Shown here: piece by piece, positions 1 to 64,000 of the stretch
Numbering within the stretch: position 1 is the first letter of the stretch
Layout: every line of letters begins with the position of its first letter
Source: Piscinibacter aquaticus
GTDB taxonomy: Bacteria > Pseudomonadota > Gammaproteobacteria > Burkholderiales > Burkholderiaceae_C
Direction: 5' to 3'
DNA: 64,000 bases
Assembly: GCA_007994965.1 (NCBI GenBank)
Contig: VOPW01000001.1
Location: forward strand, 806,001-870,000
Program-made: the position numbers and the translations under genes
The notes under the pieces: generated by a model
Told to the model about the DNA's origin: nothing
The model's input: the letters and a program-made list of their open reading frames with translations, nothing else
Database searches by the model: none

Positions 1-819
1 CGGCGGCGCAGGCGCAGTGGCCCGGCCCGTCGCAACCGGTTCGAGTTGCGCCCGAGCGCGATTACGGCCCGTTCGTCTTCCAGCGCGACGACGGCGCCAT
101 CGACGGGCTGTCGATCGAGATGCTGAGGCTGCTCCAGCAGCGCATCGGCCTGACGCTGCAGATGCTGCCCGCGCGCCCGCTCAACGATCAGCTGCAGGCG
201 CTGCGGCAGCGTGACGCCGACCTGGTGTCGTCACTGCGTGCCACGCCGGAACGCGGCGCATACGCCCTGTTCACGCTGCCCTACGTGTCGGTGCCGGCCG
301 TGCTGGTGATGCGCACCGGCGAGGCCGAGCGCAGCCTGGCCGCCATGTCCGGGGAGGCCATCGCCGTGGGCCAGGGCTTTGCGGTGGAGCCGGTGATGCG
401 CCAGCGCTACCCGCGCGTGCCTGGCAGGGCGTGAGCGACGATGCCGTGGCGCTGCGTGGCCTCGCGCAGCGCCGCTATGCAGCCGCGGTGGTGGATGCGG
501 CCAGCTTTGCCCACGTCAGCCGCGTACAGCGGCTGGAGGGGCTGGAGGTCGTCGGGCCGGTGGACTTCAGTACACGCTGTCCTTCGCCGTGCGCAGCGAC
601 TGGCCCGAACTGCGCGATGCACTCGACGCCGCGATCCGCGCGCTGCCGCGCGAGCAGCGCCGGGCGGTGCTGCGCCAGTGGCTGGCCGAGCCCCGGGTGC
701 CGCGGCGCACGCCGTGGGCCACCGCCGTCGGCTGGACGCTGCTGGCCACTGGCGTGCTGGTGGCTGGCGTTGCGGCAGCACGTGGCCTGTGGCGCCGCCG
801 TCCGGAGCCGGGCCGATGA
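1..819 (+). CDS. Periplasmic substrate-binding protein (SBP_bac_3-like) with C-terminal membrane anchor, 5' end outside window
   Basis: The reading frame enters at base 3 and shows the pattern of the family-3 solute-binding fold: VRVAPERDYGPF, then IDGLSIEMLRLLQQRIGL, then a hinge segment around LVSSLRATPERG. Near the end (about 720-785) a single hydrophobic segment (WTLLATGVLVAGVAA) would anchor the domain to the inner membrane, followed by a short Arg-rich tail. Frame breaks near 414 (CCCTGG read as CCTGG) and 572 interrupt the frame. The stop codon overlaps the next gene's start (ATGA), so the protein is probably translationally coupled to the sensor kinase and may be its input module. The ligand cannot be told from the sequence. 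Confidence 0.75.
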
Positions 820-2441
820 CGCCGCGGCCGCCGCCCCATGCGCTGAAGGAAGCGCTGCTGCTCGCGCTGCTCTATGCCGCGGCGGCCGCCCTGTCGATCG
901 CCCTGTCACGCCAGCCCGGCTCGGTGGCCAACCTGTGGTTCGCCAATGCGGTGGGCGTCGGATTCCTCGCCACCGCCTCGCGCCGCCGCTGGCCGGGCCT
1001 GATGCTGGCCGTCATCGCCGGCAACCTGCTGGCCAATCTGCTGCAGGGTTTGCCGCCGAGCCTGGCGCTGGCCTTCCTGCCGGCCAACGGCGCCGAGATG
1101 CTGCTGGCGGCCTGGGCGTTGCGCAAGGTGGGCTTCGGGCGCAGCGGCCTGCGCACGCCCGGCGCGATGCTGCAGCTGCTGGCCATCGGTGCGATCGGTG
1201 CACAGCTGGTCGGCGCCACGCTCGGCGCGGCCACGCTGCGTTCGCTCGGCGCCGGCGATTTCTGGTCGATGTGGCAGCGCTGGATGGAAGGCTCGACGAT
1301 CGGCTCGATCTCCCTGCTGGCGCTGGTGATCTGCCTGCGGCGGGACGACCCGGCGCTGATCCGCCGCGACCTGCTCGACTGGCGCGCGCTCGCGCTCGGC
1401 GCCGCGGCCGCCGGCGTCACGCTGCTGAGCCGGCGCACGTGCCGTTTCCGTTCGTCTACATCGCGATCCCGCTTCTCTTTGCCGCCATCGTGCTGGAGCT
1501 GAGTGCGGCCCTGGCGCTGGTGCTGCTGGTCTCGCTGGTCATCGCGGCGAGCACGGCGGTGGGCGTCTTCGTGCCGCCGCCCTTCGTGGCGCAATGGCAG
1601 GAGCTGTTCGTCTACACCGCCTATGCCGCGGCGCTGATCCCGGCCCAACTGCTGGCCGCGACGATGGCCGACCGGCGCGACAGCCACGAGCGGCTGGCCG
1701 CTGCCAGCGCCGAGCTGCAGCGCGCCAATGAGGGCCTCGAGCAGTTCGTGCGCATCGCCTCGCACGACCTGCGCGAACCGCTCAATACCATCGTGCAGTT
1801 CACCGGCCTGATCGAGAGCGACCACGGTGCGCAGTTGCCACCCGAGGCGCGCGCACCGGCTGGGCCTGGTCGGACGGGCCGGCACGCGCATGCGGCGGCT
1901 GCTCGACGACATGCTGCACTACGTGCGCGTGCAGCGCAGCGGTACCGATGCTGGCCATGCGGTCGAGCTCGACCGCGTGATGCAGGAGGTGCTGCAGTCG
2001 CTGGCCGGCCGCATCCGCGACAGCGGCGCGCTGGTGGCGGTCGACAACCTGCCGGTGGTGCGCGGCCACGAGAGCCTGCTCGCGCTGGCGCTGCAGAACC
2101 TGCTGTCGAATGCGCTGAAATTCGTGGCGCCGGGCCAGCGGCCCGAGGTGCATGTGCGCGCTCTCATCGAGGGCGATACCGCCGTGGTCAGCGTCACCGA
2201 CAACGGCATCGGCGTGGCCGCGGAAGACCTGCCGCGCCTGTTCCAGCCGTTCCAGCGCCTGCACCTGCGCAAGCACTACGAGGGCAGTGGCCTCGGGCTC
2301 GCGCTGGTCAAGCAGATCGCCGGCGCGCACGGTGGCGACGTGCAGATGCAGTCCGAGCCCGGCGTGGGCACGCGCGTCAGCCTGCGCCTCCCGCTCGAAT
2401 CGGCCGCGGCGCGCACGCCGCCGGCACCGACCCGGCTCTGA
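816..2441 (+). CDS. MASE1-type membrane histidine kinase
   Basis: About 540 residues after repair. The first 290 residues are strongly hydrophobic with many helices and a MASE1-like pattern ([13 protein letters not shown]). A coiled segment follows, then HisKA with H-box [12 protein letters not shown] near 1755-1790, an N-box ([13 protein letters not shown]) and G-boxes ([20 protein letters not shown]). It should autophosphorylate on the H-box histidine and pass phosphate to an unlinked regulator; none lies next to it. Frame breaks occur at about 1431 (CCCGG shortened to CCGG) and 1843 (GCGCGC run, two bases). It is coupled by a 4-bp overlap to the substrate-binding protein upstream and converges on metG. 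Confidence 0.85.
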
Positions 2442-2444
2442 ACT

Positions 2445-4488
2445 TCAGCGCACGCGCAGGCCCGGCGTGGCGCCGGCCAGGGCTCGAGCACGTACAGGCC
2501 CGGATTCGCCTTCTCGTCGGCGTGGCTGGCGGCCAGCACCATGCCTTCGCTGATGCCGAACTTCATCTTGCGCGGCGCCGGGTTGGCCACCACCACGGTG
2601 AACTTGCCGACCAGGTCTTCCGGTTGGTAGGCCGACTTGATGCCGGAGAAGACGTTGCGCGTGCGGCCCTCGCCGACGTCCAGCGTCAGGCGCAGCAGCT
2701 TGTCGCTGCCGTCCACGTGCTCGCAGGCGACGATCTTCGCGATGCGCAGGTCGATCTTCGCGAAGTCGTCGATGGCGATGGCCGGCGCGATGTCCTCGCC
2801 GCCGGGCTTGGGCGCCTCGACCTTGGGCGGCTCGAAGAGCTTGTCGAGCAGCGCCGGATCGACACGCTGCATCAGGTGCTTGTACTCGCCGATCTGGTGG
2901 CCGCCGAGCGAGCGCGCCGCATCGGCGAAATTCATCGGCGCCACCTTCAGGAAGGCTTCCACCTGCACGGCCAGCGCCGGCAGCACCGGCTTGAGGTAGA
3001 TCGTCAGCACGCGGAAGGCCTCGATGCAGACGGTGCAGACGTCGTGCAGCACGGCGTCCTGCCCGGCCTGCTTGGCCAGTTCCCACGGCTTGTTGGCATC
3101 GACGTATTCGTTGACGCGGTCGGCCAGCAGCATGATCTCGCGCAGCGCCTTGCCGTACTCGCGCTCCTCGTACAGGCGCTCGACCTCGCCGCGGTGCGCG
3201 CGCAGGCCGTCGAGCAGCGTGCGGCCCTCGACACCGATGTCGGCGCTCAGATGCCCGCCGAAGCGCTTGGCGAGGAAGCCGGCCGCACGGCTGGCGATGT
3301 TGATGTACTTGCCGACCGGTCGCTGTTGACGCGGGCGACGAAGTCGTCGGGGTTGAAGTCGATGTCCTCGACCTTGGCGTTGAGCTTGGCGGCGATGTAG
3401 TAGCGCAGCCACTCGGCATTCATGCCGAGTTCCAGGTACTTCAGCGGCGAGATGCCGGTGCCGCGGCTCTTGCTCATCTTCTCGCCGCCGTTGACGGTGA
3501 TGAAGCCGTGCACGAACACCTTGTCCGGCGTCCTGCGGCCGCTGAAGTGCAGCATCGCCGGCCAGAACAGGGTGTGGAAGTAGGTGATGTCCTTGCCGAT
3601 GAAGTGGATCTGCTCGAGGGATGGATCGGCCATCAGCGTTTCATAGCTGCGGCCGGTCCTGTCGCAGTAGTTCTTCAGCGAGGCGAGGTAGCCCACCGGC
3701 GCATCGAGCCAGACGTAGAAGTACTTGTCTTCCGTGTCGGGAATGCGGATGCCGAAGTAGGGCGCGTCGCGGCTGATGTCCCAGTCGGCCAGGCCGACGC
3801 GGCCTTCGTCGTCGGTGGCGAACCACTCGCGGATCTTGTTCAGCACCTCGGGCTGCAGCCGGCCGGGCGTCTGCGTCCAGTCCTGCAGGAACTCGAGGCA
3901 GCGCTGCGAGGAGAGCTGGAAGAAGTGGTGCTCGCTGCTTTTCATCACCGGCGTCGCGCCGGTGAGCGTCGAGTAAGGGTTCTTCAGCTCGGTGGGCGAA
4001 TAGACCGCACCGCAGACCTCGCAGCTGTCGCCGTACTGGTCCTTCGCGCCGCACTTCGGGCACTCGCCCTTGATGTAGCGGTCGGGCAGGAACATGCCCT
4101 TGACCGGGTCATAGAACTGCTCGATCGAGCGGATCGCGATCAGGCCCTGCTTGCGCAGCGCGCGGTAGATGTCCTGCGCGAAGGCGTGGTTCTCCGGGCC
4201 GTCGGTCGAGTGCCAGTTGTCGAAGCCGATGTGGAAGCCGTCGAGGTACTGCTTCCGGCCGGCGGCGATCTCGGCGACGAACTGCTGCGGCGTCTTGCCC
4301 GCCTTCTCGGCGGCGATCATGATCGGCGCGCCATGGGCGTCGTCGGCGCAGACGAAGTGCACCTCGTGGCCCGCCATGCGCTGGTAGCGCACCCAGATGT
4401 CGGCCTGGATGTACTCCATCATGTGCCCGACGTGGAACGGCGCGTTGGCGTAGGGCAGGGCGGTGGTGACGAAGAGCTTGCGGGTCAT
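2445..4488 (-). CDS. metG: Methionyl-tRNA synthetase
   Basis: Class I synthetase charging tRNA-Met in the cytosol. The HIGH-type motif (PFHVGH) lies in the first 20 residues, a four-cysteine zinc knuckle (CPKCG...CEVCG) near residue 145, and KMSKS ([12 protein letters not shown]) near residue 335. The C-terminal domain is the EMAP/OB tRNA-binding module ([21 protein letters not shown]). The length of about 680 residues is normal for the dimeric form. Two single-base losses break it: near 3318 (SDLVGKY, CCTGG to CCGG) and near 2483 (PWPGAT, CCGGG to CCGG). An essential gene cannot be a real pseudogene here, which supports sequence error. It converges with the kinase upstream. Confidence 0.95.
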
Positions 4489-4546
4489 CCGCCCATTCTA
4501 GAAGCGCTAGACTGCCGGCCCCGTCCCGTCATCCCTGACCGTCTTC

Positions 4547-5636
4547 ATGGCCGCCACCGAATCCGCCCTGCTCGATGCCCTGAAGGGCGTGACCGACCCG
4601 AACACCGGGAAAGACTTCGTCTCGACGAAGCAGCTGAAGAACCTCAAGGTCGAGGGCGGCGACGTCTCCTTCGACGTCGAGCTCGGCTACCCGGCCAAGA
4701 GCCAGATCCCGGCGCTGCGCAAGGCGCTGATCGCCGCGGCGCGCTCGGTGGGCGGCGTGGAGAACGTCAGCGCCAACATCACCAGCAAGATCATCGCCCA
4801 CGCGGTGCAGCGCGGCGTGCAGCTGCTGCCCAACGTCAAGAACATCGTTGCCGTCGCGTCCGGCAAGGGCGGCGTCGGCAAGAGCACCACCGCCGTCAAC
4901 TGGCGCTGGCGCTGGCGGCCGAAGGCGCCACGGTGGGCATCCTCGATGCCGACATCTACGGCCCCAGCCAGCCGATGATGATGGGCATCGAAGGCCGCCC
5001 CGAGAGCGCCGACGGCAAGACGATGGAGCCGCTGGAGAACTACGGCGTGCAGGTGATCTCGATCGGCTTCCTGATCGAGCCCGACAACCCGATGATCTGG
5101 CGCGGCCCGATGGCCACGCAGGCGCTCGAGCAGCTGCTGCGCCAGACCAACTGGAGCAACCTCGACTACCTGATCGTCGACATGCCGCCGGGCACCGGCG
5201 ACATCCAGCTGACGCTCAGCCAGCGCGTGCCGCTGACCGGCGCGGTGATCGTCACCACGCCGCAGGACATCGCGCTGCTCGACGCCCGCAAGGGCATCAA
5301 GATGTTCGAGAAGGTGGGCGTGCCCATCCTCGGCATCGTCGAGAACATGGCCGTGCACGTGTGCGAGAAGTGCGGCCACGTGGAGCACATCTTCGGCGAG
5401 GAAGGCGGCAAGCGCATGGCCGCCGAGTACCAGATGGACTACCTCGGCGCGCTGCCGCTGAACCTGTCGATCCGCGTGCAGGCCGATGCCGGCCGGCCGA
5501 CGGTGGTCAGCGACCCCGATGGCGAGATCGCCGGCCTCTACAAGGGCGTGGCGCGCCGGTGGCGGTGAAGATCGCCCAGCGCGCGAAGGACTTCAGCGCG
5601 AAGTTCCCCAGCATCACGATCTCGAAGAACACCTGA
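4547..5636 (+). CDS. apbC: Mrp/ApbC-type Fe-S carrier ATPase
   Basis: A P-loop ATPase of the Mrp/NBP35 family that carries Fe-S clusters to target proteins. An N-terminal MIP18/DUF59 domain (residues 1-90) is followed by the deviant Walker A ASGKGGVGKST and the switch region VDMPPGTGDIQL. The paired cysteines CEKCG, which bind the bridging cluster, lie near residue 270. Length is about 363 residues, usual for the family. A missing C near 4903 (VNLALALAAEG expected) and a missing G near 5560 (CCGGGTGG expected) break the frame. It diverges from metG across a 58-bp gap. Confidence 0.93.
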
Positions 5637-5658
5637 GGCGAAAGCAGCCGCGCCTCAG
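5633..5658. terminator. Hairpin between convergent apbC and sensor kinase genes
   Basis: An 8-bp perfect stem (CTGAGGCG with CGCCTCAG) with a 10-base loop spans the stop codons of both converging genes. No T-run is evident on either strand, so it is at best a weak bidirectional terminator. Confidence 0.4.
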
Positions 5659-7632
5659 CGCGGCCTGCCGTCCAGCCGCAGCACCACGGTGAAGGCCGCG
5701 CCGCCTTCGGGGCGCTGCGCGGCGCGGATGTCGCCGCCGTAGCGCTCGACGATGCTGCGGCTGATCCACAGCCCGAGGCCGGTGCCGTCCTTCTTGTGCG
5801 TGACGAAGGGCTGGAACAGCTCGGCGAGGATCTCCGGCGGCAGCCCGGCGCCGGTGTCCATCACGTCGATCTCCACCGTGTCGTCGCCGCCGTCGCGCGT
5901 GGCCAGCGTCAGCGTGCCGCCCTCGGGCATCGCGTGGACGGCATTGACCAGCAGGTTGACGATCACCTGCTGCAGCTCGTTGCGGTTCAGCGCCGGCTGC
6001 CGCGTGGCGCGGTAGTCGCGCACCAGCGCGATGTGCGTGCGCGACAGCAGGTGCGCCACCAGCACGAGGCATCCCTCCAGCACCTCGCGGGTGTCGACGC
6101 TGTCGACGTAGCCGGCGAATTCGTTCGGCCGCGCGAACTGCAGCAGCTGCGTCACGATCAGGCGCATGCGCTCGACCTGCTCGTCGACCAGGCGCAGCTC
6201 GCCCTGCACGCGCTGCGCGTCCTCGCCGAGCAGCTCGCGGGCGAGGTCGAGGTTGCCCTGGATCACCGCGATCGGGTTGTTCACCTCGTGGGCGATGCTG
6301 GCGGTGAGCTGGCCCACCGCGGCCAGCTTCTCGCTGCGCACGAGTTGCTGCTGCGCCGAGCGCAGCTCGCGCGTGCGCTCGGCGACCTTGGCGTCGAGCT
6401 CGGCATTCCATCGCTCCAGCGCCCGTGTCTTGTCGGCGATGGTGTCGAGCAGGTGGTCGAGGTGTCCGGCGAGCTGGCCGATCTCGTCGTTGCTGCGCAC
6501 GTGGCCGACGCGGGCCTCCATCTCGCCGCCTTCGACGCGCTGCATCGTCTGCGCCATCTGCTCGATCGGCCGGAAGATGCCGCGCGCGCCGCGCAGCGAC
6601 ACCATGGCCGCCGCAATCATCACGGCGAAGAAGGCCGCGCCGATGGCCGCGAGCGCGCCCCATTTCAGCCCGGTGAAGGGCTGCTCGAGAAAGCCGACGT
6701 AGAGCATGCCCACGCGCTTGCCGCCGCCGTCGACCAGCGGCTGGTAGCCCGACACATACCAGTCGCTGACGACGAAGGCGCGGTCCAGCCAGTGCTGCCC
6801 TCGCCGAGCACGGCGTCGCGCACCGTCTGCGAGACGCGCGTGCCGATCGCGCGGTTGGAGGGGTCGGCGCCGAACAGGCGCACGTTGGTGCTGATGCGCA
6901 CGTCGTCGAGGAACAGCGTGGCCGTGCCCTGGCTGCCGAAGGGCAGCGAGCCCTGCGGATAGACGATCTCGTTGATGTGGTCGATGAAGCCGAGGTTGCG
7001 GTTCAGCAGTACCCCGGCCTGCACGTGGCCGAGGCGGCGCCCGTCCGGCGTGACCACCGGCGCGCTGGCCAGCACGACCATCGCGCGGTCTTCCTCGGTG
7101 CGCTCGGTGGGCGCGGCATTGCGCGTGGGCACCAGCGGCACGCCGACGCGCGGCAGCAGGGCCGGCGCCAGCAGGCTCAGCGCACCCGGGTCGAGGACCT
7201 CCACCGTGCCATGCCGGGACGTGGCCGTGCCGGCGCGCCGGGCCGGCGAGCCGCGCCTCGGCCGCGGCGTAGTCGGTGGCGACCGGGCTGCCGTCGTCGC
7301 GGCGCAGGTTGATGAAGTCCAGCCCCTCGCGGGCCTTGTAGCGCTGCAGCAGCGGCACGGTCACCGGCCGGCTCCCGGCCCAGCGCGAGCTGCAGCGCAT
7401 GCGATTCGGCCACGGTGGCGGCGCTGCCGCCCACCTCGACGAGCACGCGCTCGAAATAACCGTTGGCCACCGCGAGGTCGGCCTGCACCTTGGTGATCAG
7501 CAGGCGATCGAAGGCGAGGCTCGCCCAGGTGAGCAGGATCACGCCGAGCAGCGGCAGCACCACCGCCAGCGGCACCAGCACCATCGCCAGCAGCTTGCCG
7601 CGGATGGGCAGTTCCCGGAAACGGCGCAGCAT
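5655..7632 (-). CDS. Membrane sensor histidine kinase with periplasmic sensor domain and HAMP
   Basis: The N terminus has one transmembrane helix (residues 12-36) and then a periplasmic region of about 270 residues that looks like a double-Cache sensor. A second helix, a HAMP segment (IFRPIEQMAQTMQRVEGGE), HisKA (SIAHEVNNPIAVIQGN), N-box (VIVNLLVNAVHAMPEGG) and ATPase G-boxes (DTGAGLPPEI, GTGLGLWIS) follow. Frame breaks lie near 6797 (CCTGG to CTGG), 7235 and 7375. It starts 12 bases after the NtrC-like regulator, behind a purine-rich GAGAGG ribosome site. The pair sits at the end of the minus-strand formate dehydrogenase accessory genes and probably regulates them; that role is inferred from position. 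Confidence 0.87.
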
Positions 7633-7646
7633 GAACGATGGACCTC

Positions 7647-9043
<1,397 letters not shown>

Positions 9044-9047
9044 GCCG

Positions 9048-9670
9048 TCAGCCCGCGTGAAGCTGCCGCTGCTGGAGACGGTGGAGTTCTTCCGGCGTGT
9101 TGGCGTCGAAGAAGGCACCGGCATCGTCGAACTCGACGATGACGCGGCGATGGCGCTCGCTCCAGCGCTCGATCTCGCGCTCGCCGGCCTGCAGCGCGGC
9201 CATCAGGTCTTCCATCAGCATCGCGCGCAGCAGGCAGAACTCCGGCTGGAGCCGAACCTTGCCTTGCTCGCGCGTGGCGGCCATCGCGATGTCGGCGTCG
9301 TTCTCGGCCACCGCGCGGGCCAGCCGTTCGGCCGGGTTCTCCGGGAAGCTGGGCGCATCGCAGGGCACGGCCAGCAGCCACGGCGTCTCGCAGCGCTCCA
9401 GGCCGGTCAGCATGCCGGCCAGCGGCCCGGCGAAGTCGGGCACCGAGTCCAGCCAGACGTCCACGCCCATCGCCTCGTAGGCCGCCAGGTTGCGGTTGAC
9501 GGCGACCATCACCGTTCCCACCTGCTGCTGAAGGCGCAACACGCCGTGCAGCGCCAGCGGCATGCCGTGGTGGTTCTGCAGCCCTTGTCGCCGCCGCCCA
9601 TGCGCGTGCCGCGCCCGCCGGACAGCACGACGCCGGTGATCTCTTCCGGCGCAATCGCAGGCGTCGGCAT
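9048..9670 (-). CDS. mobA: MobA-like nucleotidyltransferase (molybdenum cofactor)
   Basis: The N-terminal GVVLSGGRGTRMGGGDKG is the NTP-binding signature of MobA/MocA-type transferases, and PCDAPSF carries the metal-binding aspartate. About 207 residues. MobA adds GMP to molybdopterin to make the bis-MGD cofactor used by formate dehydrogenases, which fits the neighbours. One C is missing near 9577 (GLQNHHG expected). Its ATG overlaps the stop codon of the chaperone gene upstream (TGATG), so translation is coupled. It could be a paralogue dedicated to this enzyme rather than the housekeeping copy. Confidence 0.85.
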
Positions 9671-10307
9671 CAGGCCTCCAGCAGGTCGAAGCCCTGCGTC
9701 TCGACCTCGACGAAGGCGCGCGTGAATGCGGCCACCGCGGCCCACAGCCGCGCGCGCGCGGATGCGCCTGCACCGCGTCGCACAGGCGAGCCAGCCACGG
9801 CTGCACATGGCCGCGGAAGAAGCGGCGCTGCTGCTCGAGGTTGCAGGTGCCGGCATCGTCGCCGGCGATCAGGTAGCGCATCACCTCGAAGACGTAGGAG
9901 ACGTGGTCCTCGGTCTCCATGCGCGCCTCGTCGCGGCCCAGGCCCAGCGCGGCGGTCGGTGCGCAGCTGCGCGAGCGAGCGGTCGTTCAGCGTGCCGCTG
10001 AGGTAGTACGAACCGAACAGGAAGACCTCGGGCTTGCCCACGCTCTGGAACAGCGCGTCGAACTCCTCGGCGGCGGCCGCGGGCGTGGTGGCACGCATCG
10101 CGCCGACCAGCTCCTGCCACGGCGCTTCCAGGTGGCCGCCGGCCTCGGGCGCCTCGGTCACGGCCACGCTGAACTGCGACAGCAGCGCCTCGTCGGGCGG
10201 CGCCAGCCACAGCCGCGCGAGCAGTCCGTAGAGTTCGGCGCGGGCGGTTTCCTCGACGTCGCCGGGGTCGGCCGGTGGATCGCGTCGGTGGGGGTGTCTT
10301 GGCTCAT
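9670..10307 (-). CDS. TorD/DmsD-family molybdoenzyme maturation chaperone
   Basis: About 212 residues, all-helical in character, with ELYGLLARLWLAPPDEALL near the start and HVSYVFEVMRYLIAGDD in the middle, typical of TorD-family chaperones. These bind the Tat leader or apo-form of molybdenum enzymes until the cofactor is loaded. Breaks near 10283, 9953 and 9757 (GCGC run) disturb the frame. The start is the ATG of MSQDTPTD, 20 bases after the polyferredoxin gene. Position between mobA and the formate dehydrogenase ferredoxin supports a role in FdhA maturation. Confidence 0.8.
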
Positions 10308-10326
10308 GGTGTTCGCTCCGGCCGCA

Positions 10327-12562
10327 TCAGAGGTCGGTGATGCGCACTTCGGCGGGGTTGGTGTGGATGTCGATCACCCGGCAGTCGCCGCACATGCGCA
10401 GCCGCTCGGCCGCAGCGCCCTGGAAGGCCGGGTGGGCGCCGAGGCGGCCGATCATCGCCTCCACCGCCTGCAGCGTTCCGAAGGGCTTGCTGCAGCGGAT
10501 GCAGCGGTATGGCTCGGCCTGCGCCAGCACGCGCGCGGTCTTGCGCGCGCGGCCGCCGTCGGCCAGCCACAGCCGCGGCTGCAGCGTGATCGCCTGCTCC
10601 GGGCAGGTGCCGGCGCACAGGCCGCACTGCACGCAGTTCTTCTCGATGAAGCGCAGCTGCGGCAGGTCGGGGTTGTCGGCCAGCGCCGACTCGGGGCAGG
10701 CGCCGACGCAGCTCAGGCACAGCGTGCACTTGGCCGTGTCGACCACGAGGCTGCCGAACGGCGCGCCGGCGGCCGGCAGCGTGATCTCGTCGCGGGCCTG
10801 CGGCGCCTGGGCGGCGAGGTGATCGATCGCCAGTTCCAGCGTGTCGCGCTTGCCGGCCTGCACCGCGAAGCCGGCAGCCGTCTTCACGCCCTGCGCCGGC
10901 GCGCTGCGCAGCGCGAAGTCGAGCGCCGCGAGGTCGCGCGCATCGCGGGCTTCGATCAGCGCGAGGTGCGTGCCGGCATAACCCAGGCCGGTGAGGATGG
11001 CACGGCCCACGGCCATCTGCTCGGCCAGCGCACGGCGGTATTCCGGCGCCTCTTCGCCGGTGACCAGCACCCAGACGGCTGGCGCCGTGCGCGATCGCTG
11101 CCAGCCACAGATCCAGGCCGATGCTGGCGGTGTGCCAGACGGGCACTGGCAGCACGCGGGCCGGCACGCCCTGGATGCCGCGGTCGGTGCGGGCGGCGCG
11201 GCCGAGGTCGTCGATCAGCCGCGCACCGGCGCCTTCGCTGTGCACCAGCAGCGCTGCGTCGCGGCCGCCGCCGCGGGCGTAGGTGCTCAGCATCGTGCGC
11301 AGCCGGCGGCCCTGCTCGGCCGGGCCGGGGTAGGCGAAGCTCATCGCGCCGCTCGGGCACACCGTGCTGCAGGCGCCGCAGCCCACGCACAGATAGGGCT
11401 CGACGATCACCCCGCCGCCGGTGGCCGCCGGCAGCGCCGGGTTGCTGCCGGGCACCGGCACCGGCTGCCGGCGCGGCTGCCCGCTGGTGCGGCCCTTGCG
11501 CGAGGCATCGCTGCGGATCGCGCGCGCCGAGCACACGTCGATGCAGGCGCTGCAGCCGACGCGCTCGTTGCGGCTGTGCGCGCACAGCTTCTCGTCGTAG
11601 CGGAAGAAGCGCGGCTTCTCGAACTCGCCGGACAGCTCACGCAACGCCAGCACCGCATCGACCAGCGCGCGCTCGTCGGCGCCCACGTGGCGGTAGCCCT
11701 GCGGCGGCTGGTGCATCGCGAAGGCCGGCGCCTCGCGCAGATCGAGCACCAGATCGAAGGCTTCGGTGATCAGCTCGGGCTCGCGGTTGAAGTCGATCGC
11801 GCCGGCGCTGTCGCACACCCGCACGCAATCGCGGTGCGACTTGCAGGCCGACAGGTCGACGCGGTAGTCGAAGCCGATCGCGCCCTCGGGGCAGGCGTCG
11901 ATGCAGGCATTGCAGCGCGTGCACAGGTCGAGGTCGATCGGCTGGTCGGCCTGCCACTCCACCTGGAACGCGCCGAGCCAGCCGGTGATGCGCTGCAGCC
12001 GGCCGTGGTGCACCGGCAGATCGTGCACCTGGGCGAGTGCGCCGCCCGGGCGGTCGAGCAGCAGCGCGACATCGAGCCGGTCACGCAGCATCGCGGCGGC
12101 GCGCGTGGCCGCATCCGCGCCGCCGATCACCGTGCAGCGCCCGGCGGAGCGGTAGGTGACGGTCGGCACCGGCTCGGGCGCGGGCAACTGCGCCGCGGCG
12201 ATCAGCGCGGCGAGCTTCGGCGCGGCCTGCGCCGCATCGCGCGACCAGCCGCCGGTCTCGCGCAGGTTGACGAAGCGGATCGGCCGCTCCTCGACGCTCG
12301 CCGCGCCTTCGGTCTGCTCGTTGAGCGAGAGGAACAGGCGCTGCTCCTGCGTGCAGGCGACCAGCAGTTCGTCGCCGCTGGCGCTGGTGTCGCGGGCGGC
12401 GCGCTGGAAGGCCGGCGCCTCGCGGCGGCACAGCAGCGTGTGGACGGTCTCGAGGCCGTCAGCGCTCGCCTGCGGGGTCGCCGCCAGCGTGCGAGCCACC
12501 CGGTTCACCAGCGCGGGCTCCAGCGGCATCGTCCGGTTGCAGTTGCAGATCAGGGTCTTCAT
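10327..12562 (-). CDS. Multi-cluster 4Fe-4S ferredoxin-type protein of formate dehydrogenase locus
   Basis: About 745 residues. It starts with a CxC motif (LICNCNRT). Cysteine clusters follow in order: CTRCNACIDACP (about residue 205), CKSHRDCVRVC, CSACIDVC (about 330), CVGCGACSTVCP (about 395), then CTLCLSCVGACP and CVQCGLCAGTCP in the C-terminal third, and a final MCGDC/CIRC pair. This is the large polyferredoxin commonly found beside betaproteobacterial formate dehydrogenases; its exact redox partner is not established by the sequence. One frame break near 11083 (SRVWVLVTGEE expected). It overlaps the DUF3306 frame at its start and precedes the chaperone by 19 bases. Confidence 0.85.
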
Positions 12563-13106
12563 CGTGGGTCCGGTCAGGTTCGGCCGAGGACTCGGCCGAG
12601 GATTCGGCCGTGGGGCTCGCGTGATCGATCGTGGTGGCGTGGGCGGCCTCGGGCTTGTCGTCGCCTTCGTCCTTGAACAGGCCCAGCAGCTGCGACTGCG
12701 CCGTGCCGCGCAGCATGCTCTGCGGAATCGGATCGGGCTTGCCGTAGTCGTCGATGTAGATGTCCAGGCCGTCCATCACGTTGTAGTGCGGGTCGCTGAA
12801 CAGCTTCTTCATCGCCGCATTGCGCACGCCCGGGTCGACGTCGCGGGCCACGAAACGGCCGAAGTCGGCGTCGGGCGTGAGTGCGGCGACGTCGTCCATG
12901 GTCGGCGGCGGCGATGGCTCTGCAGCGGGCGCTGCTGCCGGGGTGAGTGCCGCGGCAGGCGCAAGCGCCGGCGCCTCGCGCGGGGGCGCAACAACGGCCG
13001 CAGGCGGCAGCGGCGGCGGCGCGGGTCGATCCGGTTCGACGACGCCGCTGCGGGCTTGCGACTTGCGCCGCGCCCAGCGAGCGAGAAAGCCGCCACCCTC
13101 GTCCAT
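12459..13106 (-). CDS. DUF3306 protein
   Basis: Starts MDEGGGFLARWARRKSQAR, the DUF3306 N-terminal signature, followed by a Pro/Ala-rich linker (residues 25-70). The conserved block FGRFVARDVDPGVRNAAMKK and LFSDPHYNVMDGLDIYIDDY comes next, then an acidic tail. Members are found almost only beside formate dehydrogenase genes; the function is unknown. The in-frame stop overlaps the ferredoxin start by about 100 bp, which is long. A break near 12600 would end the protein at 12574 instead, so the last 30-40 residues are uncertain. First gene of the minus-strand accessory operon. Confidence 0.82.
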   Translation of the reverse strand: MDEGGGFLARWARRKSQARSGVVEPDRPAPPPLPPAAVVAPPREAPALAPAAALTPAAAPAAEPSPPPTMDDVAALTPDADFGRFVARDVDPGVRNAAMKKLFSDPHYNVMDGLDIYIDDYGKPDPIPQSMLRGTAQSQLLGLFKDEGDDKPEAAHATTIDHASPTAESSAESSAEPDRTHDEDPDLQLQPDDAAGARAGEPGGSHAGGDPAGER

Positions 13107-13252
13107 GCCGCACTCACTCCAACCGAAAGGAGCCCGCGATTCTAGGGGTGCCGCTCTCGGGGCGCAGGCCCCGGGAAGCCGGCAGGGTTGTCTGCGCAGC
13201 GGGCTCCGAGCGCTCCGCTAGACTCGCGCGCACCCCAGAACCCAGGCGCCCG
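13107..13252. promoter_or_regulatory. Divergent intergenic region between DUF3306 and DUF3305 genes
   Basis: These 146 bp separate two divergent formate dehydrogenase accessory genes and must hold both promoters if each has its own. I see a purine-rich ribosome site (GAAAGGAG on the plus-strand text near 13123) but no convincing -35/-10 pair. Confidence 0.4.
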
Positions 13253-14024
13253 ATGAGCTCGCGAGAACAGATCCAGGTGGCGGCGGTGATCGAACGCGTC
13301 GCCGCGCCGAACGAATGGGAGGCCTGGGGCTTCCGCCTCGTCGAGGTGGTGCCCGACGAAGGCGTCTTCGGCTCGGCGCCGCGCCGGCTGGTCGATGATG
13401 GCAAGCGCTCGCGCTGGCTGTTCCCCGGCTTCGTCGTCGAGCTGTTCCCGACCGAGCAAGGGCTACTACCTGAACCTGACCTCGGGCCACCCGTCGTGGT
13501 TCGTGTCCTGGGTGATCGGTGAAGACGACCCGTCGATGCCCAAGGTGACGGCGGTGTCGGTGTCCTACATCGAGGCCGACCGCCGCATGGCCTCCGAGGA
13601 GCATGTGCAGACGCTGCCGCTGGCGCCCGAGCTGTGCGAATGGCTGCAGGCGTTCACCAACGCGAATTTCCAGCCGGACGTTCGCCGCAAGGTGCGGGCG
13701 GCGTCGTTCCTCAGCCCGCAGGAACGCGAGCGCCAGGCGCGGCTCGCGGCGGAGGCCGCGGCCGGCGGGCCAACCCCGGTGCCACCCCAGGCGCCGGCTG
13801 CCGCGGCCGACGATGCCCAGAAGGCGCGCAATGCCGCGCTGCGCGAGATCTTCCACGGCGATCCGCACTTCCGGCAGTCCGACGGGCTCGACGTGAGCGT
13901 CGCCGAAGTTCACGAGATCGAAGGCACGCCGACCGGCCGGCAGCGCAAGATCCTGAAGGCGCGCGAGCTGGGCCTGATCGACGACGAACTGCTGGATCAG
14001 CCGCCGCCCGCGCCGCGCGACTAG
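13253..14024 (+). CDS. DUF3305 protein with DUF3306-like C-terminal block
   Basis: The N-terminal half (IQVAAVIERVAAPNEWEAWG, WLFPGFVVELFPTE, YYLNLTSGHPSWFVSWV) is the DUF3305 fold that accompanies formate dehydrogenases. The C-terminal part, after a Pro/Ala linker, reads RNAALREIFHGDPHFRQSDG followed by LDVSV. It closely mirrors the DUF3306 core of the divergent neighbour (RNAAMKKLFSDPHYNVMDG then LDIYI). About 256 residues. One break near 13455 (TE..GYYLNL). The TAG stop lies in the CTAG target of the adjacent insertion sequence and survived the insertion. Function unknown; co-occurrence suggests a part in Fdh assembly or maturation. Confidence 0.8.
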
Positions 14025-14025
14025 C
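14020..14025 (+). repeat. Target-site duplication ACTAGC (left copy)
   Basis: ACTAGC directly flanks the left end of the insertion sequence and recurs at 15052-15057. It fits the NCTAGN target preference known for IS481-type elements. Confidence 0.85.
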
Positions 14026-14965
14026 TGTTGAGTTCCAAGAGGTTGCTCACGGCCGGGATGCGGGTCATGGGCGGCTGGCGGTTCAGGGCGGAGTGTGGCC
14101 GATGCCAGTTGTAGCGGTGCAGGAAGGGCTGCAGAGCGGCCTCGCGCTGCGCTGAGCTGACGTAGGGCTGGGCATAGGCCCACTCGCGCAAGCTGGTCTG
14201 GACGAAGCGCTCGGCCTTGCCGTTGGTCTTGGGGGTGTAGGGCCGAGTCTTGATGTGCCGGATGCCGAGTTCGTCGCAGGCAGCCTTGAAGGTGTTCTTG
14301 TAGCCCGTGCCGTTGTCTGTCATCACGCGCTCGATGCGCACGCCCAGGCTGGCGTAGTAGGCCACCGCTTGGCGCAGGAACTGCACGCAGCTATCGGTCG
14401 TCTCGTCGGGCAGCACCTGCGCGAACGACACACGCGAGTGGTCATCGATCGCCGGTGAACCATCTGCCAGCCGATGCCGCGCTTGGTCGTGCGTCTGTCG
14501 CCGGTGATGCGGTGGCCGATGCCATCGATGTGCATGAGCTTCTTGGTATCCAGGTGCAGCAGCTCGCCTGCAGCTGCGCGCTCGTAGCGCACCACGGGCT
14601 GCGGCGGCTCCAGCGACTTCAGTCGGGACAGTCCCAATCGTTTCATGCAACGGCTGACCGTCGCCACACCGCAGCCGGCCTGCTCGGCGATTCGCCATAG
14701 CGGCCAGCGGCGGCGCCGTAGATCCTCCAGCTGCGCTTGCTTTTGGGCCGTCAGCGCTCGTGGGCTGCGCTTCGGACGAGAACTGCGATCGGCCGTGCCT
14801 GCCGCACCTTCCGCCTTGAAGCGGGCCAGCCACTTGAAGCCCGGTGCGCTTGCTCACGCCTGCCGCCTCACTCGCGGCGGACATCGTCCAACCCTCGTTC
14901 AGCACTCTGCTGACCAGCAGGGCTCGACCTTTGGCCGTCAATCTCGCATGCTTGTGGCTGTTCAT
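14021..14965 (-). CDS. IS481-family DDE transposase
   Basis: Begins MNSHKHARLTAKGRALLVSR, with an N-terminal helix-turn-helix (MSAASEAAGVSKRTGFKWL after repair), followed by an rve-type integrase core. The catalytic residues are the Asp in LLHLDTKKL, the Asp in VMTDNGTGYKN and the Glu in KTNGKAERFVQ. About 315 residues. Breaks near 14845 and 14453 (CCTGG to CCGG) match the error pattern elsewhere, so the transposase may be intact in the cell. The last serine and the stop codon use bases of the duplicated CTAG target, so the insertion itself completed the gene. Confidence 0.88.
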   Translation of the reverse strand: MNSHKHARLTAKGRALLVSRVLNEGWTMSAASEAAGVSKRTGLQVAGPLQGGRCGRHGRSQFSSEAQPTSADGPKASAAGGSTAPPLAAMANRRAGRLRCGDGQPLHETIGTVPTEVAGAAAARGALRARSCRRAAAPGYQEAHAHRWHRPPHHRRQTHDQARHRLADGSPAIDDHSRVSFAQVLPDETTDSCVQFLRQAVAYYASLGVRIERVMTDNGTGYKNTFKAACDELGIRHIKTRPYTPKTNGKAERFVQTSLREWAYAQPYVSSAQREAALQPFLHRYNWHRPHSALNRQPPMTRIPAVSNLLELNS

Positions 14966-15051
14966 CCGTTCTCCTGTCCAGGTTGCGGGAGGTCTCGACA
15001 ACCCCAGCTTCCCAAATCAGGAACGGATGAACAACCTATCGGAACATCACA
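14026..15051 (-). mobile_element. IS481-family insertion sequence, 1026 bp
   Basis: Bounded by imperfect terminal inverted repeats of about 24 bp: left 14026-14049 begins TGTTGAGTTCC, and the right end read inward (15051-15028) begins TGTGATGTTCC. Eighteen of 24 positions match, including the block AGGTTG. The ACTAGC duplication flanks it on both sides. One transposase gene on the minus strand fills it. It sits exactly between two converging genes without removing a base of either: without it the two stop codons would be about 3 bp apart. Confidence 0.9.
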
Positions 15052-15057
15052 ACTAGC
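15052..15057 (+). repeat. Target-site duplication ACTAGC (right copy)
   Basis: Identical to 14020-14025 and directly adjacent to the right inverted repeat of the insertion sequence. Confidence 0.85.
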
Positions 15058-15059
15058 GC

Positions 15060-16463
15060 CTAGAGCTTCGCCGTCACCAGCAGCGGCAGCTGCGCGAGGA
15101 ATTGCGCCTCGGCGGCATCACCGTCGAGCCCGCGCAGGTCGAGGCACAGCCGGTTGTCCTCGATGCGGCCGATCACCGGCGTCGGCAAGGCGCGCATCGC
15201 ATCGGCCAGCCGCTCCGGCAGGCGGCCGGCGCGCCCGGCATCGGCCGGTGCGCCGATGGCGAGGCAGGCGCTGGGCAGCCGGTCCACCGGCAAGGAGCCG
15301 CTGCCGATCTGGCTGCGGCATGGCAGCACCTGAACCTGCACGCGATCACCGAGCGCCGCGGCCAGCGCCGGCGCGAGGCGCTCGGCCTGCGAGCGGATGT
15401 CGCTCTCGCTGCGCGTGAGCATGCGCAGCGTGGGCAGGCGCTCGGCCAGCCGGTCGGGATCGCGGTACAGGCGCAGCGTGGCCTCGAGCGCCGCGATCGT
15501 CATCTTGTCCAGGCGCAGCGAACGCTTCAGCGGGTGCTTGCGGATGCGGGCGATCAGCGCCTTGTCGCCGACGATCAGCCCGGCCTGCGGGCCGCCGAGC
15601 AGCTTGTCGCCGCTGAAGGTGACGAGGTTGGCCCCCGCGGCCAGCGATTGCTGCGGCGTGGGTTCGGCCGGCAGGCCCCAGCGCGTCATGTCGATCAGGC
15701 TGCCGCTGCCGAGGTCTTCCACGAACGGCACGCCGCGTGCCCGGCACAGCGCCGCCAGTTCGGCCACCGGCACGCTGGCGGTGAAGCCCTGAATCGCATA
15801 GTTGCTCGCGTGCACCTTCATCACCAGCGCGGTGCGGGGGCCGATCGCCGCTTCGAAGTCGCGCAGGTGGGTGCGGTTGGTGGTGCCCACCTCGACCAGC
15901 AGCGCCGGCGCGCCGCATGATGTCGGGAATACGGAAGGCGCCGCCGATCTCGACCAGCTCGCCGCGCGACACGGGCACCTCGCGGCGATCGGCCAGCGCC
16001 GCCAGCACCAGCAGCACTGCCGCGGCATTGTTGTTGACCGCAGTGGCCGCTTCGGCGCCGGTGAGCTCGCGCAGCAGCGCCTCGATGTGCGCGTCACGGT
16101 CGCCGCGCTTTCCGGCCGCCGGGTCGTATTCGAGATTCGACGGCCCGCGCATCACGGCGAGCACGGCTTCGATGGCCTCAGACGCCATCACGGCGCGGCC
16201 GAGGTTGGTGTGCAGCACGGTGCCCGTCAGGTTGAGCATCGGGCGCAAGGCCGGTTGCGCCGCCGCGGCGGGCGTGCGCTGCATGCGGCCTCGAAGACTG
16301 ACACGTCGAAGGGCGGCTGCGGCGATTGCGAACGCCAGCGTTCGAGTTCGGCACGCGCGGCATCGCGCAGCGGCACGCGGCCATGCTGCAGGGCCAGCGC
16401 CTGCATCAGTTCGCTGTCGAGCAGCTTGTCGAGCGCGGGCGGGCGGTGGGCGGTAGCGGTCAC
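15060..16463 (-). CDS. selA: L-seryl-tRNA(Sec) selenium transferase
   Basis: SelA converts Ser-tRNA-Sec to Sec-tRNA-Sec using selenophosphate and PLP. The PLP-lysine motif [17 protein letters not shown] is intact, as are [14 protein letters not shown] and [11 protein letters not shown]. About 468 residues after repair, matching the usual 460-470. Breaks near 16285 and 15914 (GCGC run, two bases) split the frame. I chose GTG at 16463 because the only upstream ATG in frame lies inside the tRNA gene. The start is only 15 bases beyond the CCA end of selC and has no clear Shine-Dalgarno sequence. Cotranscription as selB-selC-selA is likely. Confidence 0.93.
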
Positions 16464-16478
16464 GTCGTGAGCTCGGGA

Positions 16479-16574
16479 TGGCGGAAGAGGGTGGGAGTCG
16501 AACCCACCTGGGACCGCAGGGCAGCCCCACCCGGTTTTGCAGACCGGACGCCCCACCGGGGACGATCCTCCTCC
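16479..16574 (-). tRNA. selC: Selenocysteine tRNA with GCA (cysteine) anticodon
   Basis: Folds as bacterial tRNA-Sec. The acceptor stem is 8 bp (GGAGGAGG with CCTCTTCC, one G-U), the T stem 5 bp (GTGGG/CCCAC around TTCGACT) and the D stem extended (GTCCCC...GGGGC). The variable arm is long (GGGGCTGC with GCGGTCCC), position 73 is G and CCA is encoded. The anticodon arm is CCGGT-CTGCAAA-ACCGG, so bases 34-36 (16540-16538) are GCA rather than the standard TCA; only position 34 differs from the usual CTTCAAA loop. G73 and the long arm predict charging by SerRS and conversion by SelA, not charging by CysRS. It lies 8 bases after selB and 15 before selA. Confidence 0.93.
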
Positions 16575-16582
16575 TGAGTCGA

Positions 16583-18496
16583 TCAGCCATCGAAGACCAG
16601 GCGCGGATCACGTCGGAAATGCCGACCGATCTCGTCGCGCCGCGTCAGGCCGATCTGATCGAAATACTCTACCAGCGGAACCGACAGGTGCCGACTGATG
16701 CCCGTGCGCTCGCGCAGCTCCTTGACGTTCAGCCGCTTGTTCGGATCGGCCTGCGCGAGATCCCACGCCTGCACTGCGAGCTCGAGCAGATGCGTGGTCT
16801 GGATGAAGTATTCGGCGCCCACCGCATGCAGGTTCCCCATGCGCTGCAGGCGCTCGAAGACGCGCAGCATCTGGTCGCGGCGCAGGCTGCGGTCGCGCAG
16901 CAGCATCTCGCTCAGGCGCGGCGGGTGGATGCCGCCTTCGTCGAGCCAGGGCTTGAGCCGCTCCCAGAGCTGCTTCTCGGCGCCCTGCAGGGCCGCCGAG
17001 TGGCCGGCCAGCGAGGTGCGGGCCGCTGCGCTTGATCTTGCCGGTTCGGACCAGCTCGTTGAGCAGCATCGCGAACAGCGCGCCGGCGGGCTTGTCGCGC
17101 ACCGCGCGCTGCAGCTGTTCCTGCGTCAGGCCCGGGCTGTCGGGCTTGCGCTGGTGGTGGGCCGCGAGCTGCGCGTTCACCGAGGCGTCGTAGCGTTCCA
17201 GCTGCGCGGGCGAGAACAGCAGCTCGCGCGTGCCATCGGCGATGGCGCGGTGCGGCACCTGGGCGAGCACCGCCTGCCACTGCGGCTCCGGCAGGTTCCA
17301 CAGCGTCGCGAAGCGCCGTGCATCGATGCCCGAGGGCGGCGACTGCGCGAGCAGCGCCGCTAGCGATTCGGCCGGCGTTTCGCGTTCGAGCGCGTCGAGC
17401 GCAGCCACGCGCTGCTCTCTCCGCCGCCGCGTCTCGGGGGCGAAGGCATCGATCACCGTGCCGCCGCCCAGCGTGCGCAGCGCCGATTGATCACGCAGGA
17501 TGAAGCGGTCGCCGCGCAGCGCCGATCGGCCGCTCGAGCTGCAACTGCACACGGGCCTGCCGGCCCGGCGCGATGTTCTCGCCCTCGAGCATCACGACGC
17601 GCGCGCCGACGTCTTCGGCGCCCAGGTGAGGTGCACCGGTGTCCAGTGCGCCAGCGGCCGCCTCGCTGGCCAACAACTGCAGGCGCACGTCGATGCGCTG
17701 GGTCGGGGTATGCAGCGGCTCGGCCAGCACCCAGTCGCCGCGGCGCACGTCGTCGCGCTCGACGCCGGCCAGCGCCAGCGCCAGCCGCTGCCCGGCCACG
17801 CCCTCGTTGGCCTGGCGGTTCTGTGCATGAATCCCACGTACACGAACGGGCAGGCCGCGCGGCGACAGCAGCAGCCGATCGCCCACCGCCACGCGGCCGG
17901 CCACCGCGGTGCCGGTGACCACCGTGCCGATGCCGGCCATGGTTGAAGGCGCGGTCGATCGCCAGCCGGAACTGGCCGCCGCTGCGATCGGCCGCCGGCT
18001 CCGCTTGCGCCTGCGTCAGGTGCGCGCGGAGTTCGGCGATGCCCTGGCCGGTGGTGGACGAGACCGGCAGGACCGGAGCCCCCGCCAGCCCGCTGCCGGC
18101 GAGCAGCGCATGCACTTCCGCCTCGGCAGCGGCGAGCCGCTCGGGCGAGACCAGTCGCACTTGGTCAAGGCGACCACGCCACGGCGCAGCCCGAGCAGGT
18201 CGACGATGGCCGTGCTCGCGCGTCTGCGGCATCGGCCCGTCATCGGCGGCCACCACCAGGAGCACGTGGTCGATGCCGGTGGCGCCGGCGAGCATGTTGC
18301 GAACCAGTTTCTCGTGGCCCGGGACGTCGACGAAGCCCAGCACCTGCCCGTCCGGCAGCGGCAGGTAGGCAAAGCCGAGGTCGATGGTGATGCCGCGCGC
18401 CTTCTCTTCCTTGAGCCGGTCGGTGTCGACGCCGGTCAGCGCCTTGACCAGCGAGGTCTTGCCATGGTCGATATGGCCTGCGGTTCCGATGATCAC
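16583..18496 (-). CDS. selB: Selenocysteine-specific elongation factor SelB
   Basis: About 640 residues. GTPase motifs are G1 [13 protein letters not shown]3 DVPGHEK and G4 TKCD, followed by EF-Tu-like beta-barrels ([11 protein letters not shown]) and C-terminal winged-helix domains that bind the SECIS hairpin ([34 protein letters not shown]). SelB brings Sec-tRNA-Sec to the ribosome only where a SECIS is present. The GTG at 18496 is chosen because conserved sequence begins at the next codon and no ATG is near. Breaks at about 18223, 18157 (CCTGG to CTGG), 17939 and 17030. Divergent from the formate dehydrogenase operon. Confidence 0.93.
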
Positions 18497-18596
18497 GGTG
18501 GGTTCGAGCGCGAAGCTGCACGGGAGGCCGTGATTGTCAGCGTAACCGCCGTGTTCGCGCCGCGGCAGGGCCGGGCGACAAGCTGGCGACGGCCGT

Positions 18597-18611
18597 GCGA
18601 CAGACTGTCGC
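18597..18611. promoter_or_regulatory. Perfect 15-bp palindrome between selB and the fdh operon
   Basis: GCGACAG-A-CTGTCGC, 7-bp arms around one base, in the 242-bp divergent region. It lies 101 bases from the selB start and 127 from the first fdh gene. A dimeric regulator site is possible. No T-run follows, so a terminator is unlikely. Candidate only. Confidence 0.35.
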
Positions 18612-18738
18612 GACGCCGCTAGGGGTTTCCCGCTTGAAGCCACTTCTCGCTTGAGGGGAAATCGCAGGGGCAAGATATGCAGGTGCGTGCATGGGTGCGC
18701 GCTTGAGCCGCAAGGCAGATCGCACGGAGGTCTTCCCG

Positions 18739-18945
18739 ATGAAAAAACCGTCCACTCCCGCTCTGAGCCGCCGCACGGTCTTCGCCGGCGCCGGCGCCGT
18801 GGGGGCGCTGGCCGCCGCCGCGGCGGTGGTTCCCGCCGCACGCGAGGCCACGGTGGCTGCGGCCCCGGCCGACAAGCCCGAGCAGGCCGGTGGCTACCGG
18901 CTGAGCGAGCACGTGAAGCAGTACTACGCCTCGGCCCGCCACTGA
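18739..18945 (+). CDS. Formate dehydrogenase region Tat-target small protein
   Basis: 68 residues beginning MKKPSTPALSRRTVFAGAGA, a twin-arginine signal, then an Ala-rich hydrophobic core and the conserved tail YRLSEHVKQYYASAR. Small Tat-leader proteins of this type regularly precede fdhA in proteobacteria; their role is unknown. The start at this ATG puts the SRR motif at the usual place. It lies 55 bases upstream of fdhA on the same strand and is the first gene of the operon. Confidence 0.87.
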   Translation: MKKPSTPALSRRTVFAGAGAVGALAAAAAVVPAAREATVAAAPADKPEQAGGYRLSEHVKQYYASARH

Positions 18946-19000
18946 GCGGCAGCGGGCTCATCCGATCCTTCCATCCATCAGCCGTCCAACAGGAGGCAGC

Positions 19001-21955
19001 ATGCTGTTGACACGCAAGTCGGCGGGTGACGGGACGACGTCGTCGTCCCGGGCATTCGTCGACAACCTGGCGCGGGGCTTGTCCCGCGCCATGCCCACGA
19101 TGGACCGGCGCAAGTTCCTGCGCCGTTCCGGCCTGGGCCTCGGCGCGGGCATCGCCGCGTCGCAGCTCTCGCTGGTGCGCAAGGCGCAGGCCGCGGATCC
19201 CGCAGCGGCCTCGTCGGGCGGCGCCAAGGTCGAGGTGAAGCGCACCGTCTGCACGCACTGCTCGGTGGGCTGCGCGGTCGATGCGGTGGTCGAGAACGGC
19301 GTCTGGGTCCGCCAGGAGCCGGTGTTCGATTCGCCGATCAGCATGGGCGGCCACTGCGCCAAGGGCGGCGCGCTGCGCGAGAACGCGCATGGCGAGTTCC
19401 GCCTGAAGTACCCGATGAAGCTGGTAGACGGCAAGTACCAGCGCATCTCCTGGGACCAGGCCCTCGACGAGATCAGCGCCAAGATGCTGAAGCTGCGCGA
19501 GGAGAGCGGCCCGGACAGCGTCTTCATCGTTGGCTCCTGCAAGAGCAACAACGAACAGGGCTATCTGCTGAGAAAGTGGATGACGCTCTGGGGCAGTAAC
19601 AACTGCGACCACCGGGCACGAATATGCCACTCCACTACTGTCGCCGGTGTGGCGAATACGTGGGGCTACGGTGCAATGACGAATTCGTACAACGACATGC
19701 GCAATGCGAAGTCGGCGATCTACCTCGGCAGCAATGCCGCGGAAGCTCACCCGGTCTCGCTGCTGCACATGCTTCATGCGAAGGAAACCGGCTGCAAGAT
19801 GATCGTCGTGGACCCCCGGTTCACGCGAACGGCGGCCAAGGCAGATCAATACGTCCGCCTGCGTTCGGGAACGGACATCGCGTTCATCTACGGCGTGATG
19901 TACCACGTGTTCAAGAACGGCTGGGAGGACAAGAAGTACCTCGAGGACCGCGTCTACGGCATGGAGAAGGTCCGCGAGACCGTCCTGGCCGAGTGGACTC
20001 CCGACAAGGTCGAGGCCGTCTCCGGCGTCAACGAGGAGACCTGCTTCAAGGTCGCCAAGACGCTGGCCGAGAACCGCCCGGGCACGCTCGTGTGGTGCAT
20101 GGGCGGGCGCAGCACAGCATCGGCAACGCCATCGTGCGTGCGTCGTGCCTGCTGCAGCTGGTGCTGGGCAACGTCGGCGTCAGCGGCGGCGGCACGAACA
20201 TCTTCCGCGGCCACGACAACGTGCAGGGCATCACCGACATCGGTCCGAACCCCGATTCGCTGCCCGGCTACTACGGCATCGCCGAAGGCTCGTTCAAGCA
20301 CTTCGCTTCGGTCTGGGGTGTCGACTTCGAGTGGATCAAGAAGCGCTATGCGCCGGGCATGATGTCAAGCCGGGCATCACGGTCTCGCGCTGGTACGACG
20401 CCGTTCTCGAGAAGAACGAGAACATCGACCAGCCGAGCAACCTGCGCGGCATGTTCTATTGGGGCCATGCGCCCAACTCGCAGTCGCGCGGCCTCGATCT
20501 GAAGCGCGGCATGGACAAGCTCGACCTGCTGGTTGTGGTGGATCCGTTCCCGTCGGCCACCGCCGCGATGGCAGCGATGCCGGGCAAGGCTGAGGACACC
20601 AACCCGAACCGGGCGGTGTACCTGTTGCCGGCCTGCACGCAGTTCGAGACCAGCGGCTCGGTGACGGCTTCCAACCGCTCGATCCAGTGGCGCGAGAAGG
20701 TCATGGAGCCGCTGTACGAATCGCGCAGCGACCACATGATCATGTACCAGCTGGCGCAGAAGCTCGGCTTCGGCACCGAACTGGTCAAGAACTTCAAGAT
20801 GCAGCAGGTCAAGGGCATGGACGAGCCCGTGCCGGAGGACATCCTGCGCGAGATCAACCGCTCGGTCTGGACCATCGGCTACACCGGCCAGAGCCCGGAG
20901 CGCCTGAAGGCCCACATGCGCAACATGCATGTGTTCGACCCGACGACGCTGCGTGCCAAGGGCGGCATCGACAAGGACACCGGCTACAAGCTCGACGGCG
21001 ACTATTTCGGCCTGCCCTGGCCTTGCTACGGCACGGCCGAGATCAAGCACCCGGGCACGCACGTGCTGTACAACAACGCGCAGCACGTGATGGACGGTGG
21101 CGGCAACTTCCGCGCGAACTTCGGCGTGGAACGCGAAGGCCAGTCGCTGCTGGCCGGCGACGGCTCGCACTCCAAGGGCGCCGAGATCACCACCGGCTAC
21201 CCGGAGTTCGACCACGTGCTGCTGAAGAAGCTGGGCTGGTGGGACGACCTCACCGACGCCGAGAAGAAGGCGGCCGAGGGCAAGAACTGGAAGACCGACC
21301 TCTCCGGCGGCATCCAGCGCGTGGCGATGAAGCATGGCTGCCATCCGTTCGGCAATGCGAAGGCGCGCGCGATCGTCTGGAACTTCCCGGATCCGATCCC
21401 GAAGCACCGCGAGCCGATCTACTCGGTGCGCCCGGAGCTGGTCGCCCAGTACCCGACGCACGACGACCGCAAGGCCTTCTGGCGTCTGCCGACGCTGTTC
21501 AAGACCGTTCAGGAAGCCAACAAGGACATCGGCAAGAAGTTCCCGCTGATCCTGACCACCGGCCGACTGGTCGAGTACGAGGGCGGCGGCGACGAAACCC
21601 GTTCCAACCGCTACTGGCCGAGCTGCAGCAGGACATGTTCATCGAACTGAACCCTGCGGCCGCCAACGACCGCGGCATCCGCAACGGCGACAACGTCTGG
21701 GTGACCACGCCCAGCGGCGCGCGGCTGCGGGTGCGGGCGATGGTGACCGATCGGGTCGACCGCGAGACGGCCTTCATGCCGTACCACTTCGCCGGACGCT
21801 GGCAGGGCGAAGACCTGCTCAAGCATTACCCGGCAGGCGCGGCTCCGATCGTTCGCGGCGAAGCGGCGAACACCGCAACGACCTATGGCTATGACTCGGT
21901 GACGATGATGCAGGAAACCAAGACCTCGGTCTGCCAGATCGAGCGCGCGGCGTAA
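19001..21955 (+). CDS. fdhA: Formate dehydrogenase alpha subunit, TGC at the selenocysteine position
   Basis: About 985 residues, a periplasmic FDH-N-type catalytic subunit that oxidises formate at a molybdenum or tungsten bis-MGD centre. A Tat signal (MDRRKFLRRSGLGLGAG) is followed by the 4Fe-4S motif CTHCSVGC...GGHCAKG. The active-site stretch is DHRARICHSTTVAGVAN then GAMTN; its cysteine (residue 209, TGC at 19625-19627) aligns with selenocysteine of E. coli FdnG (ARVUHGPT). Breaks near 20116, 20374 and 21620 (CCTGG to CTGG) disturb the frame. A strong ribosome site AGGAGG lies at 18991. Head of the structural genes fdhA-fdhB-lipoprotein-fdhC. Confidence 0.95.
19625..19665 (+). promoter_or_regulatory. 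SECIS-like hairpin after the TGC active-site codon of fdhA
   Basis: From the TGC at 19625 the RNA can fold with a lower stem CUCCAC (19630-19635) paired to GUGGGG (19660-19665), an internal loop, an upper stem UCGCC (19641-19645) paired to GGCGA (19651-19655), and an apical loop GGUGU. The loop begins 19 bases after the codon and holds the GU that SelB recognises in bacterial SECIS elements. The codons here (CGA, ATA, ACT, ACT, AAT) are rare for this genome, as expected if RNA structure constrains them. Confidence 0.72.
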
Positions 21956-21966
21956 GGGGACACACG

Positions 21967-22594
21967 ATGGCTCGAATGAAGTTCATCTGCGACGCCGAGC
22001 GCTGCATCGAGTGCAACGGCTGCGTCACGGCCTGCAAGGCCGAGCACGAGGTGCCCTGGGGCGTCAACCGGCGCCGGGTCGTCACGCTCAACGACGGCCT
22101 GCCCGGCGAGCGCTCCATCTCTGTGGCGTGCATGCACTGCTCCGATGCGCCCTGCATGGCGGTGTGCCCGGTCGACTGCTTCTACCGCACCGATGAAGGT
22201 GTGGTGCTGCACGACAAGGACACCTGCATCGGCTGCGGCTACTGCTCGTATGCCTGCCCGTTCGGCGCACCGCAGTTCCCGACCAACGGCACCTTCGGCC
22301 TGCGCGGCAAGATGGACAAGTGCACCTTCTGCGCGGGCGGCCCGGAGGCCAACGGTTCGGATGCGGAGTACGACAAGTACGGCCGCAACCGCGGCCGAAG
22401 GCAAGCTGCCGATCTGCGCCGAGATGTGCTCGACCAAGGCGCTGCTCGGAGGTGACGGCGACGTCGTCGCCGACATCTTCCGCACCCGCGTGCTCTCGCG
22501 CGGCAAGGGCAGCGAGATCTGGGGCTGGGGCACGGCCTACGGCAAGCCGGCGGGTGGCGCTGCCGGCCAACCCAAGGAAGGCACGAAGTCATGA
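21967..22594 (+). CDS. fdhB: Formate dehydrogenase beta subunit (4Fe-4S electron transfer)
   Basis: About 209 residues with four cysteine groups: CDAERCIECNGCVTACK, CMHCSDAPCMAVCP, CIGCGYCSYACP and CTFC...CAEMC. These bind four 4Fe-4S clusters that carry electrons from FdhA to the membrane cytochrome. No C-terminal transmembrane helix is visible, unlike FdnH. A two-base break near 22396 (RNRLAEGKL expected at a CCTGG site) splits the frame. It starts 11 bases after fdhA, and its end overlaps the lipoprotein start by 4 bases. Confidence 0.92.
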
Positions 22595-22821
22595 TCGGAC
22601 GCATCGTCCTCGCGGCCGCCCTGGCGGCCGCCTTGTCGGCCTGCGGCGAGAAGCCGCAGACCGCCGCCACCAAGAAGTCGGACGCCAAGCCCTGGGAAGG
22701 CGTGCAGAAGAGCCATGTCGCGCAGGGCTGGAAGGCCGGTGACAAGGACAGCTGGGAGGCGCAGATGCGTGTGCGCGCCCAGAACCAGAACGAGTACACC
22801 CGCAATCCACCGCGGCCGTGA
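22591..22821 (+). CDS. Small lipoprotein within the fdh operon
   Basis: 76 residues. An N-terminal hydrophobic segment ends in the lipobox LSAC (about residue 18), followed by a charged, Trp-containing body (KPWEGVQKSHVAQGWKAGD). I do not recognise a family. Its ATG overlaps the fdhB stop and it lies between fdhB and fdhC, so an assembly or anchoring role for the membrane-bound complex is plausible but is inference. Confidence 0.75.
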   Translation: MIGRIVLAAALAAALSACGEKPQTAATKKSDAKPWEGVQKSHVAQGWKAGDKDSWEAQMRVRAQNQNEYTRNPPRP

Positions 22822-22838
22822 TTCGCCCAGGAGACACC

Positions 22839-23948
22839 ATGCACCGCGTGATGCGCAGCTTGCTGCTGGCGGCGACGCTGGCCTGGTCGGGCCATGCGCT
22901 CGCCCAGACCACCGGCGACGACCGGGTGGCCCCGAACGACGCCGCCCAGGCCACGCTGCCCAAGGCCGACGAGACCAACGCCGAGCGAGCGAAGAGCCAG
23001 CCCGGCAACAACGCGCCGTTCTGGCGCGGCGTGCGCGATTCCGGCAGCACGCCGGGCTACACGACGCTGCCCGCCAACGAAGGCGGCGTGCTGGTGCAGA
23101 AGTTCACCCAGTACCCGGGTTCGCAGTTCACCACTGCCGGCGAGGCGGCGGCAGGTGCGCAACCAGTGGATCATTCCCTACGGCGGTTCGTTCCTGCTGA
23201 TCGTGCTCGGCGCCATCGCGCTGTTCTACTGGCGCAAGGGGCCGCTGGGCGGCCATCAGCCCGACACCGGCCGCAAGATCGAGCGCTTCACGCCGTTCGA
23301 GCGCAGCGCGCACTGGGCCAATGCCATCGCCTTCGTGGTGCTGGGCGTATCGGGCATCGTGATGGCCTTCGGCAAGTATTTCCTGCTGCCGGTGATCGGC
23401 TCGACGCTGTTCGGCTGGCTCACCTACGCGCTGAAGACCGCGCACAACTTCGCCGGGCCGCTGTTTGCCGTCTCGCTGGTGGTGGTGATCGTCACCTTCG
23501 TGAAGGACAACATCCCGAACGCGGCCGACATCAAGTGGGTGCTCAAGGGCGGCGGGCTGATGTCGGAGCACGAGATCCCGTCGCACCGCTTCAACGGTGC
23601 CGAGAAGATGCTATTCTGGATCGGTGTCTTCCTGATCGGCCTGATCGTGGTCGGCTCCGGCCCGGTGCTCGACAAGGTGCTGCCGGGCTGGCGTACACCC
23701 GCGACCAGATGCAGATCGCGATGATGATCCACGGCGTCGCGACCATCGTGATGATGGCGATGTTCCTCGGCCACATGTACATCGGCACGATCGGCATGAA
23801 GGGTGCGCTCGATGGCATGCGCACCGGTTATGTCGACGAGGGCTGGGCCAAGGAGCACCACGAGCTCTGGTACGACGACATCCGCGCCGGCAAGATTCCG
23901 GCGCAGCGCAGCACGCCGGCCGGCGGAGTGGCTGCCCCGCAAATCTGA
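22839..23948 (+). CDS. fdhC: Formate dehydrogenase gamma subunit (cytochrome b556)
   Basis: About 370 residues. A cleavable signal peptide (MRSLLLAATLAWSGHALA) and a periplasmic stretch of about 90 residues precede four membrane helices. Haem-ligand histidines are visible in ERSAHWANA and, near the C terminus, MMIHGVATIVM...FLGHMYIG. It passes electrons to quinone. The ATG at 22839 follows CAGGAGAC; a GTG at 22818 is possible but would extend the signal peptide. Breaks near 23148 (AWRQVRNQW) and 23689 (CCTGG to CTGG). Confidence 0.9.
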   Translation: MHRVMRSLLLAATLAWSGHALAQTTGDDRVAPNDAAQATLPKADETNAERAKSQPGNNAPFWRGVRDSGSTPGYTTLPANEGGVLVQKFTQYPGSQFTTAGEAAAGAQPVDHSLRRFVPADRARRHRAVLLAQGAAGRPSARHRPQDRALHAVRAQRALGQCHRLRGAGRIGHRDGLRQVFPAAGDRLDAVRLAHLRAEDRAQLRRAAVCRLAGGGDRHLREGQHPERGRHQVGAQGRRADVGARDPVAPLQRCREDAILDRCLPDRPDRGRLRPGARQGAAGLAYTRDQMQIAMMIHGVATIVMMAMFLGHMYIGTIGMKGALDGMRTGYVDEGWAKEHHELWYDDIRAGKIPAQRSTPAGGVAAPQI

Positions 23949-23968
23949 ACGACCCGACGAGGCCGACC

Positions 23969-24313
23969 ATGCGACACCTGCTTCTCGCCCTGATCACCAC
24001 CTCGCTGACTGGCGCGGCGCTGGCCAAGTTGCCGCCGCTGTCCGATGAAGCCAAGGCCAAGGCCGCCGAGGCTGCAGCCAAGACGGCGCACGCCGGCAAG
24101 GTCGACAACTACAAGCTGTGCCTGTCGATGGACAAGGTGGCCGCGCACTACATGGCGGAGGCGAAGAAGGCCGGCCGCCCCGTCAACAAGCCGACCGAGA
24201 CGCCGGCCTGTGTCGACCCGGGGCCATATGTGCCCGCCGCGACCGCGGCACCGGCGGCCACCGCGCCGGCAGCCGCCACGCCGGCAGCCGCGGCACCGGC
24301 GAAGAAGAGCTGA
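23969..24313 (+). CDS. Exported small protein of the fdh operon, Ala/Pro-rich tail
   Basis: 114 residues. A signal peptide (LLLALITTSLTGAALA) precedes a helical part with two cysteines (NYKLCLSMDKVAAHYM; ETPACVDPG). The last 35 residues are low-complexity Ala/Pro/Thr. Not recognised as a named family. It is 20 bases downstream of fdhC and just before the operon terminator, so it is probably cotranscribed. The two cysteines could form a disulfide in the periplasm. Confidence 0.72.
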   Translation: MRHLLLALITTSLTGAALAKLPPLSDEAKAKAAEAAAKTAHAGKVDNYKLCLSMDKVAAHYMAEAKKAGRPVNKPTETPACVDPGPYVPAATAAPAATAPAAATPAAAAPAKKS

Positions 24314-24334
24314 ACCCGGCACCGCCGTTCCGCG

Positions 24335-24357
24335 AGGGCCGCCGCAAGGCGGCCCTT
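24335..24357 (+). terminator. Terminator of the fdh operon
   Basis: A perfect 9-bp GC-rich stem (AGGGCCGCC with GGCGGCCCT) closed by a GCAA tetraloop, followed by a short T-containing tail (TTGTCGCTTCT). It lies between the last fdh-operon gene and fdhD. Confidence 0.75.
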
Positions 24358-24395
24358 GTCGCTTCTGCCGTACCGCCATCCCGTAGAGTCCCGGC

Positions 24396-25237
24396 ATGAC
24401 CGTTCGCTTGACCCAGGCCAGCGCGCCGCTGATGCAGACCATCGCCGTGCGCGACGAGTTCGGCGCCGAGCGCGAGATTTCCATCCCCGCCGAGCGTGCG
24501 CTCACCGTCTTCGTCGACAAGCGCGAGCTGGTCACGCTGATGACGCTGGGCGCAGCGCCGGAGCTCCTGGTGCTGGGCTATCTGCGCAACCAGCGACTGG
24601 TCGAAGGGGTCGAGCAGATCGACTCGGTGACGGTCGACTGGGATGTGCAGGCTGCCGCGGTCGCCACCCGAGGCGGCGTCGAGCGCTTCGAGGAAAAGAC
24701 CGCCAAGCGCGTGGTGACCACCGGCTGCGGCCAGGGCACGGTATTCGGCGACATGATGGCCGATCTCGACCGCATCGCACTGCCTCCGGCGAGCGATCCC
24801 GGTGCCCGGCTGAGCCAGCCACGCTCTACGGGCTGCTCGACGCGGTGCGCCGCCAGGAAAGCACCTACAAATCGGCCGGATCGGTGCACGGCTGCGCGCT
24901 GTTCCGCCAGGACGAACTGCTGATGTTCGTGGAAGACGTCGGTCGCCACAACGCGATCGACACCATCGCCGGCTGGATGTGGCTGCACGGCGTGGACGGC
25001 GGCGACAAGATCTTCTACACCACCGGCCGGCTGACCAGCGAGATGGTCATCAAGTCGGCGCAGATGGGCGTACCCGTGATCGTCTCGCGCAGCGGCATCA
25101 CGCAGATGGGCTACGAGGTGGCGAAGCAACTGGGCTCGGCGCTGTTCGGCCGGGCGACGAACCGGCACTTCATCTGCTACACGGGCTTCGAGCGCTTCGA
25201 GGCGCAGCCCGAGCCGCCGCGGCCGGCAGCGGCCTGA
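24396..25237 (+). CDS. fdhD: Formate dehydrogenase sulfurtransferase FdhD
   Basis: About 280 residues. FdhD passes sulfur from IscS to the molybdenum cofactor before insertion into FdhA. Visible signatures are TGCGQGTVFG near residue 110 (the loop that usually carries the CxxC; here one Cys is seen), SVHGCALF, EDVGRHNAIDTIAG and SRSGITQMGYEVAKQLG. One C is missing near 24818 (LSPATLYG expected). The gene follows the operon terminator, so it may have its own promoter in the 40-bp gap. Confidence 0.93.
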
Positions 25238-25241
25238 TCGA

Positions 25242-25771
25242 TCAGGCGATTCGCGCCGGTCGCGCAGCACCGTCGGGCCGGCACGCTTCTCGATCTCGGC
25301 CAGCAGTTCCTTGCCCCAGCCGAACGAGAACAGCGCCTCGGCCGTGACGAACATCGGGCCCACGAGCAGGCCGATCAGGTCGTCGACGAAGGCGGGCTTG
25401 CGGCCTTCGTACCAGTGGCCGACGAACTGGATGACCCAGCCGACGGCGAAGAAGCCGATGCCCCAGGCCAGCCGTGACGCGCCGGTGCCGCTGTCGCCGA
25501 CGCGGTGCGCCAGCGCGATCAGCACGCCGACCGCCGCCGTGACGGCAAAGCCGAGCTGCAAGTTGCCACGGGTGAGGTACCAGATCGCCACGCCGGCGAA
25601 GACGATCCAGGCCGGCGTCAGCGACAGGCCGGCGAGCATGAAAGCCGGCTTGGCCAGCAGCACGCCGACGGCAAAGACGATCATCGGCACGCCGACGAAA
25701 TGACTGGCGATGTTGCGACGGTCGCGGTGGTACATCGCATACTGGCTCAGGAGTTCGGTCGCGCCGCGCAT
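25242..25771 (-). CDS. DUF962/Mpo1-like membrane protein
   Basis: About 177 residues with four to five hydrophobic segments. The N-terminal pattern [20 protein letters not shown] and the later [12 protein letters not shown] are the DUF962 (Mpo1/YGL010w) signatures. Yeast Mpo1 is a 2-hydroxy fatty acid dioxygenase using iron bound by such histidines; the bacterial role is not established. A missing T near 25262 (CCTGG to CCGG) hides the natural stop at 25242. Converges on fdhD with a 4-bp gap. Confidence 0.82.
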
Positions 25772-25879
25772 GGCAATCTCCGGGAAACAACAACTCTGAG
25801 CCCCAACTGTGGCACAGCTTGGCCGGGGTGTGCGCTGGCCGGTCCCTAAAATGCACGCATAGCACCGGGAAATGCGCAG

Positions 25880-26448
25880 ATGAGCATCAAGAGCGACAAG
25901 TGGATACGGCGCATGGCCGAGCAGCACGGCATGATCGAACCGTTCGAGCCCGGCCAGTGCGCCAAGCGCCCGACGGCCACAAGATCGTCAGCTACGGCAC
26001 CAGCAGCTATGGGTACGACATCCGCTGTGCGCCGGAGTTCAAGGTCTTCACCAACATCCACTCGACGGTGGTCGACCCGAAGAACTTCGACGAGAAGAGC
26101 TTCGTCGACATCGAGGCCGACGTCTGCATCATCCCGCCGAACAGCTTTGCGTTGGCGCGCACGGTCGAGTACTTCCGCATCCCGCGCAACGTGCTGACCA
26201 TCTGCCTGGGCAAGAGCACCTACGCGCGCTGCGGCATCATCGTCAACGTCACGCCCTTCGAGCCCGAGTGGGAAGGCTACGTGACGCTCGAGTTCAGCAA
26301 CACCACGCCGCTGCCCGCCAAGATCTATGCGGGCGAGGGCTGCGCGCAGGTGCTGTTCTTCGAGAGCGACGAGGTCTGCGAGACCAGCTACAAGGATCGC
26401 GGCGGCAAGTACCAGGGCCAGCGCGGCGTGACGTTGCCCAAGACCTGA
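25880..26448 (+). CDS. dcd: dCTP deaminase
   Basis: About 189 residues, the normal length. Starts [19 protein letters not shown] and carries the conserved [12 protein letters not shown], the catalytic-region [20 protein letters not shown] and the C-terminal [13 protein letters not shown]. It converts dCTP to dUTP, feeding dTMP synthesis. A missing G near 25970 (CCAGGTG expected) breaks the frame. Diverges from the DUF962 gene. Confidence 0.95.
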
Positions 26449-26484
26449 ACGCCGCGCGGAGCGGTTCTTGCCGGGGAGACAAGC

Positions 26485-27376
26485 ATGAAGTGGGAAGGCA
26501 ACCGCCAGAGCGACAACGTCGAGGATGCCCGCGCCGGTGGCGGCGGCCGGATGCCGGGCGGCATGCGCCTGGGCGGCGGTCGCGGCATCGGGCTGGGCAC
26601 GATCGTCATCGCGCTCGTGGCCGGCTGGATCTTCGGCATCAACCCGCTGACCATCCTCGGTGTACTGGGCGGGGTGACCTCGGCGGCGCACCGGTGGCTC
26701 AGCAATCACCGGCCACGAGGCCGCCGGCCGACGACCAGATGGCGCGCTTCGTCTCGGTGGTGCTGGCCGATACCGAGGACGTCTGGCACGAGCGCTTCCG
26801 CGAGATGGGCGGCAGCTATCGCGAGCCCAAGCTGCGCCTGTTCCGCGGCAGCGAGCCGACCGCCTGCGGCATGGGCCAGTCGGCGATGGGGCCGTTCTAC
26901 TGCCCGGGCGACGAGAAGGTCTACATCGATCTCTCCTTCTACGAGACGATGCGCAGCCAGCTGGGTGCGCCGGGCGACTTCGCGCAGGCCTACGTCATCG
27001 CCCACGAGGTGGGCCACCATGTGCAGAACCTGATGGGCATCACCGAGAAGGTCGAGCAGGAGCGCCGGCGCACGAGCGAGGCCCAGGGCAACCAGTTGTC
27101 GGTGCGCCTCGAACTGCAGGCCGACTGCTTCGCCGGCGTCTGGGCGCATCACGCCCAGAAAGCCCGCCAGGTGCTGGAGCAGGGCGATCTGGAAGAGGCG
27201 CTGAACGCCGCCAGCCGCATCGGCGACGACGCGCTGCAGCGGCAATCGACCGGCACGGTGCGGCCGGAGACCTTCACCCACGGCAGCAGCGCGCAGCGCG
27301 TCGTCACTGGTTCAAGCGCGGCATGCAGACCGGCAGCGTGCAGCAGTGCAACACCTTCGAGGCGCGCACGCTCTGA
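26485..27376 (+). CDS. ypfJ: Neutral zinc metallopeptidase (YpfJ/KPN_02809 family)
   Basis: About 297 residues. A glycine-rich N terminus ([17 protein letters not shown]) and one membrane helix ([19 protein letters not shown]) precede the peptidase domain. The domain has [17 protein letters not shown] and the zinc site [13 protein letters not shown], with a third ligand in [12 protein letters not shown]. Breaks lie near 26680 (CGGGC) and 27303. The substrate is unknown. It is 36 bases downstream of dcd and may be cotranscribed. Confidence 0.88.
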
Positions 27377-27389
27377 GCGCGCGGCCCTC

Positions 27390-27657
27390 TCAGCGCAACG
27401 CCACCAGCCAGTCGCAGCGCAGGCGGCCACGCCGGTGCAGCCGCCTGCGCGCCCACACGTAGCTTGCGGGCAGGAAGACGAAGGCCGCCGTGACCAATGC
27501 GAGGATGTCCCAGCGCAGCAGCCAGGGCGGCGGGCGTGCCGACCCAGCCGACCATCCACAGCGTGAGCACCGCCGTCCAGATGTGAGCCTCCATCGGATG
27601 GTCGTTGCGGTGTCGCAGGTGCCACACCCGCAGGTCCTGGAACTGGTCGAGGGTCAT
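27390..27657 (-). CDS. Small membrane protein of unknown function
   Basis: About 90 residues after repairing one break near 27530. Starts [20 protein letters not shown] and contains two hydrophobic helices ([33 protein letters not shown]) followed by an Arg-rich end. I do not recognise the family; the two-helix layout with a charged N terminus is all that can be said. Converges on the metallopeptidase gene. Confidence 0.65.
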
Positions 27658-27736
27658 GGCGCATCCCCTGGCAGCGGTGGATGCGCTCAGTGTAAGTTTC
27701 GCGTCAGCTCGGCGCCAGCCCCTAGCCCGTGGAGAC

Positions 27737-28881
27737 TCAGTAGGTGCCGGGCACCAGGATCGACCGGTCGACGTTGGTCAGCTGCGTGTGGCCGCAGAAG
27801 GCCATCGTCACGTCGAGCTCCTTGTGGATGATCTGCAGCGCCTTGGTGACGCCGGCCTCGCCCATCGCGCCCAGGCCGTAGACCATCGCGCGGCCGATCA
27901 TCGTGCCGCGCGCCCCAAGCGCCCAGGCCTTCAGCACGTCCTGCCCGCTGCGGATGCCGCCGTCCATCCAGACCTCGGTCTTGCTGCCGACCGCCTCGAC
28001 GATGGCCGGCAACGCGCGGATGCTGCTCGGCGCGCCGTCGAGCTGACGGCCGCCATGGTTGCTGACGACGATGGCATCGGCGCCGGCATCCACCGCGAGC
28101 TTCGCGTCCTCGACTTCCATGATCCCCTTGAGGATCAGCTTGCCGCCCCACTGCTTCTTGACCCACTCGACATCGGCCCACGACAGGCGCGGGTCGAACT
28201 GCTCGTTGGTCCAGGCGGCCAGCGAGCTCATGTCGCTGACGCCCTTCACGTGGCCGACGAGGTTGCGGAAGGTGCGCCGCTGCGTGCCGGCCATCCCGAG
28301 GCACCAGCGCGGCTTGGTCATCAGGTTGAGGATGTTGCGCAGCGTCGGCTTCGGCGGTGCGGTCAGGCCGTTCTTCAGGTCCTTGTGGCGCTGGCCGATC
28401 ACCTGCAGGTCCAGCGTCAGCACCAGCGCGCTGCACTTGGCGGCCTTGGTGCGCTCGATCATGCGCGCCATCGCATCGCGGTCGCGCATCATGTAGAGCT
28501 GGAACCAGAACGGCGCGCTGGTGTTCTGGGCGATGTCCTCGATCGAGCAGATGCTCATCGTCGACAGCGTGAACGGGATGCCGAACTCTCCGCCGCGCGC
28601 GCCGCGTGGATCTCGCCGTCGGCGTGCTGCATGCCGGTCAGGCCCACCGGCGCGATCGCCACCGGCATCTTCGCCGCCTGGCCGACCATCGTCGTCGCCG
28701 TCGAGCGGTTCTCCATGTTCACCGCCACGCGCTGGCGCAGCTTGATGGACTGGAAGTCGCTCTCGTTGGCGCGGTAGGTGCCCTCGGTCCAGGAGCCCGA
28801 ATCGGCATAGTCGTAGAACATGCGCGGCACGCGCTTCTCGGCCAGCACGCGCAGGTCTTCGATGTTGGTGATCACGGTCAT
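27737..28881 (-). CDS. lldD: FMN-dependent L-lactate dehydrogenase
   Basis: About 382 residues of the alpha-hydroxyacid oxidase family. Starts near MTVITNIEDLRVLAEKRVP with YDYADSGSWTE, then PVGLTGMQHADGE. The FMN/active-site block SNHGGRQLDGAPSS has the catalytic histidine in the N-H-G-G-R motif, and WMDGGIRSGQDVLKAWALGA follows. It oxidises L-lactate to pyruvate. One G is lost near 28588 (AAEEFGIPFTL expected). A LysR-type regulator lies just upstream on the same strand and may control it. Confidence 0.92.
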
Positions 28882-28959
28882 CGCGGGTGTCTCCTCGGCG
28901 GTCTGATTCTGGGCGAGGACGATGCTAGCGGCGCACCCGCGGCGCGGCCGGAAAGTTTT

Positions 28960-29876
28960 TCAGGCGGCAGGCGAAAGCAGCGCCGCTGCGGCGCGTGCCG
29001 CCTCGCTGCTCTCCGTGCGCAACCACTCGGCAAATGCCGCAGCCGCACCCTGCGGCGCATGCGGCAGCAGGTAGTAGCGGTAGGCGGGCGCGGCGCCGAT
29101 GCCGAACAGCGCGCGCAGCGCGCCGCTGGCCAGCCAGTGCCGCGCCAGGCTGGGCCGGGCCAGCGCCACCCCTGGCCGCTGACCGCCGCCTCCAGCGTGA
29201 GGCCGAGATCGACCAGCTTGGTGCCCTGCGCCGGCTCCGGCCAGTCCAGGCCGGCCGCGGCGAACCAGGGCGCCCACGGCTCCAGCGGCGTGCGCAGCAG
29301 CGGCGCGTGCCGCAGATCGGCCGGCACGCGCAGCGGCGGCAGGCGCTGCAGCAGCGCCGGTGCTGCCATCGGCACGACGAGCTCGTCGAGCAAGGGCTGG
29401 CCGCCGTGCGCCGCCGGGTCGCCGTGGCGCACCTCGACATCGGCCTCGGTCGCGGCGGCGTCGAGGAAGGGAATCGACAGCACCACCTCCAGCTCGACTG
29501 CCGGGTGGGCGGCGGTGAACCGCTCCAGCGCCGGCACCAGGATCTGCCGGGCGAAAGTCGGCGGCACGCTGATGCGCAGCTTCTCGGCGCGCTGCGCGGC
29601 GCGGCGGTGCAGCGGCACCGCGGCGAGCAAGCCGAGCGCGGCGCCCACCTGCGCGAGGTATTCCTTGCCGGTGGCCGTCAGCGCCAGCGCCTTGGCGCCG
29701 CGGGTGAACAGCGGCGTGCCGAGCAGCTCCTCGAGCGCGGCGATGCGCTTGCCCACGGCGCTGGCGGTGACGTCGAGCTCGTCGGCGGCGCGCTCGAAGC
29801 TGCCCAGCCGCGCCGCGGCCTCGAAGGCGCGCAGGCCGTCGATGGAAGGAAAGCGGACGTCCGGCGAAGTGGCCAT
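28960..29876 (-). CDS. LysR-family (GcvA-like) transcriptional regulator
   Basis: About 306 residues. The N-terminal winged helix-turn-helix (LRAFEAAARLGSFERAADEL followed by DVTASAVGKRI) and the GcvA-like QxxL/PLFTRGAKALALT segment are clear, followed by a periplasmic-binding-type effector domain. A G is missing near 29176 (SGQGVALARPSLA expected at CCAGG). The ATG of MATSPDVRF is preferred over upstream in-frame codons because the conserved PSIDGLRAFEAA follows at the normal distance. It lies 78 bases upstream of lldD; a link to lactate use is an inference. Confidence 0.88.
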
Positions 29877-29907
29877 GGCGCGATTGTCGCCAAGGCCGGG
29901 GGCGGCC

Positions 29908-30604
29908 TCAGTTGCGCCGGCGCCGTGGCACGAAGTTGAGCTGGCTGCTGACCGCCACCGGCGTGGCCGCCGAGTCGGCGCGCAGCGGTGCCTGCTCCTG
30001 CAGCTGGTCGGGGTGCCACAGCGTGATCTGCACCGGGCCATCGGGCACGGCGTCGATGCGCGCGACGCCCGATGCATCGGTCTTGCCGAACCACGGCGTC
30101 GGGCTGACGTAGACCGCCGCGCATCGACGAGTGCAGGTGGCAGCCCAGCGCGATCGGCCCCGTCTTCTCCAGCTTCACGTCGGCCTGCGTCATGCCGCTC
30201 TTCTTGCGCGGCGCGGCGTGCGGGTTCTGATAGTCGTCCTCGCTCGCCTTGGCGGCGCCTTCCGCCGCATCGAGGCGCAGCTCGAAGTTCTGCGCCGGCG
30301 GCACCGAGCCCAGCGCGCCGCTCGGTTGGGAACGCACGTGGTGGTCGTAGCCGTCGCGGTTGACGAAGCGCAGCGTGCTGCCGGCCGGCACGACGGTCAG
30401 GAAGGGCTGGAACTTCAGCCCCTGCTGCACGATGGTGGCGGTGACCGGCGCGGTACTCACCGCCGGGCGGATCGGCATGTCCACCAGCACCACGACGTCG
30501 GGCGCCGGCTTGCCGTCCTTGTCGGTCACGGTGACGCTCAGCGTGCCGGCCGGGGCCGCCACGGCGGCCGACACCAGCGCGATCGAAACCAGCGTTCGTT
30601 TCAT
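29908..30604 (-). CDS. Exported cupredoxin-like protein (methylamine-utilisation/plastocyanin type)
   Basis: About 233 residues. A signal peptide (LVSIALVSAAVAAPAG) precedes a beta-rich body. Possible copper ligands are the histidines in DGYDHHVRS and the C-H-M set in GCHLHSSMRG, arranged as in type 1 copper sites. A second half (DASGVARIDAVPDG, PVQITLWHPDQL) looks like a carboxypeptidase-regulatory-type beta domain. A two-base break lies near 30118 (RGAVYVSPTP). It forms a co-directional set with an exported globin and a DUF3034 protein. The metal and the function are inference. Confidence 0.75.
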
Positions 30605-30614
30605 CGGGCCTCCC

Positions 30615-31058
30615 TCAAGGCGTGTTGACGATGTCGCGGTGCATCGGGGCCAGCCGCGCGAGCAGCCGATTCTGCGCCGCGAAGGGCACGCCCTGCGCGC
30701 TCATCGAGTCCTGCAGCACTTCCACCAGCGCGTTGAAGTCGCCGCGCGTGATGTCCATGCCATCGTGCGCTTCCTTCATGGTCGGGCCGTCGCGCCGGCA
30801 GGGGCCGCCGGAGACCTCGCAGAACTGCAGCACCAGCTGCTTCTTCAGCGCGGCCTGGTCGGCATCCTTGAAGAAGGGCCGCATGCGCGCGTCGGCGAGC
30901 AGCCGCGTCATGAAGTCGTCCATCAGGCGCACGAGGCCGTTCTGGCCGCCGAAGGACTGGTACAGGCTGTCGTCGCGGGCGACCGCTTGTGCCCGCGCGC
31001 CGCCGGCCAGCATCCAGACGGCCGCGAAGGCGCAGAGGGTGCGAGTGAATCGATTCAT
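30615..31058 (-). CDS. Truncated haemoglobin with signal peptide
   Basis: 147 residues. An N-terminal export signal ends at GGARAQA. The globin part begins SLYQSFGGQNGLVRLMDDFM and runs to LARLAPMHRDIV, the group-1 truncated globin pattern; the proximal histidine is probably that of KEAHDGMDI. Periplasmic location is unusual for the family and suggests oxygen or nitric oxide chemistry outside the cytoplasm. It is 10 bases from the cupredoxin gene downstream and 14 bases from the DUF3034 gene upstream. Confidence 0.82.
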   Translation of the reverse strand: MNRFTRTLCAFAAVWMLAGGARAQAVARDDSLYQSFGGQNGLVRLMDDFMTRLLADARMRPFFKDADQAALKKQLVLQFCEVSGGPCRRDGPTMKEAHDGMDITRGDFNALVEVLQDSMSAQGVPFAAQNRLLARLAPMHRDIVNTP

Positions 31059-31072
31059 CGTGGAACTCCGGT

Positions 31073-31974
31073 TCAATAGGCGATCTGTGCCGAGAGGTAG
31101 GCGCCGCGCTGGCGACGTGGCTGCACGGCCGGCGCAATGCGGCCGAGATCGGCCACGGCGAAGGTGAGCGAGAGGTGCTTGCTGGGTGCCCAGGCGATGA
31201 AGAGATCGGCCCAGTCGTCTTCCTTCAGCGCGCCGGCGCCGAGCACCGAATCGTTCAGGTTGTCCGGCTTGGCGCGGTATTCGGCGCCGACGGCCGGTCG
31301 CGGCGCAGCAGCCAGAGCGATCGACACCTCCGGCTGCAGCCGGTAGCTCGATTGCGAGGCGCTGCCGAATCCGAGCAGGCCGCCCTGGTTGGCCTTCGTC
31401 GCGCGCAGCGTGCCGTTGACGAGCACGCCCTGGGCGAGGAACAGCTTGGTGGCGCTCAGGTAGAGATCGGTGCCTCGTGTGCGCGCGCCGAGCGCGCCGG
31501 TCAGCGTGGGCTCGAGGGCCCCGGCATCGGTGCGCTTGTGCAGCACGCCGACGGCCACCTGCGGCATCGGCGAATCGCTGTCGAGCACCGCATCGCCGGC
31601 CGTGCGCAGCTTGGCGCCGAGCACGTTCATCTTCAGCCGCAGGCCGGGCAAGCCCAGCGGCGCGAGGTTGTCGCCGGTGTCGAAGTCCTGCCGCGCGATC
31701 GAGAGTTCGGCGCGGTCGCCGAAGCCCACCGCCGCGCCGGCCACGCTCAGCGCATAGTCCTGCGAGCGCACGCGGGTGGCGAAGGCGGTGGCGCCGATCT
31801 GCGAGCCGGTCGCGTAGCTGCCGGTCACGGCCCAGGGCGTGAGGCCGCCGCCGGCGGCGCCCTCGATGGTGGAGACGCCGCCGGTCAGCAGCAGCTTGCC
31901 GTTGCCGAAGGGGAGGCGCTGGCGGTGCCGGCCAGCAGCGCTGCGGCGAGGGCGAGCGAGGTTCGGGGTGACAT
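31073..31974 (-). CDS. DUF3034 outer-membrane-type protein
   Basis: About 301 residues. A signal peptide (LALAAALLAGTASA) is followed by alternating hydrophobic beta-strand patterns. The conserved C-terminal WADLFIAWAPSKHLSLTFAV with AYLSAQIAY ends in an aromatic residue, as in beta-barrel proteins. DUF3034 has no assigned function. One C is lost in a C-run near 31914. First gene of the three-gene set on this strand. Overlap with the globin gene is avoided by 14 bases. Confidence 0.75.
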
Positions 31975-32037
31975 GGGATCTCCGCGGTGACGATCCGCCT
32001 TGATACGTCAGCGCAGGGGTGCGGATGCGGTCCTTTG

Positions 32038-33282
32038 TCACGAATCCATCTGCGCGAAGAGCGGCAGTTCGTACAGCGGCGCAGGCTCCTCGGCGCGCAC
32101 CCGGGTGTCGGTTGGCGGCGGGGGCGGCGGCAAGGGCGCCACCAGCTCGGAGATCTTCGCCAGCGCACCGGCGCGCACGCCTAGCAGCCGAAGGCGGCGG
32201 GTCAGGTCGATGCGCTTGAGGCATTCGCCGGCCGCGCGGCGGATCGTGCGCGCATCCATCGTGTGGGCCGGCAGCGTGAGGTCTCGCGTCACCGACTTGA
32301 AGTCGTCGAAGCGCAGCTTGATGCCGATGGTCTTGCTGGCGTAGCCCTTGCGGGCGAGATCGCCGGCGAGCTCGACGCACAGATCGGTGAAGATGGCCGA
32401 CAGCGCGGCGCGGTCGCGCACCGCGTGCAGGTCGCGCTCGAAGGTGGTCTCGCGGCTGATCGATACCGGCTCGCTGTGGGTGACCACCTCGCGCTCGTCG
32501 CGCCCGTGGGCGATGTCGTGCAGCCAGCGGCCGTAGTTGGCGCCGAAGTGCTGCACCAGGAAGGCCGGGTCGGCGCCGGCGATGTCGCCCACCGTGTGCA
32601 GCCCGAGCCCCGCGAGGCGCTCGCTGGCCTTCGGGCCGATGCCGTTGACCTTGCGCGCGGCCAGCGGCCAGATGCGCGCCGGGATGTCATCGATGCCGAG
32701 CAGCGTCAGTCCGTCGGGCTTGTCGAGCTCGGAGCCGAGCTTGGACAGCAGCTTGTTCGGCGTGATGCCGATCGAGCAGGTGAGGCCGGTGGCGGCGAAG
32801 ACGGCGTCCTTCAGCCGCTGCCCGATGGCCCGGCCGGCGTCGTCGAGCGCACCGGGCACCTCGGTCAGGTCGATGTAGATCTCGTCGATGCCGCGGTCTT
32901 CGATCTTCGGCGCGATCTCGCGCACCGCGGCCTTGAACATCCGCGAGTAGCGGCGGTATTCGTCGAAGTCCACCGGCAGCAGGATGGCATCGGGTGCGAG
33001 CTGGGCCGCCTTCATCGTGCCCATCGCCGAGAAGACACCGAGCGCGCGGGCCTCGTAGGTGCTGGTGGTGATCACGCCGCGGCCGGTGTAGTCGCGCAGC
33101 TTCGAAAAGCGCCGCGTGCCGTCGGCCAGCGTTTCGGGCTGGTGGCGGCGGCCGCCGCCGATCACCACCGGCAGGCCGCGCAGCTCCGGATAGCGCAGCA
33201 ACTCGACGGACGCGTAGAACGCATCCATGTCGAGGTGGGCAATCAGGCGCCGGGAGGGCGAGGCTGCGCCGGGGCTGTACAT
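32038..33282 (-). CDS. dinB: DNA polymerase IV
   Basis: 414 residues without a frame break. Y-family signature AHLDMDAFYASVELLRYPEL at the start, catalytic acidic residues in RGIDEIYIDLTEV (the usual S-x-D-E-x-x-L-D is read here as I-D-E-I-Y-I-D), a helix-hairpin-helix (GIGPKASERLAGLGLHTVG) and a little-finger domain. It lacks the terminal beta-clamp motif that I would expect as QL[SD]LF, though ELPLFAQMDS could serve. Performs translesion synthesis. The ATG of MYSPGAAS is chosen as the nearest start to the catalytic domain. Confidence 0.9.
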   Translation of the reverse strand: MYSPGAASPSRRLIAHLDMDAFYASVELLRYPELRGLPVVIGGGRRHQPETLADGTRRFSKLRDYTGRGVITTSTYEARALGVFSAMGTMKAAQLAPDAILLPVDFDEYRRYSRMFKAAVREIAPKIEDRGIDEIYIDLTEVPGALDDAGRAIGQRLKDAVFAATGLTCSIGITPNKLLSKLGSELDKPDGLTLLGIDDIPARIWPLAARKVNGIGPKASERLAGLGLHTVGDIAGADPAFLVQHFGANYGRWLHDIAHGRDEREVVTHSEPVSISRETTFERDLHAVRDRAALSAIFTDLCVELAGDLARKGYASKTIGIKLRFDDFKSVTRDLTLPAHTMDARTIRRAAGECLKRIDLTRRLRLLGVRAGALAKISELVAPLPPPPPPTDTRVRAEEPAPLYELPLFAQMDS

Positions 33283-33346
33283 GCATACAGCATAGCCGGC
33301 AGCAGCGTCAGTGGCAAGCGCCGGCAACGGCCGGCGAGTGGCGGGA

Positions 33347-33732
33347 TCAGGCCTGGATGGCGCCGCCGCGCAGGCCACGGTCGGCGCTGCCTTGCGGCGA
33401 ATAGACGGTGGCGGCGTCGCGCGGCATCAGCACGTCCATGGCGCGGTCGAGCGCGGCGGTGGCGCGCGACAGCGATTCGCGCTGGGCCGCGACCAGGCCG
33501 CTGGTGCGGGCGGGGCGCGCTGGCGCAGGGCCGGCGAGACGGGGCCGCTCTTCGCGGCGAGGGCAAACTGATCGACGGCGCGGGTCAGCGCGCGATGCAG
33601 CTCGTTGGCCTGCGACTCGATGGCATTGGCATCGTTGGCGCGCAGGGCCTCGCCCAGCGCACCGAGGCGCTCGTCGACGGCAGTCAGCGCCGCGTCGAGG
33701 CGGGTGTCGGTGGCGGCAGGCGTATCGGTCAT
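33347..33732 (-). CDS. flgN: FlgN-type flagellar export chaperone
   Basis: About 129 residues, helical, with LDAALTAVDERLGALGEALR and ANAIESQANELHRALTRAVD. FlgN escorts the hook-filament junction proteins FlgK and FlgL. Similarity is weak, as is normal for the family, but its place directly after flgM on the same strand is diagnostic. A break near 33515 shifts the last third. Confidence 0.78.
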
Positions 33733-33739
33733 GAAACGA

Positions 33740-34050
33740 TCAGCGCTGGACCTTGCCCAGCAATTCCTGGGCATTGGCGATCAGCTTGTCGGCGATCAGC
33801 TCGGCGTTGACCGGTAGCTGCCGCTGGCGATGGCCTGGGAGATGCGTTCGACCTTCTCGGCGTCGAAATCGGCGCTGCTCGGGTTCGACATCAGGTTGGC
33901 GGCGCTGGACAGCTCCACCTTGGCGCTCGGATCGGCCGCTGGCTGGGCGACGCCGGCCCGGCGTGCCGTTTCCGCCGTGCCCTTGGCGGGCGCGTTGGCG
34001 TTCTCGGTCGCGACGACGTTGCGTTTGTCTGCAGGGTTGCCGATCTTCAT
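33740..34050 (-). CDS. flgM: Anti-sigma-28 factor FlgM
   Basis: About 104 residues beginning MKIGNPADKRN, disordered in character, with the FliA-binding C-terminal part VELSSAANLM...EKVERISQAIASGSYRV and IADKLIANAQELLG. A missing G near 33819 (CCGGGTC expected) truncates the apparent frame. FlgM holds sigma-28 inactive until the hook is finished and is then exported. It starts with a GGAGAACACC ribosome site and lies downstream of a visible sigma-28 promoter. Confidence 0.9.
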
Positions 34051-34101
34051 GGTGTTCTCCCGATGGAGGAGCCGGGGCGTTCCGCGGCTTGCATGCACGG
34101 G

Positions 34102-34128
34102 TTATCGGAGACGCCGGGCGTGACTTTA
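34102..34128 (-). promoter_or_regulatory. Sigma-28 (FliA) promoter for flgMN
   Basis: On the minus strand TAAA (34128-34125) is followed by 15 bases and TCCGATAA (34109-34102), seven of eight matches to the -10 consensus GCCGATAA with the exact consensus spacing. The flgM start is 51 bases downstream. Confidence 0.75.
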
Positions 34129-34171
34129 GGCTCTTTTCGCAGCCCTCCCTCGTTCATGGGGGTGAAGCCCG

Positions 34172-34887
34172 TCACGGATTCACCTCCGCTCGGCGCTCGC
34201 CGACGGCCTCGGCCGTCAGGATGCGCCCACTTTCGGTACGAATGCGCACCGGCTGGCCTTCGATGCCGGCGGTCAGCGCGCGGCCGCTGCCGGCCACGCT
34301 GAAGCCGGGGCCCTGCGCCACCAGCTGCACCGTCTCGCCGGCAGCAAACCACTGGCGTGCCTTCAGATGGTTCTGGCGCAGGCTGCGGCCAGCCGCCAAC
34401 GGCCGGTCGATCGTGCGGCCCACGGCCTGGTCCGGCGAGACCAGGGCGACCGCGCTGTCTTCGGCCAGATCCACCTCTTCTTGAGCCGGTCCGATTCGGC
34501 GAGTACCGTGCCGGCGGGCAGGGCGCGCGTGGCGACCAGAGCCTTGGCGTAGACCTTCACCGTCACCGGCAGGAAGACGTTCCAGCGCGTCGGGCCGCTG
34601 GCGCAGCGCAGGCCGATACGGCTCTTGCCCCATAGCCGCGCATTGGCCGGCAGGTAGGGCTGGATGTCGTTGCACGGGGCGAGCTTCAGGCGCGGGTCCA
34701 GCGAGCCGACTTCCACTTCCACCCGCGCTCCGTTCTTCGCCATCAGCGAGGTGCTGGCGAACTGCCTCACCTGCTGCTGCAGGCCGCTGTCTTCTGCCGC
34801 GCGCGCGCCTGCCATCGCGGCGATGGCGAGCAGCACCAGCGCGGCGAACCGACGCCAGCAACGGCAGGTGAAAGCCCAGGAGTGCAT
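34172..34887 (-). CDS. flgA: Flagellar P-ring assembly chaperone FlgA
   Basis: About 239 residues. Signal peptide (FAALVLLAIAAMAGARA), SAF-type beta-clip domain with LPAGTVLAESDLAQEEVDL after repair, and the C-terminal VRIRTESGRILTAEAVG. FlgA is a periplasmic chaperone for FlgI. A missing T near 34487 (CCTGG to CCGG) breaks the frame. Divergent from flgB across 140 bp that should hold the class II promoters; I found no convincing consensus there. Confidence 0.9.
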
Positions 34888-35027
34888 GTGATCACTGTAG
34901 GGCCGGCTCGTCCAGCGCAAGGGCGCGAAATGGCGCGGGAACACGGCGCTTATCCGGCTCATGTCCGGCGACCGGCTGACCAGAATTCCGCCTCAAGGCC
35001 CGAAAGGCCTCGAAAGGACGAGCCACC

Positions 35028-35433
35028 ATGCTGAACCGCCTCACCGCATCGCTGGATTTCCACGGCCAGGCGCTCACGCTGCGCTCGGAGCGGCAGCGCC
35101 TGCTGGCCAGCAACATCGCCAATGCCGACACGCCGGGCTACATCGCCCGCGACATGGATTTCGCCGCGGCGCTGCGCCAGAGCCACCGGCCAGGGCAACG
35201 TCGCCTCCACGCTGGCCACCTCGACGGCCGGTCACATCGCCGCGGCCACCGGCGCGCGCGCCGAGCCCAATCTTCTCTATTCGAGCGCCAGCCAGACCAA
35301 TCTCGACCGCAACAGCGTCGACATGGACCGCGAGCGCGCCGCCTTCGCCGACAACAGCGTGAAGTACGAAGCCACGCTGCGCTTCATCAACGGCAACGTG
35401 CGCACGATGCTCGACGCCATCAAGGGCCAGTAA
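35028..35433 (+). CDS. flgB: Flagellar proximal rod protein FlgB
   Basis: About 136 residues. Contains the rod signature [21 protein letters not shown] and the C-terminal [20 protein letters not shown] then LRFINGNV. A break near 35186 (two bases, GCGC-like) interrupts it. First gene of the flgBCDEFGHIJKL operon; the ribosome site AAAGGACG precedes the ATG. Confidence 0.93.
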
Positions 35434-35444
35434 GGAGTCGCCTC

Positions 35445-35848
35445 ATGTCGATGTTCAACATCTTCAATGTCTCGGGCAGCGCCGCCAGCGCGCAGAGCCA
35501 GCGCCTGAACGTGGTGGCGAGCAACCTCGCCAACGCCGACACCGTGGCCGGCCCCGACGGCCAGGCCTACAAGGCGCGCCAGGTGGTGTTCCAGACCGAG
35601 CTGATGGGCCGGTCGGCGCGGCCGGCGTGCGCGTCAGCACCATCCAGGAAGACCAGACGCAAGGCCGCCGGGTGCACGACCCCAAGCACCCGGGCGCAGA
35701 TGCCGAGGGCTACGTGACCTACAGCAACGTGAACCCGGTGGAGGAGATGGTCAACATGATCTCCGCCTCGCGTTCGTACCAGAACAACGTCGAGGTCATG
35801 AACACCGCCAAGAGCCTGCTGCTGAAGACGCTGCAGATGGGCCAGTGA
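35445..35848 (+). CDS. flgC: Flagellar proximal rod protein FlgC
   Basis: About 135 residues: [40 protein letters not shown] and the C-terminal [20 protein letters not shown]. One G missing near 35611 (CCGGGTC expected). Start 11 bases after flgB with AAGGAGTC. Confidence 0.93.
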
Positions 35849-35871
35849 CCTCACTTCGCTGAAAGCACCCC

Positions 35872-36510
35872 ATGGCCGTCTCTTCCGTCTCGAACACCGC
35901 CGCAAGCGACTGGGCCGCGCAGGCCTCGTCGACGGCCGGCGCGTCCGACCGCTTCCTCAAGCTGCTGGTCGCGCAGATGAAGAACCAGGACCCGCTCAAC
36001 CCGATGGACAACGCCCAGGTGACGAGCCAGATGGCGCAGATCCAGACGGTCAGCGGCATCGAGAAGCTCAACGGCACGGTGGCGGGCCTGACCAGCCAGT
36101 TCGCGCAGATGCAGGCGTTGCAGGGCGCCAGCCTGGTCGGCCGCGACGTGATCGTGCCGGGCAACCAGCTCGACATCCGCGAGGGCGTGGGGCAGGGTGG
36201 TTTCGAGCTCAGCTCGGCGGCCGATGCGGTGAAGGTCGAGATTCTCTCGCCCTCCGGCCAGGTGGTGCACACCATGCAACTGGGCGCGCAGAGCGCCGGC
36301 ATGCACAGCTTCGACTGGGATGCCGGCACCGCCACCAACGACAGCGGGCTGCGCTTCCGAGTCACCTCCACGCTCGGCGGCAGCACCACCAGCGCCACCG
36401 CGCTGATGCGCGACACCGTCGACGCCGTCACCACCAGCGGCACCGGCTTCAGCCTCGAACTGGCCCGATCGGGCAGCGTGGGCTACGCCGACGTCAAGGC
36501 ATTCAACTGA
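35872..36510 (+). CDS. flgD: Hook-capping scaffold FlgD
   Basis: 212 residues, intact. The conserved N-terminal block FLKLLVAQMKNQDPLNPMDN and QVTSQMAQIQTVSGIEKLN is followed by the FLG/Fn3-type fold (VKVEILSPSGQVVHTMQLG, HSFDWDAGT). It caps the growing hook so that FlgE assembles. Confidence 0.95.
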   Translation: MAVSSVSNTAASDWAAQASSTAGASDRFLKLLVAQMKNQDPLNPMDNAQVTSQMAQIQTVSGIEKLNGTVAGLTSQFAQMQALQGASLVGRDVIVPGNQLDIREGVGQGGFELSSAADAVKVEILSPSGQVVHTMQLGAQSAGMHSFDWDAGTATNDSGLRFRVTSTLGGSTTSATALMRDTVDAVTTSGTGFSLELARSGSVGYADVKAFN

Positions 36511-36535
36511 TCACCGCTCTCAGCGAGGACACCCC

Positions 36536-37800
36536 ATGAGCTTCCAGCAAGGCCTCTCCGGACTCAACGCCACCAGCAAGAACCTGGAGGTGATCGGCAA
36601 CAACATCGCCAACTCGAACACCTACGGCTTCAAGGCCTCGCGGGCCGAGTTCGCCGACATGTACGCCACCTCGATGAGCGGCACCGGCACCAACAACATC
36701 GGCATCGGCGTCAACCTCGCCGCGGTGGCCCAGCAGTTCACGCAGGGCAACATCGTCACCACCGAGAACCCGATGGACCTGTCGCTCAACGGCGCGGGCT
36801 TCTTCCAGGTGACCGACGGCAAGAGCCCGATCACCTACACGCGCAACGGCCAGTTCAAGGTCGACCGCGAGGGCTACGTCGTCAACAACCAGGGCGACAA
36901 GCTGATGGGCTACCCGGCCGACGGCAACGGCATCATCCAGCCCGGCACCGCCGGCCCGCTGCGCATGCCCACCGCCGGCATCGACCCGGCGGCCACGTCG
37001 ACGATCCGCCTCGAGATGAACCTCGACTCGCGGGCCGCCACCACCCTGCCCACGGCCGGCCCGCAGATCGTGCTGAGCGACCCGCGCACGTACAACAACG
37101 CCACCTCGGTCACCGTCTACGACGACAAGGGCCAGGACGTGGCGCTGACCTACTATTTCCAGAAGGCGGCCACCGACACCTGGAACGTCTACGTGACGGC
37201 CAACGGCGCGCCGATCAGCACCAACGGCGCCGGCGTTCCGCAGCCCTCGACGACGATCCAGTTTCCCGCCAACGGTGGTACCCCGATCGCGCCGGTGGGC
37301 ACGGTGACGCTGAACATCCCGGCCTCGACCAACGGCAACGGCGCGCAGACGCTGGCGATCCCGAACGTGCAGCTCGAGCTGTCCGGCGCCACGCAGTACG
37401 GCTCCAACTTCGCGGTGACCGACCTGGTGCAGAACGGCTACGCGCCGGGCCAGCTGGTGGGCATCCAGTTCGAGAGCAACGGCATCGTCACGGCGCGCTA
37501 CTCCAACGGCCAGTCCAAGCCGGCCGGGCAGGTGGAGATCGCCTCCTTCCGCAATAACCAGGGCCTGCTGCCGATGGGCGGCAACGGCTGGCAGCGCAGC
37601 TTCGCTTCCGGCGATCCGATCCTGGGCATTCCCGGCGACGGCAACCTCGGCTCCATCCAGTCGGGCTCGCTGGAAGAAGCCAACGTCGACCTCACCGGCG
37701 AGCTGGTCAACATGATCACCGCGCAGCGGGTCTACCAGCCAACGCGCAGACCATCAAGACGCAGGACCAGGTGCTGCAGACGCTGGTCAATCTCCGCTGA
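36536..37800 (+). CDS. flgE: Flagellar hook protein FlgE
   Basis: About 421 residues. MSFQQGLSGLNATSKNLEVI, the ANSNTYGFKASRAEFADMYA block and the C-terminal GSLEEANVDLTGELVNMITA are typical; the last residues after repair read RVYQANAQTIKTQDQVLQTL. A G missing near 37738 (CCAGGCC expected) makes the frame run into flgF. Ribosome site AGCGAGGA. Confidence 0.95.
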
Positions 37801-37823
37801 TCGACTTGAACTGAGAGCGCGCG

Positions 37824-38548
37824 ATGGACCGTCTCATCTACCTCAGCATGGCCGGCGCGAAGGCCAACATGCAGCGCCAGGACGTGCTCGCGAACAACCT
37901 CGCGAACGCCTCAACGCCCGGCTTCCGCGCCGAGCTGCATGCCTTCCGCGCCGTGCCGGTGCAAGGCAGCGGCGCCAGCACGCGGGTCTATGCGCTCGAG
38001 ACCACGCCCGGCTACGACGCCAGCCCCGGCGTGATCGCCAACACCGGCCGCCCGCTGGACGTGGCGATGCGCGGCAACGCCGGCTGGCGGTGCAGGCGCT
38101 GGACGGTACCGAGGCCTATACGCGCGGCGGCTCGCTCGAGGTCGGCGCCGACGGCACGCTGCTGACCCGCAGCGGGCTGCAGGTCATGGGCGATGGCGGC
38201 CCGATCCAGGTGCCGGCCAACAGCGACGTGAGCATCGCCGCCGACGGCACCGTGAGCGCCCGTGGCGCCAACGGCCGCAACACCGCAGTGGGCCGGCTCA
38301 AGCTGGTGACGCCGGAGGCGCCGCTGAACCGCGGTGCCGACGGCCTGTTCCGCGGCGCCGACGGCGACCTGCCGGCCGATGCCACCGCACGCCTGCAGGA
38401 CGGCGCGCTCGAGGGCAGCAACGTCAGCCCGGTCGAGACCATGGTGGCGATGATTTCCGCGGCCCGGCAGTTCGAGGCGCAGATGAAGGTACTGCAGACC
38501 GCCGAAGGCAACGAGAAGGCGGCGGCGCAGCTGCTGTCGATGTCGTAG
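37824..38548 (+). CDS. flgF: Flagellar proximal rod protein FlgF
   Basis: About 242 residues. MDRLIYLSMAGAKANMQRQD with NNLANASTPGFRAELHAF, then the GSNVSPVETMVAMISAARQF end signature. One base is missing near 38089 (CCGGGCTGG likely). Part of the rod segment between FlgB/C and FlgG. Confidence 0.93.
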
Positions 38549-38591
38549 CGACGACGCCGACGACGACGTCGGCAATCAAGGAGAGACGATC

Positions 38592-39374
38592 ATGATGCGA
38601 TCGCTGTGGACCTCGAAGACCGGCATGGAAGCGCAGCAGACGCAGCTCGATGCCATCTCGCACAACCTCGCCAACGCGGCGACCAACGGCTTCAAGAAGT
38701 CGCACGTCGTGTTCGAGGACCTGATGTACCAGAACATGCGCCGGGCCGGCGCCAACACCAGCGAGCAGACCACGCTGCCCACCGGGCTGCAGGTGGGCCT
38801 GGGCACGCGCGCGGTGGCCAACGTGCGCAGCTTCACGCAGGGCAACCTGCAGCAGAGCAGCAACCCGCTGGACATGGCGGTGCAGGGCAACGGCTTCTTC
38901 GAGATCCAGATGCCCGACGGCACCGTGGGCTATACCCGCGACGGCTCGTTCCAGGTCAACGCCCAGGGCCAGATGGTCACCAACAACGGCTACCTGCTGA
39001 ACCCGGGCATCACGATTCCCGCCGAGGCGCAGAGCGTGACGGTGGGCAACGACGGCACGGTCAGCGTGGTGCTGCCGGGCAACCCGCAGCCGCAGGCGGT
39101 GGGGCAGATCCAGCTGGCCAGCTTCATCAACCCGGCCGGCCTGGAGCCCAAGGGCCAGAACCTGTTCGCCGAGACGGCCGCCTCGGGGGCACCGCAGACC
39201 GGCGCGCCGGGTACCAACCAGCTCGGCTCTCTGCGCCAAGGCTTCGTCGAGACGAGCAACGTCAACGTCGTCGAGGAACTGATCGGCATGATCCAGACGC
39301 AGCGCGCCTACGAGCTCAACTCGAAGGCGATCCAGACCTCCGACCAGATGCTGCAGAAGCTGGGGCAACTCTGA
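38592..39374 (+). CDS. flgG: Flagellar distal rod protein FlgG
   Basis: 260 residues, intact, the standard length. MRSLWTSKTGMEAQQTQLDA, NLANAATNGFKKSHVVFEDL, and the ending SNVNVVEELIGMIQTQRAYE. The start could be the first or second of two adjacent methionines. The stop codon overlaps flgH (TGATG). Confidence 0.96.
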   Translation: MMRSLWTSKTGMEAQQTQLDAISHNLANAATNGFKKSHVVFEDLMYQNMRRAGANTSEQTTLPTGLQVGLGTRAVANVRSFTQGNLQQSSNPLDMAVQGNGFFEIQMPDGTVGYTRDGSFQVNAQGQMVTNNGYLLNPGITIPAEAQSVTVGNDGTVSVVLPGNPQPQAVGQIQLASFINPAGLEPKGQNLFAETAASGAPQTGAPGTNQLGSLRQGFVETSNVNVVEELIGMIQTQRAYELNSKAIQTSDQMLQKLGQL

Positions 39375-40054
39375 TGAAGGCGCTCATCCGCACCGCCGCG
39401 GCGCTCGCCGCCGCCTCGCTGCTCGCCGGCTGCCAGGTGCTCAACGCACCGCCGCAGGTCGACGTGGCCGAGCCCACCACCGCGATGCCGGTGGCGCAGC
39501 CCGCGCCGGCGGTGAACAACGGCGCGATCTTCCAGTCGGCGCAATACCGGCCGCTGTTCGAGGACCACCGCGCGCGCCTGGTCGGCGACACGCTGACGGT
39601 GCAGATCGTCGAGAAGGTCTCGGCCAGCCAGAAGAGCACCAGCAGCATCGACAAGAGCGGCGAGCTCAGCGGCGGCGTGACCGCGCTGCCGCTGGTGAAG
39701 TCGAACTCCTTCGGCCGCGCCAGCGTGGCCGGTACCTCGAGCAACACCTTCTCCGGCAAGGGCAGCACCGAGAACACCAACAACTTCTCGGGCACGATCA
39801 CCGCCACGGTGACCGGCGTGCTGCCCAACGGCCACCTGCTGATCGCCGGCGAGAAGCAGATCGGCGTGAACCACAACGTCGACGTGCTGCGCTTCTCCGG
39901 CCAGGTCGACCCGCGTGCCATCCAGCCGGGCAACACCGTGCCCAGCGCGCAGATCGCCAACGTGCGCATCGAGCACCGCGGCCGCGGCGCGCAGGCCGAG
40001 GCGCAGGGAATTGGCTGGCTGGCCCGCTTCTTTTTGAACGTTCTGCCGATCTGA
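39374..40054 (+). CDS. flgH: Flagellar L-ring lipoprotein FlgH
   Basis: 226 residues, intact. Lipobox LLAGCQVLN near residue 20, then ALFEDHRARLVGDTLTVQIV-like pattern (PLFEDHRARLVGDTLTVQIV) and the C-terminal NVRIEHRGRGAQAEAQGIGW. Forms the outer-membrane ring around the rod. Confidence 0.95.
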   Translation: MKALIRTAAALAAASLLAGCQVLNAPPQVDVAEPTTAMPVAQPAPAVNNGAIFQSAQYRPLFEDHRARLVGDTLTVQIVEKVSASQKSTSSIDKSGELSGGVTALPLVKSNSFGRASVAGTSSNTFSGKGSTENTNNFSGTITATVTGVLPNGHLLIAGEKQIGVNHNVDVLRFSGQVDPRAIQPGNTVPSAQIANVRIEHRGRGAQAEAQGIGWLARFFLNVLPI

Positions 40055-40080
40055 GCCCGCGAAGAATGGCGTCATGGACC

Positions 40081-41230
40081 ATGACGCCCACTCCGCCCCT
40101 CCGACCGCATCGAGCGGCTGATCCGCACGCTGATCGCCCTGGCTGCCGTGCTGGCCAGCGCCGCGCTGTGGTGGCCGGCCACCGCGAGCGCTGCCCGCAT
40201 CAAGGAGATCGCCTCGGTGCAGGGCGTGCGCAGCAACCCGCTGGTGGGCTACGGCATCGTCGTCGGGCTCGACGGCACCGGCGACCAGACCACCTCCACG
40301 CCCTTCACCGCGCAGAGCATCGCCGCGATGCTGCAGCAGATGGGCGTGACGGTGCCGGCCGGCGCCAGCATGCAGCTGAAGAACGTCGCCGCGGTGATGG
40401 TCACGGCGCAGCTGCCGCCCTTCGCGCAGCCGGGGCAGACGCTGGACGTGAACGTCTCGTCGCTCGGCAATGCCAAGAGCCTGCGCGGCGGCACGCTGAT
40501 CGCCACACCGCTGAAGGGCGCCGATGGTCAGATCTATGCGCTGGCGCAGGGCAACCTGATCGTCGGCGGCGCTGGCGCCTCGGCCGGCGGCTCCAAGGTG
40601 CAGATCAACCACCTCAGCGCCGGCCGCGTGCCCGAGGGCGCCACGGTCGAGCGCGCGGTGCCCACGCCGCTGAACCAGGGTGAGCACATCCAGCTCGACC
40701 TCGCCGCCAGCGACTACGGCACCGCCCGCGAGGTGGCGCGCACGATCAACGCCCGCATGGGCGAGGGCGTGGCGCAGGCGCTCGACGGCCGTGCGGTGCG
40801 CGTGCGCATGCCGGCTTCGCCCGATGCGCGGGTGGCCTTCCTCGCCGACATCGAGAACCTGCCGATCGAACGCGCCGCACCGGCCGCGCGCGTGGTCATC
40901 AATGCCCGCACCGGCTCGATCGTCGTCAACCGTGCCGTCACGCTGGCGCCTTGTGCGGTGGCGCATGGCAACCTGTCGGTGACCATCAGCAGCACGCCGG
41001 TGGTGAGCCAGCCCAATCCTCTCGCTGCCGGCGAGACGGTGGTGCGCGAGAAGGCCGACATCACCATCAACCAGCAGCCCGGCTCACTGATCCAGATGCC
41101 GGCCGGCACGCAGCTGGTCGACGTGGTCAAGGCACTCAACTCGCTGGGCGCCACGCCGCAGGACCTGCTGGCGATCCTGCAGGCCATCAAGGCCGCGGGC
41201 GCGCTCAACGCCGAGCTGGAGGTGATCTGA
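40081..41230 (+). CDS. flgI: Flagellar P-ring protein FlgI
   Basis: About 375 residues. Signal peptide LIALAAVLASAALWWPATASA, then ARIKEIASVQGVRSNPLVGY, and the ending LNSLGATPQDLLAILQAIKA. The N terminus is shifted: the only sensible ATG (40081) is in another frame from the signal peptide, so a break near 40105 is likely. If not, the first in-frame start is 40148, inside the signal peptide. The stop overlaps flgJ (TGATG). Confidence 0.93.
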
Positions 41231-42071
41231 TGGCCATCAACGCGTCCAAGTCGCTGGCCACCGACACCCGCTCGCTCGAGGCGCTGAAATTCAGCGCCGG
41301 CCAGGATCCGAAAGCCGCCGTCAAGGAAGCCGCGAAGCAGTTCGAGGCGCTGTTCATGCAGCAGCTGATGAAGAGCATGCGTGACGCGTCGATGTCCAGC
41401 GGCATGCTCGACAACGAAGGCTCGAAGCTGGGCACCGAGATGCTCGACACCCAGTTCGCCACCAAGATGACCGGCCTGCCCGGCGGGCTGGCCGACATCA
41501 TCGCCGGGCAGCTCGAGCGGCAGATGAGCGGCGCGCAGCCCGCGATTCCTGCCTCACCGGCCACCGAGCTCGCGCCGCCGAACGGCCGCAAGGGCACGCC
41601 GGGCCAGCCGATTTCGTCAGCCGCCACAGCAACGCAGCGCGTGCCGCCGAGGCCGAGACCGGCATACCGGCCGCCTTCATGATCGCGCAGGCCGCACATG
41701 AATCGGGCTGGGGCCGGCGCGAGATCCGCAACGCCGATGGCTCGCCCTCGAACAACCTGTTCGGCATCAAGGCGGGCCCGTCGTGGAAGGGTGCGGTCGC
41801 GGAGATCACGACGACGGAATATGTCGACGGCCAGCCGCGCAAGGTGACGGCGAAATTCCGTGCCTATGCCAGCGCCGCCGAGAGCTTTGCAGACTATGCG
41901 CGGCTGATGAAGACCAGCCCGCGCTACACCGGCGTACTGGCCAACGCGACGAGCGCCGAAGGCTTCGCGCAGGGCCTGCAGAAGGCCGGTTATGCCACCG
42001 ACCCCGCGTATGCCGACAAGCTGGCGCGCACCATCAACACCACGCTGCGGCTGCAGCGGGCCATGACCTGA
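41230..42071 (+). CDS. flgJ: Rod-cap/peptidoglycan hydrolase FlgJ
   Basis: About 280 residues with two domains. The N-terminal rod-scaffold part has AAKQFEALFMQQLMKSMRDA; the C-terminal glucosaminidase (MIAQAAHESGWGRREIRNAD, NNLFGIKAGPSWKG) has the catalytic Glu in AHESGWG. A G is lost near 41613 (CCAGGCC expected) between the domains. It opens the peptidoglycan for the rod. Confidence 0.93.
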
Positions 42072-42084
42072 AGGACATCCGAGC

Positions 42085-44069
42085 ATGGGCGCTTCCGCAC
42101 TGATGTCGCTGGGCATGCGCGCGATGACCGCGAACTACGCGGCATTGCAGGCCACCGGCCACAACATCGCCAACGTCAACACCGAGGGCTACTCGCGGCA
42201 GAGCGTGGTGCTCGGCACCAACGGCGGGCAGTTCACCGGCGCCGGCTTCTTCGGCAAGGGTGTCAATGTCGACGCCGTCAAGCGCGAGCACAGCGAGTTC
42301 CTGACCCGCGAGGCGGCCACCACCCGCGCCATCGCCGCGGCCGACGAGACGCGCAGCACGCAGCTGCAGCAGCTGGAGAAGGTCTTCCCGCTCGGCGAGG
42401 ACGGCCTCGGCTATTCGGCCACGCAGATGTTCAATGCCTTCGTCGACGTGGCCAACAAGCCCGCCGACACCTCGGCACGCCGGTGGTGCTGGCCCGCGCC
42501 GGTGAATTCGCCTCGCGGCTGAAGAGCGCCGGCGAGCAGCTCGACACGCTGCAGCAGGGCGTGACGGAAGAGCTGAAGGCGAGCATCTCGCAGGTCAACA
42601 TGCTGGCCGGCCGCGTGGCCGAGCTGAACCAGAAGATCGCGGCGGTGAAGGGCTCGGGCCAGTCGCCCAACGACCTGCTCGACCAGCGCGACCAGACCAT
42701 CAACGAGATGAGCCGCTACCTGCAGGTGACGACCATCGAGGCCGGCGACGGCAGCATGAGCGTGTTCATCGGCGGCGGCCAGAAGCTGGTGCTGGGCAAC
42801 CAGACCACCTCGCTGGTGGCGGTGGCCGACGTGTTCGATCCGTCGCGTCTGCAGCTCGGCGTCAACGACGCCGGCACGCTGCGCGAGATGCCGCAGGAGC
42901 TGGTGACCGGCGGCTCGCTGGCCGGCCTGCTGCGCTTCCAGAACCAGGACACGGTGGCCGCGCGCAACCAGCTGGGCCAGATCGCCGCCTCGGTGGCCGG
43001 CAACGTCAACCGCCAGCAGGCGCTCGGTCTCGATGGCAGCCAGCCGCCGGCCACCGGCGCGCCGCTGCTGACCGTCGGTGGCCCGCAGGTGCTGCCGGCC
43101 AGCACCAACACCGGCAGCTCGACGGTGAGCCCGGCGGTGGCCAACCCGATGGAGCTGCAGGCCAGCGACTACGAACTCTTCCGCGACCCGGCGCTGCCGG
43201 CCGGCAGCTATCGGCTGACGCGGCTGTCCGACGGCACGGTGCAGACGGTGACCAGCGGTGCGGTGGTCGACGGCCTGCAGATCACGGTCGGTGCGCCGGC
43301 GCCCGCCGCCAACGACCGCTTCCTGCTGCAGCCGGTGGCGGCGGCGGCGCGCAACGCCGCGCTGGCGCTGGAGAACACCCGCGGCATCGCCGCGGCCTCG
43401 CCGGTGGCGGCCACCTTCGATGTCGACAACCTCGGCACGGCGTCGACGGCCTCGCTCAGCGCCACCGCGGTGAATGCCGCCGCGGCACCGCTGACCGCGA
43501 CGATCACCTTCACCAACGACAGCGGCGCCTACAACTGGGAGCTGCGCGACGCCAGCAACGCGCTGGTGCGCAGCGGCACCGGCACCTGGACCGCCGGCAC
43601 GCCGATCCGCAGCGATGCCTGGACGCCGGCCACGCCGGCGCAGCGCTACGACTGGGCGCTCGATCTCAGCGGCGTGCCGCGCAACGGCGACGTGCTGACG
43701 GTGGGCAACACGCCGTTCCCGGCCTCGGACAACGGCAATGCCCGCGCGATGATGGCGCTGCGCGATGCCGGCATCGTCGGCCAGCGCACGCTGGCCAGCG
43801 GCACGGTGGTGCCGGGCTCCAGCGTCACCGATGCCTACGCGAACGTGCTGGCCGAAATCGGCGTGCGTGTGCAGAGCGCGGAACTCGCCTCGAAGCAGTC
43901 GGCGGCGATTGCCGATCAGGCCGAGTCGAACGTGCAGGCCAAGGTCGGCGTCAACCTCGACGAGGAAGCCGCCCGCCTGATCCAGTTCCAGCAGAGTTAC
44001 CGGGCCGCGGCCAAGATGCTGCAGGTGGCGCAGTCGCTGTTCGACACGCTGCTGCAGACCGCCGGTTGA
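42085..44069 (+). CDS. flgK: Hook-filament junction protein FlgK (HAP1)
   Basis: About 661 residues. N-terminal MSLGMRAMTANYAALQATGH and IANVNTEGYSRQSVVL; the C-terminal SAELASKQSAAIADQAESNV and NLDEEAARLIQFQQSYRAAA are the D0/D1 heptads. A base is missing near 42476 (TSATPVVLARAG). The middle is a variable Ala/Thr-rich domain. Client of FlgN. Confidence 0.94.
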
Positions 44070-44083
44070 ACCGAGAGGCACCC

Positions 44084-45282
44084 ATGAGTGTTCGCATCAG
44101 CACCCGCGGCGTCACCGAAGCCGGCATCGAGACGCTGCAGAAGCGGCAGGTCGACGCCGAGGCGCAGGAACGCCTGACCACCGGCAAGCGCGTGCACAAG
44201 GCCAGCGACGACCCCGCCGCCGCGGCGCGCGCCGAGCGCGCGCTGGCCGGCCAGATGCGCGCCGAGACCAGCCAGCGCGCCGTGGACGCGAGCCGCACCG
44301 CGATGTCGCTGTCGGAAACCGCGATGGGCGATGCGATCGAGCTGCTGCAGCAGGCCCGCGAGGCCATGGTGGCCGCCGGCAACGCGTCCTACAGGGACCA
44401 GGAGCGCGCCAACCGGCCGAGAAGGTCAAGGCGATCCGCAACCAGCTGCTGTCGGTGGCCAACCGCACCGATGGCGCCGGCACCTTCCTGTTCGGCGGCC
44501 AGGGCGCGACCACGCAGCCCTTCGTCGACGCCGCCGGCGGCGTGGGTTACCGCGGCATCAGCGGCGAGCGCCGCACCGAGATGGGCACCGACCTGCCGCT
44601 GACCGTCAACGGCGACGGTGTCTTCATGACCGCCCGCACCGGCAACGGCGTGTTCCAGACCAGTGCCGGCGCCGGCGTCACCAGCGCCTGGATCGACAAC
44701 GGCCGTGTCAGCAACCCGGCCGCACTGACCGGCTCCACCTACACGCTGCAGTTCAGCGTCTCCGGCGGCGCCACCACCTACGCCGTCCTGCGCGACGGCA
44801 ACCCGACCGCCGTGACCGCGGCGCCCTACGTGTCGGGCCAGGACATCACCGTCGATGGCATGACCTTCCGCGTCAGCGGCGCGCCGGCCAACGGCAACAC
44901 CTTCACGGTGGCGCCGTCGACATCGACGCTGTCGATCTTCGATGCGCTCGACCGCGCCTCCGGGCAACTGGCCACCGCCGGCCGCAGCAATGCCCAGATC
45001 GCCCAGGCCAATACCGATGCGCTGCGTGACATCGATCAATCGATGGCCCAGCTGCAGGGCGCCCGTGCGGTGGCCGGCGAGATGCTCGTGCGCATCGACG
45101 GCGAGACCTCGCGGCTGGACGACCAGAAACTGGCCAACCAGATTCAGCGCAGCAGTGCGGAGGATTTGGACATGACCGAGGCCATCTCGAAGTTCCAGAA
45201 CATGCAAACCGGCTACGATGCCGCGCTGAAGTCCTACTCGATGGTGCAGCGGCTGTCGCTGTTCGAGTACTTGAGAACCTGA
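44084..45282 (+). CDS. flgL: Hook-filament junction protein FlgL (HAP3)
   Basis: About 400 residues. MSVRISTRGVTEAGIETLQK, RLTTGKRVHKASDDPAAAAR, and the C-terminal DLDMTEAISKFQNMQTGYDA. A T is lost near 44409 (CCTGG to CCGG). Last flagellar gene of the operon; an EAL-HDOD gene follows after 7 bases. Confidence 0.93.
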
Positions 45283-45289
45283 GGTCCAG

Positions 45290-46487
45290 ATGCTGGATGT
45301 CGCAATCCTCGGCCAGTGGCCTTCGGCTACTCGCCCTTCATCGACAAGAACCGCTCGGTCACGGCCACGCGGCTGACGGTCTTCCCGCTCAAGCCCGATG
45401 CGGTGCCGGATGCCGCGCAGTTGCTGCACGCGGTGGGCGGCGTCTGGCCGGCCGATGGCGCGCGCGTGTCGCTCAACGTGGCCAGCGAATCGCTGCTGCA
45501 GGAGCTGATGAACGCCCAGCCCTCGGGCAACGTGATGGTCGAGATCCCGGCCTTCATGGCCTGCGACCCGGCCAATACCGCGGCCATCCTGGCGCTGCGC
45601 GCCAACGGCAACGTGCTGATGCTCAAGGGCCGCCCGCTGCAGGAGCTGCCGCGCGAGGTGCTGCCCTGCTTCAAGTATTCGGTGATCGATGTCGCCGACG
45701 ACCGCCGCACCGATGGCTCCAAGCCGCCGCCCGGCGTCGAGCGCAGCATTCCCCACGTGCAGGCCGGTGTGCGCACGATCGCCGAGATGGAGCAGTCGTT
45801 CGCCCGCGGCGCCGAGGCCGTGCTCGGCTGGCCGATCGACGACGTGGTGCAGGCCGGCAACGCCAAGTCGCGCGCCGGCCAGCCCGACATGCAGGCGATG
45901 GTCGAGCTGATCCGCCAGGTCGATGCCGCGGAGCCGATCGAGAAGCTCGAGAACACGCTCAAGCGCGATCCGTCGCTGGCCTTCAAGCTGATGCGCTACA
46001 TCAACTCGCCGGCCTTCGGCCTGCGCGTCGAGATCAGCTCGTTCCGCCACGCGATCATGATGCTCGGCTACAAGCGCCTGAAGCGCTGGGTGGCGCTGCT
46101 GCTGGCCACGGCGAGCAAGGACGTCAACATGAAGCCGGTGATGTTCGCCGCCGTGCGCCGCGGGCTGCTGATGGAAGAGCTCGGCCGCGCCAGCAGCGAC
46201 GAGGAGATGCGCAGCGAGCTGTTCATCTGTGGTGTCTTCTCGCTGCTCGACCGCATGTTCCAGCAGCCGTTCTCCGAGCTTCTGTCGAGCATCCCGGTGC
46301 CCGAGCGTGTGTTCCAGGCGCTGGCCAAGGACGAAGGGCCGTTCCAGCCCTACGTCAACATGGTGCGCGCGATCGAGAACGAATCGCTGTTCGACTTCCG
46401 CGAGGCCGCCGACGCGCTGATGATGAGCGTGAGCGAAGTCAACCGGCGCAGCTGCGCGCCCTGACCGCCGCCTCCCAGCTGGAATGA
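45290..46487 (+). CDS. EAL-HDOD (YuxH-type) signalling protein
   Basis: About 399 residues. The N-terminal half is a degenerate EAL fold: where an active EAL starts with the ExL motif it reads RSVTATRLTVFPL, so hydrolysis of cyclic-di-GMP is unlikely. The C-terminal HDOD domain is clear (LENTLKRDPSLAFKLMRYIN, FRHAIMMLGYKRLKRWVALL). Breaks lie near 45320 (CCAGG) and 46446 (CCGGG). The ATG is 8 bases after the flgL stop, so a link to flagellar control is plausible. Confidence 0.85.
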
Positions 46488-46506
46488 AAGGCGCCGCCGC
46501 GGCCCC

Positions 46507-49500
46507 GTGGCAGTGAGGGGCCCGATCCGCCCCGAGACCCGGCTGCCGCTGGCGGCCTGGATGCCCTTGCTCGACACGCTGGGCGATGCGGTGCTGCTGC
46601 TCGATGCCGCGGGCGTCGTGCAGATGGCCAATGCCAGTGCGCGCCAGCTGTGCGAAGGCGCCGTGGGGCAGCCTGTCGACGCGCTCGCCCGCTGGCTCGG
46701 TGACGAGGCCGCGGCGTGGGTGCAGGCCGCCCAGCGCGGCGGCGTGCGCAGTGCGGAGCCCCGCCCGCGACCCTGGCCGACGGCCGGCAGGCGCACATCG
46801 CCCGGCGCCGGCTCGACAGCGGTGATGGCGCGCTCAGCCTGCGCCTGCACGCCCCGGTGGCCAGTGCGCCGCCGCTGACCGGCCCGGCGCACAGCGTCGA
46901 GGAGGCGTTCCGCCTGGTGTGGGATGCACCGTTCCCGGCCTCGCTGCAGGATGCCGACTTCCGCATCGTCGACGTCAACCCGGCCTACCTCGACTTCACC
47001 GGCTACACGCGAGAGGCGCTGATCGGCCGCGACCCGATCGAGCTGCAGCCCGACGAGGACCGGCCGCGCACGCTGGCGGCCCGCGACGCCTACCTCGCGC
47101 TGCGCGGCGAGGCCGAGACCGGCCCGCTGTTCGAGCGCCGGCTGATCGACGCGCAGGGCCGCGAGCGCTGGTACCGCGCGGCGCGCCGGCGCGTGACCGA
47201 TGCGCAGGGCCGCACGCTGCTGCTGGTGATCATGCAGGACTCGACGGCCGAACATGCCGCGCGCGAACGCGCCGACCGCTCGGCGCGCGAGCTCGACCAG
47301 TGGTTCGACCTCAGTCCCGTGGGCATGGTGCTGTTCGACGAACGCGGCCTCGTGGTGCGCAGCAACCCGGCTTTCGAGGCGCTGGTGGGCAGCGTGCCGG
47401 TGACGCTGCCCGAGGCCGACGAAGCCGTGCGCGAGCTGCTGTGCTGGCAGGGCGAGGGCGTGGCGGCCGAGCTGCGGCCCGGCGCGCCGCCGCTGGAGCG
47501 GCAGGTGTGGCTGCCGCGGCCAGGGGCCGCGCCGCTGCGCCTGCGTGCGGTGGTGCGCTGCTACAAGTCCAGCGGCGGTTCGCCGCGCTTCATGGCCATC
47601 GTCGAGGACCGCAGCGCCGAGGAGGAGCGTGACCTCGCCCAGCTGCAGATCGGCGCGATGATGGACACGGCCGGCGTCGGCCGGCCACCTTCCAGGAATC
47701 GGCGGGCTGGGTACGGCAGCGCCAGGGCGGTTCGGCCGGCGGCGCCCCCTCGGCGCTGCAGGCGATCGGCCGCGACGTGGTGCTGCCCGAGTCGATCCCC
47801 GAGTACGAACGGCTGCAGCGCGCGCTGCGCCTGGGCGAGCGCGCCGAGGTGCGCTATGCGGTGCGCCACCCGGAGCTGGGCCAGCGCTGGCTGCTCACGC
47901 GCGTGGAGCCGGCCACGCTGGCCTCCGGCCAGCGCACCACGTCGGTCGTCACGCTGGACGTCACCGAGCAGGAGCAGGCGCGCACGCGCAGCGAGGAACT
48001 GCTGCGCGAGATGACCAGCATCCTCGAGAGCACGGTCACCGGCATAGCGCACCTGCGTGGCGATCACCGGTGCGCTGCAACCAGCGCTTCGAGGCCATGC
48101 TGGGCCTGCCGCCGGGCATCGCGGCCGGCCGCACGCTGCACGAACTGTTCGCGGCGCAGCCGCAGGTCCTCGATGCGGCCGAGCGGGGTCTGAAGACACT
48201 CGCCGAAGGCGAGGTGCTCGAGACCGAGTTCGAATTCACGCCGCCGGGGCAGGCGCCGCTGTGGTACGGCCTGTCGGTGCGGCGCACCGATGCGCCTCCG
48301 GCGCGGTGGAACTGATCGCCGTGCTGTCCGACATCACCCGGCTGAAGCTGCAGCAGAGCGAGCTGGAACTCGCCGCGCGCGATCGCGAGCTGATGTTCAG
48401 CCTCTCCGAGGTGGGCATCGCCTCGGTGCGCGACGGCCGCATCCAGCGGGCCAACGATGCGCTGGCGCAGCTGGCTGGCTGGCCGGCGTCCGATCTGGCC
48501 GGCCTGACCTTGTCGATGCTCTACGCCGACCCGGCCGACTATGCGCGCCGCTGGCCGCACCAGGAGCGCGAGCTGCGGCTGCACGGCCGCTGGAGCGGCG
48601 AGCTGCAGCTGCGCCGCCGCGACGGCGCACTGCTGTGGGTGCAGCTCGGCCTGCGCCTGGTGCAGCAGGGCGATCCGGCGGCCGGCTTCATCGCCAGCTT
48701 CGTCAACGTCGATGCGCGCCATCGCGCCGAGCTGGCGGTGGCGCTGCAGGCCGAACGCACGCGGGCGATCCTCGATTCGGTGCTGGTCGGCATCGTCACC
48801 GTCGGCGGCAACGGCATCGAGTGGATGAACCGTTCGGCGCGGCGCATGTTCGGCGGCGATCTCGCCGACTTCCTCAACCAGCCGATCTCCACCGTGGCCA
48901 CGCCGGAGCCGACGCACCCGTTCCGCCGCACGCACTACCTCGAGGAGCTGGCCGAGGGCCGTGCCGAGACCTTCGAGTGCCGCGTGAAGGCGCGCGACGG
49001 CCGCGAGTTCTGGGTGGTGGGCAACGCGGTGGCCACCAGCCGCGAGTCGACCGGCCGCCAACTCACCTACGCGCTGCTCGACATCGAGCGGCGCCGCCGT
49101 GCCGAGGCGCGCATGTCGGAGGCGCAGGCCTCGCTGCAACGTATCATCGAGGCGGCGCCGATGGCCATCACGCTGCGCGAGGCGCGCACGCTGAAGGTCC
49201 TCCAGGCCACCAGGTGGCGGCGCGCAATGCCGGCATGACGCCGCAGCAGCTGGTGGGCGGCGCCCGAGCAGCTGTTCGATGCGCCGACCGCCGCGCAGCG
49301 CCGCGCCGACATGGAGCGCGCGCTGGCCGGCCGCGAGCTGACGCAGCACGAATACCGCATCGAGATCAACGGCACGACGCAGGTGTGGGATGCGCGCTAC
49401 CTGCCGCTGGCCACGCAGCCGGGCCAGCCGCCCGACCAGCTGCTGATGGTGGCCACCGACGTGACCGAGCAGCGCGCTGCGCAGGAGGCGCGCTTCGAGG

Positions 49501-50118
49501 CGGCCATCGCGCAGCGCGAGATGCTGGTCAAGGAAGTGCACCACCGCATCAAGAACAACCTGCAGGGCGTGGCCGGCCTGCTGCAGCAGATCGGCCAGCG
49601 GCGGCCCGAGGTGGCCGGCGTGATGTCGGAGGTGATCGGCCGGTGCAGGCGATCGCGCAGGTCTACGGACTGCAGGTGGGCGCCACCGGGCCGCTGCGCG
49701 TGAAGAGCGTGGTCGAGGCGATCGCCGGTTCGGTGCAGCGCACCTTCGGCCGCACGATCCGCTTCGCGCTCGAAGGCCCGGCGCCGCACCGCTGGGCGCT
49801 GCCGGAGGCCGAGTCGATCCCGATCGCGCTGACCGTCAACGAACTGCTGACCAATGCGGTGAAGCACAGCGCCGGCGCCGAGGTGTGCTGCACGCTGACC
49901 TGCGGCGAGGACGGCGTGCGCATCGCCATCGGCAACGCCGGGCGGCTGCCCGAGGGCTTCGACCGGCGCGCGTGCGCGGTGGCGTGTCGGGGCTGGGACT
50001 GGTGCGCGCGCTGCTGCCACGGCGCAGCGCGGCGCTGGCCATCGAGCAGCAAGGCGAGCAGGTACTGGCCAGCGTGACGCTCGATCCGCCGAGCATCACG
50101 CGGCTGGATCCGGCGTGA
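46507..50118 (+). CDS. Multi-PAS sensor kinase of the HisKA_2 family
   Basis: About 1,200 residues reconstructed across breaks near 46757, 47687, 48069, 48300, 49212, 49264, 49641 and 49973. About seven PAS-type segments are visible in order, for example LVWDAPFPASLQDADFRIVD, WFDLSPVGMVLFDERGLVV, LMFSLSEVGIASVRDGRIQ and ILDSVLVGIVTVGGNGIEW. The kinase core has KEVHHRIKNNLQG (HisKA_2 H-box) and TVNELLTNAVKHS, GLGLVRALLP. No membrane helix is seen, so it is probably cytoplasmic. It starts at GTG; an ATG 23 bases upstream meets a stop. The ANTAR response regulator downstream is its likely partner. Confidence 0.8.
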
Positions 50119-50155
50119 CCGCGGCGGCCTTCTTCGCGGACAATCCGCGTCAACT

Positions 50156-50789
50156 GTGATGTCTCGGGGAGAGGCTGAGGTGGGTGCGACGGGCAAGGGC
50201 ACGATCCTGGTGGTGGATGACGACCGGCTGGTGCTGGCCACGCTGGTCCACGGCCTCGTGCAGGCCGGCTACGAGGTGATCGATGCCGACAACGGCGACG
50301 ACGCGATCCTGCTTGCCCGCGAGCGGCGGCCCGATCTCGCGCTGCTCGACATCCGCATGGAAGGCAAGAGCGGCTTCGACGTGGCCGAGACGCTGCGCGA
50401 CAAGTACCGCATCCCGTTCATGTTCCTGTCGGCCTTCTCCGACGACGCCACAGTCGCGCAGGTGAAGGCGCTCGGCGCGGTGGCCTACCTCGTCAAGCCG
50501 CTGGACATCCGGCAGATCGTGCCGGCGGTGGAGGCGGCACTGGCCAACGTCGGCGCCCGCCGTGCCGCGCCGCCGGCGGCATCGCCTGTCGTGGCATCCG
50601 CGCCGATGGGCGAGGCGCTCGAGCCGGTCGTCGCGATGGCGGTCGGCGTGCTGATGCACCGCTATTCGCTGGCCCGCGGCCCGGCGCTCGAACGCCTGCG
50701 CAAGCAGGCTCTTGCCGACCAGCGCCCGTTGACCGAACAGGCCGAGCGGCTGCTGCAGGCGGTGGAACTGCTCGAACCCGGGCGAGTAG
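50156..50789 (+). CDS. Response regulator with ANTAR RNA-binding domain
   Basis: Receiver domain (residues 15-130; DDDRLVLATLVHGLVQAGYE, phosphorylated Asp in LALLDIRMEGKSGF, Lys in YLVKPLD). An ANTAR domain follows (AVGVLMHRYSLARGPALERL, ALADQRPLTEQAERLLQAVE). ANTAR proteins bind two-hairpin RNA to stop transcription termination. In the given frame no stop appears until 51187, inside the convergent kinase; a small break near 50775 would end it at the TAG at 50787, which I prefer. Pairs with the HisKA_2 kinase upstream, as such kinases usually do. Confidence 0.8.
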
Positions 50790-50800
50790 CGCGGCTGGGT

Positions 50801-51967
50801 CTAGCCGGGTGGCAGCGAGAAGTGGAAGCTCGCGCCGCGATCCACTTCAGCCTCGGCCCAGACCTCGCCGCCATGACGCCGCACGATGCGCCGCACCGTG
50901 GCCGTGCCGATGCCCGTGCCCTGGAAATCGCTGGCGCTGTGCAGGCGCTGGAAGACGCCGAACAGCCGCTCGGCGAAACGCATGTCGAAGCCGGCGCCGT
51001 TGTCGCGCACGGTGTAGGTGTCGGGGTGCTGCGGGCGGCGTTCCAGCCACACCTCGGGGGCGCGCGTCCTGCCGGTGTACTTCCAGGCATTGCCGAGCAG
51101 GTTCTCGAGCACGAGGCGCAGCAGCGTGGGGTCGCCCATCACCTGCAGGCCCGGCTCGATGTGCAGGATGACCTCGCGGCCCGGTGACTGGCGGCGCAGG
51201 TCTTCGGCGACATACGCCGCCAGCTGCGACAGGTTGACCGGCTGGCGCATCAGCGGCTGCGACGACAGACGCGAGAGCGTCAGCAGCGCATCGATCATCG
51301 CGTTCATGCGCGCCGCGGCGCCGAGCACGCGGTCGAGATGGTCGTTGCCGATGCGGTCGAGCGAGCCGCCGTAGTCTTCCTTGAGGATCTTCGTGAAGCC
51401 CTCGACGACGCGGATCGGCGCGCGCAGGTCGTGCGAGACGGTGTAGCCGAACGACTCCCGCTCGGCTTCGCTGTCGCCGGCGGCCGGCGCGCTGGCCTGT
51501 TCTTCGAGCACCCGCAACGTGCCGGCATAGCCGGCGAAGCGGCCTTCGTCGTCGGCCAGCGTGCGGCCGCGCAGCAGCACGCGGCGCACCGGCTGATCGG
51601 CCGTCGGCGCAAAGCGGCCTTCGAGGTCGTGCAGCGGCGCGCGGCGGTCGAGTGCCTGCTGCAAGGCGGTCGGCGCGATCGGCGCGACGCGCTCGGCGAG
51701 TGCCGTGCCGATGCCTTCCACCGGCGCCGTCGCCCCATCGGCCGGCGGCCGCAACTCGACGAGCCGGTGCATGGCATCGGTGCGCCACTGCCAGACGTCG
51801 AGTTGTTCCTGAAGCGCCCGCAGTTCCTCGCGGGCGCGGCGCAAGGCATCGCGCATGCGGCGTTGTTCGCGCACCCACAGCCGGGCGAGCAGGGCGCCGA
51901 TCAGCAGCGAGGGCAGGACGAAGCCCCAGGGGGACAGCGCGGACATGCGACCGATTGTAAGGAGCAC
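50801..51967 (-). CDS. Sensor histidine kinase with N-terminal membrane anchor
   Basis: 388 residues, intact. One hydrophobic helix (WGFVLPSLLIGALLARLWV), a coiled coil (RRMRDALRRAREELRALQEQ) and a PAS-like region precede HisKA (FGYTVSHDLRAPIRVVEGFT). The ATPase domain has LENLLGNAWKYTG, VRDNGAGFDM and GTGIGTATV. It resembles phytochrome-like/CheY-coupled kinases. The start could be the second methionine, MSALSPWG at 51946. Convergent to the ANTAR regulator and divergent from the next gene. Confidence 0.85.
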   Translation of the reverse strand: MLLTIGRMSALSPWGFVLPSLLIGALLARLWVREQRRMRDALRRAREELRALQEQLDVWQWRTDAMHRLVELRPPADGATAPVEGIGTALAERVAPIAPTALQQALDRRAPLHDLEGRFAPTADQPVRRVLLRGRTLADDEGRFAGYAGTLRVLEEQASAPAAGDSEAERESFGYTVSHDLRAPIRVVEGFTKILKEDYGGSLDRIGNDHLDRVLGAAARMNAMIDALLTLSRLSSQPLMRQPVNLSQLAAYVAEDLRRQSPGREVILHIEPGLQVMGDPTLLRLVLENLLGNAWKYTGRTRAPEVWLERRPQHPDTYTVRDNGAGFDMRFAERLFGVFQRLHSASDFQGTGIGTATVRRIVRRHGGEVWAEAEVDRGASFHFSLPPG

Positions 51968-52050
51968 CCTTGCACGGTCCGACCGGGGTGCGGGTTCAAG
52001 TTCGGGGGCTGCAAGCCGAAGACGACGGTGCGCCTTGCCGCACGACCTCG

Positions 52051-52938
52051 ATGCTGTTCAGACTCTCGCGCATCCTCTTCTGGCTGGCGGCCGCCTCGGC
52101 GGCCACCGCCCTGCTCGGGCCGCCGCAGCTTGCGACGGTACTGACGGCGCTGGCCGGCCTTGCGGTGATCGCCGCCTATGCCCTGGCGCGCTGGGCACTG
52201 CAACGCGACCGCGCGGCGGCGCAGCGGACCGCGCCGGACAGCGCACCCGCGCGGCTCGATCCGGCAGCGCTGGGCGAGATCGGGCTGCGCCTGCGCGACG
52301 CGGTGACCGGCGCCCCTTCGCTGCAGTCCGCTGTGCTGGCGGCGACTAATATCCTCCGCGCCGAACTCGGATCGCGCGAGGCCACCGTGCACCGTGTGCA
52401 CGCCGTGTCGCCGCCCTTCGTGGATCTGATCACGGTCACGGTCGATGGCCTGCCGGGCATCGAGCACCGGGTTCGCCTGGAGCGTTCTCCCTTGGGCGAG
52501 GCCGTGCGTGAAGGCCGCGTGGCCGGGCCGGGCGGCGGGCCCTTCGCGATCCCGGTGCGTGGCGCCGACGCCGGCTGGGCCTGGTTGATCGAGCTGGGCC
52601 CGGTGGCGCTGCAGGCCGAGCCCGGCGGGCTGGAGGCACTCTTCGAGCGGCTCGCCGTGCATCTGGCGCAGTTGGCACGCGCTGACGCGCCGGCCCAAGC
52701 GACGCTTGGAGACTCCCGCCGTGACATCCTCACGCCGGGCAGTGGCGCCCAGGCCATGCCCTGCTGGGCACAGGGGGCGGATTGCAGACACAATACCCTG
52801 AAACAGCTGTCACGCCCGACCCCTTGCCTGCAGCCGCCGTGTCTGTCCCTTCGCCGACCTCGCCCCCGACTGCCCAACTCGACGCCGAGGCCCTGGCGCG
52901 TCTGCGCGAGCTCGATCCGAAGGGCGAGAATCAGCTGA
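52051..52938 (+). CDS. Membrane-anchored protein of unknown function
   Basis: Two hydrophobic helices at the N terminus (ILFWLAAASAATALL and LATVLTALAGLAVIAAYALA) are followed by a soluble domain of about 190 residues (LQSAVLAATNILRAELGSRE, LERSPLGEAVREGRVAGPGG). The domain has a GAF-like feel, but I cannot assign it. The frame runs 150 bp into the Hpt gene; a break after about 52750 is likely, so the natural stop is uncertain. Confidence 0.55.
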   Translation: MLFRLSRILFWLAAASAATALLGPPQLATVLTALAGLAVIAAYALARWALQRDRAAAQRTAPDSAPARLDPAALGEIGLRLRDAVTGAPSLQSAVLAATNILRAELGSREATVHRVHAVSPPFVDLITVTVDGLPGIEHRVRLERSPLGEAVREGRVAGPGGGPFAIPVRGADAGWAWLIELGPVALQAEPGGLEALFERLAVHLAQLARADAPAQATLGDSRRDILTPGSGAQAMPCWAQGADCRHNTLKQLSRPTPCLQPPCLSLRRPRPRLPNSTPRPWRVCASSIRRARIS

Positions 52939-53222
52939 TCGACCGCGTGCTGCGGGCCTTCGAAAGCTCGGCCCTGCGCCTGTTGCCCCAGCTCGAGGCC
53001 GCCCGCGCGAGCGGCGATCGCGCCGGTGTGCGCCACGTCGCGCACACGCTGAAGTCCTCGTCGGCGAGCATCGGTGCGCTGGCGTTGTCCCAGCACTGCG
53101 CCAAGGTCGAGGGACTGATCCGCGAGAACAGCAGCGAAGACCTGCAGGCGCCGTTGTCGGCGCTGGTGGCGGAACTGGATGCCGTGCGCGCGGCCATCCG
53201 CACGATGCTCGAACCACGATGA
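52782..53222 (+). CDS. Hpt-domain phosphotransfer protein
   Basis: Up to 146 residues. The Hpt signature VRHVAHTLKSSSASIGALAL carries the phosphorylated His. The C-terminal helices (LSALVAELDAVRAAIRTMLE) complete the four-helix bundle. The longest start is TTG at 52782; GTG at 52839 would remove a low-complexity leader and is equally likely. The stop overlaps the next gene (ATGA), so it may relay phosphate to that protein's receiver domain. Confidence 0.82.
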   Translation: MQTQYPETAVTPDPLPAAAVSVPSPTSPPTAQLDAEALARLRELDPKGENQLIDRVLRAFESSALRLLPQLEAARASGDRAGVRHVAHTLKSSSASIGALALSQHCAKVEGLIRENSSEDLQAPLSALVAELDAVRAAIRTMLEPR

Positions 53223-55474
53223 GCACCCTCGGCGCCCGCGACGACGACGATCTCCCCGGCCAGCCGCGGGTGCTGCTCGTCGACGACGACGAGGTCAACC
53301 TGCTGCTGACCTCGATCGCGCTGCGCGAGCGCGGCTTCGACATCACCGAGGCCACCGGCGGCGAGCAGGCGATGCGCATCCTCACCGAGTGGCTGCCCGA
53401 CGTGGTGGTGCTCGACGCGATGATGCCGGGGCTCGACGGCTTCGAGACCTGCCGCCAGCTGCGCCAGCTGCCCTGGCTTCGAATCGCTGCCGGTGCTGAT
53501 GCTCACCGGCCTCGACGACGACGCCTCGATCACCCGCGCCTACGAGGCCGGCGCGACCGACTTCTTCGTCAAGTCCACGCAATGGAGCCTGCTGTCGGGC
53601 CGGCTGCGCTACCTGCTGCGCTCGGCACGCACCCGGCTGGAACTGGAGCGCAACAAGTCGCGCCTGGCGCGCGCGCAGGACCTGGCGCGCATGGGCAGCT
53701 TCGACTGGAAGCGCGGCGTCGGCGGGCCGGTGTTCTCGGCCGAAGGCCTGCGTGTGTTCGGCCTCGCGCCCGACGAGTCGCTGCCGTTCCGCGTGCTGCT
53801 GCGCATGCTGCCCACCGAAGACCGCGCCGGCCTGCTGACGGTGCTGCGCGAGGTCATCAAGCACAGCTCGGTGCTCGCCACCGACGTGCCGGTGACGCTG
53901 CTCGACGGCCGCCAGCGCATCGTTCACGTCGAAGCCGAGCCGGAGTTCAACGAGCACGGCAACCTGATCGGCTACACCGGCATCGTGCAGGACGTGACCG
54001 ACCGGCGCATGGCCGAGGACAAGATCAAGCACTGGCCAACTTCGACGGCCTGACCGGGCTGCCGAACCGGCGCCAGCTGATCTGGCGCACCGAGCGCGCG
54101 CTCGAGCATGCGCGGCGGCTCGGCCACCCGGTGGCGCTGCTGCTGATCGATCTGGATCGCTTCAAGGTCATCAACGACACGCTCGGCCACGGCGCCGGCG
54201 ACGAGCTGCTGATGGAGGTGTCGCGCCGGCTGCGCTCCTGCGTGCGCCACTCCGACCAGGTGATGGAAAGTTCGCTCGAGGCGATGGGTTCGCGCTCGCA
54301 CCGCACGCTGGAGGCGGTGGGCCGGCTCGGCGGCGACGAGTTCGTGGCGCTGTTGCCCGAGGTGTCCGACGAGCGCGACGCCGAGCGGGTGGCCAAGCGC
54401 ATCCTCGACCTGATGCGCGAGCCGATCTTCGTCGGCGGCCAGGAATGCTTCGTGACCGCCAGCGTCGGCATCGCGCTGTACCCGCGCGACGGCGCGACGA
54501 TGGCCGACGTGCTGCGCAATGCCGACGTCGCGATGTATGCGGTGAAGTCGGCCGGCCGCAACAACGCGACGCTGTATTCGCCGATGCTCGCCGGCAAGGG
54601 CCGCGAGAAGCTCGCCCTCGAGACCGACCTGCACAAGGCGCTGGAGCGCGAGGAGCTGGTACTGCACTACCAGCCGAAGATCGACGTGCGCAGCGCGCGC
54701 ATGATCGGCGCCGAGGCGCTGATGCGCTGGCGGCGCGGCGGGCAGCTGGTGCCGCCGGGCGATTTCATCCCGCTGGCCGAGGAAACCGGCCTGATCAACC
54801 CGTTCTCCGAATGGGCGATCAAGGAAGCCGCCCGCCAGGCGCGCGAGTGGCAGGACAGCTTCGGCTTCGCCGAATCGATCGCCGTGAACCTGCCGAGCCG
54901 GCTGTTCGAGCGCACCGATCTCGTCGAGCACATCCACGACGCCGTGAGCACCTACGGCGTGCCGCACCATTCGATCCAGCTGGAGATCACCGAGACGGGC
55001 CTGATGAAGGAACTGCAGAGCGTGATTCCTTCGCTGCATCGCCTCAACGAGATCGGCGTGGAGATCTCGATCGACGACTTCGGCACCGGCTACTCGTCGC
55101 TCGCCTACTTGACCACGCTGCCGATCTCGGAGCTCAAGATCGACCGCAGCTTCGTGCGCGACCTCGGCCTGACGCCGGCGAGCACCGCGATCGTCAAGGC
55201 GATCATCTCGCTGGCCCGCGCGCTCGGCCTGCGCGTGGTCGCCGAAGGCGTGGAGAGCCTGCGCCAGATGGAGGCGCTGCACAAGGAAGGATGCTGGCTG
55301 ATGCAGGGCTTCCTGTTCAGCCGCCCGCAGCCGGCCGAGGACGTCGAGGCCTGGCTGCAGCAGACCGTGCTGCCGCGCAAGGCGCCCTGGATCGGCAAGG
55401 TCGGCGAAGACGACCTTTCCGAGGCGGCGCGTGCGCTCGAAGGCCGTGGCCCGCGCCTGAAGCCGGCCGGCTGA
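53219..55474 (+). CDS. REC-PAS-GGDEF-EAL cyclic-di-GMP protein
   Basis: About 752 residues. Receiver (VLLVDDDEVNLLLTSIALRE, Asp in VVVLDAMMPG), PAS (residues 150-270), GGDEF with intact RLGGDEFVALL, and EAL with LVLHYQPKIDV, GAEALMRWRRGG, EITETGLM and DDFGTGYSSL. It could both make and break cyclic-di-GMP. Between LRSCVRHSDQV and the GGDEF motif there is an extra stretch (MESSLEAMGSRSHRTLEAVG) not seen in most family members. Breaks near 53476 and 54033 (CCTGG to CTGG). Coupled by ATGA to the Hpt gene. Confidence 0.88.
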   Translation: MSTLGARDDDDLPGQPRVLLVDDDEVNLLLTSIALRERGFDITEATGGEQAMRILTEWLPDVVVLDAMMPGLDGFETCRQLRQLPWLRIAAGADAHRPRRRRLDHPRLRGRRDRLLRQVHAMEPAVGPAALPAALGTHPAGTGAQQVAPGARAGPGAHGQLRLEARRRRAGVLGRRPACVRPRARRVAAVPRAAAHAAHRRPRRPADGAARGHQAQLGARHRRAGDAARRPPAHRSRRSRAGVQRARQPDRLHRHRAGRDRPAHGRGQDQALANFDGLTGLPNRRQLIWRTERALEHARRLGHPVALLLIDLDRFKVINDTLGHGAGDELLMEVSRRLRSCVRHSDQVMESSLEAMGSRSHRTLEAVGRLGGDEFVALLPEVSDERDAERVAKRILDLMREPIFVGGQECFVTASVGIALYPRDGATMADVLRNADVAMYAVKSAGRNNATLYSPMLAGKGREKLALETDLHKALEREELVLHYQPKIDVRSARMIGAEALMRWRRGGQLVPPGDFIPLAEETGLINPFSEWAIKEAARQAREWQDSFGFAESIAVNLPSRLFERTDLVEHIHDAVSTYGVPHHSIQLEITETGLMKELQSVIPSLHRLNEIGVEISIDDFGTGYSSLAYLTTLPISELKIDRSFVRDLGLTPASTAIVKAIISLARALGLRVVAEGVESLRQMEALHKEGCWLMQGFLFSRPQPAEDVEAWLQQTVLPRKAPWIGKVGEDDLSEAARALEGRGPRLKPAG

Positions 55475-55493
55475 ACATCCCCTCCCGACCACG

Positions 55494-57153
55494 ATGGACA
55501 CCACCCGCACCCCGGCTGCGCGCCCCGGTGCCGAGACGCTGCCGGCGCAGATTGCCAAGGCGGCCCTGAGGCGCCGGTGCTCGACAAGCTCGAGCCCACC
55601 CCCGAAAACTATGCGCGCGCCTACGCGCAGGAATCCGGCGAGAAGCCGGCCGCGGCAGACGACGGCCCGGCGCTGGCCGCGCTGATCGGCAAGCTGGTGC
55701 GCGGCGTCGAGCGCGGCGGCCGCCACTGGACCGCCGCGCGCCGCAAGGACAGCCTGCAGCGCGTGCTGGAAGGCAGCCGCAGCGACGCCAAGCGCCTGCA
55801 GCAGCGCCTGACGCAACTCGCCGCGAGCTGGGATTCCGACACGCCGGACGCCGGCGTCGAGACCGAGCCGGCGCCGCTGGACGAACTGCCTCCGGCCGCC
55901 GCCACGCCCGCCGCGGCGATCGAGGCGCCGATCGCGCTGAACCTCGGCCCGGCAGCCGACGACCGACCCTGGGGCCGCATCGTCGGCACGCTCGGCGACA
56001 CCACGTGCCGCGCCTTGCCCGCGCAGGACGACGCAGCGGCCCAGCTCGCGCAGTCGCTGGCCTCGCTGGTCGAGCGCGTCGGTCGCGAGGGAGCGTCCGA
56101 GCCGCTCGCCGACGAACTCGACGCGATCTGCCGGCGCGCCGGCATCGTGCTGCAGCACCGCCATCACCTCGTCGACCAGCTCGGCGCCTTGTGCCAGGAG
56201 CTGACTGCCAGCCTGACCGATCTGGCCGAGGACGACAGCTGGGCGCAAGGCCAGTGCGACGCGATGCGCGTCAAGCTCGAAGAGGGCCTGACGGCGCGCG
56301 GCGTGAAGGCCGTCAGCGCCTTGCTGCGCGACACCCGCGAGCGCCAGGGGCGTTGCGCGCCGAGCGCGAGAAGGCGCGCGAGGCGCTGAAGACGCTGATC
56401 AACCGCATGCTCAGCGAACTGGGCGAACTCGGCTCGCAGACCGGCCGCTTCCACGAGAGCGTGGGACGCTATGCCGACGTGATCGAGAAGGCCGATTCGC
56501 TGGAGAGCCTGGCCGGCGTGGTGCGCGAGATGGTCGAGGAAACGCGCACCGTGCAAGCGCTCGTGCAGCAGACGCAGTCGCGGCTGCAGGAAGAGCATGC
56601 GCGGGCCAGCGAACTGACCTCGCGCGTCAACGAACTGGAAGGCGAACTTCGCCGCCTTTCCAGCGAAGTCTCGACCGACCAGCTCACGCAGATCGCCAAT
56701 AGGCGCGGGCTGCTGCAGGCCTTCGAGGCCGAGCGTTCACGCGTCGAGCGTGACGACGCGCCGCTGGCCGTGGGCCTGCTGGACATCGACAACTTCAAGC
56801 GCCTGAACGACGAACTCGGCCACTCGGCCGGCGACGAGGCGCTGCGCTCGCTCGCGGCCGTGGTGAGCAAGAGCCTGCGGCCGAGCGACATGGTGGCGCG
56901 CTACGGTGGCGAGGAGTTCGTCGTGCTGCTGCCGGCCACGCCGGTGGACGAGGGCCAGCAGATCCTGACGCGCCTGCAGCGCTCGCTCTCGGGCGGCCTG
57001 TTCATGCACGAGCAGAAACAGATCTTCGTGACCTTCTCGGCCGGCGTCACCGCCTATCGCATGGGCGAGAGCATCGAGGCGGCGCTGGAGCGTGCCGACC
57101 GGGCGCTCTACGAAGCCAAGCGCACGGGCAAGAACCGAACCTGCATCGGCTGA
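55494..57153 (+). CDS. Diguanylate cyclase with long N-terminal helical domain
   Basis: About 554 residues. The first 370 residues are helical and lack membrane segments; a coiled coil (ARASELTSRVNELEGELRRL) leads into GGDEF with the active motif RYGGEEFVVLL and STDQLTQIANRRGLLQAFEA. It makes cyclic-di-GMP from two GTP. Breaks near 55577 (CCTGG to CCGG) and 56347 (CCAGG). It follows the REC-PAS-GGDEF-EAL gene after 19 bases, probably in one transcript. Convergent to glnS. Confidence 0.88.
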
Positions 57154-57169
57154 GCCGGGCGCCAAGCCG

Positions 57170-58960
<1,791 letters not shown>

Positions 58961-59113
58961 GCGGTGATTCTATCGACGAGGTCTGATCGTGATCCCCGTC
59001 GGAGGGAGGCGCTCGCAACATGTCTTTACCTTGAACCGTCAACGAGGTCCCCCTGCACGGCCGTTGTGGGCACCAGGTGCGCAAGCTGTGCGTGCCAGCC
59101 AAGGAGTCATCGC

Positions 59114-59569
59114 ATGAACAAGTCCCTGATTGCCGCTGTTGCCACTGCCGTCGGGCTGCTGGCTGCCGGCACCGCACGGGCCGGCAACGTCAACTGGTCG
59201 ATCGGCATCAACCTGCCGCCGGTGGGCACCGTGATCTCCAATGGACCCGTCTACGCGCCCGTGTATTCGCCGCCCCCGGTGGTCTACGCGCCGCCGCCGG
59301 TCGTGTACGCGCCGCCGCCGGTGGTGTACCAGCCCGCGCCGCGGGTGGTGTACCCCGCGCCGGTGGTGGTGAGCCGCCCGGTGCCGATCGTCTACGGCGA
59401 GCCCTACCACGGCCATCGCCATCGCCACGGCCGTGACTGGGGCGACCGCGACCGCGACGGCATCCCGAACTGGAAGGACGGCTACGACAACCGGCGCGAC
59501 TATTACCGCGACGACCGCGAGTACCGCGAATACCGCGATTACCGCGACGACCGAAAGTACCGCCACTGA
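59114..59569 (+). CDS. Exported low-complexity protein with VYAPPPV repeats
   Basis: 151 residues. Signal peptide (LIAAVATAVGLLAAGTARA), then three near-perfect copies of a PPPVVYA unit (about 59269-59350), then a His/Arg stretch (HGHRHRHGRDWGDRDRDG) and a Tyr/Asp/Arg-rich tail (YYRDDREYREYRDYRDDR). Resembles the YXWGXW-type or PXPV repeat exported proteins of proteobacteria; no function is known. Ribosome site AAGGAG sits 7 bases before the ATG. Confidence 0.78.
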   Translation: MNKSLIAAVATAVGLLAAGTARAGNVNWSIGINLPPVGTVISNGPVYAPVYSPPPVVYAPPPVVYAPPPVVYQPAPRVVYPAPVVVSRPVPIVYGEPYHGHRHRHGRDWGDRDRDGIPNWKDGYDNRRDYYRDDREYREYRDYRDDRKYRH

Positions 59570-59578
59570 GCGCAACGC

Positions 59579-60382
59579 TCACATGGCCTTGAAGCGGTTC
59601 GCATAGAGCCGGCTCACGGGCAGGCGGTCAGGACGGCCGCGCAAGGTCAGCGTGACCTTGCCGGCCTCGTCGCGCAGCGCCGTCGCGATGGCGTCGCAGC
59701 GAACCACGGTGCCGCGGTGCACCTGCCAGAAGCGCTCGGGGTCGAGCTGCGGGAGCAGCTCGCGCAGCGAGGTGCGGATCAGGTATTCGCGCTCGGCGGT
59801 GATCACCCGCACGTACTTGTCGGCCGCCTCGAAATAAATCACCTCGACCACCGGCACCAGGTGGATGGCGGTGCCGTGGCCGGCCTGGATCACGCTCAGC
59901 CGCGCCGGCACGATCGAGGGCATGCCCAGCCCCGGCGCCGCCAGCAGCGCGCGCAGCTGTTCGAGGGCCGTCTCCGCCAGCCCGGCCGGCGCGGCCTGCC
60001 GCTGCTGCAGCGCCCGGCGCAGGCGCGCGAGCGTCTGCGCGAGACGCTCGGGCTGCACCGGCTTGAGCAGGTAGTCGATCGCCGAGCGTTCGAAGGCCTG
60101 CAGCGCGTACTGGTCGTAGGCGGTCACGAACACCAGCAGCGGCGCCGGCACGCCCTCCGGCCAGTCTTCGCCGATCGCTTCGGCGGCCTCGAGACCGCTC
60201 ATGCCCGGCATGCGGATGTCGAGGAAGACGATGTCCGGCCGCTGCGCCAGCGCCATCTCGGCCGCGGCGGCGCCGTGCGGCGCGATGCCCAGCACCTGCA
60301 GTTCCGGCCACTGGCGGGCCAGTTCGCTGCGCAGGTGCTCGGCGAGCAGGGCTTCGTCTTCGGCGATCAGGGCGGTGGTCAT
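59579..60382 (-). CDS. LytTR-family response regulator
   Basis: 267 residues, intact. Receiver domain (LIAEDEALLAEHLRSELARQ, Asp in IVFLDIRMPG, Lys in DYLLKPVQP) and a C-terminal LytTR DNA-binding domain (VEVIYFEAADKYVRVITAER, FWQVHRGTVVRCDAI). Forms a pair with the LytS-type kinase 16 bases upstream on the same strand. Target genes cannot be predicted here. Confidence 0.92.
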   Translation of the reverse strand: MTTALIAEDEALLAEHLRSELARQWPELQVLGIAPHGAAAAEMALAQRPDIVFLDIRMPGMSGLEAAEAIGEDWPEGVPAPLLVFVTAYDQYALQAFERSAIDYLLKPVQPERLAQTLARLRRALQQRQAAPAGLAETALEQLRALLAAPGLGMPSIVPARLSVIQAGHGTAIHLVPVVEVIYFEAADKYVRVITAEREYLIRTSLRELLPQLDPERFWQVHRGTVVRCDAIATALRDEAGKVTLTLRGRPDRLPVSRLYANRFKAM

Positions 60383-60398
60383 GGCGTCCGGGATCCCA

Positions 60399-61482
60399 TC
60401 AGGTCGTGATCGGCAGGCGGACGATGGCCAGCGCACCGCCTTCGGCATCGCCGGCCGCCTGCAGGGACAGCGAGGCGCGTTCGCCGTACAGCGTGGCCAG
60501 GGCGCTCGCGCACCTGCTGCAGGCCGAATCGCGTGCCGTCGCCGGCGGGCCGGTCGAGGCCGACGCCGGTGTCGCGCACGCGCAGCACCAGCGAATCGCC
60601 ATCGCGCGAGGCGCCGATCTCGATTCGGCCGCCGGCCACGGCGGGCTCCAGCCCATGGCGGATGGCGTTTTCCACCAGCGGTTGCAGCAGCAGCGGCGGC
60701 ACGGGCAGCGAGGCCAGTTCGTCGGGCAGATCCAGCCGCGTGTGCAGCCGCTCGCCCATGCGCACCTGCATCAGCGCGAGGTAGTCGGCCAGCCGGGCAA
60801 ACTCCGCCGACAAGGCGTGCTGCCCGGCGCGCGAGGCATTCAGCGTGGCACGCAGGAAGGCGATGAGCTGGTCGAGCATGGCCTGCGCCCGCGGCGGATC
60901 GAGCGCGATCAGCACGCGCAGGTTGGCGAGCGTGTTGAACAGCATGTGCGGCTCGAGCTGGGCCTCGAGCAGCTTCAGCTGCGCCTCGGTGGCCTGGCGT
61001 TGCGCCTGCTGTGCGCGGGCTTCGATGGCCGACAGCCGGCCGCGCGTGTAGAAGATCCAGGTGGCAATGACGCCGGGCACCATCGACATCAGCAGCAGCG
61101 TGAGGCCGCGCTGCGGGCTGCCGGCGAGCAGGCCAGGGTCCCGCAGGCCGGTGATCAGGTTGCCCACCGCCTGGCCGACCACGAAGCCGAGCACCGTGCC
61201 GACGACGACGATCGCCGTCATCCAGCCCCAGCCGGGCCATTGCAGGTCGCCGACGGTGTCGCCGCGGCCGAGCCAGCGCACCGCGAGCAGCCGCCCACCG
61301 TCGATGAAGAACCAGCAACCGAAGGTGATCGGCAGTGCATAGGCCATCGAGATGCCGATGCGGTGCGGCGTCGGCAGCGAATACAGCAGCGCGATGCCGG
61401 TGCCCACCAGCATCACCTTGGCACCGCGCCGGGCGAAGCTGCGCCGCGGCGGTGATGCGGGAAGGGCGGGGCGTGTGTCCAT
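60399..61482 (-). CDS. LytS/AlgZ-type sensor histidine kinase
   Basis: About 360 residues. Four hydrophobic helices in the first 170 residues (VMLVGTGIALLYSL, ISMAYALPITFGCWFFI, MTAIVVVGTVLGFVVGQAVG, LTLLLMSMVPGVIATWIF). The His_kinase domain follows with LEAQLEPHMLFNTLANLRVL (phosphorylated His) and the ATPase motifs LQPLVENAIRHGLEP and RDTGVGL. An extra C near 60513 (RERLATLYG expected) is one of the few insertions and again falls at a CCTGG site. Confidence 0.88.
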
Positions 61483-61578
61483 GGCGGGAGATTGTGCGGC
61501 GCCCCCGTCCATCCGCCGAGCGCGATGCGACGAGCCGTCGCCCCAGGGCGCGAACGGGCTGCCGCGTGGCGCCGGCCG

Positions 61579-62065
61579 TCAGCCCGCCGCCAGCCGGGCG
61601 CGGATCGCCTCGACGCGGGCGCGGTTGACGCCGAAATCCTTGCGGCCGACGCGCGAGGCCGAGCGCACGTGGATCACGCCGGCGCGCGGATCGAACCAGA
61701 ACTCGCAGTCGTCGACGAAGCGCATCCAGCGCGTGGTGAACTGCACGTAGAGGTAGCCCGGGTCGGCCTTCACCACCTTGGCGCCTTCCATGCCTTCGAC
61801 GATGCGGCGCAGCCGCTGCAGGGTCTGCGGGCCGCCCTCGATCACCGGGAAGGGCTCGATCTGCGCGTAGGCGCGCTGCGGATGGTCGGGGTACAGGCCG
61901 GCGGCTGCTGACGCTGTTGGGCGTCATCGAGGGTGGCTTGAGGCGGCCGTCTCGCGTGCCGAGGTCGCCCGGCATGCGGCCCGCCAGCAGGCCGAACTGC
62001 GCGGCCAGCGCCACCAGCACGGCGAGCAGCAGCAACACGAGGGAGACGGTCTTGAGCAGGCCCAT
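61579..62065 (-). CDS. DUF1499 protein
   Basis: About 162 residues. One N-terminal helix (TVSLVLLLLAVLVALAAQFG), then the DUF1499 pattern: RDGRLKPPSMTPNSVSS, KADPGYLYVQFTTRWMRFVD and the ending FGVNRARVEAIRARL. A break near 61910 separates the two halves. Membrane or periplasmic protein without known role. Confidence 0.82.
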
Positions 62066-62167
62066 GGCGAATCGGCGGCGAGATACGGCAGCGCGCATTG
62101 TGGGGCCGGCGGCGTCCGTTGGCCCGTGGGCCCTATAGTGCGCGCTCCGCCACCCGACGACAGCCCG

Positions 62168-63897
62168 ATGCCCATGCCCCGGACGTTGTGTGACCGCCTC
62201 CGCGTGCCGGCGCTGCCGCTGCTCGCCGCCACGCTGCTGGCCGCGTGTGCCACGCCGCCGGTGCCCGCGCCGCGTGCGCCGTCCGCCCCCAGCGCGCCGG
62301 TGGCAGCACCGGCGCCTGCGCCCGCTCCCACCCCGGCGGCTGCTGCCTCCGCAGCCCCAGCGGCTGCCGTGGCCCCACCGGCGGCGCCGTACGGCGCCGC
62401 CGTGATGGCGCGCTTTCCCGATCCGGCCGTGCGTTTCGGCACGCCGGCCTTTGCGCCGGGCCACACCGGCTTCACGACCAACGCCGAGCTGCAGTCGCAG
62501 ATGCGCGCGATTGCGCGTGAGGTTCGCGCCCCTCGCTGCGCGCGCAGCTGCTCGTGGCGGGCGCGTCCCAGACCGGCCAGCCGATCGAGGCGGTGCTGTT
62601 CGCGCGCCGGGCCGATCTGTCGCCTGCTGCGATCCGCGCGTCGGGCCGGCCGACGGTGCTGCTGATTGGCCAGCAGCATGGCGACGAACCGGCCAGTGCG
62701 GAAGCCTTGCTCGTGCTTGCGCGCGAGCTGGCACAGGGCGAGCTGGGCGCGCTGACCGAGCGGCTCAACGTGATCGTGCTGCCCCGCGCCAACCCGGACG
62801 GCGCCGCCGCCGGACAGCGCGCCACCGCCAGCGGCATCGATGCCAACCGCGACCACCTGCTGCTGCGCACGCCCGAAGCGCAGGCGATCGCCGGGCTGCT
62901 GCGCGACTACACGCCGGCCGTGGTGGCCGATGCGCACGAATACCCGGCGGTGGGCGCCTACCTCAACAAGTTCGGCGGCATCGCGCGCGCCGACGTGCTG
63001 CTGCAGTACGCCACCGCCGCGCAGGTGCACGAGTTCGTCACCCGTGCGGCCGAGGAGTGGTTCCGCCGCCCGCTGCTCGATCGCCTGCAGCGCGAGGGAC
63101 TGAGCAGCGACTGGTACCACACGCTGTCGGTGTCGTCGGAAGATCGCCGCGTGGCGATGGGCAGCCCGCGCCCGGAGATTGGCCGCAATGCGGCCGGCCT
63201 GCGCCACGCCGTCAGCCTGCTGGTGGAAACGCGTGGCAGCGACCTCGGCCGCACGCACCTGGCGCGCCGGGTGCAGACGCAGCTGGTGGCGATGCGCAGC
63301 ATCCTGGACAGCGCCGCGGCGCGCGCCGACGATCTGGTCAAGCTGCGCCGCTTCATCGAGACCGAGACGCTCGCGCAGGCCTGCACCGGCGAGGTCACCG
63401 TCGAAGCGGCGGCCACCCCAAGCGAGTATGTGCTCAAGCTGATCGACCCGGCCAACGGCGCCGACATGCCGGTCAGCGTGGCCTGGGATTCGACGCTGCA
63501 GCTGCAGGCGGTGAAGACGCGCGGTCGCCCTTGCGGCTACTGGCTGGCCGCCAGCGAGCGCGAGGCGGCGATGCGCTTGCGCGGCCTCGGCCTGACGGTG
63601 CAGCGCATCGACGAGAAGGGCGTGGTGCGCGGCGAGAGCTTCCGCGAGACCTCACGCTCGGCGGTGGCCGATGCGCCAGGCGCGATGCTGCCGCAGGTGG
63701 AGACGGTGCCGGCGCTGCTCGATGTCGCGGTCGGCAGCTGGTATGTGTCGCTGGAACAGCCGCTCGCCGCCCTGGCCATCTCTGCGCTGGAGCCCGACAC
63801 GCCGAGCAGCTACGTGACGCACGGGCTCGTCAGCGGCGTGACGACGGTATCGCGCGTGCTGGCGCGGCCGGGCTTCCGCCTCAGCCCGCTGCCCTGA
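62168..63897 (+). CDS. Exported M14-type zinc carboxypeptidase-like lipoprotein
   Basis: About 577 residues. A lipobox (LLAACATPP) and an Ala/Pro tether of about 50 residues precede an M14-like domain. Zinc ligands are H and E in LLIGQQHGDEPAS and the later H in VVADAHEYPAVG; an Arg/Asn pair is in GIDANRDHL. It is probably a cell-envelope peptidase or amidase acting on peptides; the substrate is unknown. Break near 62530 (REVRA..SPSLRAQLLV). The ATG at 62168 is preferred to 62126, which would precede the signal with charged residues. Confidence 0.82.
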
Positions 63898-63906
63898 GCC
63901 TGCGGC

Positions 63907-64000
63907 TCAGCGGCGCCTCGAGCCGCCGCCGAGGATGCCGCCGAGCACGCCGCGGATGATCTCGCGGCCCACCGCCGAGCCCACGCTGCGCATCGCCGAC
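63907..64000 (-). CDS. C-terminal end of a DUF853/HerA-like ATPase (partial)
   Basis: Only the last 30 codons are inside the window: MRSVGSAVGREIIRGVLGG then ILGGGSRRR. This glycine-rich tail matches the end of DUF853 (YjgR-type) helicase-like ATPases. The catalytic part lies beyond base 64000. Confidence 0.65.
   Translation of the reverse strand, partial: SAMRSVGSAVGREIIRGVLGGILGGGSRRR

What the first reader, a model, noticed from the sequence alone, without database searches (positions are those of the whole stretch)
16479..19665. Selenocysteine moved from UGA to the cysteine codon UGC: selC with GCA anticodon and fdhA with TGC
The tRNA at 16479-16574 has the full tRNA-Sec architecture and G73 but a GCA anticodon. 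The fdhA codon at the selenocysteine position is TGC (19625-19627), which G34-C35-A36 reads by three Watson-Crick pairs. SelA and SelB are both present, with intact PLP-lysine, GTPase and winged-helix motifs. Two independent loci therefore agree. The errors in this window are insertions and deletions, whereas both changes here are clean substitutions. If SelB delivers Sec-tRNA at this one SECIS-marked UGC while normal tRNA-Cys reads every other UGC, one codon has two meanings by context. As I recall, a 2016 survey of tRNA-Sec genes reported sense-codon anticodons and confirmed selenocysteine at a Cys codon (UGU) in Aeromonas salmonicida, so the principle has a precedent. This organism, codon and gene layout look new to me.
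Basis: partly seen in the sequence, partly recalled or inferred. Interest (0 to 1): 0.95.

Follow-up and report, generated by a model that had tools for sequence, protein, structure and literature searches.

The report
Selenocysteine at a cysteine codon
A group of Burkholderiales bacteria carries a selenocysteine-type tRNA gene with a cysteine anticodon, together with a formate dehydrogenase gene whose catalytic cysteine codon (UGC) is followed by a conserved, predicted RNA hairpin, so that this one UGC is likely read as selenocysteine while the other UGC codons in the cell would still mean cysteine.

Summary
The window carries one tRNASec gene (Rfam 76.3 bits) with anticodon GCA and G73, beside selA, selB and fdhA, whose catalytic codon is TGC. 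It is not a sequencing error: the same GCA tRNASec and the same TGC-plus-hairpin fdhA occur in 7 further genomes; in 4 of these all three genes were seen intact. In the 8 genes, codons -3 to +11 are the most conserved synonymous stretch of about 290 codons compared (identity 0.95, rank 1 of 283 windows); in 134 other relatives the same stretch is among the least conserved (0.57, rank 253). A 21-nt core is present in 8 of 8 against 0 of 134. SelBs beside GCA tRNAs form one clade (100/100) among SelBs beside UCA tRNAs. selD (6 of 6 tested) and a normal tRNA-Cys with U73 (2 of 2 read) are present. Sec insertion at UGC by SelB is therefore very likely; no selenium was measured. One correction: the tRNA left UGA, but fdhA probably did not. 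No ortholog examined has TGA, so a cysteine gene seems to have become a selenoprotein gene without a stop-codon stage. The principle is in print (Aeromonas salmonicida); this is another lineage, predicted to be widespread.

The parts
16479..16574 (-). selC: tRNASec with GCA anticodon, 8/5 acceptor/T stems, long variable arm, G73, encoded CCA
   Evidence: Rfam RF01852 76.3 bits; stems and G73 computed; aligned with 13 others
16538..16540 (-). anticodon GCA (loop CTGCAAA)
19625..19627 (+). TGC codon of fdhA, residue 209, the predicted selenocysteine site
19616..19666 (+). frozen stretch GCA CGA ATA TGC plus predicted SECIS-type hairpin; paired part 19630-19665, upper stem UCGCC/GGCGA with loop GGUGU, lower stem CUCCAC/GUGGGG
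   Evidence: codon counts, folds
19001..21952 (+). fdhA, formate dehydrogenase catalytic subunit, in several frames here
   Evidence: tblastn with the intact G044 protein; Pfam/NCBIfam of that protein
16586..18496 (-). selB, Sec-specific elongation factor, in several frames here
   Evidence: tblastn; the intact relative scores TIGR00475 415.5 bits and has SelB winged helices
15087..16406 (-). selA, Sec synthase, in several frames here
   Evidence: tblastn; the intact relative scores TIGR00474 558.2 bits

Best explanation
The window holds a tRNASec gene with a GCA anticodon next to selA, selB and an fdhA whose catalytic TGC is followed by a conserved, predicted SECIS-type hairpin, so that SelB likely inserts selenocysteine at this one UGC while ordinary tRNA-Cys would read the other UGC codons. 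Predicted steps: SerRS charges the tRNA with serine (SerRS does not need the anticodon; established knowledge), SelA with SelD's selenophosphate turns Ser into Sec, and G73 would keep CysRS off. SelB would bind Sec-tRNA and the hairpin, which begins two bases after the codon (loop at bases 22-26 counted from the codon's first base), and the tethered complex would outcompete EF-Tu with Cys-tRNA at that codon. Shown by sequence: all components, their co-occurrence in 8 genomes, the frozen stretch, the single SelB clade. Inferred: the fold in vivo, charging, delivery, and that Sec rather than Cys ends up in the protein. Evolution, inferred: a UGA-type sel cluster changed its anticodon (UCA to GCA, one base) and took over an FdhA that had been a cysteine enzyme.
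For: tRNASec body, GCA, G73, 8/5. Same GCA tRNASec in 7 other genomes: 4 of 5 genomes of genus g38, G100, and the Rubrivivax MAGs CAN_BIN27 and SJ720. All 8 have fdhA with TGC and the frozen stretch. Synonymous identity at codons -3..+11 is 0.952, rank 1 of 283 windows, against 0.571, rank 253 of 283, in 134 controls; ATA at -1 in 8 of 8 against 0 of 134; 21-nt core in 8 of 8 against 0 of 134. Over codons -3..+13 no random set of 8 controls (500 drawn) exceeded 0.71, against 0.911. The same two-stem hairpin folds in 8 of 8, upper-stem probability above 0.99. Its loop lies at the same bases 22-26 as in the UGA SECIS of a same-genus FDH (GGUGU here, GGUCU in G007). SelB clade 100/100; among the 30 best SelB loci the adjacent selC is GCA in 5, UCA in 22, none found in 3. 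selD in 6 of 6 GCA genomes tested; G314, the g38 genome without selC, also lacks this fdhA and selD, but is 78% complete. Normal tRNA-Cys with U73 in the two genomes read, G000 and G100.
Against: No selenium or mass was measured. UGC is read by a normal tRNA-Cys in the same cell, so Cys is always a competitor. Cys-type relatives can form a similar hairpin by protein coding alone: of 133 controls folded, 15 have both stems above 0.5 and 41 the upper stem. The single-sequence z-score of the window hairpin is only -1.5. With four lineage representatives the codon's stretch is rank 1 at 0.933, but another window reaches 0.918. selA, selB and fdhA are frame-broken in the window itself. On the FdhA tree the eight genes lie in two places: 0% of 200 bootstrap trees join them, though the AU test does not reject one clade (p 0.365); SelB and FdhA histories differ in part. 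In 7 of 8 GCA tRNAs one acceptor pair is non-standard, against 0 of 6 UCA tRNAs. Other UGC+hairpin genes were not searched for. selD is also found in relatives without selC, so it is not diagnostic.
Confidence: 0.85

Rival explanations
1. The tRNA is a selC*-type tRNA-Cys: a tRNASec-like body that is charged by CysRS and brings cysteine, so that the site is plain Cys.
For: GCA is a strong CysRS identity element and such tRNAs exist (PMC7609411 passages; PMC11415595 passage).
Against: That family is described with U73 and an 8/4 body; all 8 genes here have G73 and a full 5-bp T stem. The normal tRNA-Cys read in G000 and G100 has U73. selA is a single open frame in 6 of 6 other genomes holding it and would be pointless.
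Confidence: 0.06
2. Relic or dead end: the sel cluster survives by inertia or transfer, and tRNA-Cys wins at the UGC, so FdhA is a cysteine enzyme.
For: Orthologs examined are Cys-coded; the reading frames are broken in the window.
Against: Synonymous sites around the codon are frozen across lineages whose FdhA proteins are 76-88% identical; SelB is full length in 6 other genomes and held as one clade.
Confidence: 0.07
3. Sequencing or assembly error turned TCA into GCA and TGA into TGC.
For: Frames of selA, selB, fdhA and selD are broken in this assembly.
Against: Both states recur in 7 other genomes, at least three genera by the tool's group codes (g1, g38, g94).
Confidence: 0.01

Closest known systems
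Aeromonas salmonicida tRNASec with cysteine anticodon (Mukai et al. 2016; original not held, seen through passages of PMC11415595, PMC10778597 and PMC8124441)
   Same: tRNASec with Cys anticodon and Sec at a Cys codon; experimental confirmation there (75Se or MS) is recalled from the 2016 abstract, not seen
   Different: Other lineage. Reviews disagree on the Aeromonas codon (UGC, UGU); here it is UGC in 8 of 8. Here comparative evidence spans 8 genomes and a SelB clade. Whether the Aeromonas gene also descends from a Cys enzyme was not tested.
UGA-type bacterial Sec decoding (selABC with FdnG-type FDH), as in the same genus and in G357/G147
   Same: SelA, SelB, 8/5 tRNASec with G73, hairpin right after the codon
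   Different: Anticodon UCA and codon UGA; the target is another FDH (27% identical to this FdhA in G357/G147)
UAG-type tRNASec (CUA) in Geodermatophilaceae (PMC5330540 passage)
   Different: Stop codon, not a sense codon; no competition with a normal amino-acyl tRNA
selC* tRNA-Cys (PMC7609411 passage)
   Same: tRNASec-like body with GCA
   Different: U73 and 8/4 there; G73 and 8/5 here

Membership tests
Sense-codon Sec recoding by an anticodon-variant tRNASec | tRNASec body above the Rfam cut-off with a non-UCA anticodon | tested here: met
   76.3 bits, GCA; seven relatives 65.9-70.5 bits
Sense-codon Sec recoding by an anticodon-variant tRNASec | selenoprotein gene with the matching codon at the Sec position | tested here: met
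   TGC in 8 of 8
Sense-codon Sec recoding by an anticodon-variant tRNASec | SECIS hairpin directly after the codon | tested here: met
   same predicted hairpin 8 of 8, frozen synonymous sites; SelB binding not testable here
Sense-codon Sec recoding by an anticodon-variant tRNASec | SelA, SelB, SelD encoded | tested here: met
   (frame-broken in the window; selD not tested in CAN_BIN27 and SJ720; no selA on the G100 contig)
Sense-codon Sec recoding by an anticodon-variant tRNASec | selenium in the protein | not testable with these tools
   needs 75Se or mass spectrometry
UGA-type Sec decoding | TGA at the Sec position | tested here: not met
   TGC
UGA-type Sec decoding | UCA-type tRNASec in the genome | tested here: not met
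   the one tRNASec above cut-off is GCA in G000 and in each of the four g38 genomes (E <= 1e-9); TTCA pattern hits L279 (G247) and L291 (CAN_BIN27 genome) are not tRNAs, G100 has no TTCA hit, further TTCA hits were not examined
selC* tRNA-Cys | U73 discriminator | tested here: not met
   G73 in 8 of 8
selC* tRNA-Cys | 8/4 body with bulged T stem | tested here: not met
   5 of 5 T-stem pairs in 8 of 8, acceptor 8 of 8 pairs in the window and 7 of 8 in the other seven

The most novel reading that the evidence does not exclude
A fail-safe selenoprotein codon: one UGC in fdhA is read as selenocysteine when selenium is available and as cysteine when it is not, so the same mRNA always gives a full-length, working enzyme, unlike a UGA selenoprotein, which is truncated. 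The gene became a selenoprotein gene directly from a cysteine gene, by capture of its unchanged Cys codon, never passing through a stop codon; the arrangement has lasted through the divergence of a SelB clade that, by prediction, has over a hundred sequenced members.
Probability: 0.45. Interest if true: 0.88.

Novelty: new variant of a known kind. Interest (0 to 1): 0.77.

Why it matters
It would be a stable, clade-wide case of one sense codon with two meanings set by mRNA context, not an isolated strain. It offers a way for Cys enzymes to gain selenocysteine without a stop-codon step, and a natural system in which competition between SelB and EF-Tu at one codon can be measured. It also shows that annotation can miss such cases: ARAGORN calls these genes tRNA-Cys, and the protein reads as an ordinary Cys formate dehydrogenase. 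If Sec and Cys forms alternate with selenium supply, it is a selenium-responsive enzyme switch built into translation.

Tried and rejected
Sequencing error: rejected, since 7 other genomes agree. selC* tRNA-Cys: rejected on G73 and the 5-bp T stem. UGA as the ancestral codon of this fdhA: no TGA in 84 of 84 order genomes with an ortholog at E <= 1e-120 nor in any listed row among 187 family genomes (listing cut); an unsampled UGA stage stays possible. A single origin of the SECIS-bearing fdhA could be neither shown nor rejected. The window hairpin alone is weak evidence (z -1.53); the case rests on frozen synonymous sites. A class-wide pattern search matched 10 of 340 genomes; only the window's reads GCA, the other 9 read TTCA. 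Plasmid searches gave partial matches only (listed rows 68.8-81.0% identity, at most 53% of the query covered); their selC was not read. Controls: 147 genes were extracted, 4 duplicates and 1 short one (L064) removed, 142 kept (8 + 134). The 134 controls hold seven identical pairs; the held stretches around them show no Cys- or Sec-type tRNA by ARAGORN, and the one string match (L019) is not a tRNA gene, but their whole genomes were not all checked for a GCA tRNASec. One control with an N (L065) was left out of the folding, hence 133. In one search the L098 row used wrong coordinates and is ignored. In one search, L250, L268 and L095 gave no SelB row.

Full report
Observation. The tRNA gene is real and is tRNASec by structure: Rfam RF01852, 76.3 bits against a cut-off of 47, 8-bp acceptor stem, 5-bp T stem, long variable arm, G73, encoded CCA. 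The anticodon is GCA, so ARAGORN calls it tRNA-Cys. The own genome has no second tRNASec above cut-off and has a separate normal tRNA-Cys with U73 (locus L286). fdhA reads TGC at 19625-19627. selA, selB and fdhA of the window are nearly complete in extent but interrupted by frame changes, as is selD elsewhere in the genome; with 77% completeness in 3 contigs I read this as indel error of the assembly, an inference.

Not an error of this genome. The exact anticodon arm was found without mismatch in 6 of 399 family genomes: the window's, four of one genus (g38) and G100. Rfam confirms all six as tRNASec. In g38, 4 of 5 genomes have it. A scan for FdhA relatives (80 loci kept) brought in two more, Rubrivivax MAGs CAN_BIN27 and SJ720, whose genomes carry GCA tRNASec genes. 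Of the 7 other genomes in the window's own genus, 4 have a tRNASec, all UCA. FdhA copies identical over 816 columns link this genus to records named Piscinibacter, so the host is probably Piscinibacter-like.

The codon and its hairpin. All 8 genomes with GCA tRNASec have fdhA with TGC in the stretch GCACGAATA-TGC-CACTCCAC.AC.GTCGCCGGTGTGGCGAATACGTGGGG. Among 142 aligned FdhA genes (8 with the system, 134 controls), synonymous identity over codons -3..+11 is 0.952 in the 8, the highest of 283 windows, and 0.571 in the controls, rank 253 of 283. With four representatives it is still rank 1 (0.933), though another window reaches 0.918. ATA precedes the codon in 8 of 8 and in 0 of 134; a 21-nt core occurs in 8 of 8 and 0 of 134. 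The RNA is predicted to fold into one two-stem hairpin in 8 of 8; of 133 controls, 15 show both stems above 0.5 and 41 the upper stem. So the Cys gene is nearly a SECIS by its protein code alone, and the system has fixed one version. In the UGA SECIS of a same-genus FDH (G007) the loop lies at the same bases 22-26 from the codon, closed by pairs at 18-21/27-30 as here, and reads GGUCU where this reads GGUGU; in G004 the same bases are AGUCU, with the ends of the loop predicted to pair.

Machinery. In the 30 best SelB loci of the family sample, the adjacent selC is GCA in 5, UCA in 22, not found in 3. SelBs beside GCA tRNAs (6 rows) form one clade at 100/100 on a tree of 30, next to UCA types (midpoint root). 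The nearest UCA SelBs are 51-53% identical to the query, against 62% for the least similar intact GCA member. SelB appears in 105 of 399 family genomes at E <= 1e-60, so the GCA form is a minority: 6 of 399. Yet the best 120 SelB homologues, all that were listed out of 6431 in the large protein collection and all 65% identical or more, fall inside the group spanned by known GCA members (support of that node in the quick tree is only 38, and the N-terminal window fragment was not inside it). Their anticodons were not read; that they are GCA is a prediction. selD is present in 6 of 6 GCA genomes tested and was not found in G314, the one g38 genome without selC and this fdhA (78% complete); selD also occurs in relatives without selC.

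Which way it went. FdhA orthologs showed no TGA in 84 of 84 order genomes and in no listed row of 187 family genomes. The genes with the hairpin lie among TGC/TGT genes on the tree, in two places: no bootstrap tree of 200 joins them, yet one clade is not rejected (AU p 0.365). In the UCA outgroups G357 and G147 the sel cluster sits beside a different, FdnG-type FDH with TGA (27% identical); in the nearest UCA types (G279, G255, G320) no such gene was found in the stretch fetched. I infer that the tRNA and SelB lineage left UGA and captured an FdhA that was a Cys enzyme, without a stop-codon stage. The five GCA genomes tested have no TGA-bearing FDH among their FdhA-like matches (G100, CAN_BIN27 and SJ720 not tested).

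Mechanism, shown and inferred. Shown: tRNA, factors, co-occurrence, freezing of the stretch. Predicted or inferred: the hairpin in vivo, serine charging, conversion to Sec, SelB delivery at UGC against EF-Tu with Cys-tRNA. E. coli work with the UCA tRNA reports 75Se-labelled product and activity at UGC before a SECIS to a lesser extent than at UGA and UGG, and its activity table shows little gain at UGC (PMC3834832 passages), so a matching anticodon would matter. Because relatives work with Cys, low selenium would still give full-length enzyme; the fail-safe reading follows but is untested.

Known or new. Reviews report tRNASec with Cys anticodons and use of UGC/UGU (PMC8124441, PMC11415595, PMC10778597; passages read). 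The 2016 source was not held. In the literature searches no listed title or abstract start names such a system in Burkholderiales; that is only as wide as the held library and what was listed.

Noticed in passing
16479-16574 and loci L013, L284, L143-L147: 7 of 8 GCA tRNASec genes have one non-standard pair in the acceptor stem, against 0 of 6 UCA genes; possibly tied to keeping EF-Tu off a tRNA that reads a sense codon.
   Followed up: partly
window D arm of selC, about 16557-16563: The window tRNA is one base shorter than 7 of 7 GCA relatives in the D arm (93 against 94), near a C run.
   Followed up: no
L014/L147 against window/L013/L143-L145/L153: The frozen stretch sits on two FdhA backbones although SelB is one clade; gene conversion of the stretch or transfer of the cluster would explain it.
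   Followed up: partly
14021-15001: A transposase-like ORF (IS3-type by its sequence, recalled, no library search) lies next to selA.
   Followed up: no
18691-18945: Small ORF with a twin-arginine-type leader before fdhA, as often found in front of FDH operons (recalled).
   Followed up: no
G167:C116:6874-6886: A second GGTCTGCAAAACC hit in G167, not examined.
   Followed up: no
fdhA, 15-codon windows starting 90-95 codons after the TGC: A second stretch with high synonymous identity (0.92-0.94) in the GCA-type fdhA set.
   Followed up: no
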